This document shows, piece by piece, positions 1-64,000 of a stretch of 64,000 nucleotides of DNA; within the stretch, counting starts at the first letter, position 1; every line of letters starts with the position of its first letter. Position numbers and translations under genes: made by a program. Where the stretch lies: contig NC_021921.1 in assembly GCF_000470655.1 (NCBI RefSeq), positions 124,001 through 188,000 on the forward strand, read 5' to 3'. The notes below the pieces were generated by a model that saw only the letters and a list, made by a program, of their open reading frames with translations, was not told the origin of the DNA and made no database searches. The DNA comes from Halorhabdus tiamatea SARL4B (GTDB lineage Archaea; Halobacteriota; Halobacteria; Halobacteriales; Haloarculaceae).

Positions 1-487
1 CAGCGTGGCTCTGTGCTTCCTCTGCCAGGTTCTTGACCTCATCTGCGACAACGGCGAACCCCTCGCCGGCCTCGCCGACCCGGGCGGCCTCGATCGAGGC
101 GTTCAGCGCCAGCATGTTCGTCTGGTCGGCAATCTCGTCGATGACGGCGACGATCTCGTCGATCTCGGACATCGTCTCCCGAAGTTGTTCGAGTTCTGCA
201 CAGGCCGTGGCCGCCGCCTGCTGGGCGTCGCGTACGTCGGCGTGTGCCTCGTGGGCCGAGGACTGGGCGCGCTCTGCCAGGTCGGCCGTCTCCGAACTGG
301 ACTCGTTGGCCTGTGCGGCGTTACGAGACAGCGAGTCGATAGCGTCGCTGGACTCGCTGAGTTCCGACCCGATGATAGATAGCAGTCGGGAGTGTTCCGT
401 GGCGAGTTTGCCGAGACGGTCGTCGTCAATGCCCGCAGTGTGGCCCCTGTCATCAGCTGACGGGAGAGTCGCTCCTGGATCGCTCAT
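1..487 (-). CDS. Methyl-accepting chemotaxis-type transducer (N-terminal 162 residues; truncated by window edge)
   Basis: The reading frame starts at an ATG at 487 and runs off the left edge. Residues 35-100 are a heptad-rich, Ser/Ala/Glu-rich helix of the kind that forms the methylation bundle. Residues 107-160 contain the conserved signalling hairpin tip ([16 protein letters not shown] at 121-136, then [18 protein letters not shown]), which contacts CheA and CheW. There is no membrane segment or HAMP domain before it, so this is a cytoplasmic transducer. The signalling tip comes unusually early (about residue 120), so any sensor domain must lie C-terminal, outside the window. Family assignment is certain; the ligand is unknown. 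Confidence 0.93.
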
Positions 488-587
488 CGACGCGCGCCTC
501 CGATTCTCACGGGATTCAGGAACGTCGAACCGGGTAACCCGGACCTCAGTCCCGCTTTTATCTGCCGTGTGTGAACGTCCAACAGTA

Positions 588-701
588 ATGTCCGACGACG
601 AACACGCCTGCAAGTGCGGCGAGACGTTCGACACCCTCGATGAACTGAAAGCACACGCCGAGGAGAACCATCCCGACCGCTACGAGGAGAAGTTCGAGTA
701 G
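588..701 (+). CDS. Tiny C2H2-like zinc-finger protein (37 aa)
   Basis: A 37-residue protein starting at the ATG at 588. It contains C-x-C (CKCGETF) followed by H-x5-H (HAEENH), a compact zinc-binding pattern, in an acidic chain. A TATA-like stretch (cttttatct) lies about 30 bases upstream of the ATG, suiting a leaderless transcript. Small zinc-finger proteins of this type are common in haloarchaea and often affect gene regulation, but no specific target can be read here. Confidence 0.75.
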
Positions 702-881
702 ATCCCGAACAGTCGGCGTCGGAGTGTTCTTCTCGCTGGTGCCACTGGCCGGGGCGCATCACGCCCACCTCGTTCTGTGACGGTTGAAATGCATGAGCTA
801 CCCGAACCGACGGTGAACGCCATTCTAAAGATGGCTCCGATGGGTAACTCGCCGACAGATCTCCGGTAACTATATAAGAGG

Positions 882-1499
882 TTACTGATCGTCGGCTCGC
901 GCGCCGTCGAACTCTTCCCAGAAGACGGTGTCAAGCGACTCCTCGTGGTCGGCGTCGAGATACTCCGCCTTGGTGAGATTAGCTTCCTCAATGAGCGCGG
1001 CGGCTTCGCCGGCCCAGGCGTAAAAGCCCGTCAGCGTCTCACGGCGCATTTCGTCGAGATCCACCGAGTGAAACACGGAGACGAACCCGCCCCCCTCGCG
1101 GTTGAGCTGGGATTTCTGGAGCAAGCCCAGATCGACGAGCTCGTTCAGATACGACCGGATCGTACTCTCGTCGTAGTCCAGTTCAGCGGCCACCTCCGCC
1201 GGCGAGAGCGGTCCCTCGCCGATGACGCACAGACAGATGTCCAGGCCAGCCTTAGGAAGCCCGAAGGCGTCGAGCAGCACCTCCCTGATGTCCGGCGGCT
1301 CGATGTCCATCGTCGTCTCGGTGACGCGTTCCATCGGTTCGTCGTGGCAGGTCATGCCGCCCTCGCAGTCCTGCATCGAGAGGACGACGTTCCGGCAGTC
1401 GGTACAGCGATAGATCGCGTACGGACGGTCGCTAATGTCGCTGTTCTCGCCCATCTGGGAGCGAAACGCCATTGCTTCCTCGGAGTTTTTGTGACTCAT
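882..1499 (-). CDS. Zinc-ribbon plus winged-helix transcriptional regulator
   Basis: A 205-residue protein; I chose the ATG at 1499 (MSHKNSEEAM) over an upstream in-frame Met because the added segment is low in conservation signals. Residues about 30-60 hold four cysteines (CTDC ... CEGGMTC), a probable zinc ribbon. Residues about 75-140 form a winged helix (SPAEVAAELDYDESTIRSYL recognition helix). The C-terminal 60 residues are helical. The layout resembles haloarchaeal one-component regulators with an N-terminal metal or redox site. No target is evident. It could respond to redox state or metal, but that is inference. Confidence 0.7.
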   Translation of the reverse strand: MSHKNSEEAMAFRSQMGENSDISDRPYAIYRCTDCRNVVLSMQDCEGGMTCHDEPMERVTETTMDIEPPDIREVLLDAFGLPKAGLDICLCVIGEGPLSPAEVAAELDYDESTIRSYLNELVDLGLLQKSQLNREGGGFVSVFHSVDLDEMRRETLTGFYAWAGEAAALIEEANLTKAEYLDADHEESLDTVFWEEFDGARADDQ

Positions 1500-1561
1500 C
1501 GATCGTCTCAGCGTACCTATATCACTAAGTGGATCGCGTAAAGAGTTTTCGTGCACATCGG

Positions 1562-1822
1562 TCAGCCGGAGTCCTTGGTATCGACAATTATCGGCCCGCA
1601 TTCGACATCGAGTTCAAGGAACTCCCGACCGGTCACCGTCGGTCGATATCCGTCATCGACGACGGCGAGTAACTCACAGTCGACCAGTTGGCGAAATCTC
1701 GTCGCGATCGCAGCCTTGGAACGGTCAAGATTCCCCGTGATAGCCGCTGGAGTGACTGGCTGGTTGGTGCTGTCGAAATATTCGACGGCAGCAGCCAGTA
1801 CCGGGCAGTTTTCGTGTTGCAT
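1562..1822 (-). CDS. Small winged-helix DNA-binding protein
   Basis: An 86-residue protein that is essentially one winged helix: VTPAAITGNLDRSKAAIATR looks like helices 2-3, followed by a wing (LLAVVDDGYRPTVTGREFL). This is the minimal haloarchaeal HTH type. It is 62 bases upstream of the zinc-ribbon regulator on the same strand, so the two may be co-transcribed. Function beyond DNA binding is unknown. Confidence 0.65.
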   Translation of the reverse strand: MQHENCPVLAAAVEYFDSTNQPVTPAAITGNLDRSKAAIATRFRQLVDCELLAVVDDGYRPTVTGREFLELDVECGPIIVDTKDSG

Positions 1823-1883
1823 TAGCGGTCTCTAGTGTAAGCCATTGGTCGTGGGCAGTAGCTATCGTTTGTCAGCTGTCCAC

Positions 1884-2315
1884 TTAGACGACACCCGCGC
1901 CGAGGATGCCCCCGAGGATGACCCCGTAGACCAGATGGAAGAAGAGGAACAACCCGACATCCTTCGGCTCGGGATCCAGCGCGAGGACGACATTCATCCA
2001 GAAGCCGGCAGCGCCGATGAACAGCACGACCCCATAGGCAAGTCCGGCACCGAGGGCAGTCACGAGCGCCACGTCGCCGAATCCGATGGCCGGCAGTACA
2101 GTCGCCAACACGACGCCGGCCCCAACGCCGTAGAACATGTGCAGGATCATCCCCTGGAGCATGTACGACTCCGGTCCCTCGCTGCCCACGTACTTCGACC
2201 AGAACAGCGCCGTGGGCGGCGGGGAGTCGTCCCCGAGGGTCATCATGAAGACGGTCATGACGACCGTCGCGATCAATCCACCGACGAGCCCGCCGAGCAG
2301 CGTGATTTCGACCAT
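1884..2315 (-). CDS. Four-helix membrane protein of unknown function
   Basis: 143 residues from the ATG at 2315. Four hydrophobic segments are visible at about 5-27, 52-75, 78-105 and 118-142, separated by short loops, with a Pro/Ser-rich loop (GDDSPPPTALFWSKY) after the first. It resembles haloarchaeal YagU/DUF6789-like membrane proteins, but this is from memory. A longer in-frame extension to 2375 was not used because it adds an Arg/Asp-rich stretch with no conservation signs. Confidence 0.65.
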   Translation of the reverse strand: MVEITLLGGLVGGLIATVVMTVFMMTLGDDSPPPTALFWSKYVGSEGPESYMLQGMILHMFYGVGAGVVLATVLPAIGFGDVALVTALGAGLAYGVVLFIGAAGFWMNVVLALDPEPKDVGLFLFFHLVYGVILGGILGAGVV

Positions 2316-2518
2316 TGTATGTCTCCAGTGTGCCCGGTCTCCCGGGTCACGTTGTCTATCCAGAGGGACTACCACACATAACGTCTTGCTGAGGGGCGAG
2401 AAAGGCAGTCACGGGAACGTAACCATCCGGACCCTCCAAGGACTCATTACGAAATTTTCAGGAATTGGAGATGATAACGGCCGTCTTCGAACTGGAAGAA
2501 AACAGGCCGGATGCTAAC

Positions 2519-2554
2519 GATTCGACGGTTGGACGACGATTCGACGGTTGGACG
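2519..2554. repeat. Two direct copies of a 17-bp motif upstream of the repeat glycoprotein
   Basis: GATTCGACGGTTGGACG occurs exactly at 2519-2535 and again at 2538-2554, a 19-bp period, 39-74 bases upstream of the ATG at 2593. An AT-rich core-promoter-like stretch (catttttctatt, about 2560-2572) separates the repeats from the start. Tandem sites just upstream of a TATA region are typical of regulator binding, so this is a candidate operator or activator site. Confidence 0.5.
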
Positions 2555-2592
2555 CGAACGCATTTTTCTATTCGTAGGTAGGTACAGTTGCA

Positions 2593-3855
2593 ATGACGAG
2601 GCCCACCCGACGTGGTATGGCGGCAGTGCTTGCAGCCCTGTTCGTGACGAGTGCAGGACTGGCAGGTGTTAGCGCGGCAGTAGCGACCCCCACCCAAAGC
2701 GGTGGTGAATCCATAACCACGGGATCATACACGGATACAACAGCGTCGAATTCCACCGCTGCAAACCCGTCACAGTCACCGAAGATATCCCCCATCCAGC
2801 AGAATCTGCTCCTGAGGCTGTTGGGAGTTTTCGATTACGAGAGTGTATCCGAGACGACAACCAGTCCGTTCGCTGTCGCTACGCTGCTGGATCTCGACAC
2901 CACAGCTGGAAGCGGGAACGAGTCGGGCGAGGTCTCTCTCGTGGACGAGTTGAACGAGACCAGTGATGACGATCTGAACGAGACCAGTGATGACGATCTG
3001 AACGAGACCAGTACTGACGATCTGAACGAGACCAGTACTGACGATCTGAACGAGACCAGTACTGACGATCTGAACGAGACCAGTACTGACGATCTGAACG
3101 AGACCAGTACTGACGATCTGAACGAGACCAGTACTGACGATCTGAACGAGACCAGTACTGACGATCTGAACGAGACCAGTACTGACGATCTGAACGAGAC
3201 CAGTACTGACGATCTGAACGAGACCAGTACTGACGATCTGAACGAGACCAGTACTGACGATCTGAACGAGACCAGTACTGACGATCTAAACGAGACCAGT
3301 GATGACGATCTGAACGAGACCAGTACTGACGAAGTTGAAGAAACACCGCTCAACGAGTCTGACGAGGGGATTAACGAGACGGAAGACGACCTGAACGAAA
3401 CTGATTCGCAAAACGATGACGATAACACGCAGGCTGACAGCAATGAGTCAGTGACCAACGACTCCTCAGAAGAGACCAGCGAAGACGAGCGTAGCAACCA
3501 GTCTCGAGAAGAGTCACAAAACGACAACACCGACGAGAGCAGCGACGACCAACACGAAGAGTCACAGGACGAGAGCAGCGACGACCAACACGAAGAGTCA
3601 CAAAACGACAACACCGACGAGAGCAGCGACGACCAACACGAAGAGTCACAGGACGAGAGCAGCGACGACCAACACGAAGAGTCACAGGACGAGAGCAGCG
3701 ACGACTCCCAAAGCGAGAGCGACGATTCCCAGGACGATAGCAACGCTCAGGATAGCAGCAACGACCAAGACGACAGCAGCGACGATTCGGACGAAGAGAG
3801 CACGGACGAGAGCGATACCGAAACCGGCGAAGACACCGACAGCGACGACAGCTAA
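2593..3855 (+). CDS. Secreted acidic glycoprotein with 16 NETS-type glycosylation repeats
   Basis: 420 residues. A Sec-type signal peptide is clear (RPTRRGMAAVLAALFVTSAG, then an Ala/Val-rich stretch to about residue 33). A short Ser/Thr-rich region (35-115) leads into an octapeptide array DLNETSTD (roughly residues 119-248), each copy with an N-E-T N-glycosylation sequon, then a second Asp/Glu/Ser array built from DESSDDQHEESQ units (about 312-375), and a very acidic tail. There is no C-terminal membrane anchor or PGF-CTERM signal, so it is probably released or bound ionically to the surface. The layout suggests a mucin-like surface or matrix protein. It is followed on the same strand by another acidic secreted protein and the ApbE/cytochrome genes. 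Confidence 0.8.
   Translation: MTRPTRRGMAAVLAALFVTSAGLAGVSAAVATPTQSGGESITTGSYTDTTASNSTAANPSQSPKISPIQQNLLLRLLGVFDYESVSETTTSPFAVATLLDLDTTAGSGNESGEVSLVDELNETSDDDLNETSDDDLNETSTDDLNETSTDDLNETSTDDLNETSTDDLNETSTDDLNETSTDDLNETSTDDLNETSTDDLNETSTDDLNETSTDDLNETSTDDLNETSTDDLNETSDDDLNETSTDEVEETPLNESDEGINETEDDLNETDSQNDDDNTQADSNESVTNDSSEETSEDERSNQSREESQNDNTDESSDDQHEESQDESSDDQHEESQNDNTDESSDDQHEESQDESSDDQHEESQDESSDDSQSESDDSQDDSNAQDSSNDQDDSSDDSDEESTDESDTETGEDTDSDDS
2947..3336 (+). repeat. 24-bp tandem array (16 copies) encoding NETS octapeptides
   Basis: The 12-mer aacgagaccagt recurs 16 times with an exact 24-bp period (first copy at 2953, last at 3313). Most units are identical at every base; exceptions are gatgac for actgac in the two first and one late copies, and one gatcta for gatctg. 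Synonymous positions have hardly drifted, which indicates recent expansion or homogenisation and predicts length differences between strains. Confidence 0.95.
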
Positions 3856-3888
3856 CCCCACGACGGTACATACGACCGATTACTACCC

Positions 3889-4197
3889 ATGAACATTCCA
3901 ATCCCCAACAATCGACTCGTTGCGCTCACCCTCGCTGGCGCACTCTTGACCACGGTCGTCGCCGCCGCCCTCGCAGTCCCCGGTCTCGGACTTGCCTCCC
4001 CTGGAGACTCAGATACCGCACCGACCGGCACGAACGTATCCGGACAGCAGGTCGCCGCAGACGCGCTCACCCCGAACCAGGACTTCAGCCCCGCTGTCCA
4101 AACCCAATCCAGCTATGAAGACGGCGAACACGAAGCGGAGGAACACGAAGAAGACGAAGAAGACGAGGAAGGCGAATATGAGGAAGGCGAGGAATAG
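3889..4197 (+). CDS. Small secreted acidic protein
   Basis: 102 residues with an N-terminal hydrophobic signal (VALTLAGALLTTVVAAALAV, residues 11-30), a Thr/Ser/Gln linker, and a C-terminal run of almost pure Glu/Asp (about residues 80-102). It begins 33 bases after the repeat glycoprotein and ends 6 bases before the ApbE gene, so it is most likely in one operon with them. The acidic tail could bind calcium or other cations. I do not recognise a family, and there is no SGAT-type flavinylation motif. Confidence 0.7.
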   Translation: MNIPIPNNRLVALTLAGALLTTVVAAALAVPGLGLASPGDSDTAPTGTNVSGQQVAADALTPNQDFSPAVQTQSSYEDGEHEAEEHEEDEEDEEGEYEEGEE

Positions 4198-4203
4198 GTC
4201 ACG

Positions 4204-5073
4204 ATGAGGGCACGTCTCCCAATGGCATACGAGCGTCTCGGTAAGGACGCCGGGGAATTCCGCTGCTGTGATACTGATTTCCGTATTCAAGCGATGGGGC
4301 TGCGAGCCAGCTATGCAGTAGCTGCGGTCCGGCGCACCGCGAAAACCCTCGAACAGCAACTCGACGCGTTCGACGCGACGAGCGCCGTGAGCGAACTCAA
4401 CAAGAAAGGGGCCGTCAAGAACGACCACGTCGCACGCCTCGTACGTCGTGGCCTCGAATACTACGACCGTACCGACCACGTCTTCGACATCCACCAGGGC
4501 CGCGTCGAACACGACCTCAAGGACTTCTTGCGTGGCACCCAGCATTCACTCCCCGACACCTTCGAGACAGGGACCGTCACAGTTGATAACGACCACGTAC
4601 GGACGAGCGCGCCACTCGACCTCAACGGGCTTGCCAAAGGCTACATCGTTGATCAGGCCGCAGAGACACTTGACGGACTCGGCCGCCATGGATTCGTCAG
4701 TGGCGGCGGTGACATGTCTCCACCGACGGGGCCAGTCGCGATCGAGAGCCCGTACGGCGACGATACCCCGCTGAAAACGCTGGATACCGACTGGGCGGTC
4801 GCTACCTCCGGCGGCTACCGGCGTGAGCGGGACGGGACGGATCACATCTACGACCCTACCGCAGAACGCCTCGGCTCCCGCCACGAGTCTGTCACCGTCG
4901 TGGCTCGGCGCGACTGTATGGAGGCTGACGCCGTTGCCACGACACTCGCGGCCCTCTCCCTCGCTGATGCGAAGTCACTTGCCCAGGAGTGGCCCCATCT
5001 GGACGCCCTCATCATTCACGACGGCGTCTTCCATCCGACGACGAATTTCACAGATCATGTCGTGGACACATAA
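4204..5073 (+). CDS. apbE: ApbE family FAD:protein FMN transferase
   Basis: 289 residues (MAYERLG at 4222 is an alternative start). Typical ApbE signatures are present: DLNGLAKGYIVDQA, the glycine-rich SGGGDM, and HIYDPTAERLG near the C-terminus, followed by EADAVATTLAALS. ApbE moves FMN from FAD onto a Thr of partner proteins that function in extracytoplasmic electron transfer. This copy has no obvious signal peptide or lipobox, unlike most bacterial ApbE, so its location is uncertain. It sits between two secreted acidic proteins and a membrane cytochrome, and the 3' end overlaps the next gene by 17 bases, suggesting translational coupling. No flavinylation target is recognisable beside it. 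Confidence 0.88.
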   Translation: MRARLPMAYERLGKDAGEFRCCDTDFRIQAMGLRASYAVAAVRRTAKTLEQQLDAFDATSAVSELNKKGAVKNDHVARLVRRGLEYYDRTDHVFDIHQGRVEHDLKDFLRGTQHSLPDTFETGTVTVDNDHVRTSAPLDLNGLAKGYIVDQAAETLDGLGRHGFVSGGGDMSPPTGPVAIESPYGDDTPLKTLDTDWAVATSGGYRRERDGTDHIYDPTAERLGSRHESVTVVARRDCMEADAVATTLAALSLADAKSLAQEWPHLDALIIHDGVFHPTTNFTDHVVDT

Positions 5074-5344
5074 GCAACGTGTCTCCATCGTTGCACTCGT
5101 AATCCTGGTTGTCTCGGTACCAGTGCTCTGGCAGGTTAGCAACGTGCGGGCCGCTTATGCGTCCGAAGACCAACAGAGTGAGCTCCTCACCCAGACGGTA
5201 ACGACACGGCAGGCACCCACTGACTACGACGGGGATACTGTCACCGATTCGACCGACAAGTGCCCGACGCGGCCGGAAGCCGAGAATGGATTTCAGGACA
5301 CGGACGGGTGTCCAGACGTGGTCGCAACCACGGGGGCCTCGTAA
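5057..5344 (+). CDS. Membrane-anchored protein with a thrombospondin type-3-like calcium motif
   Basis: 95 residues from the ATG at 5057, inside the end of apbE. Residues 9-28 form one hydrophobic segment (signal anchor). The C-terminal region reads DYDGDTVTDSTDKCP followed by NGFQDTDGCPD, matching the D-x-D-x-D-G...CP pattern of thrombospondin type-3 calcium repeats, with two cysteines that could pair. The stop codon overlaps the next start (TAATG). It probably sits on the outer face of the membrane next to the cytochrome encoded by the following gene. Confidence 0.7.
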   Translation: MSWTHKQRVSIVALVILVVSVPVLWQVSNVRAAYASEDQQSELLTQTVTTRQAPTDYDGDTVTDSTDKCPTRPEAENGFQDTDGCPDVVATTGAS

Positions 5345-5889
5345 TGTCCCAACTCGTCTGGCTCCTGGACCGTGGCGCGGGACTCGTTGCCTACCCGGCG
5401 TTGTACCTTGCGGTGCTCACGGGGATCTTCTACAACACTGAGGCATTCGGTGTGCTCCACACGGCGGCCCGTCGCGTCCACATCGAGATCTCGGTGTTTG
5501 CGATGCTTGTTACGCTTCTCCACGCTGGCCTCGGACTTCTGGACGCGTGGTTCGTCCTCTCCGGGGAAGCGCCCGCCCCAGCGTACTCGCTGTCGTACTT
5601 CCTCGGTGGCGTCGTGGTCGGAGTTGGCGCTCTCCTCATGCTCGTCGTGGCCGTGCTCGGCTTTACCGATGCCAAGCGATTCGACGACCCGTGGGGACCC
5701 CGCGTCGTGCACAGCTTCGCCTACGGCGGCTTCGGATTCGGGACGATTCACGTCGCCGCTATCGGCACTGACATCGCGGGTCTGATCGTTCCAGTGCTCG
5801 CTCCCTCAATGATGTTTCTCGCGTACGTGCTCCTGTTGCGACTCTTCGTGCTCCGGAGGAGCGAGCGGGCATCGCCGGCTAGTCAATAG
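5344..5889 (+). CDS. Ferric-reductase-like membrane cytochrome b
   Basis: 181 residues with about five hydrophobic segments (roughly 14-30, 46-70, 84-106, 120-140, 146-172). Two histidine pairs lie in adjacent helices: His46 and His60 (13 residues between) and His123 and His136 (12 between). This spacing is the bis-heme signature of the ferric reductase/NADPH-oxidase/YedZ transmembrane domain. There is no attached FAD or NAD domain, so electrons must come from a separate donor. It is translationally coupled to the calcium-motif gene and follows apbE, giving a plausible transmembrane electron path. Identification rests on histidine spacing and topology only. Confidence 0.68.
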   Translation: MSQLVWLLDRGAGLVAYPALYLAVLTGIFYNTEAFGVLHTAARRVHIEISVFAMLVTLLHAGLGLLDAWFVLSGEAPAPAYSLSYFLGGVVVGVGALLMLVVAVLGFTDAKRFDDPWGPRVVHSFAYGGFGFGTIHVAAIGTDIAGLIVPVLAPSMMFLAYVLLLRLFVLRRSERASPASQ

Positions 5890-6404
5890 CCGTCCCAGAG
5901 GCCGAGGAGCCGGTCAACGACGCGGTCAGTGAACGATTGCTGATGGATCGTATAGAGATATTTGACGCGATCCGGATCGGTCACCTCGTAGACGACGCTT
6001 CGTCCGTCCCGTTCTTTGGCGACGAGCTCAGCGTCAGCGAGTTTTGAAAGATGCCAGGAGATCGTCGATTGGGCTTTGTCGAGACGATCGCTCAGGGTAG
6101 TCGTCGAGAGCGGCCCGTCCGCGAGTAAGTGGGCGAGAATGCGGCGGCTGTACTCCCGGCGCAGGGCATTCATCACCGTCTGTTCCGCCTCTGCGAAGTC
6201 CGCAGCCGGGTAGTACCGCGTGTACTTGCCATCGTCAGAAATATCGACCAAGTCCTCGTCGACCAGCTGGCGGAGGTGGTACTGGAGCGTCCCCTGCGCG
6301 TATGAAAGCGTGTCCAGAAGCGCCCGGAAGTGAATCCCTGGAGTATCAGCGATCTCCTGGTAGATAGCTCGTCGTGACTCCAGCTCGATGTCTCTGTCAG
6401 TCAT
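5883..6404 (-). CDS. Regulator with two winged-helix domains
   Basis: 173 residues. Two winged helices follow one another: residues about 12-65 (HFRALLDTLSYAQGTLQYHL) and about 85-140 (STTTLSDRLDKAQSTISWHL), each in ArsR/MarR style, then a short helix ending in Trp-Asp-Gly-Tyr. Tandem-wHTH proteins of this kind are widespread in haloarchaea. It is convergent with the cytochrome gene, the two ends overlapping by 7 bases, and the next minus-strand gene lies 3 bases upstream. It may control the neighbouring redox cluster, but no operator evidence ties it there. Confidence 0.75.
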   Translation of the reverse strand: MTDRDIELESRRAIYQEIADTPGIHFRALLDTLSYAQGTLQYHLRQLVDEDLVDISDDGKYTRYYPAADFAEAEQTVMNALRREYSRRILAHLLADGPLSTTTLSDRLDKAQSTISWHLSKLADAELVAKERDGRSVVYEVTDPDRVKYLYTIHQQSFTDRVVDRLLGLWDGY

Positions 6405-6407
6405 TGA

Positions 6408-6695
6408 TCACTCTCTCGTCAACGCGATGAAAAACGTGAACAGGCCGCCGAGGATGAGGAGTGCACTCCCGTGTTCGAGCAACTCGGCCGTGCTCGCGCC
6501 AAGAGATGACAGCAGGGGGTATTCGAGGAAGACGACGAGCCCGTAGAGAGCGAACATCGCGTAGCCGGCTGTAACGATGCCCATACGGCGGTCACGTTCG
6601 CGGCGCCACGCCAGATAACTGAGCACGCTGAGTGCGACTGCCACGAGGAAGATACCGAAACTGATGTACTGTTCGAGAAGCGACGCAAGCGTCAT
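6408..6695 (-). CDS. Three-helix membrane protein
   Basis: 95 residues with three hydrophobic segments (about 8-27, 40-60, 70-92) and a basic loop (WRRERDRR) after the first. It ends 3 bases before the tandem-HTH regulator starts on the same strand, so the pair is an operon. This pairing of a small haloarchaeal membrane protein with a wHTH regulator is common; function unknown. Confidence 0.65.
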   Translation of the reverse strand: MTLASLLEQYISFGIFLVAVALSVLSYLAWRRERDRRMGIVTAGYAMFALYGLVVFLEYPLLSSLGASTAELLEHGSALLILGGLFTFFIALTRE

Positions 6696-7702
6696 ATTTG
6701 GTAGGGGTGACGCGGAGTTTTCAGTGACCGGCTATTTCTCAGCATGTCCGAGGGTACGGTCGGATGGTGCAAAACAATTGGCGTCCAATCGTCGAATAGA
6801 CGAGACAGAACAGAGCCAATTAATTCGACAGCCCGAGCAGGCCGAGTACTCGGGATCGTTGGGAAACGCTTCGATCATCCGTAATGAGCGCTCTATTCCG
6901 TCCACTGAACCGGCGAACGGACGGCGAAGTGGGTTCACCGCCTCGAGTTCGCGGCCCTTGAGTCGCACATGGCTTGCGAACAGAAGACGAAATCCTTCGT
7001 GTCTCAAAGCACTCGACTCTGCGGCAGTCACCAATACGCGTATGCAAAAACCTGGGCCGAATACACTCATACGTTGACGGAACGGTTCGCGTCACGAGCA
7101 ACGAGAGTGACTGAACGTGGCAGCGAGCGGTGACCTGATCGCAACCATTGAGGGTCTCGCTCGTCGCGGTCCCGTTCTTATACTGGTGGCGATACTATTT
7201 CGAAATGCTCTGGCACGCCGTCGTGCCAGATATCTCTACGAACGTATAGCCACCAATACAGTGTCACGGCGAATCTTTCGGTCACTGTCAATGATATCGA
7301 CCTCGCCGTCAGTACTGTCCAGGATCGTATTCGGGTACAGGCATCAACGGTGTGGGACGCGTTTCGTCTGCTACGGAGTGAACCTAGCCGGTTGCGGGGC
7401 CACTCACGAGTCCTGTCCGAGGCTGAGCTGACCGTCGAGATACGAATAGGCAGTGCCGTGATTGAGAGTCCCGGAACGGACGCCGTCGCCGGGTGGCTGG
7501 CACACCAACTCAGACTGGGGCCAGTCGAGGTTTGCCTCCGGACGATACTGCCAGCCATCCTTCGGTTCCGATAACGGAACCACGGTGTTGCCCGAGCAGA
7601 CGACCAGAACTCGTTGACCCATCCTGAATTTGACTGGTGTCAACGAGAGAAGGTTACCACGAGGTGAGGTGGAGATTTAACCCATCCGGGTGAGTTTCAA
7701 GT
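6696..7702. other. About 1 kb without a confident gene
   Basis: GC is lower than in the flanks and no frame looks well conserved. The minus strand at 6732-7070 can encode 112 residues containing CSGCRINWLC, but codon choice is not haloarchaeal-like and no family is recognised. The plus strand at 7152-7574 carries a better candidate, listed separately. No RNA gene signature was seen. Confidence 0.5.
7152..7574 (+). pseudogene. Possible decayed ORF, start lost
   Basis: One frame is open from 7152 to the TAA at 7572-7574. From about 7246 it reads like a real protein (SVTANLSVTVNDIDLAVSTV, later VWDAFRLLRSEPSRL and VLSEAELTVEIRIGSAVIE), with Asp/Val-rich strands followed by a helical LLR segment. 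It resembles a small haloarchaeal family with a strand-rich domain, from memory. There is no credible ATG, and the upstream part (7152-7245) is Ser/Arg-rich and looks non-coding. Either the true start is the GTG at 7350, giving only 74 residues, or this is a remnant. Confidence 0.35.
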
Positions 7703-8260
7703 GTGACTCGACTCGATCTGCTCGACATCGACGAGATTCCCGAGGAGTATCATCACCTGTTCACCGACGATTACCTCGGCGATCGACACATCTTCCGCGT
7801 CTGGGCGCACAACCCGGAAATCCTCGAAGCCACGCTGGAGTACCTCAACACGCTGTACGATCAACTCACTCCGCGGACGAAGGAACTGGTCATCCTCACG
7901 GTCGCTCGGACGCGGAAGGCGCGATACGAGTGGCACCAGCACGTCGGCATTGCGCGGCCGAAAGGCGTCGAAACCAGCGAAATGCGCGCGATCGGCGGCG
8001 ACGACTTCTCCGTGTTCCCCGACAAGGAGTACGTCCTCGTGCAGTACGCTCGCGCGGTCGCAAATGGCGACGTTACCGACCAGATTCACGACGCACTCGC
8101 AGAGGTCTACGATCCCGGCGAGATCGTCGCGATCGGTCTCATCGTCGATTTCTACGTCGGGCTGTGTAACTACGTCGCGTCGGTCGATCTGCCCTTCGAG
8201 GGCGGCGAGTTCGTCGGCTGGACGCCGAGCGACGAGCGGATCGCCGACTTCTTCGAATAA
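7703..8260 (+). CDS. Carboxymuconolactone decarboxylase (CMD/AhpD-like) family protein
   Basis: 185 residues from a GTG at 7703. The core reads LTPRTKELVILTVARTRKAR, then YEWHQHVGIARPKGV, matching the CMD helical fold with its conserved Glu-x-x-x-His region. It lacks the CxxC pair of AhpD peroxidases, so a peroxidase role is unlikely. The stop lies 2 bases before the TauE-like gene, implying an operon. Substrate unknown; family members act on cyclic lactones or bind small molecules. Confidence 0.82.
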   Translation: MTRLDLLDIDEIPEEYHHLFTDDYLGDRHIFRVWAHNPEILEATLEYLNTLYDQLTPRTKELVILTVARTRKARYEWHQHVGIARPKGVETSEMRAIGGDDFSVFPDKEYVLVQYARAVANGDVTDQIHDALAEVYDPGEIVAIGLIVDFYVGLCNYVASVDLPFEGGEFVGWTPSDERIADFFE

Positions 8261-8262
8261 GG

Positions 8263-9216
8263 ATGGACGTGCCAGTGCGGGCCAACCGGTTCGTCGCGTT
8301 CGGGGCCGTGACCTCGCTGAGCATGGTCGCCGTCTCGGGCCAACTCCCGTCGATCGGAGCGTTCCCGACGACGCAGTTCCTCGCTCACTGGTGGGTGTTC
8401 CCCGCCTCGATCGTCTTCTCGACGATCGCGCTAGCCGCCGGTGTCTCGGGGGCGCTCTTTTTCAGCCCATTCTTCATGCTCGGCGTCGGGCTGACCCCCG
8501 CCCAGGCGATCGGTGCCGGTCTCCTGACAGAAGTCTTCGGGATGGGCAACGGCCTCCGGTCGTACGTCAAGCAGGGCGTCGTTGATTACGATACCGCTAA
8601 ATGGCTGCTCCTCGGTGCGATCCCCGCGGTCGTCGTCGGCGCATTGCTCGCTCATGCCGTCGATCCGACACTGTTGAAACTGCTGTTCGGAGCAGGGCTA
8701 ATCGCACTCGGGGCATTCCTCGTCTACTACGATCCACCGGAGGACTGCGAACCCGGGGAATGCGAGGGTGAGTTCCTCGAAGCACAAAACACGGGCCGCG
8801 GCACGACGACGATCGAAGCGGCCGACGGCGAGACGTTCACCTACGAGACGTGCTGGCGAGCGCCCGGATTGACACTCTCGACCGTCGGTGGGTTCATTAC
8901 CGGACTCATCAGTGCCGGATTACCCGAGATCGTCACGACACAGTTGATCGTTCGGTGTCGGCTGCCACCGCGCGTCGCGGTCGCGACGAGCGTCTTCACG
9001 CTCGGGATCGCCACCGGTGCGGGCGCGCTCGTCCACGCCCTCTCGGCCTCGCCGGTCTGGTACGTCGTCGCGTGGTCGATCCCGGGCGTGCTCGTCGGCG
9101 GGTCGATCGGGACTCGAATCGGCAAGTACGTTCCGAGCGATCTGATGGAAGTCGGCCTCGGGATCGTCTTCGGCCTCGTGGGCGCGCTGGTGCTCGGCGT
9201 CGAACTGCTGGCCTGA
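8263..9216 (+). CDS. TauE/SafE-family sulfite/anion exporter
   Basis: 317 residues with about eight hydrophobic segments arranged as two repeats. The first half has GVSGALFFSPFFMLGVGLTP and the second GGFITGLISAGLPEIVTTQ, the duplicated motifs of the TauE/SafE fold. A Cys/acid-rich cytoplasmic insert (EDCEPGECEGEF) separates the halves. Members export or import sulfite, sulfoacetate and related organic anions. Close coupling to the CMD gene suggests shared regulation, but the substrate cannot be deduced. Confidence 0.85.
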   Translation: MDVPVRANRFVAFGAVTSLSMVAVSGQLPSIGAFPTTQFLAHWWVFPASIVFSTIALAAGVSGALFFSPFFMLGVGLTPAQAIGAGLLTEVFGMGNGLRSYVKQGVVDYDTAKWLLLGAIPAVVVGALLAHAVDPTLLKLLFGAGLIALGAFLVYYDPPEDCEPGECEGEFLEAQNTGRGTTTIEAADGETFTYETCWRAPGLTLSTVGGFITGLISAGLPEIVTTQLIVRCRLPPRVAVATSVFTLGIATGAGALVHALSASPVWYVVAWSIPGVLVGGSIGTRIGKYVPSDLMEVGLGIVFGLVGALVLGVELLA

Positions 9217-9292
9217 TCCGTCCTGAGGGGGGCTTCCCTCCTTACCTGGACGTGAGCTACCGTTATCAGTGAGGGACGCAAATTCTGTCTGT

Positions 9293-10153
9293 ATGAGTGA
9301 TGACTTCGAGTTGACTGAACCTGAATTGACTCCCGAGGACCTTCTGGTTCTGGAGGACCCCCGATTCACCGAAGAGAGCGTCGCCCTCGTGACGGGCGCG
9401 GCGTCGGGTATCGGCCAGGCGACGGCCGTCGCACTGGCCGCCAACGGCCTGACGGTCGTCGGTGCGGACGTAGACGAGGACGGTCTCACTGAGACGGGCG
9501 ATCTGATCGCCGAGTTCGATCTACCCGGCCCGTATCACCCAATCGAGACCGATCTCACCAGCGACGATGACGTGGACGCCGTCGTTGAGGCCGCCGCCGA
9601 GCAAGGCGACCTCCGATACGTCGCCAACATCGCCGGGATGCAACACATCGACCCGATCGCGGAGTTCCCGATGGACAAATACGACCTCCTGACGGACATC
9701 ATGCTCCGGGCCCCGTTCTACACCGCAAAGCGAGCAATGGCTCACATCCGCGAGACCGACGACGGCGTGGGAGCCATCGCGAATATGTCCTCGGTGCACG
9801 GCCACTACGCCACGCAGGCCAAGCCGGCCTACATCACGGCTAAACACGGCATTACTGGGCTGACACGAGCGATCGCTGCCGAAGGCGAGGGATCCCTCCG
9901 CGGGTTCTCCGTATCGGTGGGGTACGTCCTGACGCCGCTGATGGTCAACCAGATCCGTGACACTGCTGAGGAACGTGGAATCAGCGAGCAGGAAGTCGTC
10001 GAGGACGTCATGCTCGGCCAGGCCCGCACCAAGGAGATGATGACGCCCGCCGAAGTCGCGAACCTCTTCGTGTTTGGCTTCTCGTCTCACGCCAGTCACC
10101 TCAACGGCGGTGACCTCCTGTTCGACGGCGGCTACACCACCACCTATGAGTGA
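9293..10153 (+). CDS. bdhA: Short-chain dehydrogenase, probable 3-hydroxybutyrate dehydrogenase
   Basis: 286 residues from the ATG at 9293. After a roughly 28-residue acidic N-terminal extension comes the NAD(P)-binding motif TGAASGIGQ, then NIAG, catalytic MSSVHG (Ser), and Y-x3-K as YITAKHG. The C-terminal end (GGDLLFDGGYTTTYE) is normal for SDRs. The next gene is a patatin-like protein matching the haloarchaeal PHA depolymerase PhaZh1; in Haloferax mediterranei that enzyme is linked to a 3-hydroxybutyrate dehydrogenase. The pairing argues for oxidation of 3-hydroxybutyrate to acetoacetate. Specificity is inferred from the neighbourhood. Confidence 0.78.
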   Translation: MSDDFELTEPELTPEDLLVLEDPRFTEESVALVTGAASGIGQATAVALAANGLTVVGADVDEDGLTETGDLIAEFDLPGPYHPIETDLTSDDDVDAVVEAAAEQGDLRYVANIAGMQHIDPIAEFPMDKYDLLTDIMLRAPFYTAKRAMAHIRETDDGVGAIANMSSVHGHYATQAKPAYITAKHGITGLTRAIAAEGEGSLRGFSVSVGYVLTPLMVNQIRDTAEERGISEQEVVEDVMLGQARTKEMMTPAEVANLFVFGFSSHASHLNGGDLLFDGGYTTTYE

Positions 10154-10173
10154 GCCCCACGAACGTCAGCGCG

Positions 10174-11142
10174 ATGACTGAGACGACAAACGTGGCCATC
10201 GCCTGTCAGGGCGGCGGCAGCCACACGGCGTTTACCGCGGGCGTTCTCGAAGAGATGCTTCGAACGTGCGACTGGGACGAGGAGTTCGAACTCGTGGGCA
10301 TCAGCGGCAGTTCCGGCGGTGCGTTCAACGCCCTCGCCGCCTGGTACGGCCTCGTGACCGACGGGCCCGAGCGGGCGGCCGATCTCGTCAACGCTATCTG
10401 GGACGACCTTGCGGCAAGTGATTACGACGATCGACTGCTCAACTCCTGGCTGAAAGGAATCAACAGACTCCAGGCGAGTGGAATGCCGCTTCCCCAGATG
10501 AGCCCCTACCAGGTTCCGGGTAAGGAGATCGGCAAGGAACGCATCCGCGATGTCTTAGAAACCCACATCGACTTCGAGGCAATCCCCGACTACTGTCGGT
10601 TGAGCAACCCGGAACTCGTCGTCGGGACGGTCAACGTCAACGCGGGAGTATTCGAAACGTTCGTCGACGAGGACGTGACCGTCGAGGCCGTCCTCGCGTC
10701 GGCGGCCGTTCCCAACGTCTTCGAGGCTGTCGAGATCAACGGCCACTACCACTGGGACGGGCTGTTCTCCCAGAACCCGCCCGTCGGCGACATGATGCAT
10801 CAGCCACCCGATCGCAAACCCGACGAACTCTGGATCATCCAGATCAATCCCCAGGAGTTCGAGGGCGAACCAACGAGCGTAGAGGAAATTGCGGATCGGC
10901 GTAACGAGCTCTCGGGGAACATCTCGCTGAATCAGGAACTGGGCTTCATCGAGCAGATCAACGACTGGGTCGAGGACGGAAAACTCCCTGCCGAGGAGTT
11001 CTCGAAGACCGACATCCACCGTATCGATATGGGTGAGCGATTCCACTGTTCGACGAAAATCGACCGTGATCCGGCGTTCATCGACAAACTGATCGATCTC
11101 GGGAACCAGCGGTGTGAGCAGTTCCTCAGGGAGCGTCAATGA
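10174..11142 (+). CDS. phaZ1: Patatin-like polyhydroxyalkanoate depolymerase
   Basis: 322 residues starting at the ATG at 10174; a GTG at 10150 that overlaps the previous stop is an alternative. The patatin oxyanion region GGGSHTAF is at residues 13-20, the nucleophile Ser47 sits in GSSGG (45-49), and the Asp of the Ser-Asp dyad is Asp195 in HWDG. Ser47 and Asp195 coincide with the catalytic residue numbers I recall for PhaZh1 of Haloferax mediterranei, which supports both this start and this function. The enzyme would release 3-hydroxybutyrate from native PHA granules for the dehydrogenase encoded just upstream. Confidence 0.82.
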   Translation: MTETTNVAIACQGGGSHTAFTAGVLEEMLRTCDWDEEFELVGISGSSGGAFNALAAWYGLVTDGPERAADLVNAIWDDLAASDYDDRLLNSWLKGINRLQASGMPLPQMSPYQVPGKEIGKERIRDVLETHIDFEAIPDYCRLSNPELVVGTVNVNAGVFETFVDEDVTVEAVLASAAVPNVFEAVEINGHYHWDGLFSQNPPVGDMMHQPPDRKPDELWIIQINPQEFEGEPTSVEEIADRRNELSGNISLNQELGFIEQINDWVEDGKLPAEEFSKTDIHRIDMGERFHCSTKIDRDPAFIDKLIDLGNQRCEQFLRERQ

Positions 11143-11203
11143 CTCGGCAGTCACTGATCCGACAGCGCAACGAATCTAAGGAGACATCTCCAAGACCAGA
11201 CGA

Positions 11204-12079
11204 ATGACATACGAATATACAGGCGACATACATAACAGTCTCGTCGAGTCGTATCGAGCGGACGAATCGCCGTTTCCAACGGATGGTTCACGGACGTATC
11301 CTCGCCGTGAGTTCCTGCGTGAGGAACCCCCGCTTTTGAAACAGCTCCTGTTCCCCAGGTGCTGGAACGCATCGGAGTTGCTGGACGATCCCGATGCAAC
11401 GCAGAGTCGTCTGACCGAGCTTGGTCGCTGTATGCAGATGGGTATCTCCGCCTATTCGGATCACGACGAAGCAACCGTGACGGAGATCGTCGACAGGACG
11501 CTGGATCAATTGTCGGCAATTCGACGTACCCTCAAAAAGGACGTCGAGGCGGCGTACAAGGGCGATCCGGCAGCGAAGAGTTACTGCGAGATCATCCGGT
11601 CCTATCCCGGGTTTCACGCAATCTTAACCCACCGTGTCGCGCATGCTCTCTACGAGGAAGATATTTTCGCCTACGCCCGGGAACTCGCCGAGTATGCGCG
11701 AACCGAGACGGGCATCGACATCCACCCGGGTGCCGAAATCGGCGAGCACTTTTTCGTCGATCACGGGTCGGGCGTCGTGATCGGCGAGACCGCGACCGTC
11801 GGTGACTGGGTCCGAATCTATCAGAACGTCACGCTCGGGACGCTGCACTTCGAGGAAGAAGAGGAGGGCGAGGGCCATATGCTCGCAAAAGACTACAATC
11901 GCCATCCCGACATCGGCGATCACGTCGTCATCGGTGCTGGAAGCAACGTGCTCGGGACGGTCGAGATCGGCGATCACGTGAGTATCGGTGCGAACTCCTG
12001 GGTGACTGAAGACGTTCCCGACAACACGAGCGTGGTTATCGCCGATCATCCCAAACAGACGCGGAAACCGAACCGGTGA
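11204..12079 (+). CDS. cysE: Serine O-acetyltransferase
   Basis: 291 residues. The N-terminal half is helical (about 1-150), and the C-terminal half is a left-handed beta-helix of hexapeptide repeats, with the signature GIDIHPGAEIGEHFFVDHGS and the catalytic-site histidines in HPG and VDHG. Later repeats include IGDHVVIGAGSNVLGTVEIG. The long N-terminal part matches the EpsC-type SATs. It makes O-acetylserine, the acceptor for sulfide in cysteine synthesis. It stands alone between the PHA operon and a thiol-redox group. Confidence 0.92.
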   Translation: MTYEYTGDIHNSLVESYRADESPFPTDGSRTYPRREFLREEPPLLKQLLFPRCWNASELLDDPDATQSRLTELGRCMQMGISAYSDHDEATVTEIVDRTLDQLSAIRRTLKKDVEAAYKGDPAAKSYCEIIRSYPGFHAILTHRVAHALYEEDIFAYARELAEYARTETGIDIHPGAEIGEHFFVDHGSGVVIGETATVGDWVRIYQNVTLGTLHFEEEEEGEGHMLAKDYNRHPDIGDHVVIGAGSNVLGTVEIGDHVSIGANSWVTEDVPDNTSVVIADHPKQTRKPNR

Positions 12080-12133
12080 CTGACTGATACTCGCGTCGCA
12101 CGAACCTGAGAGCCTCAGTACACGACGAGTTGT

Positions 12134-13153
12134 CTACTCTCCGTAGGTATGGAAATCCACGGCCTGTTCGAGAAGCTGGTCGGGAATCCCCGGGACTTCC
12201 TCGTCTCGAACCGGCCCCTGTGAATCCAGCACGTCGGGATCACGCGGGAAATCACGCAACGAGAAATGAATGTCAATCCCCGCTTTCGCGCCTGCTCCGA
12301 GAGCGACAGGGAGCTGGTTGTGGCTCGGAGTCAGATCCCCGACTGCATAGACGTTCTCGACACTCGTCCGGCCGTGATCGTCAACCTCGACAGTCCCGTC
12401 ACCGTTGATTTCACACCCGAGCTCCCGCGCGAGACCGTTGTTGTATTCCGCGCCGTACATGGCGAAGCCGCCTTTGTACTCCCGTATCTCGCCATCTTCG
12501 AATTCGAGGGCTTTCAGCCAGCCGTCCTCGCCGTTCTGGACTCCGGAGATGTCCTCGTGGATCACGTCGATCGGATGGGCGTCGAGCGTCTCGGCGGTCT
12601 CGTCGCTCCACTCGAGGTCGTTCCCACGGGTCAGCAGATCCACTTCGTCGGTGAAGTTGAGCATGATCCCCGCAACGTGGACTGCGCTCTCACCGTGACC
12701 CATGACGTAGACCGGCTCGTCAACGAACATGTGGGCGTCACAGTGCAGACAATAATGGAGTCCCCGGCCGGTCCGAGGGAGCGGCGGGTCGGGACGGACG
12801 TCGTTGAATCCCGTGGCGAGGACGACGGCCTCGGCGGTGTACTCATTCGAGTTTCCGACGAGGGTTATCCCGTCGTCGTCACGCGAGCAGGAGGTGACGC
12901 GGTCGCGGTAGAAGTCACACCCGTAGTTCTCCAGTTGGTCGCGGCCCACCTGAAGCAAGTCCATCCCGCTGTCGTCCTCGGGAACGCCGATCAGGTTGTG
13001 GACCTCCTGGATCATCGCGGCCCGGCCACCGCCGACATCGACAATGGCGGTTCGGTGGCCGAGCCGGGTCGTGTACAGTGCGGCGGACTGGCCGGCGGGA
13101 CCGCCGCCGACCACGATGACGTCGTACTCGTTGTGACCACTCGTTTCGTCCAT
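12134..13153 (-). CDS. Thioredoxin-reductase-like FAD/NAD(P) oxidoreductase
   Basis: 339 residues. FAD-binding GGGPAGQSAALYT lies near the N-terminus, the redox-active CLHC (GLHYCLHCDAHMF) is near residue 135, an NAD(P)-binding MGHGESAVHVAG follows, and VYAVGDLTPSHNQ is the second FAD contact. This is thioredoxin-reductase order and size. The CLHC spacer differs from the usual CATC, so the partner may not be classical thioredoxin. It is divergent from a peroxiredoxin-like gene, 123 bases away, consistent with a shared oxidative-stress role. Confidence 0.85.
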   Translation of the reverse strand: MDETSGHNEYDVIVVGGGPAGQSAALYTTRLGHRTAIVDVGGGRAAMIQEVHNLIGVPEDDSGMDLLQVGRDQLENYGCDFYRDRVTSCSRDDDGITLVGNSNEYTAEAVVLATGFNDVRPDPPLPRTGRGLHYCLHCDAHMFVDEPVYVMGHGESAVHVAGIMLNFTDEVDLLTRGNDLEWSDETAETLDAHPIDVIHEDISGVQNGEDGWLKALEFEDGEIREYKGGFAMYGAEYNNGLARELGCEINGDGTVEVDDHGRTSVENVYAVGDLTPSHNQLPVALGAGAKAGIDIHFSLRDFPRDPDVLDSQGPVRDEEVPGIPDQLLEQAVDFHTYGE

Positions 13154-13276
13154 ACCTGTGGGAGACGGTCATGCGACACAAATAGCTACGCTTGACGGAA
13201 CCCCGGTTACGCTTCCCTCACCCCCTCACGGAAACGCTACCGGTCGTTGATGGCTCTTGAAGGGGAACAAGTGACC

Positions 13277-13822
13277 ATGTCAGAACAAACGCTTGCCAAC
13301 GATGCCCTGGACTTCGAATTACCGAACGTCGGCGTCGGTCCCGATCCACTCTCGTTGGCGGATGTGATCGACGCCTCGGACTTCGCGGTATTGCTCTTCC
13401 TGCGGGACTATCACTGCCCGAAGTGTAAGGCGCAGGTATCCGAAATCAGCGAGCATGCCCGGACGTTCAACGAACTCAAGACAGCCGTCCTGCCGATTCT
13501 GCCCGAGCCACGCGACCGGGCGGCCGACTGGCGGGACAACGTTGTCGAGGACTTCCCGTTTCCATTACTGGCCGACGGCGAGAAGCGCGTCGCCGAGCAG
13601 TACGATCAGCCGACACGGTACGGGCCAGTCGGGAAGCTCCACGACCTCCTCGGACGACTCCCCCAAAGCGTCGTCCTCGATACGCGCGGCGATGATGCCG
13701 ACGTGATCTTCACCCACCGCGGGGACTCGATCGACGATCGCCCGGCAGCCGAAGAACTGATCGGGACCGTCGAGGACGTCCAGGAATCGTTCGTCTTCGA
13801 CTGTTCGTTGGTGGAGTGTTGA
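13277..13822 (+). CDS. Peroxiredoxin-like (AhpC/TSA-fold) protein
   Basis: 181 residues from the ATG at 13277 (an in-frame ATG at 13247 exists). A thioredoxin-like fold is suggested by VLLFLRDYHCPKCKAQVSEI, with a CxxC at the position of the peroxidatic cysteine, followed by a Pro-rich strand and a C-terminal region ending FDCSLVEC. It resembles the Prx-like/AhpC-TSA group (peroxiredoxin-like family 2). It is divergent from the TrxR-like gene and convergent with the disulfide reductase gene, a compact thiol-redox neighbourhood. Confidence 0.75.
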   Translation: MSEQTLANDALDFELPNVGVGPDPLSLADVIDASDFAVLLFLRDYHCPKCKAQVSEISEHARTFNELKTAVLPILPEPRDRAADWRDNVVEDFPFPLLADGEKRVAEQYDQPTRYGPVGKLHDLLGRLPQSVVLDTRGDDADVIFTHRGDSIDDRPAAEELIGTVEDVQESFVFDCSLVEC

Positions 13823-13850
13823 GAACTTCACCGTCGGTATTGCGACAGAA

Positions 13851-15218
13851 CTACTCGTTCAGGGCGTCCCGGAAGGCGTACTCGACGGCCTTGTTCAGCG
13901 TCGGGTGGGCGTGAATCGTGTCCGTGATGTCGCTGACCTGTCCAGCCCCGGCCCGCATCGCCACCAGCACTTCGTGGATCATTGTGGAAACTTCCTCACC
14001 GAGCATGTGACACCCCAGGATCTCGCCGTCCGGGGTAGCGAGCACTTTCACGAAACCGTGCTCTAGCTTCTTGGCCCGACCCATCGGCGTCTCGGGGAGT
14101 GACTGCCGGCCGACCACGTACTCACGGCCCGCTGCTTCGAGTTCGTCTTCGGTCTTTCCGACGCCGGCGATCTGTGGTTCGGTGAAGACGGCGTGGGGCA
14201 TCGCCGAGAGATCGACCGACCGGTCGGCGTCGTGGACCACATTGTCGATCGCGACTCGGGTTTCGTAATCGCCGGCGTGTTTGAACATCGCGTTGCCTGC
14301 GATGTCACCCTGTGCCCAGACGTTCTCCGCACTCGTCTGTAGCCGTTCATCGGTCACGATGAATCCGCGGTCGTCAGTTTCGATCCCGGCCGCCGCAACA
14401 TCCAGGGTGTCCGTGTTCGGTCGCCGGCCCGCCGCAACCAGTACCTCCTCGCCCTCGACGGTAATGGCGTCGCCATCGTTGCTTTCGGCGGTGACCCGGA
14501 CAGAACCGTTCACTGACTCGACTGCTGTCGCGCGATACCCGGTGTGAACCCCGTGGCGATCGCGGGCGATATCGGTGAACGTCTCGCTCACGTCGGGGTC
14601 TTCCCGGCCAAGCAGGTTCTCACCGGATTCGACGATCCGAACGTCCGTCCCAAGCGTTTCGAAGAAGTAGCCCAACTCCACCGCGATGTATCCGCCACCG
14701 ACGATGACGAGGCTCTCAGGTTGCTCGTCAAGATACAGCGCTTCGCGACTGGTGAGATACTCGACAGAATCGATCCCCTCGATCGGCGGTACGAGTGGGC
14801 GACTCCCGGCCGCGACGACGACTTTCTCCCCGCTGAGACGTTCGCCATCCACCACAACAGTTCGGTCATCGACGAAGACTGCTTCGTCGTTGTACAGCGT
14901 GAGGTGCTCTTTCTCGTGGTAGTTGTCTTCCATCCCCTGAGCGAGCGCGGACAGGGTCTCGTCCATGTCCGCGACGACAGCCGAGAAGTCCACGTCGTCG
15001 AGTGACGCGTCGAGGAAGAACCGATCAGCGTCTCGGATATCCTGGGCCGCACTGGCGGCCTGGATGAGCATCTTCGAGGGATTACAGCCGCGGTTGAGAC
15101 AGGTGCCACCGAGCGGCCCTTTCTCGACCAGTGCGGTATCGAGTCCGGCGTCGGCCGCGGCCGCCGCGACGTTGTTCCCGGTTCCGCCACCAATGACGAG
15201 CACGTCGTAGTGAGTCAT
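13851..15218 (-). CDS. gor: Pyridine-nucleotide disulfide reductase, candidate bis-gamma-glutamylcystine reductase
   Basis: 455 residues with the complete class-I flavoprotein disulfide reductase layout: GGGTGNNVAA (FAD), redox pair GGTCLNRGCNPSK, NAD(P) site GGGYIAVELGYFFE, WAQGDIAG, and the C-terminal His-Glu-type dyad region HAHPTLNKAVEYA. The CNPSK variant and the overall look are closest to mycothione reductase and the haloarchaeal enzyme once annotated as mercuric reductase and shown in Halobacterium to reduce bis-gamma-glutamylcystine. It lacks the MerA heavy-metal domain and C-terminal Cys pair. The gene starts directly after the HxlR regulator stop (TGAATG junction). Dihydrolipoyl dehydrogenase is less likely because no 2-oxoacid complex genes are nearby. 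Confidence 0.75.
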   Translation of the reverse strand: MTHYDVLVIGGGTGNNVAAAAADAGLDTALVEKGPLGGTCLNRGCNPSKMLIQAASAAQDIRDADRFFLDASLDDVDFSAVVADMDETLSALAQGMEDNYHEKEHLTLYNDEAVFVDDRTVVVDGERLSGEKVVVAAGSRPLVPPIEGIDSVEYLTSREALYLDEQPESLVIVGGGYIAVELGYFFETLGTDVRIVESGENLLGREDPDVSETFTDIARDRHGVHTGYRATAVESVNGSVRVTAESNDGDAITVEGEEVLVAAGRRPNTDTLDVAAAGIETDDRGFIVTDERLQTSAENVWAQGDIAGNAMFKHAGDYETRVAIDNVVHDADRSVDLSAMPHAVFTEPQIAGVGKTEDELEAAGREYVVGRQSLPETPMGRAKKLEHGFVKVLATPDGEILGCHMLGEEVSTMIHEVLVAMRAGAGQVSDITDTIHAHPTLNKAVEYAFRDALNE

Positions 15219-15602
15219 TCAGACATCCTCCTCGCGGTCGAACTCGCTGTCCCACCTGAGGAGTGCCGCGATGGCGGGTTCTAGTGCTTTGCCCCGTTCG
15301 GTCAACGAATACTCGACGCGAACCGGCTGGTCGCTGACGATTTCTCGCCAGACGAGGTGTTCCTCCTCCAGAGAGGAGAGGCTCTCCGAGAGCATCTTCG
15401 AGGAGACGCCGTCCAGCGAGTGCTTGAGTGCACTGAACCCCATCGGCCCGTCTTCGAGCAGGTGGTAGACGATCCGGAGGTGCCACTTCCGTCCAGTGAC
15501 TGTCTGGATAGTGTCAAACGACTCGCTCGGTTCGACAAACCGCGGCGGAGTCACCGTCAGCTGTTCGGGAACGCTCGTCGCCGTCTGCGCGTCGGAACTC
15601 AT
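15219..15602 (-). CDS. HxlR-family transcriptional regulator
   Basis: 127 residues from the ATG at 15602 (an upstream Met at 15662 would add 20 residues). The winged helix shows the HxlR hallmarks: GRKWHLRIVYHLLEDGP, then FSALKHSLDGVSSKMLSESL as the recognition helix, and an Arg/Val wing (VSDQPVRVEYSLTERG). It immediately precedes the disulfide reductase gene with no gap, so it is likely autoregulatory and controls that gene. HxlR members often sense aldehydes, quinones or disulfide stress; there is no cysteine here, so a direct thiol switch is not obvious. Confidence 0.85.
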   Translation of the reverse strand: MSSDAQTATSVPEQLTVTPPRFVEPSESFDTIQTVTGRKWHLRIVYHLLEDGPMGFSALKHSLDGVSSKMLSESLSSLEEEHLVWREIVSDQPVRVEYSLTERGKALEPAIAALLRWDSEFDREEDV

Positions 15603-15819
15603 GGTGTAGCTCACAATGGCATCGGTAGCCTCCTTAAGCTCCCTCGCGCGAGGACTGGACATCCGGATCACCACAAGCGTTAAATACGAAAACGTGGCCG
15701 ACGGATTCACGCTTGGTTGACCACGATCCAGTTATGATCTAGCAGATCGCCGTCGCTGTCAGCCCCTAGTTCGATAGTACCTCCGTCGGACGGCTCGCTT
15801 CTGACTCGATACAGGCAAC

Positions 15820-16638
15820 TCACTCCGCCGGAACGCTGCAGGAGTCTTCGTAGGTAACGTCCTCGAGTGACTGAATCGCGGGGTTCTCGCCACACAGAGG
15901 ACAGTCGGGCCGGGCGTCGAACGGAATCGTCTCGGTCGTCAGCGACCGGGCGTCGTACTGGAGGAGCCGTCCGACCAGCGAGACGCCGACCCCGAGTAAC
16001 TGTTTGATCGCCTCGGTCGCCTGCAGGGTTCCGATCGTCCCGGGCAACACCCCCAGGACGCCCGCAGTCGCACAGTCCGGGACGGCACCGTCCGGCGGCG
16101 CTTCGGGGAAAAGACACCGGTAGCAGGGTCCTGAGCCGTCGAACGTCGTGACCTGCCCTTCGAAGCGATACACTGCGCCGTTCACCAAGGGCGTCTCGGT
16201 GAGTGCACACGCGTCGTTGAGGAGATAGCGCGTCGGGAAATTGTCGGACGCGTCGACGACCACGTCGTAGTCCTCGACCAGTGCCGTAGCGTTGTCCGGC
16301 CCGAGAGTACTCTCGTGCGTCTCGACCGTTACGTCCGGATTGAGGTCGGCGACGAACTCGGCCGCGCTGTCGACCTTGGGGCGGCCGATGTCGTCGGTCC
16401 CGTGGATCACCTGTCGCTGGAGGTTGCTCCGCTCGACGACGTCGCCATCGACGAGACCGAGTCGACCGACGCCTGCCGCCGCCAGGTACTGCGTCACGGG
16501 TGACCCGAGACCACCGACGCCGACGACGAGGACTGCTCCCTCACGCAGTTGTGCCTGTCCCGCCGGCCCCACGTCGTCCATGACGATCTGGCGGGCGTAC
16601 CGGTCGAGGGTTTCGGAGTCGAGGTCCGGGTTCGGCAT
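15820..16638 (-). CDS. ubaA: E1-like ubiquitin/SAMP-activating enzyme
   Basis: 272 residues from the ATG at 16638. The ThiF/MoeB adenylation core is complete: VVGVGGLGSP (ATP), ERSNLQRQ with the Arg finger, VVDASDNFPTR, catalytic Cys in VPDCATAGVLG, and two zinc CxxC pairs (CYRC and CPLC). In haloarchaea, UbaA is the single E1 that activates SAMP proteins for protein conjugation, tRNA thiolation and molybdopterin synthesis. It lacks the rhodanese domain of eukaryotic Uba4. No SAMP gene lies in the window. Confidence 0.93.
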   Translation of the reverse strand: MPNPDLDSETLDRYARQIVMDDVGPAGQAQLREGAVLVVGVGGLGSPVTQYLAAAGVGRLGLVDGDVVERSNLQRQVIHGTDDIGRPKVDSAAEFVADLNPDVTVETHESTLGPDNATALVEDYDVVVDASDNFPTRYLLNDACALTETPLVNGAVYRFEGQVTTFDGSGPCYRCLFPEAPPDGAVPDCATAGVLGVLPGTIGTLQATEAIKQLLGVGVSLVGRLLQYDARSLTTETIPFDARPDCPLCGENPAIQSLEDVTYEDSCSVPAE

Positions 16639-16954
16639 GTCGAGGGGTACCTGACCCACAGGCAAAAACACCTCGTTCGGGTCCGTCGCGTCGCCTGCCG
16701 TGTCGCAGTACCTCGGTCAGTTTTGCCCTTCGCAAGCCACTCCCACGTCTCCGATCGCCGTTTCGGGATACTGCCCCTCCTCGTCTTTCTCCACGGCTTT
16801 GACCATGTCTGTCCTAAAGGCGGTGTTCAGATAGGGATTGAAGAGTGAGGCGTGGGGGTTTCACAGTGATCGTGCCCCCGCCCATGCGTGGCACTTACAC
16901 TCGCTGTCGCTCCGATTGAGAACGTTTTAGCCGCCCATCGCCCGCTAGTCACCA
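16639..16954. other. Divergent intergenic region between ubaA and the OBG-like GTPase
   Basis: No frame in these 316 bases looks coding. A TATA-like cgttttagcc (about 16923-16932) stands roughly 25-32 bases before the GTPase ATG, fitting a leaderless transcript. Nothing else was recognised. Confidence 0.5.
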
Positions 16955-18142
16955 ATGAGCTACAAGATCGGACTCGTGGGCAAACCCTCGGTGGGGAAGT
17001 CCACGTTCTTCAATGCGGCGACGATGAACGACGTGCCCGAGGGGGCCTACCCGTTCACGACGATCGACCCGTCGGTCGGCGAGGCGTACGTCCGGGTCGA
17101 CTGTGCGGCCCCGGAGTTCGGCCACACCTGCACGCCGAATCACGGGTACTGTGACGACGGCGTTCGCTTCGTCCCGACGAAACTGGTCGATGTCGCGGGA
17201 CTCGTTCCCGGCGCTCACGAGGGCAAGGGTCTCGGAAACCAGTTCCTTTCGGACCTGAACGAGGCGGATGTCCTCGTCCACGTCGTCGATTTCACTGGCG
17301 AGACCGACCTGGAGGGTGAGCCGACGACGGACCACGACCCGCGGGAGGACATCGACTTTCTGGAGAACGAACTCGACATGTGGTATCTCGACGTCTTCGA
17401 GAAGGGTATCGAGCGCTATCGCTCGGGGTACAACGGAGACGACGGCGATATTGAAGTCGACCTCGCCGAACAGCTCTCGGCGTTCGGGATCGGCGAAGAC
17501 GAGATCAAGCAGGTCATCCTCGGCGAAGGCCTCGCACTCGATCCAGACACGTGGGACGAGACAGATCGTGAGGCGCTCGCCCGCGAGATCCGGATGCGAA
17601 CCAAGCCAATCGTCATCGCGGCCAACAAGATGGACACCGAGGCTGCACAGGACAACTGGGAGACGGTGACGACCGACCCCGGGTACGAGCACCTGACGTT
17701 CGTGCCCGTCTCCGCCCACGCCGAGAAGGCGCTGAAAAACGGCGACGAGCAGGGCGTCCTGGAGTATCGGCCCGGCGACGAGGACTTCACCGTGACGGCT
17801 GACCTTCCCGAAGAGAAAGCCGCGGGACTCGAGGAAATTCGCGAGTTCATCGGGGCCTACGGCGGAACTGGCGTCCAGAACGTCATCGAAACGGCGCTGT
17901 TCGACGTCCTCGACGCGATCGCTGTCTTCCCTGGCGCACGAAAGCCACAGGACGACGGCACGTTCCTCCAGGACTGTTTCGTCCTGCCCGACGGCTCGAC
18001 GGCCGAGGACTTCGCGTACTTCCTGCATACGGACATCGGCGAGGGATTCCTCCACGCCCACGACGTCCGCTCGGAACGCCAGGTGGGGGCGGAGACGAAA
18101 CTCGATCACCGGGACGTGGTCGAGATCACGACGACGAACTGA
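16955..18142 (+). CDS. OBG/YchF-family GTPase
   Basis: 395 residues. G1 is GKPSVGKST, G3 lies in DVAGLVPGAHEGKGLGNQFL, G4 is NKMD, and the C-terminal region carries a TGS-like domain (LQDCFVLPDGSTAEDFAYFL). The G4 motif is NKMD rather than the ATP-preferring NxxE of bacterial YchF, so GTP is the expected nucleotide. A Cys/His-rich loop (CTPNHGYC) follows the switch region. These proteins bind ribosomes or RNA; the exact role is unresolved. It is convergent with top6A. Confidence 0.92.
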   Translation: MSYKIGLVGKPSVGKSTFFNAATMNDVPEGAYPFTTIDPSVGEAYVRVDCAAPEFGHTCTPNHGYCDDGVRFVPTKLVDVAGLVPGAHEGKGLGNQFLSDLNEADVLVHVVDFTGETDLEGEPTTDHDPREDIDFLENELDMWYLDVFEKGIERYRSGYNGDDGDIEVDLAEQLSAFGIGEDEIKQVILGEGLALDPDTWDETDREALAREIRMRTKPIVIAANKMDTEAAQDNWETVTTDPGYEHLTFVPVSAHAEKALKNGDEQGVLEYRPGDEDFTVTADLPEEKAAGLEEIREFIGAYGGTGVQNVIETALFDVLDAIAVFPGARKPQDDGTFLQDCFVLPDGSTAEDFAYFLHTDIGEGFLHAHDVRSERQVGAETKLDHRDVVEITTTN

Positions 18143-18180
18143 GGTGGCGTCCCTCGCGAACGGAAGTCGGGCCGCACTCG

Positions 18181-19293
18181 CTACAGGATACCCATCTCGT
18201 CGAGTCGCTCAGGCAGATACGTATCAGTCACGAAGTCAAGGCCGTAGGAGGCAAGCGCCTGCTGTTCGGACTTCTTGTCGATATCGAGTTGGAGTTCGAT
18301 CTGTTCTTCCCAGTAGTCGGTCTGGAAGCGGGGGTCCTCGAGTTCGGATTCGAGGGCGTTGACGTCCGAATCCGCGAGGGGGTCGGTCGGCAGGTCGTAC
18401 TCGACAATGTCCTCGGGCTGGACGCCGATGAACTGCGCCTCGGGCGTCGCCAGGTACTTCGAGAGGTGCGCGGACTTGATCGACCCGTACGCGACGGAGC
18501 CGTAGATTCGATACGACCACGGGTCGCCGTCAGTGAACACCGTCACCGGCAGATCGAGTTCGTCGTGGAGGCGCTTGGTCAACCGCCGGGTCGCACGGGC
18601 GGGCTGGCCGCCGAGGTGGACGACCAGCGCGTTGTACTCGTCGTCGAAGCCGTTCTCGACGAGTCGATCGCGCATGCCGCCGGTCTCGACACAGAGGACG
18701 AAGTCGGCGTCATTGTCCAGGAAATCGATGGTGTCGGGATCGTTCGGGATCTGATAGCCGCCCTGGCCCACGTCGTCCTGGCAGTGGATCTCCCGGTCGC
18801 CGCGGTTGGTCTGCTCGCGGAGACGGAGGGGTCCCATCACCTTGGCACCCGATTCCTCGGGGCGCATGTGGAACTCCTCGCGGCGCACGTCCGAGACGAT
18901 CTCTAGGTCCTCGATGAGCTGATTTGACTCGTCCTGGCTGTTGAACTGCGCTTCGTCGAGGTCCCACGATTCGCTCAGGTAGTAGAGTTCACGCAGCGTC
19001 GAAGAGCGGTCTTCTTCGAGCTGGTTTGCCAGGAAGTCGATCGAATAGATGACCTTCAGGAGTTTCTGTGCCCCCCGGACGCTGTTGGCAGAGCGCGTGC
19101 TCTTGCGGTCGCCGTAGACCCAGACCTTCTGTTCGGGGTCGTACTCGATGTTGGTCTTCGTCCGGGTCGGGACGTCCATGTGGGGCACGTCGCCGCGCTC
19201 GAACTGGTCGTAGAACTGTGCCGCCAGTTCGATCAAGCGCTCGCGGGCGTCCCCGTCGCTTCCGTCTGCCGTTTCGCCTGTGTCCGTGCTCAT
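18181..19293 (-). CDS. top6A: DNA topoisomerase VI subunit A
   Basis: 370 residues. The CAP-domain active site is [12 protein letters not shown] with the tandem tyrosines at 104-105 (the second is the expected catalytic one). The TOPRIM domain includes [17 protein letters not shown] and [14 protein letters not shown] (DxD metal site). Size and order match archaeal Spo11-like Top6A. The start overlaps the end of top6B by 4 bases (ATGA), so the subunits are translated in a coupled fashion. Together they relax and decatenate DNA by ATP-dependent double-strand passage. Confidence 0.97.
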
Positions 19294-22200
19294 TGTTCAC
19301 CGTCCACTGTGAGTTTCTCCTCGGCGATACCGTCGATCGAAATGTCGAATTCGGCGTCGTCGCTTACTTCGTACGTCAAAGCGGCGTCGTCGCCGCTCGA
19401 AACGGTCGGCGACCACTTGATGAACCACTCGCCGTCCATCTCGACGACGCGCGCGTCGTCGGCGTCGGCCTCGACGTTCGCCGGTTCGGCCGTCACGATG
19501 TCCGTGATCTCGACGTCGGCGTTCGTGGTGTCGTTGTTCTCGACGACGAGCCTGACCGTCCCGTCCTCGCGCTGTCGCTCGAGCAGGACGTTGTTCATGA
19601 TCCGGGCCAGCGAGTCGTCGATGTGCAACTCAGCGCGGCCGGTCACTGCGGCCAGTTTCGTCGCCATCTCCGGGAGGATCGTCCCGAGTTTGTCCTGTTT
19701 TTCCCGGCGCTGGCGACGCGACCGGCGCTCGTTGAGGAAGGACTTGAGTTCGCGGGCCGCCTCGCGGATCGCGAGTTCGATCTCGTCTTCGATCTCGGGA
19801 ATGTTGGCGATTGCGTCCTTGGATTCGCTCGTGAAAGGGACGTTCGTCGAGGCGACGTGGATCATCACGACGGCCGGGCCGTTCGGAATGCCGCTACCGC
19901 CCGGCTGATCGAGGCCGTAGTTGCGCCAGTTGATCGTCTTGACGACGTCCGTCGTCGCACAGGCCCCGCGCTGATAGACCAGTGGCACGCGATTCGCGAA
20001 GCGCATCACGTCGACCGGGCCGCCCTCCTCGAGTTCGCCGCCGTAGGCGATCCCCGCCTCGACGATGAACGGATCGCCGCCGTGGACGGAAGCGTCCCGC
20101 GTCGAGGCCGCGTAGAAGTCGGCGTCGAACTCCTTGCGGAGTCCTTCTTCGACGAGCCGTTCGGAGATCGGGGCGAGACAGCCGGTCGGCGGCGCGATGA
20201 TGTCGGTCTCACGCATCGCTTCTAAGAGTTCGGCGGCCGCGTCGCGGTCGTCGGCGAGTGTCGAGACGTTTGGCACATCGTCTGGGACCGTTGCCATCAC
20301 GCCCCAGATCTCCTCGAGGACGTTCTCGCGGGCCGTCTCGCCGATCGTCGCGTCGTCGTACTCCTCGGTGTTCTCGGCGGCGCGCTCGACGTATTCGGCG
20401 AGTTCCTCGCGGGTAGCCCGGTGGCGCTCGTCGTCACTGTCCTCGAACTTCGCGGCGATCCGGTCGGCCAGCCCCTCGATCGTCGCGTCGTCCTTGCGGT
20501 CGCTGGTGGCTCGATCGACCAGGCCGTAGAGATCCGAGGCGAGCGTCTCGCGCTGATCGGCTTCGTCCGTGTCCCCGATGATTTGAGCCCACGCGGCCGC
20601 GGTCGCCTTCTCCCGGACGGTACTGCCGAACGTCGTGCCGAAGCCCTCGGCGGCGGCTTCGGCCGCCTCGTCGACGATCGCACGGAGTTCGTGGTGAGCG
20701 AGGCGTTCACGGTCGTCGACGGCGTCGGCCACTTCGCGGGCGAAGGACTTCGTCGCGTCTTTGCTCTTGTTGGCGACGGCAGCCCTGACGGCCACCTCGA
20801 CGTCGCCCTCGTGGACCTGCGGCGGCCGCCAGGCCATCTCGCGGCCGTCGTACCGATCCCGGAAGTTGTCGAGGACCTTCTCGGACGTTTTGCCGCCCAC
20901 GCGGGTGAACTCGCCCTGCAAGAAGCCGGACACCGAATACGAATCGGTCGCTTCGAGCATCTTCAGGAGCGTCCCGAGTTCGACGCCGTGTGGATGCGGG
21001 CGGATCTCCTCGGTCTCGGCCGGGAGGTCCGCGCCCTCGACGCGTTCGAACTTCGCCGGCTCGGCCATGTTCGGCTCGTGGAACTCGATCCGTGCGTGGG
21101 GATTGACGACGGCCGTGTGCTTGATGTAATCGTGGAGCTGTTGGCGCGCCCGGAGGTTCGCCTCCAGCTCGAGTTCGATCCGCGTGCCGTGGGGACGGTC
21201 CCACGCCGTCGTCTCGTCGACGTCGATCTCGGGCTCGTTGGTGTCGGTGTCGATGATCAACTCGAAGTAGTGGGCCTCCTCGGAGCCTTTGGTCCGGGAG
21301 GTGATCTTGGCGGGCTTGCCGCTCGTCAATTGCGAGTAGAGGACGGCGGCGCTGATGCCGATGCCCTGTTGGCCGCGACTGTTCTTCACCGAGAGTGCCC
21401 CGTCGTTGACCACGACGAAGTTCTCGTCGTATCCCGTTGTTCCGGGAACTGAGATGTCATACACGTACTCCGGTGACTCGGTTCGCTCTACGTCCTTGAC
21501 CGGGAGGAGACACATGTCGGTATCGGTGATCCCGTGTAGATCGTGGATCGTCTCCCAGATCTCTTCGAGGCGCTCGGTCGGCTGATGGTCCCGGTCCAAC
21601 AAGCCCATCTCTTTGAGATTGTGTACGTACCGGGGTTTCGTTACGTACTCCCCCTCCAGTGCATCCTCGATGAGTTCCCGATAGACTTCGGCATGTTCGG
21701 GGCTCGATCCGATACCGACGCCGAGGAGTAATCCCGGAATCGTATCCGGAACGGTGTCCCGACCGACGTGACCGACCTGATAGTCGGCCAAGAGTGACGT
21801 CGGGACGCGCTTGTACTGTTGTTCCCCCGGCGGGAAACGTTCGCTGAAGACGTCCGTGAGAGTCACGTCCTCGCTATAGACCTTCGTCCGGTAACGTGTG
21901 CTCGGATCGTCGGCGTAGCCGTTGTCCGACGTCGCAACCTCCGTACTCGCGAGGACACCCTGCATGTTCCACAGCACCGACAGTTGTCTGGCGAGCCGTT
22001 CGCTGGTCGTCGTGTGTGACAGCTCGTTGCTCGGATGCGAATCGGACCCATCACCCTGGTAGAGCGCCGTGATGAACTCCCGTTGTAGTTCCGGCGGCGA
22101 CCTGAAGACGAATTCAGGGATCTGTTTGTCCTGGGCCCGGTCGCCACAGGCCTCTTCGAAGAACATCGAAAATGGCGACCCGAACGCTTTCACGCGTGTC

Positions 22201-23432
22201 GAGTTCCGTGCTCGATCGACTGTCGTCGTTCGGCCACCGATACCGGCGATGGCTTCTTCGGTCGCTGTGATCAACTCCTTCTCGTGGGAACCGAAGGTGA
22301 ACCCGACCTGCCGATCCCCGACGTGCCCCTCGGCGACGTAGTATCCGAGCAGTCGCATGAACGACGTGTCGAGCGGAATAGAGACGGGCATCGTCGTCTC
22401 CTTCCCGCCGACCTGATACGTCTTGAACTGACAGTCGGCAGCCTTCTCCTCCCAGCCGAGTTCGATCACCGTCTCTGCCGGCAGGTACCCCTTTTCGAGG
22501 TAATTGGTTTCGAGACTGTCCTTGAGTACGTCCACGCCGTTATAACGGTGATAGGTCCGCTTTCGGTCGCTTTCCGGCGATGGCTTCTTTCGGATTCGCT
22601 CCCCCTCTCGAAGCTGTTCCAGCGTTTCCGTCTCGAAGCCATAGACGTAGACTCGCCGCCCGTCGAGTTGCTCGGTAGTGATGTATTCGAGCAGGTTCAC
22701 CGACTCGACGTGCTCGTCGAAGGAGGGGATCTCTCTCGGGGCGAGAACGACATCACCGGTTTGCAGGTCGCCCGCTTTCACTTCTCTCGTTTCGCCCGAA
22801 CTGGTCAGGGAAAACAGGCTGTGATTGCCCGTCACTTCGACCGTCCGGCCCTTCTCGGTGGTGATCTCGTAGGTGTCTTCAGTCGTCTCGTGACGGATCG
22901 CATGCGTCACTGGCTCCCAGGACAACTCGTGAGTCTCCCGGTCGAACGACGGCACTTCGATTCCTTCAGGGATTGGTCGCGTCGCTTCTCCGTTTTCGGG
23001 GAGGTACGCGTCACAGAGCACACCGATCGGAACGGTATCGACGACGCCATCCCGTCGAACCAACACCTGCTGGTCCGGTGTCAGCGACTGCTCGCGCTTG
23101 TGGAACCGGCTGCCGTACAGCAGCTTCCCGAAGACTTTGGGGAGTTGTTCGCGCGTGATCCCCGGGCCGTTGTCCTCGATGACAAGCCGGTAGTACTCAC
23201 CGACGTCCTCGATCTCGACGTAGACGTCGGGGAAGATGTCAGCCTCTTCGCAGGCGTCGAGGCTGTTGTCGACGCCCTCTTTGACGGCCGTGACGAGTGC
23301 CCGGGCTCCCGAGTCGAACCCGAGCATGTGCTTGTTCTTCTCGAAGAACTCGGCGATGGAGATCTGGCGCTGACTCTCGGCCAGCTCCTCGGCGATTCCC
23401 TCCTCGCCGAGCGTCGACTGCATCGATGGCAT
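19290..23432 (-). CDS. top6B: DNA topoisomerase VI subunit B precursor containing an intein
   Basis: 1380 residues before splicing, 811 after removing the intein (residues 116-684). N-extein: GHKL ATPase motifs [13 protein letters not shown] and IEDNGPGI; C-extein resumes at [18 protein letters not shown], the ATP-lid glycine box, followed by the transducer region ([20 protein letters not shown]). The C-terminal 500 residues include the acidic insertions and the Ig-like end usual in haloarchaeal Top6B. The insertion point is three residues before the ATP-lid GQQGIG, the most conserved part of the ATPase. The gene is upstream of top6A with an ATGA overlap. Confidence 0.96.
21381..23087 (-). 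mobile_element. Intein in Top6B (569 aa) with LAGLIDADG-type homing endonuclease
   Basis: Boundaries: N-splice junction REQ/S (intein Ser1, codon at 23087) and C-splice junction KN/S (Asn569, codon ending at 21381). Visible blocks: A ([14 protein letters not shown]), B ([11 protein letters not shown] with the TxxH-like His), dodecapeptide motifs [12 protein letters not shown] and [13 protein letters not shown] ([20 protein letters not shown]) and G (DGALSVKN). The +1 extein residue is Ser. The penultimate residue is Lys instead of the usual His, a variation that can slow or alter Asn cyclisation. Both endonuclease acidic positions (Glu in YVAEG, Asp in YQGDG) remain, so homing may be active. 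A Top6B intein is known from Haloquadratum. Confidence 0.95.
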
Positions 23433-23499
23433 TCTCTATGCAATCAGCGACCGCGGTCGGGCTAAAGCCTTCCGGGTGTTCGTCGCTTGGACTCAGTGC

Positions 23500-24570
23500 C
23501 TACTCCGCGTCCTCGAGCGTGATCGTCCGGGCGGCGTATTCTTCGAGGAACGCCCCGTGGCCGCCGATCGTCGTTCGGCCCTCGTCGGTCTCGAGTACCA
23601 GGGAGTGTTCGATCGGGAACTCGTTGGTTACCGGCTCGGCGATGCCCTGATTGGTTTCGAGGACGCGGCCGGTAACGGTCTCGGTGGCTTCGTGGTCGGC
23701 ATTCGACGTCGCTTCGACGCGGGCAGTCACCGAATTGCCCGCGCGCAACTGCAGGGTCGCCTGGAAGACCGCGTGTTCGATGCTCTCGTAGGTTCGACCC
23801 AGGGGTGCCGGCTCGATCACGTACACCTCGTCTGCGCTGAGCCAGAAGTTCGCCAGGAACGACCCGAACAGCGTCGGCACGATCCGCTTCTGGGCCAGCG
23901 AGATCGCGCGTTCGTCGCTGTTGGCGACCGTCATCATCTCCGAAGAGGAGATGACGCCCAGCTCGCGATCGACGGCGATCATCACCGGGATCGGGACGTT
24001 CCAGCTCCGGATGGCGCTTGCGACCGGGCGATCGTACTCGGCAAATTCCGATCCGTCTGTGTCCGTGTCCGTTACCAACAGGAGGACCAGGACACCGCGT
24101 TCGACGGCGTCCTGTAGTGCCTCACGGACCTGCGGAAGAGTCGAATGCGGGATCGAAATGGCCACGCGGTATTCGGCCTCGCTGATGTACTCGTTGATCC
24201 GTTTGACAACGGTGACCCGCGATTTGATCACGTCGAAACGCTGTGGCCGGGTTTCAGCCGCCGAAAAGCGTCGTTCGAGGGCCGGTTCGATCTCCTCGAG
24301 GCGGTTCGAGAGTATCTCGATGACGTCCTCGGGTCGCTTGGCCCGGATCTTCGTCGGGACGACGTGATCGTTGACCTCGACGAACCCCTGGTCTTCGAGT
24401 TCCTCACAGACGCTGTAGACGTAGCGTTTGGAGACGCCCGTCGCGTCGGCGATCGTGCTCGCCTTCGCCTCGCCGTTCTCGAGGACAGCCAGATACGTCT
24501 GGATCTCGGTGTCCGACAGTCCGAAGTGCGCGAGTTGTCTCGCCAGCGCTGAATCGTCGCTCTCGGTCAT
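23500..24570 (-). CDS. TrmB-family transcriptional regulator
   Basis: 356 residues from the ATG at 24570. N-terminal winged helix: FGLSDTEIQTYLAVLENGEA and STIADATGVSKRYVYSVCEE. A coiled linker (residues 75-110) and the TrmB C-terminal effector domain follow (phospholipase D-like first part, RVAISIPHSTLPQVREAL, then a beta-rich end). TrmB proteins usually sense sugars. It lies between top6BA and gyrBA, divergent from gyrB across 257 bases, so it may regulate gyrase or merely share the promoter region. Confidence 0.85.
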   Translation of the reverse strand: MTESDDSALARQLAHFGLSDTEIQTYLAVLENGEAKASTIADATGVSKRYVYSVCEELEDQGFVEVNDHVVPTKIRAKRPEDVIEILSNRLEEIEPALERRFSAAETRPQRFDVIKSRVTVVKRINEYISEAEYRVAISIPHSTLPQVREALQDAVERGVLVLLLVTDTDTDGSEFAEYDRPVASAIRSWNVPIPVMIAVDRELGVISSSEMMTVANSDERAISLAQKRIVPTLFGSFLANFWLSADEVYVIEPAPLGRTYESIEHAVFQATLQLRAGNSVTARVEATSNADHEATETVTGRVLETNQGIAEPVTNEFPIEHSLVLETDEGRTTIGGHGAFLEEYAARTITLEDAE

Positions 24571-24788
24571 GCGTGTCCCTCGGTGCCGGAGAAGTCTGTC
24601 GACTTGCCGTGACTGTCCCGGCCCACCCCACCGGACATCGGGAGATTGAATATGTTCGACACTGACGGTTCCGTCAGTGACCCACCTCGCTGTTCGATCG
24701 CCATTGTATGGCACCGTAGGCGGCCCCTTCGGATAAATTGTGTGTATCTTTTCTTCGTATTTCACACGCGTTCGCGCGCGCACGAGTC

Positions 24789-24796
24789 ATTTAAGT
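24789..24796 (+). promoter_or_regulatory. Putative TATA box of gyrB
   Basis: The AT core atttaagt at 24789-24796 is the only good TATA candidate in the G/C-rich upstream region and lies about 32-39 bases before the gyrB ATG at 24828, preceded by the purine-bearing CGAGTC where a BRE would be expected. Confidence 0.45.
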
Positions 24797-24827
24797 ACCT
24801 TCGGGCGGTACCCTACAGCAGGCTTTT

Positions 24828-26741
24828 ATGAGTGACGACAACGACTATGGGGCCGGCCAGATTCAGGTCCTGGAGGGCCTACAGGCCGTCAGGAAACGGC
24901 CGGCGATGTACATCGGTTCTACCGACACCAGGGGATTGCATCACCTCGTCTACGAGGTGGTCGACAACGCCATCGACGAGGCGCTCGCGGGACACTGTGA
25001 CACGATCGCTGTCACCATGCACGACGACGGGTCCGTCTCGGTAGTAGACGACGGGCGCGGCATTCCGATCGACACCCACGAAGAATACGACCGGCCGGCC
25101 GTCGAGGTCATCATGACCGTCCTGCACGCCGGCGGGAAGTTCGACAACAAGTCATATCAGGTCTCGGGTGGCCTCCACGGCGTCGGCGTCTCGGTCGTCA
25201 ACGCGCTCTCAGCGAAACTCGAAGTCGAAGTTCGCCGGGAGGGCAGCGTCTGGAAGCAGACGTTCGATCACGGCGCGCCCGCAGACGACCTCACGGAGAT
25301 CGAGGCGCTCGAAGATTCGTCGGAGACGGGCACGTCGATTCGATTCTGGCCCGACGGCGACATCTTCGAGACGACAGATTTCCAGTTTTCGACGCTCGAA
25401 AACCGCCTTCGGGAACTCGCCTTTCTCAATTCCGGCGTCGAGATCACACTCGCAGACGAGCGAGACCAGCGCCGGGAAACCTTCCAGTACGACGGCGGGA
25501 TTCGGGAGTTCGTCGAGTACTTAAACGAGACGAAAGACCCCCTGCACGACGGGGTCATCTACTTCGAAGACGAGAGCGAGGGCGTCCAGGTCGAGGTCGC
25601 CCTCCAGGCGACCACCGAGTTGCAGGGCTCGATTCATGCCTTCGCGAACAACATCAACACCCGCGAGGGCGGGACACACCTAACCGGGTTCAAAACGGCC
25701 TTGACTCGGGTCGTCAACGACTACGCCACCGACAACGACCTCCTCTCGGACATCGAGGAGACGCTCAAGGGCGAGGACATCCGCGAGGGGATGACGGCGG
25801 TCATCTCGGTCAAGCACCCTGACCCGCAGTTCGAAGGCCAGACCAAGACCAAACTCGGCAACAGCGAGGTCCGGGGCGTCGTCGAGAGCGCGATGCACCA
25901 GAATTTGGGGACGTACTTCGAGGAGCACCCGGACGTCGCGGGGGCGATCGTCCGGAAGGCTGTCGAGGCCGCCAAGGCCCGCAAGGCCGCCCAGAAGGCC
26001 GAGGAGCTCACCCGTCGAAAGAGCGCCCTCGAGTCGACAGCGCTGCCCGGGAAGCTGGCGGACTGCCAGACGAAAGAACCCAGCGAGGCCGAGCTGTTTA
26101 TCGCCGAGGGGGACAGCGCCGGCGGCAGTGCCAAGCAGGCGAGAAATCCGGAATTTCAGGCTGTCCTGCCGATCCGCGGGAAGATCCTCAACGTCGAGAA
26201 ACACCGCCTCGACCGGATCTTAGAGAACGACCAGATCCGCAACATCATCACCGCGCTGGGGACCGGCGTCGGCGACGAGTTCGATATCGACGAGCTCCGC
26301 TACGAGAAGATCATCTTCGCGACTGACGCCGACGTCGACGGGGCACACATCCGGACGCTGTTGCTCACGTTCTTCTATCGGCACATGCGACCGCTACTGG
26401 AGAACGGGCACATCTACGCCGCCCGCCCGCCGCTGTATCGGATCCGGTATCGCGGCGAGACCTACGACGCGATGACCGACGCCGAGCGCGACGAGATCAT
26501 CGAGGAGAAGTGCGACGGCAACCCCACCCAGATCCAGCGGTTCAAGGGCCTGGGCGAGATGAATCCCAAGCAACTCTGGGACACGACCATGAATCCCGAG
26601 AACCGCTTTTTGAAGCAGATCACGATCGACGACGCCGCGGCCGCCGACAAGATGTTCTCGGTGCTGATGGGCGACGCCGTCGAACCGCGCAAGCAGTTCA
26701 TCAAGGAGAATTCGCCGGAAGCTAACTGGGTCGATATATGA
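24828..26741 (+). CDS. gyrB: DNA gyrase subunit B
   Basis: 637 residues. GHKL ATPase: [23 protein letters not shown] and [34 protein letters not shown] and [12 protein letters not shown]; the C-terminus [14 protein letters not shown] is the gyrase/topo IV signature. No intein and no long insertion. The stop overlaps the gyrA start (ATGA), so GyrB and GyrA are made in a coupled manner. Gyrase adds negative supercoils, and haloarchaea acquired it from bacteria. Placement beside top6BA puts both type II enzymes in one 11-kb block. Confidence 0.98.
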
Positions 26742-29209
26742 GTTCGGATCTACCCGACAGCCCGGAGGTGTCCGCCGACGCCGCGCGCGTCGAGCACGTC
26801 CGGGTCGAAGACGAGATGGAGCAGAGTTACATCGACTACGCGATGAGTGTCATCGCCGGGCGCGCCCTCCCGGACGTTCGTGACGGCCTCAAGCCCGTCC
26901 ACCGGCGCATCCTCTATGCGATGCACGAGATGGGTGTCTCGAGTGGCTCCTCTCATCGCAAGTCCTCCTCGATCGTCGGGGAGACGATGGGTGATTACCA
27001 CCCCCACGGCGACAGCGCGATCTACGACACGCTCGTGCGGATGGCCCAGGACTTCTCGATGCGGTATCCACTGGTCGACGGCCAGGGGAACTTCGGGTCG
27101 ATGGACGGCGATCCGGCGGCGGCGATGCGCTACACGGAGGCCCGGATGGCCCCCGTCGCCGAGGAGTTGCTCGAGGACTTAGAGAAGGACACCGTCGACT
27201 TCGGGGCCAACTACGACGACCGACTCGAAGAACCCGAGGTTCTGCCCGCTGCCTTCCCGAACCTGCTGGTGAACGGGTCTTCGGGGATCGCCGTCGGGAT
27301 GAGTACGAACATCCCGCCGCACAACCTCGGCGAGGTCATCGACGCAACCGTCCACCTGATCGACAACCCCGACGCCGAGGTGACCGATCTCATGGAGTAC
27401 GTCAAGGGGCCGGACTTCCCGACCGGCGCAAACATCGTCGGGAAGAACGCGATCCACTCCGCCTACGCCACGGGCCGTGGTCGGCTCACCGTCCGCGCCG
27501 ACTACGAGATCGACGAGATGGAATCAGGGCGACCCCGGATCGTGATCACGGAGATCCCCTTCCAGGAGAACAAGGCCCGTATGGTCGAGCGGATCGCCGA
27601 CGACGTCAACGAAGGGATCATCGAGGGCGTCTCGGACCTCCGGGACGAGTCCGACCGGGACGGCGTCCGGATCGTCATCGAGTGCAAACGTGGTGCGAAC
27701 GTCGACGTCGTCGAGAACCAGTTGCTCGATCACCACCTCGAATCGACCTTCGGCGTCATCAACCTCGCCTTGGTCGACGGCGAACCCCGCGTGCTCACCC
27801 TGAAAGAGACTCTCGAGGAGTACGTCGCCCACCGCAAAGAGGTCGTTCGCCGGCGCTCGGAGTACGATCTCGCCGAGGCCGAAGATCGCGCACACATTCT
27901 GGAAGGGCGTCTGAGAGCCCTGGAGAACGTCGACGATGTCGTCGATTTGATTCAAGATTCCGCGGACCGCGACGAAGCAAAGGCCGCTCTCGAAGAGTCG
28001 TTCGACTTCTCGACCGAGCAGGCCCAACATATCGTTCGAATGCAACTGGGCAGCCTCACGTCGATGGAAGCCGCCGAGATCGAAGACGAGTACGAGGACG
28101 TCCAGGCCGAGATCGAACGCCTAGAGACGATCCTCGACGACGAGAGCGAGTTGCTCGGCGTCATCAAGGACGAACTCCGGGCCATCAAAGAGGAGTACGA
28201 CGACGACCGCCGGACGAGCATCGTCGAGGACGACGGCACGGTCACTCGCGAGGACCTCATCCCGGAGGAGGAGTGTCTCGTCGTCGTCACCGAGGACGAC
28301 TACATCAAGCGGATGCCCGCCGACCGCTTCGACGCCCAGCACCGCGGCGGCAAGGGCATCATCGGGGCGGATCCCAAGGAAGGCGATCGCGTCTCGACGG
28401 TCTTCCGGGCGAACACCCACGACTATCTGCTCGCCTTCACGAACCACGGCCAGGTTTACCGGCTCAAGACCTACGAGATCCCGGAGATGTCCCGGACCGC
28501 TCGCGGGAAATCCGCCGTCAACCTCATCGACTTCGACGACGGCGAGGAGATCACGGCCGTCGTCAACACCGACGAGTTCGACGACGACGAGTACGTCACG
28601 ATGGCGACCCGCGACGGGTACGTCAAACGGACGTGTTCGTCGGCGTTCGAGAACGTCCTCTCGACGGGGATCATCGCCGCGAAACTCGAAGACGGCGACG
28701 AACTCGTCGACGCCGTCGTGACCGACGGCGACAGCGACCTCGTGATCGCCACCGAGGACGGCATGACGATCCGCTTCGACGAGAGCGAGGTCCGCGAGAT
28801 GGGCCGGACCGCCCGGGGCGTCCGGGGGATCGACCTGCAGGACGGCGACAGTGTGGCAGGGATCGTCGCGACCGACGAGCACGACGACCGGGCACTCCTG
28901 ACGGTCACCGAGCGAGGGTACGGCAAGCGAACGCCCCTCTCGGAGTATCGCACCCAATCCCGGTACGGGAAGGGGCTCATCGACATCAAGACCGGTGATC
29001 GCAACGGGTCGGTCACGGCCGCCAACACCGTCGCCGACGACGATCACGTCATCGTGATGAGTGCCGCCGGCCAGATCATGCGGTGTCCGGTCGAAGACGT
29101 CTCGACGGTCGGCCGCAACACGATGGGCGTCACGATCATGGACGTTGCTGTGGATGACACCGTCGCCAGTGTCGACGTGATCCCCGGGACAGTGATCGAG
29201 GACTCGTAG
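26738..29209 (+). CDS. gyrA: DNA gyrase subunit A
   Basis: 823 residues. The quinolone-resistance region is recognisable ([17 protein letters not shown]) and the catalytic tyrosine is in [10 protein letters not shown]. The C-terminal six-bladed domain begins near residue 510 and carries the GyrA box as QHRGGKG, with His in place of the second Arg of QRRGGKG. Full length for an archaeal GyrA; no intein. Confidence 0.98.
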
Positions 29210-29229
29210 CGACCGTCCAGTGAGCTGGA

Positions 29230-29799
29230 TCAGAACAGGGGCGGATTGTACTCGTCCGGAACGACGGCTCGCCTGACGTTGGTGCCGACGGCGCACCCGA
29301 GCATCGCGAGCAGCGCGCTCGCCGGGATCAAAACGAGGGAGAACAGCACCAGAAAGGTCATCGACGTTTCCGTGCTTAATTCTCTCACGGACGAGTTTTC
29401 GGACGTAGATTCGTTTGGGCCAGATTCTTCCAGGCCCGGGTCACCCGTGTCCATCCCTGGGCTTTCCTCGGAGAAATCCACCACGCCGACGTTTTCTGGC
29501 CCCCATTGCAACGTCCAGAAGCCACCCGCCATTACCAACAGACCCGCACTGACAAGCAGGATCGCTCCGATCACACCGACACGGAACCCAATGGCAGTCG
29601 TCCCTTTCCAGTGCTTCCCATAGACGAACCCGGCGACCAGTCCGCCGATCCCTCCGGACGCGAAGAGCAACCCCAGGATGTCGATGACGATACTGGCAAA
29701 CCCGATCACCAACACGACGGCAATGCCAACGATGACTGGTCGCCAGTTGTCCGTGAGAACAGTGGTGCGAAGCGACTGGAGAAATGTCTGCAAACACAT
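29230..29799 (-). CDS. Membrane protein resembling DUF5518
   Basis: 189 residues from the ATG at 29799. Residues 18-100 hold three or four hydrophobic segments in the pattern WRPVIVGIAVVLVIGF ... GGIGGLVAGFVYG, as in haloarchaeal DUF5518 proteins. A polar Glu/Ser/Asn-rich loop (about 105-145) precedes one more membrane segment (148-170). A longer open frame reaching 30165 overlaps the DUF211 gene and is rejected. Function unknown. Confidence 0.6.
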   Translation of the reverse strand: MCLQTFLQSLRTTVLTDNWRPVIVGIAVVLVIGFASIVIDILGLLFASGGIGGLVAGFVYGKHWKGTTAIGFRVGVIGAILLVSAGLLVMAGGFWTLQWGPENVGVVDFSEESPGMDTGDPGLEESGPNESTSENSSVRELSTETSMTFLVLFSLVLIPASALLAMLGCAVGTNVRRAVVPDEYNPPLF

Positions 29800-29883
29800 A
29801 TAAGTGCCTATTGACGTCCTTATGATAAAAACGTTCTGAAGCGTTACCGTTTGAACTATACGGATCGACTCGCAACCGCCACA

Positions 29884-30174
29884 ATGATGAGTTCCATCAG
29901 ACGGCTGGTTCTCGATCTGCTGAAACCCAACGAGATAGAGAACGTCGAGTTCGCACGGACGCTCGCCGGCCTCGACGGCGTCGACGGGACGAACGTCTCG
30001 TTGCTCGAGTCCGATAAGGATGTCCAGAATCTCAAGATCACGATCGAGGGTGAGAACATCGACAGTGACGTCGTCACGACGGCGGTCGAGGATCTCGGTG
30101 GGACGGTCCACTCGGTCGACGAAGTCGTCTGTGGCGATCGCATGGTCGAGGAAAGCTCGACCCATCAGGACTGA
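29884..30174 (+). CDS. DUF211 family protein
   Basis: 96 residues. IRRLVLDLLKPNE, then GLDGVDGTNVSLLESDKDVQ and DLGGTVHSVDEVVCG match the archaeal DUF211 family, a small ferredoxin-like alpha/beta fold of unknown role. The next gene, a VIT-like membrane protein, starts 3 bases after the stop with a GTG, so they form an operon. The pairing suggests that DUF211 assists or regulates the transporter, by inference. Confidence 0.85.
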   Translation: MMSSIRRLVLDLLKPNEIENVEFARTLAGLDGVDGTNVSLLESDKDVQNLKITIEGENIDSDVVTTAVEDLGGTVHSVDEVVCGDRMVEESSTHQD

Positions 30175-30177
30175 CCC

Positions 30178-30759
30178 GTGTCGTCGAAACTGGCCGATCT
30201 TCGGGAAACCCTCGAAGACGAGTCGGTCCGGTCGATCTCCCGTCGGTATTTCATTTCAAACGGGTTCGACGGAACACTGACAGCGATCGGTATCATCGTC
30301 GGGTCGTTCCTCGGCGGGAGCCAATCGAGCATGGAGATCGTGCGGGTCGTCGTCGGCGGGACCGTCGGGCTGGCCGCCTCCGGCGTCTGGAGCGTCTGGG
30401 AGATCGAACGCGCCGAGAAACTCGCCGAGCTCAAGCGCGTCGAGGAGAAGATGCTCACTGGGCTGGAGGGAACGGAGCTACACGACCGGAAAGGAGACGC
30501 CCGGAAGGTCAACGCCGTGATGAGCGGACTCGGCCCGACGATCGGGATGCTGCTTCCGATCGTCCCCTATTTCTTCGTCGGAGTGGCGCTGTCGATGTTC
30601 TGGGCGACAGTCATCGGTGTCCTGATCGGCGTCGGCCTCCTGTTCGTCTTCGGCGCGTACATGGGCAACCTCTCGGATCAGAACTGGGTGATTGCCGGCC
30701 TCAGAACTGGCGTCGTCGGGCTCGTCGTCGGCGGAATCAACATCGTCCTGCCCGGGTGA
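30178..30759 (+). CDS. VIT1/CCC1-like membrane protein
   Basis: 193 residues from a GTG. The opening RRYFISNGFDGTLTAIGIIV is the VIT family first helix with its conserved Asp/Gly; four more hydrophobic segments follow, with a cytoplasmic helical loop (EIERAEKLAELKRVEEKM) that resembles the metal-binding loop of VIT transporters. VIT/CCC1 proteins move iron or manganese out of the cytosol. The loop has few of the metal-binding Glu/Met positions, so transport activity is uncertain. Confidence 0.72.
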   Translation: MSSKLADLRETLEDESVRSISRRYFISNGFDGTLTAIGIIVGSFLGGSQSSMEIVRVVVGGTVGLAASGVWSVWEIERAEKLAELKRVEEKMLTGLEGTELHDRKGDARKVNAVMSGLGPTIGMLLPIVPYFFVGVALSMFWATVIGVLIGVGLLFVFGAYMGNLSDQNWVIAGLRTGVVGLVVGGINIVLPG

Positions 30760-30840
30760 TCTCACACCGGTAGTCCTGTCCCAACAACACGGTCGCTTCT
30801 CATTTTTGACGACTGAATCAGCGTGATCGGTCTGAGGAGT

Positions 30841-31344
30841 CTACCCCGAAAACTCGTAGAGGTCGTCGCCGACGTGATGGATCGTGTCTACCACCTTGCC
30901 CTCGTCGCCGAGCATCTCGGTGCCGGCGATGCGTGCGCGCCCGACAGCCAGGATCTTGCCGTGGGTCTCCTCGCTGATGACCACGAGATCGCCGCTTTCG
31001 ATCGACTCGTCGGCGTCGACGATGCCAGGACGCATCACGTCTGCCCCGTCGGAGACGAACGAGATCGCCCCGGAATCGACTGTGACGACGTTCTCGGCGG
31101 GTGGGTACTCGTTCGCGCCCCGGACGGTGAGAAACGGATCGTCCGTCGCGTCCGGCGATTCGTCGTCTGAGACGTAGAAGACTGCGGGTTCGCCTTCGAC
31201 GAGGACGACCTCCCAGTCACTGTCCTCGAAGCTGACCTTCTCGTAGGTGTCCGCGTCGAGTTCGACGCCCAGCCCCTCGGCGAGTGCGTCTTCGATCTCG
31301 CTGATCGCGTCGGCCCGGAGGTGGTGGCGGGATTTGACGTTCAT
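30841..31344 (-). CDS. PUA-domain RNA-binding protein
   Basis: 167 residues: an N-terminal alpha/beta domain (MNVKSRHHLRADAISEIEDA), then a C-terminal PUA domain (VTVDSGAISFVSDGADVMRP ... EETHGKILAVGRA). This is the archaeal relative of MCTS1/Tma20, which act in translation initiation and ribosome recycling. It is divergent from the RNB nuclease gene with 79 bases between, so two RNA-related genes share an upstream region. Confidence 0.88.
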   Translation of the reverse strand: MNVKSRHHLRADAISEIEDALAEGLGVELDADTYEKVSFEDSDWEVVLVEGEPAVFYVSDDESPDATDDPFLTVRGANEYPPAENVVTVDSGAISFVSDGADVMRPGIVDADESIESGDLVVISEETHGKILAVGRARIAGTEMLGDEGKVVDTIHHVGDDLYEFSG

Positions 31345-31423
31345 ATGGAATCGCTTGTCGCGTGTCGGGATAAATCGATTGTTTGTCGAAACGCCTACCT
31401 ATCGGGTCCCCGTAGCGAGGAGC

Positions 31424-32761
31424 ATGACCGCCCAGCAGGACGACGAGCAGGCCGCCGCGGGCACCCCCGAGGGGCAAGGCCCCGTCGAGATCGACGAGGA
31501 ACTCGCCCGCCATCTCGAGAACAAACGCGAGGAACTCTTCGAGAAGTTCGAGATTCCGGACGGATTCCCGCCCGAAGTCTTAGAAGAGGCCGAGGAAGCG
31601 ACGACGGACTACAGGGAGGATATCGCCGACGCCATCGACGAGCGCCGGGACCTCCGGGAGATGACGACCTGGACGACCGACCCGATCGACGCCCAGGACT
31701 TCGACGACGCGATCTCGATCGAGCACCGCGAGGACGAGATCGTGCTGTGGGTCCACATCGCCGACGTGACTCACTACGTGAACCCGGAGACTGCGATGTG
31801 GGACTCGGCCGTCGAGCGGGCGAACACCGTCTATCTACCGGGCTACACCGTCCACATGTTGCCGCCGATTCTCGCCGAGACGGTCTGCTCGCTGGTCCCC
31901 AACGAGGACCGTCTCGCTCACACCGTCGAGATGCACCTCGATCCCGAAAATCTGGGGTACGAAAACATCGAGATCTACAAGTCCGTCATCCGAAGCGACG
32001 CGCGACTCACCTACACCGAGGCCGAGCGCCTGCTCGAGGAACCCGAGACGGCCGAAGACGTCCTCGAGGACCAGTCGGTCGACCTCGCCGAGAAGACCCA
32101 GCAAGTGTGGGAACTGGCCGATCGGATGCACGAGCAACGCAAGGCAGACGGCTCGCTCGTGTTGAATCCCCGGCGCGATCGCGCGCACACGATCATCGAG
32201 GAGTGTATGCTCAAGGCCAACAAGGCCGTCACGCACGTCCTGATGTGGGATCGGGGCGTCGAGGCGATGTACCGCGTTCACCCCCAGCCGTCCCCGGAGG
32301 AGTGGAACGAGGCCCTCCAGGAGATCCAGGACCTCGATGGCGTCTCGATCCCGGGCGGTGCCTGGGACGACCCGAGACAGGCCGTCAACGCAACGCTCGA
32401 GGACGCGCCCAAGCGCCAACTCGACAAGATTCAGTGGGCCGTGATGAAGGTGATGCCGCGCGCGAAGTACATGAACGACCCCTTCGGTGGCCACCACGCG
32501 CTCAACTTCGAGATTTACGGCCACTTCACGTCGCCGATCCGGCGACTCTCAGACCTCATCAACCACTGGATCGTCCACACTAACGACGTCCCCGAGGACC
32601 TCCTCAAGCTGTGTGATCGTGCCAGCGACAAACAGAAAGACGCCGAGCAGTGCGAACGCGAGTACAAGCAGTTCTTAGAGGAGGTCGGTCTCGACCCGGC
32701 GGCTGTCAACAACCGCGGGATCGAGGTCATCGACTCAGACGGCCCCGATCGCACTGAGTGA
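31424..32761 (+). CDS. rnr: RNB-domain exoribonuclease (RNase R/II-type)
   Basis: 445 residues from the ATG at 31424. The catalytic region TTDPIDAQDFDDAISIE carries the four RNB aspartates, and the C-terminal FEIYGHFTSPIRRLSDLIN is the other RNB signature. There are no N-terminal cold-shock domains and no C-terminal S1 domain, so it is a minimal haloarchaeal RNase R. It degrades RNA 3' to 5'; in haloarchaea RNase R is reported to be needed for RNA decay. Confidence 0.92.
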   Translation: MTAQQDDEQAAAGTPEGQGPVEIDEELARHLENKREELFEKFEIPDGFPPEVLEEAEEATTDYREDIADAIDERRDLREMTTWTTDPIDAQDFDDAISIEHREDEIVLWVHIADVTHYVNPETAMWDSAVERANTVYLPGYTVHMLPPILAETVCSLVPNEDRLAHTVEMHLDPENLGYENIEIYKSVIRSDARLTYTEAERLLEEPETAEDVLEDQSVDLAEKTQQVWELADRMHEQRKADGSLVLNPRRDRAHTIIEECMLKANKAVTHVLMWDRGVEAMYRVHPQPSPEEWNEALQEIQDLDGVSIPGGAWDDPRQAVNATLEDAPKRQLDKIQWAVMKVMPRAKYMNDPFGGHHALNFEIYGHFTSPIRRLSDLINHWIVHTNDVPEDLLKLCDRASDKQKDAEQCEREYKQFLEEVGLDPAAVNNRGIEVIDSDGPDRTE

Positions 32762-32975
32762 CTGTTTGGCGAGCGTTCGGTAACGGGATGGTCCCTCGTC
32801 GAAGGACCATCCGGCTCTGAGAAGCGACACTCTCGTTGCCGATTCGCTGTTCGACGAATGTCCCCGACAGGTGACCCGAAGTAGTTGGGTATGGTACTTA
32901 CCCAGTCGACGGTTGTATTTTAAAACAGTGAGACCGTTCGTTCACGTTGCAGGTGTCGTCAACATTACAAGCACG
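32762..32975. other. Spacer between rnr and the IS element (native crtB upstream DNA)
   Basis: The 214 bases contain no ORF. Before the IS inserted, this would have been the upstream region of crtB. AT-rich motifs (gtattttaaaaca near 32914, acattacaag near 32961) are possible old promoter elements. Confidence 0.4.
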
Positions 32976-33057
32976 CCATTCCTGCCGTGTTGAATAGCGA
33001 CCTAATCGGCTTATATCACGGAGTAAAAGGGCGAAGCCGAGGAAATCGATTCTGTCC

Positions 33058-33882
33058 ATGGAAGTCGATATCCTCGACTTCGTTGAACAGTGTCGGCACC
33101 TAGTCAAACAAGCGTTGGGGAAGCACGCGGGCGAGCCCGCCAGCGGCGGGTTCGCCCGCTGGAAGCACGTTGTTCTGCACTGTTTTCGGCTCGAAGAAGA
33201 CCATAGCTACCGCGAAACGCCGAATCGGCTGGAATACATGGCTGAGATTCGTGACGTACTCGACTTAGATCGAGACGACCTCCCAGACTACAGCACGATT
33301 TACAAGTCGTTCGATCGGCTGAAAATGTGGGTGTGGCGGGCGCTGCTGCGCGTTTCAGCGCAGCAGCACCCGCAGTCTGGACATGCAGCACTTGACAGCA
33401 CGTTCTTCGACCGCCGCTCAGCTTCGTCGTACTACCGCCAGCGGTCGGGAAGTAACGTACAGACACTGAAAGTGACGACACTAACCGATACGGAGTCACT
33501 TGCCGTTCTCGATGTGCAGTGTCACGCCCAATGGAGGCATGATACGAAGACTGGTCCGCAGATCGTCCGCCGGAACGCGGACGATCTGCATACTGTCGCC
33601 GCCGATAACGGGTTCCAAGACTGGCACACCGAATACGAGATTACTGCACTGGATCTCGACTATCTCGTTCACTATCGCGGTTCGTCGCTGATGGCAACCG
33701 CGAACAACGCGCTCATCCGGTCAAAAGGCTACTCTCAGCGCTGGATGGCAGAAACATCCTACTCGACAACAAAGCGCTCGCTCGGCGATGCCGTGCGAGC
33801 GCTTGGCTGGTATCGACAGTTCCGGGAAATCGTCCTGATGTTCGCCATTACGAACATAGAATCGCTTTGTGAGCCACTCTAA
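33058..33882 (+). CDS. DDE transposase, IS5-like
   Basis: 274 residues. D-D-E candidates: Asp in AALDSTFFDRR, Asp in VAADNGFQDW, and Glu in MAETSYSTTKRSLGDA, the last being the IS5/IS4-type E(2)R(3)K region. The frame is intact from ATG to TAA. Four strong inverted repeats are embedded in the coding sequence, described as a separate repeat entry. Closest resemblance is to haloarchaeal ISH elements of the IS5 family; the exact subgroup was not determined. Confidence 0.88.
   Translation: MEVDILDFVEQCRHLVKQALGKHAGEPASGGFARWKHVVLHCFRLEEDHSYRETPNRLEYMAEIRDVLDLDRDDLPDYSTIYKSFDRLKMWVWRALLRVSAQQHPQSGHAALDSTFFDRRSASSYYRQRSGSNVQTLKVTTLTDTESLAVLDVQCHAQWRHDTKTGPQIVRRNADDLHTVAADNGFQDWHTEYEITALDLDYLVHYRGSSLMATANNALIRSKGYSQRWMAETSYSTTKRSLGDAVRALGWYRQFREIVLMFAITNIESLCEPL
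33127..33804 (+). repeat. Four strong hairpins within the IS5-like transposase gene
   Basis: Stems and loops: 33127-33141/33145-33159 (15 bp with one G-U-compatible mismatch, 3-nt loop); 33342-33351/33358-33367 (10 bp perfect, 6-nt loop); 33558-33570/33577-33589 (13 bp perfect, 6-nt loop); 33772-33781/33795-33804 (10 bp perfect plus an inner CGGC/GCCG stem). Their centres are 212, 219 and 215 bp apart. An 8-bp stem (TCGCGGTT/AACCGCGA) is at 33675-33703. Such stems are far longer than chance would give in a gene of this size. Confidence 0.85.
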
Positions 33883-33944
33883 CTATGGTTCAGAATCTAT
33901 TCAACAGAGCAGCCATTCCAAACCTGGGGTAATACATTGTTGCT

Positions 33945-34919
33945 ATGACACGCCGATCCGTCAAAACGAGCAAGGAGATTCACCGGCGGACCGGGAAGAC
34001 GTTTTACGTCGCCACCCGATTGCTCCCCGAGCGAATCCGCGAAGCGACCTACGCACTGTATGCGTTTTTCCGGATCGCCGACGATGTCGTCGACCGGCCG
34101 GACCCACCGGACGACCAGACGCAGCGACAGCATCTCGAAGCGATCCGGGACGCGGCGAAGGGGAAGAGCCCTCCCGAGGGCGTCCTCTCAGAGACGGACC
34201 GCGAGGTCCTCTCGACGTTCCGGTCGCTGTCCGAGGGGGCCGACATCGACCCAGCGGAGGTCGACGTCTTCATCGACGCGATGGCCCAGGACATCGAACG
34301 GTCGCGCTACGAGTCCTATGATGAGCTACGGGGGTACATGCGCGGGTCCGCGGCCGCCGTCGGGAACATGATGCTGTCGGTCATGGACGTCCCCGAGCGC
34401 GACCAGGCGAAACCCCACGCCAGGTCACTCGCCGAGGCCTTCCAGTTGACGAATTTCGTCCGTGACGTCCGCGAGGACATCTGTGAGTACGACCGCGTCT
34501 ACCTGCCCGAAGAGACGCTGGACCGCTACGGCGTGACCGAGGAACAACTCCGGCAGGGTGAGATGACCGACGATGTCGCTGCAGTCGTCCGAACTGAACT
34601 CCACCGGACTGAATCGCTGTATCGCCACGGGGTCGCGGGCATCCGGTATCTTCCCGAGGACTGTCAGTTCGCCGTCTTGCTCTCGGCCGTGTTGTACGCC
34701 GACCACCACCGGAAGATCCGCCAGCTCGGGTACGACGTCCTTCATGGAGACGCGTCGCTTTCGATGACCCGGCGGCTGTGGCTGGTGGCTCGGACCTGGT
34801 ATCACTGGCGACGAACGCACGAACCCGAGGCGACGTTCTACGCGGCGAGTGCGATCCCGGAGAACGGACCGACGACCAGTCATCCGGATCCACAACTGCG
34901 GCCGGAACACGCGATCTGA
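33945..34919 (+). CDS. crtB: Phytoene synthase
   Basis: 324 residues. First Asp-rich motif in YALYAFFRIADDVVDRPD, second in FVRDVREDICEYDRVYLPEE, both characteristic of squalene/phytoene synthases; GYMRGSAAAVGNMM is also conserved. It condenses two GGPP into phytoene, the first step toward bacterioruberin and retinal. It stands alone here without other crt genes. An IS ends 32 bp before the ATG, so the original promoter has been separated from the gene. Confidence 0.95.
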   Translation: MTRRSVKTSKEIHRRTGKTFYVATRLLPERIREATYALYAFFRIADDVVDRPDPPDDQTQRQHLEAIRDAAKGKSPPEGVLSETDREVLSTFRSLSEGADIDPAEVDVFIDAMAQDIERSRYESYDELRGYMRGSAAAVGNMMLSVMDVPERDQAKPHARSLAEAFQLTNFVRDVREDICEYDRVYLPEETLDRYGVTEEQLRQGEMTDDVAAVVRTELHRTESLYRHGVAGIRYLPEDCQFAVLLSAVLYADHHRKIRQLGYDVLHGDASLSMTRRLWLVARTWYHWRRTHEPEATFYAASAIPENGPTTSHPDPQLRPEHAI

Positions 34920-35014
34920 GCACGGGGGAACGAACGCTGTGTGACTGTCCCCTGCTCGCTCACTCGATCGTGTCTGACGTAAAACCTATACCCGTCCCGA
35001 CCACCGGGATAGAT

Positions 35015-35374
35015 ATGGGACTGATGAGCAAAATTCTGGGGGGCACAGGTGCCTCTCGCCGGACGGACGATTACGTCGAACTCGACGCCGGCGACGCCGA
35101 AACGGCCGCTCCCAAGGCTGATACGGAAGTACGGATCGCACGGATCGGTGACAAACAGGACGTCATCGAGATCAAAGACGCCGTCTACGACGGCGACATC
35201 GTCCTCGCGGATATCACCCGCCACACGACCCAGGACCGGACGATGGAACACATCACCGACGAACTCAAACAGGTCGCAAACGAGGTCGGCGGCGACATCG
35301 TCCAGAAAGACGACGATCAACTCATCATCACGCCTTCGGGCGTGGCCGTCAACCGCGAACGACTCGGGCGGTAG
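35015..35374 (+). CDS. sepF: Cell division protein SepF
   Basis: 119 residues from the ATG at 35015. The N-terminal MGLMSKILGG is the short amphipathic membrane-targeting helix; after an acidic linker the SepF domain follows (VIEIKDAVYDGDIVLADITR, DELKQVANEVGGDIVQKDDD). Archaeal SepF anchors FtsZ to the membrane in Haloferax. It lies alone between crtB and DUF5611. Confidence 0.93.
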   Translation: MGLMSKILGGTGASRRTDDYVELDAGDAETAAPKADTEVRIARIGDKQDVIEIKDAVYDGDIVLADITRHTTQDRTMEHITDELKQVANEVGGDIVQKDDDQLIITPSGVAVNRERLGR

Positions 35375-35383
35375 TCGCCGTTT

Positions 35384-35776
35384 TCAGACTGAGTCGGGTT
35401 TGTCCGCGTCGTCTTCGACCGACCGTTTCATCGAATCGCGCCGCGCCTTGGCGTCCCGGCCTGTCGCCATCTCCAGAAAGTCGTTTTTGACGGTGACAGC
35501 GTCTTCGGCAGCCTCAACGTGGCCCTCCGCGATGACGTCTTCGGCGGGTCGCTCCTCGATGTCGAGGGCGAGTTTGTCTTTCTTGCTCCCGTAGGGCACT
35601 CGTCCGACGGTGACGCGGTCGAAAACCGGGTTATCGGGGTCTTCGACGACCAGAAGGTCCGTATCGTTGTACGATTCCGTTCCCGAAATCGGGCCGAAAT
35701 ACTCCTCGACTGTGTCTTCCATGTCCGCAATTCTGTCTTCGAGATACTCGCCGCGTCGCATCTTGTACTCTCGCAT
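35384..35776 (-). CDS. DUF5611 family protein
   Basis: 130 residues. MREYKMRRGEYLEDR, EEYFGPISGTESYNDTDLLV and RVPYGSKKDKLALDIEERP match the small haloarchaeal/methanogen family recorded as DUF5611 (from memory). It is soluble and acidic, with an alpha/beta look. Convergent with sepF, ends 9 bases apart. No function is known to me. Confidence 0.7.
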   Translation of the reverse strand: MREYKMRRGEYLEDRIADMEDTVEEYFGPISGTESYNDTDLLVVEDPDNPVFDRVTVGRVPYGSKKDKLALDIEERPAEDVIAEGHVEAAEDAVTVKNDFLEMATGRDAKARRDSMKRSVEDDADKPDSV

Positions 35777-35824
35777 AGGGGGAGATTCGACAGTGTCGGG
35801 TTTACCCTTTTCGCGTCGCCCCGA

Positions 35825-36622
35825 TCAGGCGTCCTCGACGACGAGCATCCCCTGGTGACACTCCGGACAGTAATCTCCCTCACGAAGTGACGACGCTTCG
35901 ATCGGCGTCGTGAATCCGCATTTCGCACACCGAAACTGGCCGTCTCGAACCGTCTCCGCGTCGGGATTCTCGACATCGGCGCTCGCCCTTTCCAGATCTG
36001 GACGGGTACTCGACCAAACCTCGGCGTCGTCTCCCGACTCCTCGTCGGTCGCGCTGTCAGTGGACGCGTCCATCACGACGGCCGGGTCGACTTCTTCGCG
36101 TTCCGGTTCGTCCTCGACAGCCGGGTCGGACTGTTCGGAGCCCATCACGACCCCGTCGTCTGATCCGGGGTCATCTCGTTCTGTGCCCTCGGGGGACCCG
36201 GAATCCGGCCACTCGCCCGGATTTCGGTCCGGCTGTTCGTCAGTGTCGTCCTCGAGAATCACACCGTCGTCCTCGGCGGCGGACTCGTAATCCATGTCTT
36301 CCTCAGGCGGTGGTGATTCGCCCGTCTCAGTCGGTGTGACGGGTTCGTCCGCCTCGGCGTCGACGATGTCCGCTCCCGAATCCGGTTCCGGTTCGGTCAC
36401 GTCGGATTCCGGTTCGGTCGTCTCGGGATCTTTCTCGACGTCCTCGGGCGTCTTGATCGTCGTCACTTCGGTGTTCTCCGAGACGACCCGTGTCTCTCCA
36501 CACCGCCTGCAGGTTTCGACCTCCCGGATCGTGCTGACGACCTCGTTTCCCTGTTCCTCGCGGTCACGCTCGACGGTGGTCTCACCGAAGTCGTGACCGA
36601 AAAGCGAACACTTGATACCCAT
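35825..36622 (-). CDS. Zinc-ribbon protein with long acidic linker (DUF7093-like)
   Basis: 265 residues from MGIKCSLFGHDFG (ATG at 36622; another at 36628). An N-terminal zinc site uses Cys5 and CRRCGETR; the C-terminal site is CAKCGFTTPIE ... CPECHQGM. Between them are about 150 residues rich in Asp, Glu, Pro and Ser, predicted to be disordered. Two terminal zinc ribbons joined by an acidic linker suit an adaptor, but no partner is known. Confidence 0.75.
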   Translation of the reverse strand: MGIKCSLFGHDFGETTVERDREEQGNEVVSTIREVETCRRCGETRVVSENTEVTTIKTPEDVEKDPETTEPESDVTEPEPDSGADIVDAEADEPVTPTETGESPPPEEDMDYESAAEDDGVILEDDTDEQPDRNPGEWPDSGSPEGTERDDPGSDDGVVMGSEQSDPAVEDEPEREEVDPAVVMDASTDSATDEESGDDAEVWSSTRPDLERASADVENPDAETVRDGQFRCAKCGFTTPIEASSLREGDYCPECHQGMLVVEDA

Positions 36623-36709
36623 TGCCATGAAGTCGCCACCTGCGAGGTATAAGCGTACTGCTTGGAACGCGGGGACAAGTGTAAGACCCGCCACGGCGAA
36701 CGGGTAGCT

Positions 36710-37003
36710 ATGCAAGCGAAGCCGGAGTACCGTGATCGCGAGGAGACGGAAGTGGCGGTACTCGATGCGCTGGCCGACCGTGGCGAGGACGGAATGACCG
36801 TCTTCGAGTTGCGGTCGTCCGTCGAAGTCGACATCGACACTCTGGAGTCAGCGCTCGCGAATCTCAAGGCCGACGACCTCATCGAAGCCACTGACGACGG
36901 CGATGGCACCCATATCGTTCCCGACAGTGACGTCATCGGGCCCGAAACCGAGAACGAAGCGACCACCATCGTCGACCGCATCCGTGACCGACTCCCGCTG
37001 TAG
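36710..37003 (+). CDS. Small winged-helix protein (DUF6432-like)
   Basis: 97 residues from the ATG at 36710. One winged helix: EVAVLDALADRGEDGMTVFE, then LESALANLKADDLIEATDDG. It is divergent from the zinc-ribbon gene, with 87 bases between starts. Found widely in haloarchaea as a single-domain protein; no target known. Confidence 0.7.
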   Translation: MQAKPEYRDREETEVAVLDALADRGEDGMTVFELRSSVEVDIDTLESALANLKADDLIEATDDGDGTHIVPDSDVIGPETENEATTIVDRIRDRLPL

Positions 37004-37004
37004 G

Positions 37005-37370
37005 TCAGTAACTGGCCACGAAGACGACCGAGAGGTTCTGGGCGACGATCAGCGTCCCGACAGCGATCATGCCGAGAAACCAGACCCGCCAGCCCGGGAC
37101 GTCAGTGACCTGTTCCCGAGCCGCGACCAGGACGACACAGGCAACGACCGCAACACCACCCTTCAACAAAATCGCCACCGCCGGATCCGCCTCGAGGAGC
37201 GTCCGGACCAACGGATTGAGTTCACCCGCCACTGACCCGGTCACGTGTGCGGCAAGCACCGTCGTAACCGTATCTCCGACACCCCAGACGAACCCCAGAA
37301 ACACCACCAGCTCGGCGTACTCGGGTAGCCTGATATGAGGGAAGGAACGCAAACGGGTTCGGGCGGCCAT
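37005..37370 (-). CDS. DUF5658-like membrane protein
   Basis: 121 residues from MAARTRLR. Three hydrophobic segments are visible: about 20-42 (LVVFLGFVWGVGDTVTTV), 65-83 and 92-115. GDTVTT and GELNPLVR are typical of the family recorded as DUF5658. Its end nearly touches the convergent DUF6432 gene. Function unknown. Confidence 0.65.
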   Translation of the reverse strand: MAARTRLRSFPHIRLPEYAELVVFLGFVWGVGDTVTTVLAAHVTGSVAGELNPLVRTLLEADPAVAILLKGGVAVVACVVLVAAREQVTDVPGWRVWFLGMIAVGTLIVAQNLSVVFVASY

Positions 37371-37584
37371 GTATCTGGTGGATAGAACGATCTCTCGACT
37401 GAAAAACATCCGGTTCAAATTATCGTTTTTGATTTTATTCCCACGTGTTATCAGAATTACTGCGTGGAAGCTCCGTCTCGTTTACCACAAGGCAACCATC
37501 GGGCAGTATCAGCATAGAGAATTCGACGGCCGCTTTCCGAACGGAACAGAGCGACCGACACGCAGATCAGCAGGGATCCGAGCG

Positions 37585-37773
37585 TTACCCTTCGATGGCC
37601 CACTTCACTCGCCGAAGTCGCTGTTTGAATTCTGCGGTCGTGAGCTCGAGTCCGAGTTTCGCGAGTTCTGCGTCTCGATCTCCGTCCGGGGTGGACTCGT
37701 AGATTTCGTCGACGCGGCCGACGACGCGTTCGGCATGGAAACTATTTTTGAATGTGACGTTCACCGCTACCAA
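37585..37773 (-). CDS. Small conserved haloarchaeal protein (62 aa)
   Basis: 62 residues, charged, alpha/beta in appearance (VNVTFKNSFHAERVVGRVDE ... TTAEFKQRLRRVKWAIEG). Divergent from the Yip1-like gene with only 2 bases between the start codons, which leaves no room for two separate upstream promoters; one or both must be transcribed from an internal start. Not assigned to a family. Confidence 0.55.
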   Translation of the reverse strand: MVAVNVTFKNSFHAERVVGRVDEIYESTPDGDRDAELAKLGLELTTAEFKQRLRRVKWAIEG

Positions 37774-37775
37774 CG

Positions 37776-38378
37776 ATGCGAAAGACCCCGCTACGAAGCC
37801 CTTCCGAGTACTATCGCCAGACGGATCGCCCCTCGCTGTCAGTCGGGACGGCCGTGGTCCTCGTCGAAGCCACCCTCGTCGCCGTTGTCGTCTGGGTGTT
37901 CGTCCGACGCGTCATGGCCCAGATCGACCTCACTGCCGCCGAGCGTGCCGACGTCAGTGGCATGATCGTCGGCGGGGCCGTCGGCGTATTCGTCGCCGTC
38001 CTCCTCGGATGGCTGCTCTTCGGCGCTATCCTCCACGTCTTCGTATGGTTTGCAGACGGCGATCGGGGGTTCGGGACGACGCTGGCGGTCGTCGGCGAGG
38101 CCGACCTCGTTAGCATCCTCCTGTTTCCGGTCGCCGCCGTGGGGCTGTTCACCATGGTCGGCGACGTCCCGTCGGACCCGGCCGCGGCGGCGAGCTTTCT
38201 CGAACGCGCTGGCCCGTACTCGTCACCACTCGCGGTGCTGTCGAGTTTCGTCGGGTTCGTCTGGCGAGCGGTGATCCAGGGAATCGGACTCGCCGAGGCA
38301 CACGACCTGCCGGTCGGGAAGATGCTGACGCTCACGTTCGTCCTTGGATTTCTCGGATTCGTGCTCAACCTAGTCTGA
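37776..38378 (+). CDS. Yip1-domain membrane protein
   Basis: 200 residues with five hydrophobic segments (about 23-45, 63-88, 98-125, 143-160, 175-198). LTLTFVLGFLGFVLNLV at the end and the spacing match haloarchaeal Yip1-like proteins. Role unknown in archaea; eukaryotic homologues act in vesicle trafficking. Confidence 0.7.
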   Translation: MRKTPLRSPSEYYRQTDRPSLSVGTAVVLVEATLVAVVVWVFVRRVMAQIDLTAAERADVSGMIVGGAVGVFVAVLLGWLLFGAILHVFVWFADGDRGFGTTLAVVGEADLVSILLFPVAAVGLFTMVGDVPSDPAAAASFLERAGPYSSPLAVLSSFVGFVWRAVIQGIGLAEAHDLPVGKMLTLTFVLGFLGFVLNLV

Positions 38379-38408
38379 ACACTGGTAGGTCCCAGTTCAG
38401 CAGTTGAC

Positions 38409-39902
38409 TCAGAGATCGTATAGGCCACGGTATTTCTCGGTGACGTACGCGAGGAAGTGATCGGCGCTGAAGGATTCGCCGGTCGCCTCCTCGACGAGGT
38501 CGTCGGTCGTGTATCGTTTCCCGTGGCGATGGACGTTCTCGGTGAGCCACTCGTGAAGGTCGTCGAACTCGCCGTCTCGAACGGCGTCGTCGATAGGTCC
38601 GATCTCGGACTCGGCAGCGTCGTACAGTTGCGCCGCCAGGACGCTACCCAGTGTGTACGTCGGGAAATATCCGAACGTTCCGTTCGTCCAGTGGATGTCC
38701 TGGAGACAGCCTTCGGCGTCGGATTCTGGACGGATTCCGAGGTACTCCTCCATCTTGTCGTTCCAGACTGCCGGCACCTCGCTGACGTCGAGATCGCCCG
38801 CGATCAGGTCGCGTTCGATCTCGAAGCGCACGAGGATGTGCATGTGATAGGTGAGCTCGTCAGCCTCGACGCGAATCAGGTTGTCGTCGTAGACTCGGTT
38901 GGCTGCACCGTATGCCTCGTCGGCGCTCACGTCGACCCCGAGGTGGTTCTCGACGGTCGGCGTGAAGTACTCCCAGAAGGCTTTCGAGCGACCGACGTGG
39001 TTCTCCCAGAGGCGCGACTGGGATTCGTGGACCGTCAGATCTCGAGCGTCACCCAGCGGGGTCCCGTACTCGTCATCCGGCAGTCCGAGGGCGTACGTCG
39101 CGTGGCCGAACTCGTGGATCGTCGAGGACAGCGAGTCGAGGGGCTTTGCTTCGTCGAAGCGGGTAGTGATTCGGGCGTCGAACTGCGTGCCGGACGTGAA
39201 CGGATGGGTCGACGTGTCCAACCGCCCGCGACCCCAGTCGAATCCGAGGTCGTCCAGTGCCGCCCGGACCAGTTCCTCCTGGTCGTCGACGTCGAACGTC
39301 CCCTCGAAGGGGTGGGGTTGGGGTACGTCGCTATCGGCGATGTCGTCGATCAACGGGACGAGCTCTTCCCGGAGGCGTCCGAGGATCCGTTCGGCGGTGT
39401 CTAACCCGAGGTAGGGCTCGAATTCCTCGAAGAGTACTTCGTAGGGGTCCCGGTCGGGGTCGATAGCTTCGGCGTATTCCCGACGTAACTCAACCAGTTC
39501 CTCGAGAACCGGTGCGTAAGCCTCGAAGTCGTCTTCCTCGCGGGCCTGCTCCCAGACTGGTAATGCCTCGCTCGTCGTCTCGGAGATCTGTTCGACCAGA
39601 TCACGTGGCACCTTCCGCGCTCGCTCGTGTTCACGCCGAACCTCGCGGACAACCGCTCGCTGTGCGGGATCGAGTGACCCCTCGTCGACATCTGCGAGAT
39701 AGCCCGCCAGGTCGTCGTCGGTCAGCAGGTCGTGATGGAGCGTCGACAGGGCGGACTGCTGTTTCGAGCGTGCCGGCGTCCCGCCTTCCGGCATCATCAC
39801 CTGCTGGTCCCACTGGAGCAAGCCGCCGGCGTCCGCGACGTAGTTGAGTTGCGTGACGTGTTCGAGGAGGGTATCATAGACAGGGGGTGTCTCGGCTGAC
39901 AT
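38409..39902 (-). CDS. Carboxypeptidase Taq-type metallopeptidase (M32)
   Basis: 497 residues from MSAETPP at 39902. The zinc motif HEFGH (SSTIHEFGHATYALGLPDD) and downstream HESQSRLWENHVGRS (third zinc ligand Glu) are M32 hallmarks. GYFPTYTLGSVLAAQLYDA near the end is also family-specific. It removes C-terminal residues from peptides in the cytosol. An upstream in-frame extension to 40034 looks non-coding. Confidence 0.95.
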   Translation of the reverse strand: MSAETPPVYDTLLEHVTQLNYVADAGGLLQWDQQVMMPEGGTPARSKQQSALSTLHHDLLTDDDLAGYLADVDEGSLDPAQRAVVREVRREHERARKVPRDLVEQISETTSEALPVWEQAREEDDFEAYAPVLEELVELRREYAEAIDPDRDPYEVLFEEFEPYLGLDTAERILGRLREELVPLIDDIADSDVPQPHPFEGTFDVDDQEELVRAALDDLGFDWGRGRLDTSTHPFTSGTQFDARITTRFDEAKPLDSLSSTIHEFGHATYALGLPDDEYGTPLGDARDLTVHESQSRLWENHVGRSKAFWEYFTPTVENHLGVDVSADEAYGAANRVYDDNLIRVEADELTYHMHILVRFEIERDLIAGDLDVSEVPAVWNDKMEEYLGIRPESDAEGCLQDIHWTNGTFGYFPTYTLGSVLAAQLYDAAESEIGPIDDAVRDGEFDDLHEWLTENVHRHGKRYTTDDLVEEATGESFSADHFLAYVTEKYRGLYDL

Positions 39903-41629
39903 ACGCCAGTGTTTGACTGGCGCTGGCAAAGACCCGGCGGTTCGAACTCCTCTCTGGCGAGCAATCGATCTGCTGGTACAGGTTGAGTTGACCAGGGAAT
40001 CTGAACATTCGCCGATCGTAACGGCCGATAACACGCTGACGCTGTTGAAGAAGGAAACCGAGATCGGATAGCGGGAATATATGCCTGCGGTAGCGCGGGG
40101 TCTGAGTGGCTACACTACCCGTGGCCTCGGTAACACTCCAAATAAGTAACTAATTTAACAAGAAGTCCGTTCAAAAAGTGTTCTGAACCACTCATCGATT
40201 CGGCTAAGACACCCATCACACCCCTACTAATCCCGCTGTAGTCGCAACTCTCCTACCGCAGAGTTAGTATACCGGAATATGGTTTATGGGTATGGTGCGA
40301 AACGAGTCGTTCGCCCGAAGCTCTGATTCTGTATCGAGCGTTCCTGAGAGTTTCCTGACCAGCGCTTGCTCGGTACCTGGCAGTCATGGCCTGTGGCACA
40401 AACTCTAGCGGTGGCCAGTCGCCCAGCACAGAGCTGTCTTGGACTGGCAACGAGAGTCCTGTGGACGTGATCCGAAATCCGCCGCCCAATCGCGCAGGCG
40501 ACCTCCCCAGAGTCTTTTATTTACGTACCCCGGGCCGTCGGGTAGCTATCATTTTTCGTCGTGAATCCCTACCCGGGATAGGACGGACTGCCTCACGCCT
40601 TCCTAATACTGCCGGCTGTAAGTTCGTAAAGATATTCGCCACACCGGGGTGGCGAATTCCTTCAGTCTGTTACAGCCGGCAGTATAAATCGCTGAACAGA
40701 GTTCCCTGTGGCACTCGTCGATCGGCTCTCGATCGCGCGTGATGAGCAGTGTCGCGAGCAAAACGGTTCAAATCGAGTCGGTTAGAGCTCAGTCGGGCCA
40801 ACCACCCGGCTTGCCCAATTCACGGAGCGAACACCACACGGCGAAGAAATCACGAGGCTTCCGAGACACCGCTATTCTATCGAGTATAGATCATTTCCTC
40901 GGAGAGGATGGCCTCCCGACAGGGGCAAGACACCCAGGAGTATCGAATATATATTCAGTACCGGTGGGTATCCAACAGCAGTTTGCACAAAACAGCGCGT
41001 CGTCGGTACACTACCAGCCGCTGTTGGTGAACGGACCGCCTGTTCGGAATTACATCTGGGGGCTCCTGGAAGGCGGTGTGTAGGTACCCAGGTTGCAGTT
41101 GCGAACAGCAAGCGGTCTGGGTGGCCCCGGAGGGGCGGTGACGGCGCTGCTCGAGCGGTCGTATTCTCGTTGCGGGGCACGAAGTGACTTGTGAATCGAT
41201 GACAAAAGAGTGCCGTTCTTTCGAACCAGAGTGTCCGCTCACGAGTCACCGGTCCGTTCGCGCGTGCCGGCGCTACTGCGCCTCGGGAGTTGCGTCGGCT
41301 GTCGTCTCTGAGCACCCCCTCTGACTCCTATTCCGGGGGTACACACCACTTGTGGAGCTGGGTTTTCGACGGCTTACCCCCAGGGGCTAGCCGGCGAAAG
41401 GACCGGTCTCTCAATCCAACCGATTACAGCGGCTGGCAGACACTTCACGAGCCAATTCCGAGGTGATATTTTTATCAGTATATGTGGGACCAATATTCTA
41501 CGAAGTGGTGCTACCTTTCAAGGATAATCTGTGTATTTCGGCGATTTACCAGTGCTATAAAGACAGATAACTCTCCTTATCTGGGTTAGTAGGGATACTT
41601 TGAAGAACGGGTGGCTCGAACCCCTACCC
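39903..41629. other. Gene-free 1.7-kb island
   Basis: No frame shows haloarchaeal codon use or a known family. Base composition is patchy, with AT-rich patches at 40130-40200 and 41465-41600. On the minus strand a promoter-like taaataaaag (rc of 40516-40525) is followed by about 300 bases that could fold extensively, so a non-coding transcript is possible; motif search by eye for SRP RNA, RNase P RNA and tRNA was negative. A palindromic element lies at 40606-40685. The island precedes a DUF5805/integrase pair and may be a decayed integrated element. Confidence 0.45.
40606..40685. repeat. 80-bp palindromic MITE-like element
   Basis: Perfect 16-bp terminal inverted repeats ATACTGCCGGCTGTAA (40606-40621) and its complement (40670-40685) surround an inner perfect 9-bp palindrome, ATTCGCCAC/GTGGCGAAT (40634-40642 and 40649-40657), with a 6-nt loop. 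The ends match neither IS in this window. No clear target duplication was seen. Confidence 0.75.
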
Positions 41630-42031
41630 ATGCCGGACGAAGAGCCGATGTCTCGAACAGCTGTCAAGACGTACGTCCCGGCCTATCAAAAAGAAGCCTG
41701 GCAGTCACATGCGGACGAACTCGATATGAGTCAAAGCGAGTTCGTCAGGACGATGGTCCAGGCCGGCAGGCGTCAGTACACTGCAGATGAGGGCACACAC
41801 GAGTCGCCACAGTCCACTTCTGGGGACAACCGTTCACCGGACGAACACGGTCTGGCAGACCGCGTCCGACAGCAGTTGTCAAGTGAGGACGCACTGACGT
41901 GGGACGAGTTGGTCGCCGCCCTGACCGACGACGTCGAGTCCCGACTCGAGGAAGCGCTCGATGAACTCCAGGCGGACAACGTCGTGAAGTACAGCGGCCG
42001 TGACGGCGGATACATACTCCTCGAACCATGA
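41630..42031 (+). CDS. DUF5805 family protein
   Basis: 133 residues from MPDEEPMSRT (41630). An N-terminal ribbon-helix-helix-like segment (VKTYVPAYQKEAWQSHADEL, SQSEFVRTMVQAGRR) is followed by a winged-helix-like C-terminus (DALTWDELVAALTDDVESRL). The stop overlaps the integrase start (ATGA), a pairing seen in many haloarchaea. It is probably a DNA-binding accessory or regulator of the recombinase. Confidence 0.8.
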   Translation: MPDEEPMSRTAVKTYVPAYQKEAWQSHADELDMSQSEFVRTMVQAGRRQYTADEGTHESPQSTSGDNRSPDEHGLADRVRQQLSSEDALTWDELVAALTDDVESRLEEALDELQADNVVKYSGRDGGYILLEP

Positions 42032-43095
42032 GTGCCGGCACTGATATTCCTGAAGCGGTCGAAGACCCGATAGAGTACTTTCTGACGGACATTACCTATC
42101 AGGGCAAAAGCGAGCGGACCAGAGACGCCTACGAACGTGTTCTCCGGGACTTCGAGACGTCACTGTCTGGGGCCGAAACCGGCGAACAACCACTCGCAGA
42201 CGCCACACATCGTGACTGTATGGCGTGGATTCACGACCAGCGTGGCGGACTCTCTGAAAGCACTGTCGCGACGTATGCGTCCTATCTTCACCGGTTTTAT
42301 GCCTATATGGTCCAGATCGGGGTCTTCGACTCGAACCCGATGGCGATCGTCGTCGAGGAGATGGACGAGCGCATCGACGCTGATCCGGCACGCCGTGACG
42401 TTTCCGTCCCGGAAATGCGGCAATTCGTCTCCGGGATCCGCCATCCGTTGGACAGAGCGGCAATCGTCACGCTATTGAAGACCGGGATGCGAGTCGGTGA
42501 ACTGTGTAATCTGGATCAGCGTGATCTCCATCTGATCGACGATCCACGCGAAGACGTGACGGTACGACCGAGTCTCGATGGCCGGCCGAACTCGTTGTTC
42601 GTCGCAAGCGAGCCCGCACGCGGTTCGACGGTCAACGGCGAGGAACGGACAGCCTCGAACAAGCGCCGTCGAGACACGGTCATACCGGTCGACGACGACC
42701 TGGCCGAGACGCTGCAAGCCTGGCTCGACGTGCGTCCTGATCCCGTCTCGTCGGCCCGGCCACTGTTTAGTAGTACGTCGGACAACTGGGGGCGTCGACT
42801 CACGCCGGATGCTGTTCGGCATATCGTGACAACGCACGCGAGCGAGGCGGGGTGGTACGACAACGGTGGGGGGGTCGAAGAGAACGTCACACCCCATTAC
42901 TTCCGGCACTTCTTTACGACGCACCTCAGGGATCGCACTGGCGATCGCGGCATCGTCAAGTACCTCCGCGGAGACGTCGCCCAAGACATCATCGACACCT
43001 ATACCCACGACTGGGGCGATCGGGTTCGCGAGGTATACGAAACTCACATTTACGAACTGCCGGTGGCTGAATATCGTTCTACGTGCGGTGTGTAA
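42028..43095 (+). CDS. Tyrosine recombinase/integrase
   Basis: 355 residues: an N-terminal SAM-like core-binding domain (residues 10-110) and a C-terminal catalytic domain with the expected order: Arg in TGMRVGELCNL, HYFRHFFTTHL (H-x-x-R), and the nucleophile candidate Tyr near REVYETHIYEL. It is translationally coupled to DUF5805. No tRNA attachment site or phage genes are beside it, so it may serve as a resident XerC/D-like recombinase, or be the remnant of an integrated element. Confidence 0.88.
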   Translation: MSAGTDIPEAVEDPIEYFLTDITYQGKSERTRDAYERVLRDFETSLSGAETGEQPLADATHRDCMAWIHDQRGGLSESTVATYASYLHRFYAYMVQIGVFDSNPMAIVVEEMDERIDADPARRDVSVPEMRQFVSGIRHPLDRAAIVTLLKTGMRVGELCNLDQRDLHLIDDPREDVTVRPSLDGRPNSLFVASEPARGSTVNGEERTASNKRRRDTVIPVDDDLAETLQAWLDVRPDPVSSARPLFSSTSDNWGRRLTPDAVRHIVTTHASEAGWYDNGGGVEENVTPHYFRHFFTTHLRDRTGDRGIVKYLRGDVAQDIIDTYTHDWGDRVREVYETHIYELPVAEYRSTCGV

Positions 43096-43283
43096 ACTTT
43101 ATTTCGCTATATAGAGATTGGATGGCGCTGTCGAGATATCGAACCAGAGTCAGCGTGAATTGGGCAAACCCGACTGCGTCGACGCTCGAAGGCCCGTCGT
43201 CGAACTCGTCGCGGCCGAACGTCCGTCTTCGAGTAGAATCTGGACGACGCGGCCGTTCTTGAGAGGTACTGAGACGGAAACGG

Positions 43284-44114
43284 CTACTGCTCGTCGGTCA
43301 TCTCATCGGACTCCGCACTGAACGCCCTAAGCTTCTCGACGGCATCCTCGACCGAAAGCGGTGGATCGTCGGAACCCGCTCGCTGGAAGGTGGAGACGAG
43401 CCTGGGCGGCGAGACACCGACGTCTCGAAGAGTGGTGCCGTCAGTGAGGACGTCACGGACTGGGCCATCACGGGCGATCGAGCCCGCGCGATCTAGCAGG
43501 ACGACGCGATCGGCGACCCGAGGGACAAGATCGGCGCTCGGCGTTGACACGACAACCGTTGTTCCTGCCTCGTTACGCCGGTCGAGCGCGTCGAAGATCG
43601 TTTCGCGGTGGCCGGCGTCGACGTCCGCGACGGGTTCGTCCAGCAGAAGCAGGTCGGGTTCGACGGCGAGGGCGGCAGCCAGCGCGGCCCGGCGCTGTTC
43701 CCCACCGCTCAGCCGGAACGGCGGCTTATCGACCAGCCCGTCGAGATCGAACTCGGCTGTGAGGTCCGCGATTCGTGCCTCGGCGTCGGCGCGATCGACA
43801 TCGAGCTGTGCGGGACCATATTCCAGATCCTCCCTGACTGTCGCGTTGAAGAGGTAGTCGGCCGGCGCTTGCGGGCAGTGAGCGATGCGATCCCGAAGCG
43901 CGTCGGCCGGATCGTCGGTCTCGAAGTACGTGACATCGCCGCTGGCTGGCTCGCGCAGGCCGGCAAGCAGCGACAGCAGCGTGCTCTTGCCCGCGCCGTT
44001 CGGACCGAGAATCGCCACGCGCTCGCCGGCTTCGATCGTCAATTCGATTCCGTCGAGCGCGGTGGTCCCGTCAGGATACGCGAACTGGAGATCGCGAGCG
44101 TCGAGTGCGTTCAC
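43284..44114 (-). CDS. cbiO: ECF-type metal importer ATPase (CbiO/NikO)
   Basis: 276 residues from a GTG at 44114. Walker A GPNGAGKST, Q-loop AHCPQAPADYL, signature FRLSGGEQRR, Walker B DLLLLDEPVAD, and a C-terminal extension of about 45 residues. The GTG start overlaps the cbiQ stop (GTGA). The longer frame reaching 44810 overlaps cbiQ and is spurious. With CbiM and CbiQ it powers uptake of nickel or cobalt. Confidence 0.92.
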   Translation of the reverse strand: MNALDARDLQFAYPDGTTALDGIELTIEAGERVAILGPNGAGKSTLLSLLAGLREPASGDVTYFETDDPADALRDRIAHCPQAPADYLFNATVREDLEYGPAQLDVDRADAEARIADLTAEFDLDGLVDKPPFRLSGGEQRRAALAAALAVEPDLLLLDEPVADVDAGHRETIFDALDRRNEAGTTVVVSTPSADLVPRVADRVVLLDRAGSIARDGPVRDVLTDGTTLRDVGVSPPRLVSTFQRAGSDDPPLSVEDAVEKLRAFSAESDEMTDEQ

Positions 44115-44905
44115 GCCAGTAACACCCCCGCGGTACCGGTCCCGAAGACGACGAACGCGAACGCGGCGTCGGCGAAGCCGATGGCGTGCTGGTGGGCGTA
44201 GACTCGCCCGCTCGTTCCGCCACGCGAGCGGGCCGACCGACCGACGCGCTCGCCGCGATCCAGCGCCCGCAGGAGGAACGTTCCGAGCAGCGATCCGGCT
44301 TCCCGCCAGGATTCGCCGAGTGTGGCCCGACGGACCCGCCGACTCCGACGCGCCAGAACCAGCCGCGAGAGTTCCTCGAAGACGACAAGCAAGTACCGAT
44401 AGGTTATCGAGAGCAGCGTCACGGCTGTCCGTGGCGCGCGAAGCGACCTGAGTGCACTCAAAAGCGACGTGAATCGCGTCGTCGACAGCAGCAGGCCGAG
44501 CAGCGAGACGCTCGCGCCGACGCGGAGGGCGAACGTCGCCACGTAGGTCCCACCGGGGACGCTCACTGGCCCGAGCAGCGTTGGGCCGGAGATGAGAACG
44601 GCCTGTGGCGCGACGATCAGCAGAGCGATCGCGGTCGGAACGGCCGTCCGGAGACCGTGGACCGCAAGGGAAACGCGCGAGAGGGCCGCAAGCACGATCG
44701 TCACTGCGAGAACGGCTGCCGGTGGGCTCGGCGTCTCGAAGGTGACGGTGACGACCAGCAGCGCGACGATGCCGAGGAGCTTCACGACGGGGTGGACCGC
44801 CTGGAGCCAACCGTCCCGACTGGCGACGCGCTCGTCACGGAGGAGCCCTCGAGTCCGGTCGGTCAGCGTGCCGGCCGACCGGCCGATCGGATCAGCGCGG
44901 TTCAC
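44111..44905 (-). CDS. cbiQ: ECF-type metal importer transmembrane subunit (CbiQ/NikQ)
   Basis: 264 residues from a GTG. Five or six hydrophobic segments, plus the coupling-helix motifs of T components: LLSALRSLRAPRTAVTLLSI and ELSRLVLARRSRRVRRA, with Ala-Arg-type sequences that contact CbiO. It overlaps cbiM by 14 bases at its start and cbiO at its end, so M, Q and O are one tightly packed operon. Confidence 0.9.
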   Translation of the reverse strand: MNRADPIGRSAGTLTDRTRGLLRDERVASRDGWLQAVHPVVKLLGIVALLVVTVTFETPSPPAAVLAVTIVLAALSRVSLAVHGLRTAVPTAIALLIVAPQAVLISGPTLLGPVSVPGGTYVATFALRVGASVSLLGLLLSTTRFTSLLSALRSLRAPRTAVTLLSITYRYLLVVFEELSRLVLARRSRRVRRATLGESWREAGSLLGTFLLRALDRGERVGRSARSRGGTSGRVYAHQHAIGFADAAFAFVVFGTGTAGVLLA

Positions 44906-45824
44906 GATCAGTAGTCAGTGGACGACCGACGAGCCAGCCGACCGCCAGCACGAGCCCCGCGCCGACGAAGCCGGACACCAGCGTCCCGAGATATGGATCG
45001 ACGCCGGCGATCCCGTAGTCCGGGAGAAGGCCCGGCAACGTCGTCACGGCGTGAGCGGTCGCACCGGTCGTCTCCGCGGCGTGTTCGAGTGGCTCGGTGT
45101 AGTTCACTCGCTGGGCACTCCAGGCGAACGCCGGCGAGAGGACGGTCAGGCCGGCGACGACTGCCGTCCCGCGACGGAGGAGTCGACCGCCATCGATCGA
45201 CGGCGTCCGATCGGCCAGCAGGTCGGGTCGGGCCTCGGCGACGAACTCGTAGGCCAGCAGCGTGATCGCGCCCTCGGCGACTCCGAGCAGGACGTGCCAG
45301 GCCCCCATGATTGCGAGGACGGTGGTCAACTCGTAGGCGAAGGCCTCCGAGACGCCGACCATGACCGCGACGGCCAGGGCTGCCGCCGAGATGCCCGCCC
45401 ACCCAGCGGCAAAGACCGCTGCACGCTCGTGATACGGGCGGAGGACGCGGAAGACGCCGTAGCCGACGTACACCTCGACGACTGCCATCGCGAAGACGTT
45501 CCCGCCGAGCACGACGATTCCGCCGTCGCCGAAGACCAGCGCCTGGATCGCGACGACGGCCGTCATGGCGAGTGCTGCGAGGTGCGGTCCGAGCAGGATC
45601 GCGGCGAACGCACCGCCGACGAAGTGGACGCTCGTCCCACCGGGGATCGGAAGGTTCAACAGCTGTGCGGCGAAGATGGCGGCCGCAGTCACGCCCAGCA
45701 GCGGCGCGCGTGGCCCGTCGAGCGCGCCCGCCGAGCGCCGGGCCGCGAGCGTCAGGACAACGAGAGACCCAAAGGCGGCCACTGCGGCGACCCACAGGTC
45801 GAGGAACCCGTCCAAAATGTGCAT
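44892..45824 (-). CDS. cbiM: ECF-type metal importer substrate-binding subunit (CbiM/NikM)
   Basis: 310 residues from MHILDGFL at 45824; the N-terminal Met-His is the metal ligand in this family and fixes the start. About seven hydrophobic segments follow, including HFVGGAFAAILLGPHLAALA. The last 100 residues (about 205-300) form a CbiN/NikN-like part, with an extracytoplasmic loop between two membrane segments, so M and N appear fused. An adjacent NikR regulator argues for nickel instead of cobalt. Confidence 0.9.
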   Translation of the reverse strand: MHILDGFLDLWVAAVAAFGSLVVLTLAARRSAGALDGPRAPLLGVTAAAIFAAQLLNLPIPGGTSVHFVGGAFAAILLGPHLAALAMTAVVAIQALVFGDGGIVVLGGNVFAMAVVEVYVGYGVFRVLRPYHERAAVFAAGWAGISAAALAVAVMVGVSEAFAYELTTVLAIMGAWHVLLGVAEGAITLLAYEFVAEARPDLLADRTPSIDGGRLLRRGTAVVAGLTVLSPAFAWSAQRVNYTEPLEHAAETTGATAHAVTTLPGLLPDYGIAGVDPYLGTLVSGFVGAGLVLAVGWLVGRPLTTDREPR

Positions 45825-45868
45825 CGATAGGAGAGGGTAGACCGCCCCCGATAATAATACGTTTCGGA

Positions 45869-45888
45869 GTTCCCGTAATACTGGGAAC
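45869..45888. promoter_or_regulatory. Palindrome between cbiM and nikR, candidate NikR operator
   Basis: GTTCCCGTAATACTGGGAAC: 6-bp perfect arms around an 8-bp spacer, in the 106-bp region between the divergent cbiM (start 45824) and nikR (45931) genes. NikR binds as a ribbon-helix-helix tetramer to a dyad, so a single site here could control both transcripts. The sequence differs from the E. coli GTATGA-N16-TCATAC site. Confidence 0.6.
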
Positions 45889-45930
45889 GCGAGTTGCAAG
45901 GCTGATATGGCCACCGGTCCAACCGCCGGT

Positions 45931-46407
45931 ATGGCCGAGGACCTCGACCGGGTGAGTCTGACCCTGCCACCCGCGATGACCGACCAGCTCGACGGGATCG
46001 TCGAGGACTGGAACTACGCGAGCCGATCGGAGGCTGTCAGAGATTCCCTGCGGGATTTCTTCACGACCTACGAGTGGGAGCGCGGCGACGAGACCCGCCA
46101 CTACGGGACGATCGTCATCGCTCACGAACACGATCACGACAGCGATGTGGCCGGTCGCCTCCAGACGATCCAACACGAGTACGCCGACGTCGTCACTTCC
46201 GTCCAGCACATCCACCTCTCGGAGGATCGGTGTATGGAGACGCTGGTCGTGGATGGGACCGCGGGCCAGATCGACGAACTCGCCAATCGCTTGCGAGCCG
46301 TGGGCGGCGTCAAGCAAGTGAAGGTCGTCGTGGTCGGTGGGGGCGATTCCAGGGCAGACGAACACGATCACGCAGGTGAACAGAACAAGCACCGCCACGA
46401 ACACTGA
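45931..46407 (+). CDS. nikR: Nickel-responsive regulator NikR
   Basis: 158 residues from MAEDLDRV. N-terminal ribbon-helix-helix (RVSLTLPPAMTDQLD ... SRSEAVRDSLRDF), then an ACT-like domain with His82, His93, His95 and Cys101. These have exactly the spacing of the E. coli NikR nickel site (His76, His87, His89, Cys95). A His-rich tail (DEHDHAGEQNKHRHEH) may be an extra metal buffer. Divergent from the cbiMQO operon, which it should repress when nickel is plentiful. Confidence 0.92.
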   Translation: MAEDLDRVSLTLPPAMTDQLDGIVEDWNYASRSEAVRDSLRDFFTTYEWERGDETRHYGTIVIAHEHDHDSDVAGRLQTIQHEYADVVTSVQHIHLSEDRCMETLVVDGTAGQIDELANRLRAVGGVKQVKVVVVGGGDSRADEHDHAGEQNKHRHEH

Positions 46408-46446
46408 GACCGCCTCGGCTGGACAAATCGGTTCCAGCGGCTGTTT

Positions 46447-47220
46447 TCAGGGGGGTGCATCCCCGGATTGCCGCTGTCGACCGGACTCCATCCCGGATTG
46501 CATGAATTGCGCGAGAATGCGCCCGATGCTGGATTCGGCCGTCCAGAGCGCTTCTTCCTCGACGCTTCCGTCGTCAGTCGCCACCGCGAGCAGAATCGTC
46601 GCCCCGTCGACCAGCAGCGCCCGTCCGGCGAAGTCAGCCGGGTTGTCCTCACCCATGACGATCACGTCGAGGGGATCGTCTGCGAAACGCTCATCGAGTT
46701 TCGGTTCGGCAGTGACGAGCGTGACCGAAACGCCACCTGACGCCTGCTCGGTCAACGTGTCGGCGATCTCCGTGGTGAGCGATGTCGCTTCGGGCGCGAC
46801 GAATACCGCCGTGTCCTGGGCCGTTTCGAGCAGTCCAGCGATGCGTTCGTCGATGGGCGTTCGGCCACGCACCGTCGAAACACCGCGCTCCCGCCGGTCG
46901 GTGGCGGCCTCGTCCTGCAACGCGTCGAGATTCTCGAAGGCCCGCTCGCGCTCACGCTCGATTCGCGCCGAGAGTTGCTCGCGGGCTGCCGCGAGGCTCA
47001 CTGGCCGGTACGTCTTCGGCGACGATTCGGTCACCTCGACCAGCCCCCGTTCGGCGAGGTCGTCGGCCGCTCCGTAGACCTGCGAGCGCGGGACCTCGGA
47101 CACCTCGCTGATCGTCTCCGCCGTTCCCGAGCCCAACCGCTGGAGTGCGACGAACACCCGCGCCTCGTAGTTCGACAGCCCGAGTTGCTCGAGGGCTCCG
47201 ACCGCATCCTGGGTACTCAT
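46447..47220 (-). CDS. TrmB-family transcriptional regulator
   Basis: 257 residues from MSTQDAVGALE at 47220. N-terminal winged helix (LGLSNYEARVFVALQRLGSG, EVPRSQVYGAADDLAERG), a coiled coil (about 80-115, REQLSARIERERERAFENLD), and a short effector domain. This is the haloarchaeal short TrmB type without the sugar-binding C-terminal half, so the signal is unclear. It ends 39 bases from the nikR end, convergent. Confidence 0.82.
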   Translation of the reverse strand: MSTQDAVGALEQLGLSNYEARVFVALQRLGSGTAETISEVSEVPRSQVYGAADDLAERGLVEVTESSPKTYRPVSLAAAREQLSARIERERERAFENLDALQDEAATDRRERGVSTVRGRTPIDERIAGLLETAQDTAVFVAPEATSLTTEIADTLTEQASGGVSVTLVTAEPKLDERFADDPLDVIVMGEDNPADFAGRALLVDGATILLAVATDDGSVEEEALWTAESSIGRILAQFMQSGMESGRQRQSGDAPP

Positions 47221-47350
47221 AGTGTCTGGCGGTCTCCACTCTGAATTCGAGTGAGCGATACATGAATCGCGTGGTTCGGGGTCACTCTCGACGGCTCGTA
47301 CGGCGAGCCGTTGCACCCGCACTTGCCGACGAGGTTTTCCAGTAGGTTTA

Positions 47351-47360
47351 AAGATATATA
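47351..47360 (+). promoter_or_regulatory. Putative TATA box of the 47379 gene
   Basis: aagatatata at 47351-47360 ends 19 bases before the ATG at 47379; its centre lies about 23 bases upstream. That distance predicts transcription starting at or within a few bases of the start codon, a leaderless mRNA. Confidence 0.55.
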
Positions 47361-47378
47361 CGCGTGATAGTATTGAAT

Positions 47379-48032
47379 ATGACAGACGAAACCGACACAG
47401 ACGAGCAGGCATACGAACGACATCAACGCCAAGTCAGTGAGTCCGTCGACGGCGGGGGATGTGCGGAGACCTGGGAGACCCTCTCAGAACAACGTCGACC
47501 GGACGAAGACGCTACCCAGCAAGACACCGATATTGAGGAAATCCTCCTCGATCTCGACTGTCTCCAGTTCAGCGAAGACGGTGAAGACTTCGAACTCGAA
47601 CCGTCGTTTCGGCATGCCTGGCAGTCGGCGATCGACGACCTCGGAGAGAACCTCGACGCAGTCATCGCTGACGTCTTCACCGTGGACGGGACAATCGAGA
47701 TCGAAACGACCGAGGGAGCCGTCCACGTTCGTCACGACGAGAGATTACTCGGTCAGTGGGTCTCACATCCTGCACTGATCGCTGACCTTGCAGCCTGCCA
47801 CGTCTTCGCCCATCGAGACGACGATTGGGCCGAGCGTGCGCCCGCCGAGCGAAGCCGCTTCGCCGGGAGCGCGCGGCTCTATCTGGATTTCTGCCCGGAC
47901 TGCGGTGGTGACGCGTCCTTCGATACGGACGTCGTCTCCTCGTGCTGTCACGACTACGAGGTCGCGACCGTCTCCTGTGAGGGGTGCGACGTGACGCTGT
48001 TCGAACTGCCGGTGGCGAGGAACTCTGCCTGA
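47379..48032 (+). CDS. Acidic protein with C-terminal zinc-ribbon region
   Basis: 217 residues. The N-terminal half is very acidic and polar; a C-terminal domain carries CPDCGG, CCHD and CEGCD, enough for one or two zinc sites. The central ERSRFAGSARLYLDFCPDCG region suggests a fold joined to the ribbon. Seen only in haloarchaea as far as I can recall; function unknown. Confidence 0.6.
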   Translation: MTDETDTDEQAYERHQRQVSESVDGGGCAETWETLSEQRRPDEDATQQDTDIEEILLDLDCLQFSEDGEDFELEPSFRHAWQSAIDDLGENLDAVIADVFTVDGTIEIETTEGAVHVRHDERLLGQWVSHPALIADLAACHVFAHRDDDWAERAPAERSRFAGSARLYLDFCPDCGGDASFDTDVVSSCCHDYEVATVSCEGCDVTLFELPVARNSA

Positions 48033-48115
48033 CTTTCAGAGACAGTCGGTCGCCGGCACGGTCTATCGTGCTCACCGTCGGTAGTGGTCGACTATCGAGA
48101 TACGTCTTCCCCGGA

Positions 48116-49138
48116 TCACCGATCGCGTGCCAGTCGACGCCCCGCGTCCAGCCCCGTCTCCAGCGCCGCGTGGGTCCGGCCAGTGCCCGCGAACCAGTCT
48201 CCCGCGAGGCCAAGGTCGTGTTCGAGGGCGTACTCGAACAACGCCGGATTGACGCGGTCGCCGGGGAGTGCGCGGATGAATCGCTCGTGATCCCACCAAT
48301 CGGGGTCTGCCAGGCGGTCGTCGCCGAGCAGTGTCGCTGCGTAGGAACTCGCGGCGTCGGCTGCTTCCCCGGGTGTCGCGTCCGGTCGCCCGGCCGCCCA
48401 GGCGGGGCTCAACTGGACGATCAGGATCTCTTCGCCGTCGGGGACGTGGCCGGGCTTGCACGATTCTCTGGAGAGCCAGCCCACGGCGTGTTCCGTGTCA
48501 GTGTTGACCAGCGCGTAGTACGGGACGTCGATGTCGAAGGGGTAGTGCAGCGCGACCGAGTCGATCGTCCGGTAAGACTGGCGTTTCCGGGCCGCTACCA
48601 GGTCGTCCCGGAAATCGGCCGTCCAGTCCGCACCCGCGAAGAGGTCCCAGGTAGGAGGGGTCACGACGAGTGCGTCACACGCGACGTCGTCGCCGTCGGC
48701 AGTGACCCGCCAGCCGTCTTCCGTGCGGGCGAGGTGTTCGACCGGGGTATGTTCGTGAACCGTCGCGCCACTGGCATCGAGAAACGCTTGGACGACCTGG
48801 TCGATGCCGTCACGGCCGGAGAATTTGACCCCCTGGTTCGGCCGTCCCTCTTCGATCGCTCCCGACTCGTCGAAGATCCAGACGTCGCCGGTCGTCTCGG
48901 CGAGGTCGTCACCGACGACCGACCGAAAGCGTTCCTCGACGCGATCGTTCGGCGGATCGACGTAGTTCGCGCCGTAGTCGTAGACACACCCGTCACGGTG
49001 GCCCGAAACCATTCGGCCGCCGACGGTGTCGGCCTCGAGGAGCGTCACGTCGGCCGCGTCACGCAGGGCATGGGCGGCCCCCGCCCCGGCGATGCCGGCT
49101 CCGACAATGCAGACGTTCGGCGTCACGCTCGGAAACAT
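48116..49138 (-). CDS. FAD-dependent oxidoreductase, renalase/amine-oxidase-like
   Basis: 340 residues. FAD motif VCIVGAGIAGAGAAHALR at the N-terminus, GGRMVSG and YDYGANYVDPPN, and C-terminal LAGDWFAGTGRTHAALETGL (second FAD contact). This is the NAD(P)-binding/renalase-like group of flavoproteins. Substrate unknown. Confidence 0.82.
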   Translation of the reverse strand: MFPSVTPNVCIVGAGIAGAGAAHALRDAADVTLLEADTVGGRMVSGHRDGCVYDYGANYVDPPNDRVEERFRSVVGDDLAETTGDVWIFDESGAIEEGRPNQGVKFSGRDGIDQVVQAFLDASGATVHEHTPVEHLARTEDGWRVTADGDDVACDALVVTPPTWDLFAGADWTADFRDDLVAARKRQSYRTIDSVALHYPFDIDVPYYALVNTDTEHAVGWLSRESCKPGHVPDGEEILIVQLSPAWAAGRPDATPGEAADAASSYAATLLGDDRLADPDWWDHERFIRALPGDRVNPALFEYALEHDLGLAGDWFAGTGRTHAALETGLDAGRRLARDR

Positions 49139-49266
49139 GGTCGCCAGCGGCTAAAGGGGTTGGCCCTGGTAATTCTGCACTGACCTACCACGCTGAGACG
49201 TGAGAAAACACTCGAAAGAGACGTGTGACTATCGGTATCAGATCGTGAGTAGGGCCGTGGTGCTGT
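49139..49266. other. Short intergenic stretch
   Basis: The 128 bases between the flavoprotein start and the broken Tat gene show no ORF and no recognisable motif. Confidence 0.4.
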
Positions 49267-49671
49267 TTACCTCGTAGCTAAGCTCGCGATGTTAACGGGT
49301 GATACGGACAGTTGTAATTCGTTACCGCCCTGGGGATACCAGATGACGGGGCTCGGGGGGCGATCGGACGAGTATTCCATACATGCCGAAAAGAGTTACC
49401 ACTGTCCGTATGAGGCATCGTCGACGTACCCGGTGAGTGCGTTGGCCATCGCATCTCGTTCGTTGCCCAAGAGTACGAGCCAGTTGAGGTTCTTGAGATC
49501 GGACCCGATATAGAGGTCCGGGGCAGGCGCAGGCTCGGGATCGGTAACCGGCTGGGGAGCCGACCCCTCGGCACCCCGACCGAGCGATGCCAGTGAATTC
49601 ACTCCGGAGAGCCCGGCGATCGAAGCGGCAGTCGTTTTCAGCACCGTTCGTCTACTCGTTCCGCGGGACAA
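49267..49671 (-). pseudogene. Tat-exported small protein interrupted by an in-frame stop
   Basis: The frame starts at 49671 with a twin-arginine signal (RGTSRRTVLKTTAASIAGLS) and runs 91 residues to a TAA at 49396-49398. The same frame then stays open for another 42 codons to a TAA at 49267-49269, with protein-like sequence (EYSSDRPPSPVIWYPQGGNE). The simplest reading is one 134-codon gene broken by a nonsense change at codon 92. The alternative is a genuine 91-residue product. An IS element lies 70 bp upstream, which may also have cut its promoter. Confidence 0.5.
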
Positions 49672-49795
49672 ATTTGTTCAGATATTCTGAACAACCAAAC
49701 GGATTATTTTTATATTAGGGAGACTCAATATATAGTCAGATCGCTCATCTGTAGCAGTGAATACTTTGTGAGTGGAGTTCGTAGCTGACTCCAAG

Positions 49796-50682
49796 ATGGT
49801 AAGCAGAGAGAGCGTGGATGAGGTCTTTCTGCCTGACAAAGATGATTGTCTAGAGTATCTCCGTGAACAGCGATGGCCAGAAGAGGTAATGTGTCCGCAC
49901 TGCGAGAGTGCGGACACGATCAAGAAGGGGACGACGAGAAAGGGTGCTCAACGCTATCGCTGTCACAACTGTGATAGTATTTTCAACGATCTTACCGAGA
50001 CCATATTTGCCGAGCACAAGCTTTCACTCCCGGAGATGTTCCATATCATTCGAGGGATGGAAGAGGACAAAACATCACAGATAACTCAGGAACTTGACCG
50101 AACATACAAGACGGTCTTGGACTTCGTCCATGAAGTCCAAGACGCTCTTGACGACGATCCAGAGTTTGATCTCACTGGTGTTTGCGAAGCTGACGAGGTC
50201 TACGTCGTGGCTGGTGAGAAAGGTACCAAGCAGGCGAGTCCGCGCTCGCGCGGACTCAAAAAAAGGGACGCGGAACGTTCGAGTCAGACAAACCGCCAGT
50301 CGTGACACTCGTCCGTCGCTCCGACGGACGAGTTCGGTTCCTCGTTCGTGAAGATCTCGAAGATGTAGACGAGGACATCGTCGAATACGGCGATGAAGAC
50401 GATCCGGCGATCCTCTGCACCGATCAGTACAGCATCTACGACGGTATCGACGAGTACGACGAGATTGATGGCCATCTCGCCATCAATCACGACGAACACT
50501 ACGTCGTCGGTGATGCTCACACGAACAGCTGTGAGAACCGCCATAGCTTCCTTCGCAACTGGTTGCGAAGGTTCCGAGGCGTCTCAAAACACCACTTACA
50601 GGGCTATTTGAACTTCTTCAGTCTCACACTCAACACAGATCGCTGGTTCGAGAAAATCCTAAGTACTGACTTCTACAGATGA
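49796..50682 (+). pseudogene. IS1595-like transposase with a -1 frame break at an A7 run
   Basis: The first part (ATG at 49796) has the zinc ribbon CPHC ... CHNC and the start of the ISXO2-like DDE domain (CEADEVYVVAGEKG). The frame then runs out at 50305. A second frame carries on with GRGTFESDKPPVVTL through YVVGDAHTNSCENRH and FRGVSKHHLQGYLNFF to the TGA at 50682. The switch is at AAAAAAAGGG (A run 50258-50264). Reading -1 there gives RGLKKKGRGTFESD, the same length as intact relatives. So either one A has been lost, the run was mis-sequenced, or ribosomes slip at this run to make the full protein. Confidence 0.85.
49891..50571 (+). repeat. Six perfect hairpins within the IS1595-like transposase gene
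   Basis: Stems: 49891-49901/49907-49917 (11 bp), 50114-50125/50132-50143 (12 bp), 50236-50244/50249-50257 (9 bp), 50307-50318/50322-50333 (12 bp), 50463-50472/50479-50488 (10 bp), 50550-50559/50562-50571 (9-10 bp). Loops are 2-6 nt and every stem is perfect. The third hairpin ends directly before the A7 run where the frame breaks. Together with the IS5-like gene this gives ten strong hairpins in two unrelated transposase genes. Confidence 0.88.
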
Positions 50683-50843
50683 GCGTAGTCAGATACCATA
50701 TTCGTATCGCAGACTCGCATTACCACCTCGCTATTGTGAACTGATCGTTTGGAAATATGTTCTCAATATATAGTTTCCGTTCCGGCCCGTCGCAATCCGC
50801 GACAGAACTGCCTCAGCACGCAGCGTTTTCTCTCCAGACCCCC

Positions 50844-51608
50844 TCACTCGCCCGGTGTTGGCTCCAGGGCAATGAACTCGTGACCGTTCTCTGCCAGGAG
50901 TTCCTGCGCCCGGTCGGTCGCTGACGGAGCGACCAGGATCCCGCGGATCTCCCGGTCGGCGTGGAGATCACGGGTCAGTGCGTCGACGTAGCGATCGAGC
51001 TGCCCGACCGCGTCCGGCCCGACGCGCCGTCGTTTGAGTTCCACGACGACGGCCCGCCCGTCGCTGTCTTCGCCGTAGATGTCGATCGCGCCGGCGGGCG
51101 TCGATCGCTCGGTCACAAGCGGCTCGAACCCGGACTCGATCAGTTCGGGCTCGGCAAGGATGCGCTCGCGGAGGTCTTCTTCCGTCCCCGACAGCGAGAG
51201 GTCCTCGGGGTCGGTGACGTCGACGGTCGCGACGTACGCGAGCGACTCGAAAGCGACCTCCAGATGCTCCTCGGGACCCGTCCGGTGACTTTCGATCCAC
51301 AGTCGCCCGTCCTCCAGCCCGACCTCGTGGGTCGACCCCGGGGGTTGCCAGTTGACCGGCTGGTGGCCTTCGTCGGTGTGGACCAGGGCCGTCCCGTCGG
51401 GCTTGAGGATGAGCAGGCGATCGCCGGGGCCGAGTGAACTCGTGGCGCGCCCGTCGTACTCGACGCTACACCGTCCGAAGACGGTCACCATGTCACCACG
51501 GTCGATAGCACGCTCGACGCGTTTGCGGGCGCGCTCGGCTGTGGGATCGACCAGCGGCCCGGTAGCGCCCTCGACGCTCGTCGCGTCACTGTCTCCCCGT
51601 TCTGTCAC
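50844..51608 (-). CDS. nucS: Mismatch-specific endonuclease NucS/EndoMS
   Basis: 254 residues. N-terminal beta-rich DNA-binding domain (VTVFGRCSVEYDGRATSSLG, LILKPDGTALVHTDEGHQPVNW) and C-terminal RecB-like nuclease domain with the Asp...Glu-x-Lys site in AIDIYGEDSDGRAVVVELKR. The enzyme cuts both strands at mismatches in archaea and actinobacteria lacking MutSL. Start MTERGDS at 51608. Confidence 0.93.
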   Translation of the reverse strand: MTERGDSDATSVEGATGPLVDPTAERARKRVERAIDRGDMVTVFGRCSVEYDGRATSSLGPGDRLLILKPDGTALVHTDEGHQPVNWQPPGSTHEVGLEDGRLWIESHRTGPEEHLEVAFESLAYVATVDVTDPEDLSLSGTEEDLRERILAEPELIESGFEPLVTERSTPAGAIDIYGEDSDGRAVVVELKRRRVGPDAVGQLDRYVDALTRDLHADREIRGILVAPSATDRAQELLAENGHEFIALEPTPGE

Positions 51609-51650
51609 ACGGACTTGTAGCCAGGCCGGTCACAAAAGGCCCGCGAGTCG

Positions 51651-52133
51651 TTAGCCATCCGTCGAGGGGGTGCCATCGATCAGTTTTCGGTCGCCGGCCC
51701 GTCGGTCGAGGGCTTCGAGTAACGCTGCTCGCGCGTCCGCCACCGAGCACTCACCGGCCACCACGGCGTCGGCGACCGACCGCTTCGCGCCCCGGAACCA
51801 GCGCCGCAACGCCGAGGCCTCCCCCGCCCGGACCGCGAGGAGTGCGCCGTCGCCACGGGGATCCGGGAGTGGCTCACCCAACAGATGCTCGACGGCCAGC
51901 CAGCACGCCAGATGCGCCGTCCACACGCCGTCGGCGTGATAGTAGACGCCCTCGTAGTGAGCGAAGTCGAGCGATTCGGCGACAGCTCGGAGGGACGTCG
52001 TCTCGGACGGCGAGGACGGCAGGGATCGCCGACCGCGGGGCGGTTCGGTCTGGTCGTCCCGCCAGATCGTCTCCCACTGTCGCACCCCGTTTGCCTCGGC
52101 GACGACGAGAGCGCGGTGACTCAGCGTCGCCAC
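51651..52133 (-). CDS. Small helical protein of unknown function
   Basis: 160 residues from a GTG at 52133. Helical, rich in Ala and Arg; YYHADGVWTAHLACWLAVEH recalls DUF309-like helical bundles but lacks the full signature. It precedes nucS on the same strand, 42 bases apart, so the two may be co-transcribed. Family uncertain. Confidence 0.5.
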   Translation of the reverse strand: MATLSHRALVVAEANGVRQWETIWRDDQTEPPRGRRSLPSSPSETTSLRAVAESLDFAHYEGVYYHADGVWTAHLACWLAVEHLLGEPLPDPRGDGALLAVRAGEASALRRWFRGAKRSVADAVVAGECSVADARAALLEALDRRAGDRKLIDGTPSTDG

Positions 52134-52302
52134 CCCCGGCGATCGTCGCTTCTGGAGTGGTCGTCGCTCATACCGGCCGTGGTCCGCTTCCGGTATTTGA
52201 AGGGGCGGAAACAGCGTCAGCGACAGTCCGCCCCGTCTCCGAGTCGTCGACAGCGCGGCGAACCAATTCCTTCAAGTTACCCGCGGGCGTCGAGTGATCT
52301 GT

Positions 52303-52467
52303 ATGACAGACTGTCCGGAATGCGGGGCGGAGGTCTCCCTGCACGACGACGTCGAAGTCGGAGAGATCGTCGACTGTGCCACCTGCGGCGCGGAACTCGA
52401 AATCGTCGCGGTCGATCCCGCGACGCTCGAGCCCGCGCCCGAACTCGAAGAGGACTGGGGCGAATAA
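52303..52467 (+). CDS. lysW: Amino-group carrier protein LysW/ArgW
   Basis: 54 residues. Zinc ribbon CPECGAEVSLHDDVEVGEIV and CATCGAELEIV, ending in the hallmark ELEEDWGE. In the LysW pathway the C-terminal Glu carries the alpha-aminoadipate or glutamate intermediate for lysine or arginine synthesis, and the acidic ribbon docks onto LysX/ArgX, LysZ, LysY and LysJ. No lysX or argX partner gene is in the window, so this is an orphan copy here. Short length explains why simple ORF cutoffs miss it. Confidence 0.9.
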   Translation: MTDCPECGAEVSLHDDVEVGEIVDCATCGAELEIVAVDPATLEPAPELEEDWGE

Positions 52468-52566
52468 CGCCGGGATATTTTCACAGTAGCTGACGATTCG
52501 AATCTCCACTGACTGATCCGACAGCGAGAATCTCCAGTGACTAGCCCGACAGCGATCGTCTCGCGC

Positions 52567-52854
52567 TCAGGCGTCGTCGGACGCGGGGGCGTCGACCGCG
52601 ACTTCGGGTTCGTCAGTCTCCTCGCTGTCACGTTCGAGCAACAGCCCCGTGAGTCCTGCGGCGACCATGCCGACGCCGGCGGCCCGCATCGCGTCGACGT
52701 ACCACGGCTTGGGCTCGAGTTCCGCGGCGTTCTCGAAGCCACACAGCGAGAGTCGCGTCGAGAGGTTGATAAGTTGTTTCGGCAGGAGCGCGGCGAGCAG
52801 TCCCTGCAGAGCGATCCATCCGTATCCGATGGTGCGGAAAAGTCCGAGCATCAT
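52567..52854 (-). CDS. Small membrane-associated protein
   Basis: 95 residues. One hydrophobic segment at about 8-25 and another at 55-72 (AAGVGMVAAGLTGLLLERD), with an acidic tail. WIALQGLLAALLPKQLINLS is recognisable across haloarchaea as far as I recall. Function unknown. MLGLF at 52851 is an alternative start. Confidence 0.6.
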   Translation of the reverse strand: MMLGLFRTIGYGWIALQGLLAALLPKQLINLSTRLSLCGFENAAELEPKPWYVDAMRAAGVGMVAAGLTGLLLERDSEETDEPEVAVDAPASDDA

Positions 52855-52955
52855 CTATTGTTGGGGCCGAATCCACCTCAACCTGTGGGTGCACTGCAGG
52901 GTTCGAAGTCCGGACCTACGACACTGTTATCCGGCCCCCGCTCGTAACCTGTAAC

Positions 52956-53162
52956 ATGGGAACTCGAATCAAGAAAGCGATGAGCCGTGCGAAGCTCGCA
53001 GCGATCGGCGGCGCGTTCGGTGGCGCGGTCGGCGGACTCGTGAGTCGGGAAGCAGCCAGCACCGGGGCCGGCATCGGCGCGCTCGTCGGGGCGACTGTGG
53101 GCGAAAAGCGCGTCGACCTGGGTGACGTCGCCGAGAAAGTCACGAACCGATCCGGCGAGTAG
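52956..53162 (+). CDS. Small glycine-zipper protein
   Basis: 68 residues. A basic N-terminus (MGTRIKKAMSRAK) leads to a Gly/Ala-rich stretch (AIGGAFGGAVGGLVS, GAGIGALVGATVG) with GxxxG spacing typical of glycine-zipper membrane helices. An acidic C-terminus follows. Upstream of aroC by 61 bases on the same strand. Function unknown. Confidence 0.6.
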   Translation: MGTRIKKAMSRAKLAAIGGAFGGAVGGLVSREAASTGAGIGALVGATVGEKRVDLGDVAEKVTNRSGE

Positions 53163-53223
53163 CGACGGGACGAGAGCCCCGGCATCTCAAAACCTAAATG
53201 CGCCCGCGCCTACGACCGGGACA

Positions 53224-54423
53224 ATGAACGGTAACAGCTTCGGTCGGCTTTTTCAGGTGACCACGTACGGAGAGTCACACGGCGAGGCGATGGGGTGTAC
53301 GGTCTCGGGTGTCCCGGCAGGCGTCGAGTTGGACGAAGGCGACATTCAGCGCGACCTCGACCGGCGCAAGCCCGGCCAGTCGATGATCACGACCTCGCGG
53401 GACGAACCCGACGCCGTCACGATCAACTCCGGGCTCCAGGACGGCTACACGACGGGCACGCCGATCGGGATGGTCATCCAGAACAAGGACTCGCGCTCTG
53501 GCAAGTACGAACCGTTCGTGACCGCGCCCCGGCCCTCCCACGGCGATTTCACCTATTCCGCCAAGTTCGGCACGCGCAACTGGGGCGGCGGTGGCCGATC
53601 GTCGGCCCGAGAGACGGTCAACTGGGTCGCTGCGGGTGCTATCGCAAAGCAGGTCCTCGACCAGAGCGAGTACGACGTCCGGATCAAGGCCCACGTCAAT
53701 CAGATCGGCGACGTCCGAGCGCCCGAGGTCTCCTTCGAGGAGATGCTCGAACACACCGAAGAGAACGACATCCGGTGTGCCCACCCCGAAACGGCCGAGG
53801 AGATGCGCGATCTCGCCGAACAGTACCAGCAAGAGGGCGATTCAGTCGGGGGGTCTGTCTACTTCGAGGCCCGTGGCGTCCCGCGAGGGCTGGGTGCGCC
53901 GCGTTTCGACTCTATTCCGTCGCGGCTAGGCCAGCTCATCTACTCGATCCCGGCGGTCAACGACTTCGAGTACGGCGTGGGGCGGGACGCCCGGACGATG
54001 GCCGGCAGCGAGTACAACGAAGATTGGGAATTCGACGAGAACGGTGATCCGACGCCGGTCGGCAACGACCACGGCGGGGTCCAGGGTGGGATCACGACCG
54101 GCGATCCGATCTACGGCGAGATTACCTGGCATCCGCCCGTCTCGATCCCGAAAGCCCAGGAGACTGTCGACTGGGAGACCGGCGAGCGAAAGGAGATCCA
54201 GGTCGTCGGTCGCCACGACCCCGTGCTTCCGCCGCGCGCAGTTCCTGTCGTCGAAGCGCTGCTTTACAGTACGGTGCTCGACTTCATGTTGCTTTCCGGG
54301 CGAATCAACCCCGACCGCCTCGACGACCGCCCCGGCGAGTACGACACCGACTATCACCCCTCGAGTCCGGTCAACGACCCCGAAGATGCGGACACGCAGG
54401 CCGAGACGATCGGCGACGAGTGA
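53224..54423 (+). CDS. aroC: Chorismate synthase
   Basis: 399 residues from MNGNSFGRLFQ. Signatures: GESHGEAMGCTVSGVPAG, GRSSARETVNWVAAGAIAK, and the C-terminal HDPVLPPRAVPVVEAL. It converts EPSP to chorismate, using reduced FMN, for aromatic amino acids. Full length. No other aro genes are adjacent. Confidence 0.97.
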   Translation: MNGNSFGRLFQVTTYGESHGEAMGCTVSGVPAGVELDEGDIQRDLDRRKPGQSMITTSRDEPDAVTINSGLQDGYTTGTPIGMVIQNKDSRSGKYEPFVTAPRPSHGDFTYSAKFGTRNWGGGGRSSARETVNWVAAGAIAKQVLDQSEYDVRIKAHVNQIGDVRAPEVSFEEMLEHTEENDIRCAHPETAEEMRDLAEQYQQEGDSVGGSVYFEARGVPRGLGAPRFDSIPSRLGQLIYSIPAVNDFEYGVGRDARTMAGSEYNEDWEFDENGDPTPVGNDHGGVQGGITTGDPIYGEITWHPPVSIPKAQETVDWETGERKEIQVVGRHDPVLPPRAVPVVEALLYSTVLDFMLLSGRINPDRLDDRPGEYDTDYHPSSPVNDPEDADTQAETIGDE

Positions 54424-54432
54424 CAGCGGCGA

Positions 54433-54642
54433 TCACTCGCTCGATGCGTCCTCGCCGAGTACGGACCCGTCCAGGGAGCGCCACCGCCGGATTGCACACA
54501 CCAGCGCGTCCAATCCGACGACGGCGACGCCAATAATTCCGACCAACTCCAGCGTCGGATACTGAACGAAGACGTCGGTGAACTGCTGGACGAGCACGAA
54601 CGCGAGCAGATACACCAGTCGACCGTAGCGACGGATATGCAT
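54433..54642 (-). CDS. Small two-helix membrane protein
   Basis: 69 residues from MHIRRYGR at 54642. Two hydrophobic segments (about 7-22 and 28-47), with a basic loop IRRWRS after the second. Convergent with aroC (9 bases). Unassigned. Confidence 0.55.
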   Translation of the reverse strand: MHIRRYGRLVYLLAFVLVQQFTDVFVQYPTLELVGIIGVAVVGLDALVCAIRRWRSLDGSVLGEDASSE

Positions 54643-54741
54643 ATCCAGGGCTACGGTCGGGCGGGCCAAGAACGTGTGGGCTGAGTCGACGCCTTCGCCG
54701 CGACCGCGCGCGTTTTGAGTCGCCCACCCCATCCAGCAGGT

Positions 54742-55374
54742 ATGAGCCCGGACCTCCCGGATCCACGGAACCCCTACAGCATGGACGAGGACTGTCAGAA
54801 CTGTCCGGCACTGGTCGAATCACGGACCCAGGTCGTCCACGGCTACGGTGACCCGACGGCGGATATCGCCGTTCTCGGCACCGCTCCGACGGCCAGTGCC
54901 GATCGAACCGGGATCCCCTTCACCGGCGACGAGACTGGCGAAGTGATCCAGGCACTCCTCGGTGACCTCGGACTCAGTGACTCACCACCGGACAGTACCG
55001 AACCTGCACTGAGCGAGGTCTATCTCACGTACGTCACGCGCTGCCATCACCCTGAACGCGGGGCAACCGACGAGGAGCGACACAACTGCGAGGGGTATCG
55101 TACGGCAGAACTCCGACGGATCAACCCGGAACTCATCGTCGCCGTGGGCCAGGGTGCCCTGGACGCGTTGGCTTTCGAGTACACGACCCGAAGTGCCGAC
55201 GATCTGGACGTCACGGTCGAGCACGCGACGACGATCCAGGGCCGGGGCTTCGAAATCCTCCCGATGATCGAACCGGCTGACGCTTCTGAATCCCAGTTGG
55301 CTACCTTCCGCGAACACGTCGCCGACGAACTCGACCGCGATTACCGACAGACGAAGGGCCAGCGCCGGAAGTAG
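54742..55374 (+). CDS. Uracil-DNA glycosylase superfamily protein
   Basis: 210 residues from MSPDLPDP. CQNCPALVESRTQVVHGYGD and LGTAPTASADRTGIPFTGD resemble the iron-sulfur UDG (family 4/5) N-terminal region, with TYVTRCHHPERGAT and the later LIVAVGQGAL. Only three of the usual four Fe-S cysteines are clearly placed (C in CQNC, and C in TRCHHP). The HPSP-type C-terminal motif is degenerate (LPMIEPAD), so activity may differ from classical family 4. Confidence 0.82.
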   Translation: MSPDLPDPRNPYSMDEDCQNCPALVESRTQVVHGYGDPTADIAVLGTAPTASADRTGIPFTGDETGEVIQALLGDLGLSDSPPDSTEPALSEVYLTYVTRCHHPERGATDEERHNCEGYRTAELRRINPELIVAVGQGALDALAFEYTTRSADDLDVTVEHATTIQGRGFEILPMIEPADASESQLATFREHVADELDRDYRQTKGQRRK

Positions 55375-55417
55375 GGGGTGGAGAGGAGAGATCAGCAGTG
55401 GGCGATTTTGGCCACGA

Positions 55418-55846
55418 TCAGTCGAGTTCCCACTCCTCGGGTGCGCTCGATAGCTCGCCGACCTCGGCACGGATGTCAGACAGTCGCCAGACGATATCGG
55501 TCAAGGTGACGATTCCGACAAGCGAGAGGTCTTCCATCACCGGCACTTTCTTGATGTCGTTGTCAGCCATTTTCCGGGCGACCCACTGGACGGTCGCCGA
55601 AGGACTCGTCGTGATGACCGGTCGGTGAGCCAGGTCCATCACGCGGGTCTCGCGAAACGGCTCACCAGACCGATAGCCAGCTTTGAGCGCGTCGGTTTCA
55701 GTCACGATCCCGACCGGGTTCCCTTCGTCGCTGACCACGACGACCGAACCCACTTCGTATTCGAGTAGCTCCCCGACCGCGTCCCGGAGTGACGCGTCGC
55801 GATCGACGGTGATCACGTCCGTCGACATGACGTCCTTGACTAACAT
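55418..55846 (-). CDS. Two-CBS-domain protein
   Basis: 142 residues from MLVKDVMS at 55846. CBS1: VKDVMSTDVITVDRDASLRD; CBS2: VMDLAHRPVITTSPSATVQW. No additional domain. A stand-alone CBS pair that binds adenine nucleotides and regulates partner proteins; the partner is unknown. Confidence 0.9.
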   Translation of the reverse strand: MLVKDVMSTDVITVDRDASLRDAVGELLEYEVGSVVVVSDEGNPVGIVTETDALKAGYRSGEPFRETRVMDLAHRPVITTSPSATVQWVARKMADNDIKKVPVMEDLSLVGIVTLTDIVWRLSDIRAEVGELSSAPEEWELD

Positions 55847-55979
55847 GGGCCCGTTCGACCTACGAACGGCGGGACTATAATGGTGGTTGTTACCATGATT
55901 CGTGGTGTTACGACTCCACGAGCGCACGCGAGCGGTACAAAACGGCGAATACAAAGGTGGGTGTCACCCATCTTCGGCT

Positions 55980-56720
55980 ATGCCTATCGTCGTCGTTCGC
56001 GCCGACGCACCGATTCCCGGCAACGTCCTCCCCCGACTCGTCGAGGGCACACCACTGACCGCGAGTGACGCGGCCGACCTCTATCAGAGCGCGCTCCGTG
56101 ACGTGAGCGAGGCCGTCGCCGGCAGCGGGGCGGACCTGCTCGTGACCTATCGCGAGCGAGCGGACCGCGACGAAGACGTCGAAACACTCGTCAAAGAGGC
56201 CGTCACGCCGGCACTCGCGTCTCCCGACGCAGTACGTTTCGAACCCGAAGTCGGCTCGTCGCCGGCCGCCCGGATCGGCAACACGGTCACACACTTGCTC
56301 GAATCAGAAGGAGTGGCCTCCGTCGCGATTCTCGATCCCACGGCGGTGCTCGCCGCACGCCCCCGACTCGATCAGGCGTCGATGCAACTGCGACGGAACG
56401 ACCTCGTCCTCGGACCGGCGGCGAACGGCGAATTCTTCTATGCGGGGTTCAGCGAACCGATCGACTTCGGCGGGATCGACGGTCGTCCGGACCTCGAGAC
56501 GCTCGTCGAGCGAGCGAACGACGCGGATCTCGCCATCACTACCGTCGAGATGGCACCGACGTTGCGAACGCCGGCCCAACTCCAGTCTGGGCTCCCAATT
56601 CTCCGAACACGTCGGAAAGCCGGCGACCCCGTTCCCGTCCGGACGGTCGCACGGCTCGAAGAACTGGGTCTCCGGGCGGTCGAAAACGAGAACGGCGATA
56701 GTCGTTTCGAGCAGGCCTGA
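55980..56720 (+). CDS. DUF2064-like nucleotide-sugar transferase family protein
   Basis: 246 residues from the ATG at 55980. GT-A-like fold clues: VAILDPTAVLAARPRLDQAS in place of the DSP metal site, and RRNDLVLGPAANGEFFYAGF, which matches the D-x-V-L-G-P-A-x-x-G-G-Y-Y pattern of DUF2064/TIGR04282 proteins. The metal-binding Asp region is altered, so catalytic ability is uncertain. Convergent with cdc48. Confidence 0.72.
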   Translation: MPIVVVRADAPIPGNVLPRLVEGTPLTASDAADLYQSALRDVSEAVAGSGADLLVTYRERADRDEDVETLVKEAVTPALASPDAVRFEPEVGSSPAARIGNTVTHLLESEGVASVAILDPTAVLAARPRLDQASMQLRRNDLVLGPAANGEFFYAGFSEPIDFGGIDGRPDLETLVERANDADLAITTVEMAPTLRTPAQLQSGLPILRTRRKAGDPVPVRTVARLEELGLRAVENENGDSRFEQA

Positions 56721-56732
56721 AACCGGCGCAGC

Positions 56733-58997
56733 TTACTGGAAGGTCTTGCCGACTTCGGGCTCGTCGAGTTCGTTCTCGCGCTTGTCGAAGCGCTGTTCGA
56801 TCTCCTCGTAGCGATCACGGGTCTCCTCGTCGACGCTCGGGCCGACCTCTTCGAGGGCCGTCTCGAAGTGACTCTCGTCGATCAGGACGTTCCCGACGCT
56901 GTCGTCGACTTCTTCGGGATCGACGCTCCGGATGAACTCCCGGGTGGCTGCCATCGCCGCCTCGCGGGCGACGGCCTCCAGATCGGCACCGACGTAGCCG
57001 TCGGTCCGGGCTGCGATGTCGTCGAGGTCGACGCCCTCGGCCAGCGGCTTGTCACGGGTGTGCACTTCGAGGATCTTCCGGCGGGCTTCCTCGTCGGGCA
57101 CGGGCACGTGGATGTGCCGGTCGAGTCGACCTGGCCGGAGCAAGGCGGCGTCGATGAGGTCAGGACGGTTCGTCGTCGCGACCACGACGACGTCTTCCAG
57201 ATCTTCGAGCCCGTCGAGTTCGGTCAGGAGTTGGGAGACGACGCGTTCGCCGACGCCCGAGTCGCCCATGTTCGTCCCGCGTTCGCCGGCGATCGAGTCG
57301 ATCTCGTCGAAGAACACCACCGTGGGAGCGTTCTCGCGAGCCTTCGAGAAGACCTCGCGGACGCCCTTCTCGGACTCGCCGACGTACTTGTTCAGCAACT
57401 CGGGGCCCTTCACGGAGATGAAGTTGCTCTGGGCCTCGTTGGCGACGGCCTTCGCCAGCAGGGTCTTGCCTGTGCCGGGCGGGCCATACAGCAGGACGCC
57501 CTTGGCGGACTCCATGTCCATCTGTTCGAAGACCTGGGGGTACTCCAGGGGCCACTGGATGGTTTCCCTGAGGCGTTCGTTAGTGTCTTCGAGCCCGCCG
57601 ACGTCCGCCCAGGAGACGTCAGGGACTTCGACGAAGACTTCCCGGAGCGCGGAGGGTTCGATGCCCTTCAGCGCCGCTTTGAAGTCGTCTCCGGTGATCT
57701 CCAGGTTCTCGAGGATCTCGGCGTCGATCTCGTCGGCTTCGAGGTCGATCTCCGGACGGATACGCCGGAGCGCATTCATCGCGCTCTCCTTTGCGAGTTG
57801 TTCGATGTCCGCCCCGACGAAGCCGTGGGTGCGTTCGGCGTACTCGTCGATGTCGATCTCGTCGTTCAGTGGCATCCCGCGGGTGTGGACCTGCAGGACT
57901 TCCTTGCGCCCTTTCTTGTCGGGGACGCCGATCTCGATCTCGCGGTCGAAGCGACCACCCCGCCGCAGGGCAGGATCGAGCGCGTCCAGGCGGTTGGTCG
58001 CACCGATGACGATCACGTCGCCGCGCTCTTCGAGACCGTCCATCAGGCTGAGGAGTTGGGCGACGACGCGGCGCTCGACGTCGCCGCTCGTGTCGTCACG
58101 TTTGGGCGCGATGGAGTCGATCTCGTCGATGAAGACGATCGCCGGGGCGTTCTCCTCGGCTTCGTCGAACATCTCCCGCAACTGCTCTTCGCTCTCGCCG
58201 TAGTACTTCGACATGATCTCCGGCCCCGAGATCGTCGTAAAGTAGGCGTCGATCTCGTTGGCGACGGCTTTCGCCATCAGGGTCTTGCCGGTGCCCGGCG
58301 GCCCGTGCAGGAGGACACCTTTCGGCGGCTCGATGCCGAGCTGGTTGAACAGCTCGGGGTGGCGCATCGGCAACTCGATCATCTCCCGGACCTGCTCGAG
58401 TTCGTCGTCGAGCCCACCGATGTCCTCGTAGGTCACGTCGGGCGTCTGGCGGGCATCCTCTGGAGTCTCGCCGGTGATCTGTTCGGCGGGCTGTTGGCTG
58501 ACTTCGATCTCGGTCTGGTCGGTGACGACGACCGTCCCCTCGGGGTCGGTCTCGGCGATCTTCAGCGGGATCTTCTGGCCCCCGACGCTCGAAACCGGCC
58601 CGAGCCCCAACGAGAAGGGCACGGTCTGGCCGGTCGTGACGGCCTGGCCGGAGAGCTTGTTCCGGACGTGCGGGCCGATATTTCCGCGAACCCGGAGATT
58701 CTGTGGGAGTGCGACCGAGATCGAGCGGGCGGGCTTGACGTCGGCCTTCTCGACGTCGATGCGGTCGTCGATGCCGACGTCGGCCTCCTGGCGCAACTGG
58801 CCGTCGATCCGGACGACGCCGTCGCCGGTGTCCTCGGGATAGCCGGGCCAGACCCGGGCGACTGCCCGGCCCTCGCGGCCCTCCAGGACGACGTAGTCGC
58901 CGTTTTCCAGGCCCAGTTCGTCCATCGCCGCCCGGTCGATCGCGGCGAGTCCGCGGCCGGCGTCCTTCTGCTTGAGTGGCTTGACAGTGAGTTTCAT
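56733..58997 (-). CDS. cdc48: AAA+ ATPase Cdc48/VCP
   Basis: 754 residues. N-domain (double-psi barrel, [16 protein letters not shown]) to about 180; D1 with [22 protein letters not shown] and [21 protein letters not shown]2 with [21 protein letters not shown] and [20 protein letters not shown]. The C-terminus ends VGKTFQ and lacks the HbYX motif, so proteasome docking by that tail is not expected. It unfolds proteins, and in haloarchaea works with proteasome and SAMP systems. Translationally coupled to the small upstream gene (ATGA overlap). Confidence 0.97.
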
Positions 58998-59221
58998 CGT
59001 TTCACCTCAATGGTAAGAACGCCGTTGGTGATAAAGGCTGTCACGGCCTCGCCGTCAGGGAGGGAAAGATCGTACTGGGTGTCTCCAGTCACAACGATGG
59101 CCGTATCGCCGACGACGTCGACCTCGCCGTCGTCGCCGATGTCGGCCGCGAACGTCGTCGCGTCCTCGTAGTCGAACCGGCGGATCGCCGCGTCGCCGAC
59201 CGTCTGCTGTTCGAGTCTCAT
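58994..59221 (-). CDS. Hsp20-like DUF7127 protein
   Basis: 75 residues. Beta-rich alpha-crystallin-like look ([20 protein letters not shown], ending [10 protein letters not shown], the small-Hsp strand motif G-V-L). Its stop overlaps the cdc48 start, so it is the first gene of the operon. A chaperone-like partner or cofactor for Cdc48 is a reasonable inference. Confidence 0.75.
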
Positions 59222-59238
59222 GCTAACTTCGAGTTAGC
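59222..59238. promoter_or_regulatory. Dyad at the start of the DUF7127-cdc48 operon
   Basis: GCTAACT-TCG-AGTTAGC: perfect 7-bp arms around a 3-bp centre, touching the start codon of the DUF7127 gene. With the TATA box at 59247-59254 the transcript would start inside this dyad. A protein bound here would block transcription start, so it is a candidate operator for a stress-responsive repressor. Confidence 0.6.
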
Positions 59239-59246
59239 TCTAGTAG

Positions 59247-59254
59247 TATATAAA
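59247..59254 (-). promoter_or_regulatory. TATA box of the DUF7127-cdc48 operon
   Basis: On the minus strand tttatata is at 59254-59247, about 26-33 bases upstream of the start codon at 59221. It predicts a leaderless transcript. Confidence 0.6.
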
Positions 59255-59353
59255 TCTATCGCTAAAATGCCCCGCACGTGGCGCTATTTCGGTACTAAAG
59301 TTGAAAAGCGGTTCACACCGTGACGCTGATCGTCGGGGGCTCGCCGAGCGGCG

Positions 59354-60160
59354 TCACTCGAGGTCGAGGTCGTCGGCCACGTGGCTGTGGTCGTCGGCCG
59401 GGAACGAACCGTCCTCGACGGCCCCGACGTAGTCGTCGAGTGCGTCGGCATAGGCTTCCCGGACGTCGCCGAAGGCCTCGGCGAACGGCGGAGCCGATTC
59501 GGTGAGGCCAACGGCGTCGTCGACGACCAGCACCTGGCCGTCACAGTCGGGGCCGGCACCGATTCCGATGGTCGGAATCGAGAGGTCGTCAGTCACGGTC
59601 GCCGCGAGGTTCGCGGGGACGTGTTCGAGCACGAGCGAGAACGCGCCGGCCTCCTCGTGGGCGCGGGCGAGGTCCCGGATCTCCTCGGCTGCCTCCTGAG
59701 AGGTCCCCTGGCGGGCGTAGCCCAGTCGGTTGATGTGCTGGGGGGTCAGCCCCAGGTGGGCCATGACTGGAATCCCGAGATCGACCAGTCGCTCGGTCAA
59801 CTCGACGGTGTGGGGGCCGCTCTCGATCTTGACCGCGTTCGCGCCGGCTTCCTTGAGCAAGCGACCCGCGTGTTCGATCGAATCGCCGCGGTCCGCACCG
59901 ATACTCAAGAAGGGGAGGTCGGCGACGACCAGCGCCTCGTCGGTCCCGCGGACGACCGCGCCCGTGTGGCTCACCATCTGGTCCATCGTCACCGGAAGCG
60001 TCGAATCGTGGCCCAGGACGGCGTTGCCGAGACTGTCACCGACCAAGATTACGTCGACGCCGCTCGCTTCGACCAGTTCGGCTGTCGTCGCGTCGTAGGC
60101 CGTCAGCATCGTGATCGGGTCCTCGCCGGCCATTGCACGGACGTCTCTCACCGTGGTCAT
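59354..60160 (-). CDS. panB: 3-methyl-2-oxobutanoate hydroxymethyltransferase
   Basis: 268 residues. Signatures MLTAYDATTAELVEASGVDV, GDSLGNAVLGH, VKIESG, and IPVMAHLGLTPQHINRLGYA. It makes ketopantoate in the archaeal coenzyme A pathway. The C-terminus is acidic and slightly extended (DDHSHVADDLDLE). It stands alone. Confidence 0.96.
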   Translation of the reverse strand: MTTVRDVRAMAGEDPITMLTAYDATTAELVEASGVDVILVGDSLGNAVLGHDSTLPVTMDQMVSHTGAVVRGTDEALVVADLPFLSIGADRGDSIEHAGRLLKEAGANAVKIESGPHTVELTERLVDLGIPVMAHLGLTPQHINRLGYARQGTSQEAAEEIRDLARAHEEAGAFSLVLEHVPANLAATVTDDLSIPTIGIGAGPDCDGQVLVVDDAVGLTESAPPFAEAFGDVREAYADALDDYVGAVEDGSFPADDHSHVADDLDLE

Positions 60161-60275
60161 GCGTCGTAGTCAGTGCCGAGGCGGTATTACGCCTTCGGGT
60201 CAGCCAGACGAGCCACCCAGCTGACGCCCGTCGGAGACCGACAGACGAAAGACAGCGGCCGACCCAGACGGGCCT

Positions 60276-60509
60276 GTGCCCGAACCTACTGCGGAGACAG
60301 ACCCGGACGGCGTCGATTACGGGTGGGTCCTCCAGACCACCTTCGTCGTGACGATCGTCGTCGGCGCGCCGGTCGTCGCGGTCCTCTCGCTCGGGCAGTC
60401 GTTACCGACCTGGACGGCCCGGGCGACCTTCGCCGTGCGAGTCGGCGCGATCGTCTGGTTTCTGACTGCGGTCGGCGTCGTGCTCTACGAGCGACGCTCA
60501 CGCGTCTGA
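60276..60509 (+). CDS. DUF5822-like two-helix membrane protein
   Basis: 77 residues from a GTG. DYGWVLQTTFVVTIVVGAPV and FAVRVGAIVWFLTAVGVVLY form two membrane helices. Matches the small family I recall as DUF5822. Divergent from panB. Function unknown. Confidence 0.7.
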   Translation: MPEPTAETDPDGVDYGWVLQTTFVVTIVVGAPVVAVLSLGQSLPTWTARATFAVRVGAIVWFLTAVGVVLYERRSRV

Positions 60510-60530
60510 TCGCTCGTCTGGCGCAGACGA

Positions 60531-60598
60531 TCACTCCCCAAGTCGCTCCGCGACGTACTGGAAATCACTCCCCGAGTCGATCCGCGACGTACTGGAAG
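60531..60598. repeat. 34-bp imperfect tandem duplication at the end of the HAD gene
   Basis: 60531-60564 and 60565-60598 differ at a few positions only; both contain cgcgacgtactgga and end in the same tail codons. The second unit encodes the last residues of the HAD protein (FQYVADRLGE); the first is an out-of-frame copy (FQYVAERLGE) past the stop. Confidence 0.7.
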
Positions 60599-61101
60599 GC
60601 CGTGCCCGCGCGCTCGGCCGTCCGCTCGTCCTTCGGAGAATCGCCGACGAACAGCGTCCGGGCGGGGTCGACGTCGAACCCTTCGACGATCGCGAGCAGT
60701 GGTTCTGGGTCGGGTTTCTGGGCCGCGAGCGTGTCCCGTCCGACGACTGTCTCGACGGCTGTGAGCAGGTCGTGGCGTTCCATCGCGGTTCGGACGGCCG
60801 CCTCCTCGTTGAGTGAGCAGACGCCCACCGGTACGTCGAGCGGGAGTTCCTCGGCCAGCGGGAGTCGGTCGGCCGTCCGTGCCCCGACGCGCTCGTGGGC
60901 ACCGACGACGTCGATCGCGACATCGTGGACGCCGGCGGCCTCGGCGCGTTCGAGCAGCGTCCATAGATCGGCCCCCTCAGTGTCGACCCCCCGGGACGCG
61001 AGACGGTCGGCGACTTCGCGAGTCACCAGCGTCCAGTCGACGTCGAGTTCGACGAGGGTTCCGTCTAAGTCGTAGATCACCGCCTCGTAGGACTCGACCA
61101 T
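60565..61101 (-). CDS. HAD-superfamily hydrolase
   Basis: 178 residues from MVESYEAVIYDLDGTLVEL. Motif I DLDGTLVEL (nucleophile Asp and DxD), motif II around VCSLNE, motif III AAQKPDPEPLL (Lys), motif IV FVGDSPKDE. Phosphoglycolate-phosphatase-like in layout with a small helical cap. Substrate unknown. Its final codons are duplicated downstream as noncoding sequence. Confidence 0.9.
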   Translation of the reverse strand: MVESYEAVIYDLDGTLVELDVDWTLVTREVADRLASRGVDTEGADLWTLLERAEAAGVHDVAIDVVGAHERVGARTADRLPLAEELPLDVPVGVCSLNEEAAVRTAMERHDLLTAVETVVGRDTLAAQKPDPEPLLAIVEGFDVDPARTLFVGDSPKDERTAERAGTAFQYVADRLGE

Positions 61102-61166
61102 GCCCGGCCGTACGCTATGACCTCCCAAAGGTGCTTCGTCACGGCTCGTCCGGCGAGCCGACACGA

Positions 61167-61775
61167 TCACCGACCGAAGCGACGCTGGCGCTTTTGGTAG
61201 TCCCGGATCGCCCGCAAGTAGTCCCGTTTTCGGACGTCCCGCCAGTTGACGTCGGTGAAGTAAAGCTCCGAGTAGACCGACTGCCAGATCATGAAATCCG
61301 AGAGTCGCTCGGCCCCGGTCTTGATCACGAGGTCCGGGTCGGCGGGGAAGACGAGCCGGCGCTCGATTTCGGTCTCGTCGATGGACTCGGGGTCGAGGTC
61401 GCCAGCCTCGACTTCCTGGGCCAGTCGCTGGACGGCCGTGGCGAACTCGTGTTTGCCACCCAGCCCGATGCTGATCTGGATCGGTGCGTCGGCCTGCTGG
61501 TCGTCGTCGGGTCCACGGACGGCGATCTCACGGCCGGCGTCGATCGCTTCGAGTTGCCGTCGTAACGTCGGGACGGCCCCAGCATCGAGCACACTCACGT
61601 AGAGAATGAGCCGTTCGGCACCGTATTCAAAGGCCCACGCGAAGACCGACTGGAGAGTGTCGTAGGCCCCCTGTTCGAGGAGGTCCTGTTCCGTCAGGAC
61701 GACTGCGACTCGCTCGGGAACCTCGGCGTCGCTGAGTCGAATCCGGGTCGCGAGATATCGATCGTACAGACCCAC
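61167..61775 (-). CDS. cis-Prenyltransferase (UppS) homologue lacking the catalytic Asp motif
   Basis: 202 residues from a GTG at 61775. The C-terminal half is clearly UppS-like: DPDLVIKTGAERLSDFMIWQ, SELYFTDVNWRDVRKRDYL, YQKRQRRFG. At the N-terminus, where active enzymes have the MDGNRRWA motif, this protein reads AVVLTEQDLLEQG, so the Asp required for Mg-diphosphate binding is missing. It could be a non-catalytic partner subunit as in eukaryotic Nus1/NgBR, or a diverged enzyme. The ORF upstream of the GTG extends to 62510 through the divergent DUF92 gene and is not credible. Confidence 0.82.
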   Translation of the reverse strand: MGLYDRYLATRIRLSDAEVPERVAVVLTEQDLLEQGAYDTLQSVFAWAFEYGAERLILYVSVLDAGAVPTLRRQLEAIDAGREIAVRGPDDDQQADAPIQISIGLGGKHEFATAVQRLAQEVEAGDLDPESIDETEIERRLVFPADPDLVIKTGAERLSDFMIWQSVYSELYFTDVNWRDVRKRDYLRAIRDYQKRQRRFGR

Positions 61776-61872
61776 TCGCGGGAGTTCACCACCGAACAGT
61801 AAGAAGGTCACGGGACAGACCGGGCAGTCTCGGGTCGGAACTGGTAAGTATCTCTCGGGGAAACCGCCGATA

Positions 61873-63216
61873 GTGACTTCCGCGCTCCGACGTGCAACAG
61901 CGTTCGCACTCGTCGGGTTCGCGAGCGTGATTGCTCCCGTGGCCCACCGGATTTTCTCGCCCGACATCGCGACGCTGCTCGCCGTCTCGCCGTTCTTCCT
62001 GTTGGCCGGAAGCCTGCACTTCGTCGAGTCCGGCGTCGTTTTCGAGTTGTTCGCACGCCCGGGCGATCGCCGAGACGGCCGGCTGTACGGGCTCGCGGGT
62101 TTCTCGCTCGCGATTGCCGCACTTGTCCTCCTTTCCTTGCAGTTCAAAATGCCCGTCGCCGTACCCGTGGCTGCGACGATGTCCCTCGCCATCGGGAACG
62201 TCGGTGCCCACCTCGTTCGGGCAGCCAGCGATGAGCGAATCGCCGGGACGGCCGGGTTCGTCACCGGTGGTTTCCTCGCCGGGATTGGTGGATTCGTCCT
62301 CTCGGGGTCGATCACCGGCGCGTTCCCGTCGTTCCCCGAAATCGCCTTCCTGGCTGCGAGTGGCGCACTCCTCGCCGCGTTGCTCCGATCGATGCTGTTC
62401 GAGCGCGACGACCCGCTGGTGATCCTCTCGGTCGGCCTCCTGCTGTGGCTGTTCTCGGATCTCGCCATCTCGATCACGGCGACGGGGATCGCGATCGCGC
62501 TGGCGATCACCGTCGCGCTCGGGTACGTCTCCTACGCGCTCGAGACGGCCTCCGTCCCCGGCATGTTGACGGGCGTCCTCCTGAGCCTGCTGACGATCGT
62601 CATCGGCGATTACGGCTGGTTCGCCATGCTCATCACCTTCTTCGGCGGCGGCGGACTCGCGAGCAAGTTCAAATACGACGAGAAGGTCGCGCGTGGCATC
62701 GCCCAGGAGAACGAGGGCGCGCGCGGGAGCGGCAACGTCCTCGCGAACTCGCTTGTGGCGCTGTTCGCCGTCCTGGCCGCCGCGGCGAGCCCGCGACTCA
62801 CCGGCGTTTCACCCGAGCTGTTCCTGTTTGTCTTCGCCGGCTCGGTCGCGGCGGCGATGAGCGACACCCTCTCGAGTGAGTTCGGCGGCCTCTACGACGC
62901 GCCGCGACTCATCACCACGTTCGAGCGGGTCGAACCCGGCACGGACGGCGGTGTGACCTGGCAGGGCGAACTCGCCGGCCTCGCAGGCGCAACTGTCATC
63001 GCTGTCATCGCGTTCGTCGCCTTCGGGACGATCGAGTTCGCGGGCGCGGCCGTGATCGTCACCAGCGGGTTCGTCGGCATGACGGTCGATAGCCTGCTCG
63101 GCGCGACTATCGAGGGCCGGTGGGTCGGCAATCAGGGCGTCAACTTCCTGGCGACGCTCTCGGCCGGGATCGCCGGGGCCGTCCTCGCGCTCGCCGGCGG
63201 CCTCGTGGCCTTCTGA
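61873..63216 (+). CDS. DUF92 (polyprenol/phytol kinase-like) membrane protein, two-part
   Basis: 447 residues from a GTG with about 12 hydrophobic segments. The C-terminal half (residues 220-447) is DUF92: KFKYDEKVARGIAQENEGAR, GSVAAAMSDTLSSEFGGLYD, MTVDSLLGATIEGRW. The N-terminal half resembles an extra membrane domain also rich in Gly and Ala. DUF92 includes VTE6, which phosphorylates phytyl phosphate. Divergent from the UppS homologue with 97 bases between starts, so a joint role in polyprenyl phosphate metabolism is plausible. Confidence 0.85.
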   Translation: MTSALRRATAFALVGFASVIAPVAHRIFSPDIATLLAVSPFFLLAGSLHFVESGVVFELFARPGDRRDGRLYGLAGFSLAIAALVLLSLQFKMPVAVPVAATMSLAIGNVGAHLVRAASDERIAGTAGFVTGGFLAGIGGFVLSGSITGAFPSFPEIAFLAASGALLAALLRSMLFERDDPLVILSVGLLLWLFSDLAISITATGIAIALAITVALGYVSYALETASVPGMLTGVLLSLLTIVIGDYGWFAMLITFFGGGGLASKFKYDEKVARGIAQENEGARGSGNVLANSLVALFAVLAAAASPRLTGVSPELFLFVFAGSVAAAMSDTLSSEFGGLYDAPRLITTFERVEPGTDGGVTWQGELAGLAGATVIAVIAFVAFGTIEFAGAAVIVTSGFVGMTVDSLLGATIEGRWVGNQGVNFLATLSAGIAGAVLALAGGLVAF

Positions 63217-63218
63217 CG

Positions 63219-63659
63219 ATGGCTCGCCCCGCTGTCGAGATCCGGGACGTCCGAGCCGCCGACGAGCCTGCACTTCGGGCGATCCAGCGTGACGTGATCG
63301 ACGAACCCTCACCGCAGTTGCTCGGCGCAGCGACCGAGGGACTGGCGATCACGCGCGTCGCCGTCGACGACCAGCCGGTCGGCTACGGCTTCGCCCTCGT
63401 CGGCGACGACACCGCCTACGTCCCTGAGCTCGCCGTCGCGTCTGCTCACCGCCGTCGCGGGATCGGCACAGCGCTACTCGATTCGATCGCCGAACGTGCC
63501 GGTGAGGCCGGCGCGACGACACTCCGGTTGACCGTCCACGCCGACGACGAACGAGCCAAAGCGTTCTACCGATCGTGTGGGTTCGAAGAAATCGCACGCC
63601 ACCAGCAGTATTTCGCGACGGGATCGGGCGTCGGAATCGACCTCGCGAAGCCGCTCTAG
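63219..63659 (+). CDS. GNAT-family N-acetyltransferase
   Basis: 146 residues from MARPAVEIRD. Acetyl-CoA motif A: VPELAVASAHRRRGIGTALL (Q/R-x-x-G-x-G/A); motif B: LTVHADDERAKAFYRSCGFE. Resembles RimI-type or small-molecule acetyltransferases; substrate undetermined. Starts 2 bases after the DUF92 stop, so the two genes are probably co-transcribed; ends overlapping convergent dnaG. Confidence 0.88.
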   Translation: MARPAVEIRDVRAADEPALRAIQRDVIDEPSPQLLGAATEGLAITRVAVDDQPVGYGFALVGDDTAYVPELAVASAHRRRGIGTALLDSIAERAGEAGATTLRLTVHADDERAKAFYRSCGFEEIARHQQYFATGSGVGIDLAKPL

Positions 63660-64000
63660 GCGGCTCCCGGGACCGTCAGTCGAACCGACGTGGGCTGTTT
63701 GACGAGGTCGCCGCGTTCGCTCGCGACGATCCGGGTGACGCCGCGCTGTGCGGCGACGTCGAGCAGGCGCTGGGTCGCCGGCCCGTCGATGACGACCGTC
63801 CCGGGAACGGGATCGGCGTCGCGGACCGTCTCGAAAGCCTCTGCAACCGGTGCCTCCGAAAGTGTCACCAGTGAATCATCGAGCAATCGTACGGCCTCGG
63901 TCGATTCGCCGATGACGGCCTGGACGTGATCGTCGAGCGTCTCTGCGGCGGAAATTGTCTCCTCGTCGGCGTCGGCAGGTTCAGTCGACGGTGTCTCCCG
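63656..64000 (-). CDS. dnaG: Archaeal DnaG primase, C-terminal part (start outside the window)
   Basis: 114 C-terminal residues on the minus strand; the gene continues past the right edge. SAAETLDDHVQAVIGESTEA and RLLDDSLVTLSEAPV, then TVVIDGPATQRLLDVAAQRG and GDLVKQPTSVRL are typical of the archaeal DnaG C-terminus, which binds the exosome. The TOPRIM part is outside the window. Convergent with the GNAT gene with a few overlapping bases. Confidence 0.85.
   Translation of the reverse strand, partial: RETPSTEPADADEETISAAETLDDHVQAVIGESTEAVRLLDDSLVTLSEAPVAEAFETVRDADPVPGTVVIDGPATQRLLDVAAQRGVTRIVASERGDLVKQPTSVRLTVPGAA

Follow-up and report, generated by a model that had tools for sequence, protein, structure and literature searches.

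A tandem N-E-T octapeptide protein as probable first cistron of a haloarchaeal ApbE-type operon

MsrQ-like flavinylation clusters, for which an FMN-binding-domain protein is described as typical (Meheust et al. 2021, PMC8238504), are by analogy the nearest described system to the gene module considered here. For sequon-dense proteins, a survey of Haloferax volcanii identified 39 N-glycoproteins with 102 sites, 19 of them confirmed on a single protein, HVO_2160, which is AglB-dependent and the largest protein of that organism (PMC8241124). Halomucin of Haloquadratum walsbyi has 9159 aa and mucin-type domains, and halomucin-type proteins span 2079–9159 aa (PMC1544339). The literature searched, largely outside subscription journals, described neither a haloarchaeal ApbE cluster nor arrays of N-E-T octads. 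Many exported-looking, sequon-rich acidic proteins of haloarchaea lack a known role; in the window analysed here, a 64,000-nucleotide stretch of the Halorhabdus tiamatea SARL4B genome, a putative operator and the gene order place one of them and tie this sequon-array protein, in a way that can be tested, to a named membrane module.

The gene in question (2593–3855, + strand) encodes a 420-aa protein with a hydrophobic N-terminus, an array of N-E-T octads and an acidic tail rich in S, D, E and N, for which no Pfam or NCBIfam match was obtained. Sixteen 24-bp units, in register at 2950–3333 (+), encode LNETS[T/D]D[D/E]; Tandem Repeats Finder places the array at 2944–3332 with a period of 24, 16.2 copies and 97% matches. 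N-E-T is present in 16/16 units; LNETSTDD gives way to LNETSDDD in three of them, the final unit ends in E, and the array is free of Lys and Arg. Only five distinct DNA sequences occur among the sixteen, 12 being identical, and mean pairwise DNA identity is 95.7%. The sixteen near-identical N-E-T octads reported in a preliminary description of this DNA were thus borne out, and the recent copy-number change it proposed fits the near-identity of the units in DNA. Such near-identical in-frame tandem units (12/16 with one DNA sequence) are a trait that the gene shares with length-variable (contingency-type) repeat surface proteins. The gene holds a further tandem array (3508–3704, +; 84-bp period; EESQ/DESSDDQH type), which lacks sequons. 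The opposite strand is likewise open across the repeat (2835–3743); we prefer the + frame, whose product has a hydrophobic N-terminal stretch and whose start lies 38 nt past a putative operator.

The protein carries 24 N-x-S/T sequons, every one beyond residue 50 and some outside the array, as anticipated earlier, although the total had been put at about 20. Of these, 22 lie past residue 110, where 2,000 residue shuffles gave 9.4 on average (sd 2.4) and never more than 18. Residues 6–34 form the sole hydrophobic stretch, with a helix predicted at 6–24, and the protein is apparently exported. Beyond residue 28 the composition is of the disordered type: S, D, T, E, N and Q account for 81% of the chain, cysteine is absent and 139 acidic residues face 4 basic ones. 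AlphaFold run without an alignment returned a mean pLDDT of 44.7, which is compatible with disorder and weak as evidence. The genome contains two STT3-type matches (PF02516, over cut-off), the better of them an archaeosortase-associated oligosaccharyl transferase (TIGR04154, 840.5 bits; cut-off 450), and by these profiles it encodes an AglB-family oligosaccharyltransferase. Given this gene and the known N-glycoproteins of Haloferax volcanii, N-glycosylation of the repeat protein is plausible. Like HVO_2160, the protein is apparently exported, has many N-x-S/T sites and comes from a genome with an AglB-family transferase; it differs in its 420-aa length, in its 24-bp tandem array and in having predicted rather than confirmed sites. 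The exported look of the protein and the transferase gene support the preliminary description in part; the label 'mucin-like' fits poorly. The resemblance to halomucin extends to apparent export, acidity, potential glycosylation sites and a proposed role as hydrated shield, but here N-linked sequons lie on a short, Asp/Glu-rich chain that consists of N-E-T octads and is linked with a redox operon, with no Pfam match in place of the very large size and mucin-type domains of that class.

Sequon-dense stretches are common in haloarchaea, also in proteins with other neighbours, and this counts against the reading favoured below. Triple NET patterns occur in 82/243 haloarchaeal genomes, so that an octad array alone is no rarity, and triple DET patterns in 55/243; these are DNA patterns with coding frames unchecked, and some DET matches look non-coding (for example in genomes G071 and G033). 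The single-motif background is reversed, with 112 DET against 50 NET in 697,272 bases drawn from sequences other than the 243 genomes. Set against that background, the excess of triple NET speaks for selection of clustered sequons across haloarchaea. Other sequon-octad proteins, with DINETETD/DINESDSS units (locus L076) or EEPPANET units (L082, L098–L101), share acidic, NE[S/T]-rich repeats and an exported look with the protein studied here but have other folded parts, and the likeness is probably convergent. Treating all sequon arrays as one family failed: the ORFs of L078, L083 and L085 have no array, that of L081 belongs to another protein class, and L080 gave no ORF at the settings used. 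The remaining haloarchaeal sequon-array proteins were treated as convergent. Elsewhere in the same genome (G000:C2:1514034–1515431, corresponding to L128 3035–4432) lies another ORF rich in sequons and Asp, distinct from the repeat gene, in which LNETEEDLNET stretches and GPPEHAGPD repeats occur, and an ORF of the same kind occurs in a genus mate (G075, L129). ORFs that look AglB-like by eye, with NET-rich C-terminal tails, were seen in L092 and L109.

Next to the repeat gene lies a putative operator. Two copies of ATTCGACGGTTGGACG, 19 bp apart, form a tandem 19-bp site (2520–2554, +) that ends 38 nt upstream of the start codon. A third copy (6782–6797, −), which differs from ATTCGACGGTTGGACG by one base at an ambiguous position, lies upstream of two genes, one for a regulator and one for a small membrane protein (6408–6695, −) that belongs to the conserved cluster. 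The window holds three matches to the putative operator against a shuffle mean of 0.25, and in the whole 3.15-Mb genome the exact site occurs only three times, all at the ApbE cluster, with four others at two mismatches. The regulator (5883–6404, −) has two winged-helix domains (Pfam HTH_HVO_0163_N and HTH_20, over cut-off) and is a candidate operator-binding protein. In 45 named haloarchaeal loci, fetched using an ApbE alignment, a site of this kind precedes the small acidic gene or the cluster in 40, by a pattern defined with the first of these loci already seen. The small acidic gene starts 38–47 nt past the site in 19 of the 40; in 15 of them a 19-codon mini-ORF starts 37–39 nt past it and the acidic gene comes next. 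Mini-ORFs of this MAERNDRHVEDSGSEPRGS type, possibly encoding a leader peptide, stand directly before the small acidic gene in L148, L151–L154, L156, L168 and others.

A cluster-specific site 38 nt upstream, and a site of the same kind before the cluster in 40/45 loci, make it probable that the repeat gene is cistron 1 of an ApbE/haem-type operon under operator control, a place that the preliminary description had missed. On present sequences, the positional and operator link between the repeat gene and this ApbE-type redox operon is firm. It bears on a rival reading, in line with the preliminary description, in which a mucin-like surface glycoprotein of variable length stands on its own and its ApbE neighbourhood is functionally meaningless. 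Near-identical units, many sequons, an AglB-family gene and the many sequon-rich haloarchaeal proteins without ApbE-type neighbours would all suit such a protein; the cluster-specific operator directly upstream, the similar placement of relatives in two other genomes and the missing large mucin-type architecture would not, and we consider it unlikely. A co-regulated surface accessory is the likelier role. The reading that we favour, with modest confidence, is an exported, disordered, acidic N-E-T protein that serves as such an accessory and is encoded by the first cistron of an ApbE-type extracytosolic redox operon.

The gene order behind the repeat gene is that of a conserved cluster. A small acidic gene (3889–4197, +) begins 33 bp behind the stop codon on the same strand; its product has a conserved hydrophobic N-terminus, a P-N-x-x-F-T-P motif and an acidic tail, and the gene is usually cistron 1 or 2 of the cluster. 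The protein was found in 45/45 named loci, with PN..[FY]TP in 40/45. It is followed by an ApbE-type FAD:protein FMN transferase (4204–5073, +; Pfam PF02424, E 2.2e-35), whose profile matches solved ApbE chains, and by a TSP3-like protein (5057–5344, +) with one hydrophobic N-terminal stretch, a PF02412 match below cut-off and a C-terminal TTGAS. Among 44 relatives of the latter, the C-terminus reads TTGAS in 40 and TTRAS in 3, and is unreadable in 1. The ApbE motif is given as D-x-x-[S/T]-G-A-[S/T] (PMC12052999); the TSP3-like protein has the TGAS core with the Asp two residues too far upstream, so its tail makes it a candidate ApbE substrate rather than a full match. The repeat protein itself was rejected as a substrate, because [S/T]GA[S/T] is absent from it. 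A TTGAS tail next to apbE resembles a natural C-terminal flavin tag, and in the Halobiforma locus (L185) the tail is retained while the calcium-type loops of the TSP3-like protein look degraded.

The next gene (5344–5889, +) encodes a probable di-haem b protein, a ferric-reductase-like membrane protein of 181 aa in which four histidines (H46, H60, H123 and H136) are invariant. The histidine pairs are spaced by 13 and 12 in 41/41 relatives of readable length, a spacing like that of H101/H115 and H209/H222 of NOX2 (PMC9711523). Pfam Ferric_reduct (PF01794) matched 18/24 members at E up to 1 but below its cut-off (best E 0.00041), the window's own protein included, for which neither a Foldseek search at E up to 0.001 nor a profile search of PDB sequences gave a match. 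VIA-align related it to NOX5, STEAP, DUOX and NOX2 with Z of about 8–10 over 154–176 residues; we rejected the fold as proof of a NOX/STEAP-like identity, since designed helical bundles score as high (Z up to 12.7), and the structural comparison is compatible with a ferric-reductase-like protein but not decisive. As in MsrQ-like clusters, apbE has beside it the gene of a small membrane protein, whose four histidines would suit two haems by their placement. Unlike the typical cluster described, the window has a TSP3-like candidate substrate ending in TTGAS and no FMN-binding-domain protein (PF04205 was absent from ten window proteins scanned, all cluster genes among them); acidic proteins and a regulator linked to the operator are present in addition.

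A relative of the window's ApbE occurs in 34/293 genomes of the order, counting the window's own, and this type of ApbE was absent from all five other members of the genus examined, a point against our favoured reading. The TSP3-like protein, the 181-aa membrane protein, the regulator and the small membrane protein are each present in 44/45 named loci, the missing case being L158, which stops shortly past apbE. Haloterrigena sp. H1 has four copies of the cluster (L171, L174, L179 and L192), though the last has TSP3 and membrane-protein genes that cannot be read through. Relatives of the repeat gene were far scarcer, and this counts against our favoured reading. They were found in 2/45 named loci, those of Halorubrum sodomense (L154) and Halorubrum californiense, and a sequon-rich acidic ORF lies beside ApbE in 2/36 loci of a second set (9–12.5 kb, 33 genomes; two loci with partial ApbE matches), namely L042 and L067; H. 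sodomense is counted in both sets, L042 of genome G044 being L154. Sequon-rich ORFs in the H. amylolyticum and Halovenus salina loci proved to be of other kinds. Because most cluster loci lack it, the repeat gene appears dispensable to the module.

The relatives in H. sodomense (189 aa) and in genome G152 (171 aa) have three NETDTDD-type units each and acidic tails of different length. Both stand behind a tandem operator of their own and before a same-strand b-cytochrome-like gene, so that two different operons in the presumed regulon have a repeat gene between operator and next cistron. The b-cytochrome-like gene follows straight after the operator in Halorubellus salinus (L038/L148) and L039–L041. 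It encodes a membrane protein of roughly 236 aa with histidine-rich helices and is absent from the window; the protein stays sub-threshold in Pfam (PF01292, E 0.026; PF01794, E 0.14), with no NCBIfam match at E up to 0.01. In L148 (5661–6368, −), L154 and L067 the gene stands behind a second, divergent operator. The H. californiense contig breaks off within the array, past three full identical units. From the three-unit relatives and this broken contig, array length differs between species (16 versus 3 units); variation within the species, as proposed earlier, is hypothetical.

These relatives were found only via gene position and repeat pattern. Wider searches gave matches in 2/52 genomes of the genus of G044, in 1/32 of the genus of G152 and, order-wide, in 5/293 at E up to 0.001, two of these weakly and the window's own through the repeats only. 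The non-repeat N-termini of the window and Halorubrum proteins gave no alignment above shuffles (257 and 119 of 1,000 reach the score), which counts against our favoured reading and leaves the repeat, the position and the operator as the grounds for kinship; by these, common descent of the window and Halorubrum repeat genes is likely, the alternative being convergence. In 195 genomes the unique N-terminal part returned five weak matches besides itself, three with internal stops, and no related ORF, and the full protein searched against genome contigs gave 37 pattern matches, none of which was confirmed. One plasmid match, to a Staphylococcus record, was set aside as low-complexity (24.8% identity over 27% of the query).

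Across three complete arrays and the cut one, N, E and T are constant in 25/25 units, with positions 1, 5 and 6 varying. This constancy speaks against the view that the polyanionic chain binds cations or iron for the redox module and that the sequons are incidental or serve only to keep it soluble. The 139-to-4 excess of acidic residues, the sequon-free acidic tail and neighbours that are ferric-reductase-like and acidic-tailed would suit that role, but haloarchaeal proteins are generally acidic, and we hold it to be decidedly unlikely. Less credible again is the view that the repeat expanded like a microsatellite, selfishly or neutrally, within an acidic tail that is itself dispensable, and has no function of its own. 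The DNA identity of 12/16 units, the three units of the relatives and the missing gene in most cluster loci would be expected of such an expansion; an open reading frame, and an N-E-T octad that other genera also have by this cluster, encoded there by different DNA units, would not.

We return to a co-regulated surface accessory. The repeat protein is probably a disordered, polyanionic, N-glycosylated exported protein that is made together with an extracytosolic redox module. The cluster-encoded regulator would act on the tandem 19-bp site and switch the whole set together, with the repeat gene co-transcribed with the apbE operon. Its product would be exported with signal cleavage, and AglB would then probably glycosylate many, or at least some, of the N-E-T sites. 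This would leave a charged chain with attached sugars on the outside of the cell, close to membrane-bound proteins presumed to carry flavin and haem, where it could serve as a hydrated shield, a spacer or a cation-binding brush. Gain and loss of 24-bp units by slippage or recombination would set chain length and site number, and the three-unit relatives point to large changes in repeat number between lineages. In a more speculative form, which we think doubtful, ApbE of an extracytosolic haloarchaeal flavin/haem module for electron transfer would modify a natural TTGAS tag at a C-terminus, and some lineages would have added to the regulon a polyanionic, N-glycosylated N-E-T brush with a length tuned by repeat copy number. 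The analysis also brings up the conserved haloarchaeal ApbE cluster itself, with its unusual candidate substrate ending in TTGAS.

Elsewhere in the window, a DNA topoisomerase VI subunit B-like ORF (19290–23432, −) has an apparent intein-like insertion by eye, and an ORF that looks transposase-like by eye (33058–33882, +) is flanked by ribonuclease-like and squalene/phytoene-synthase-like ORFs.
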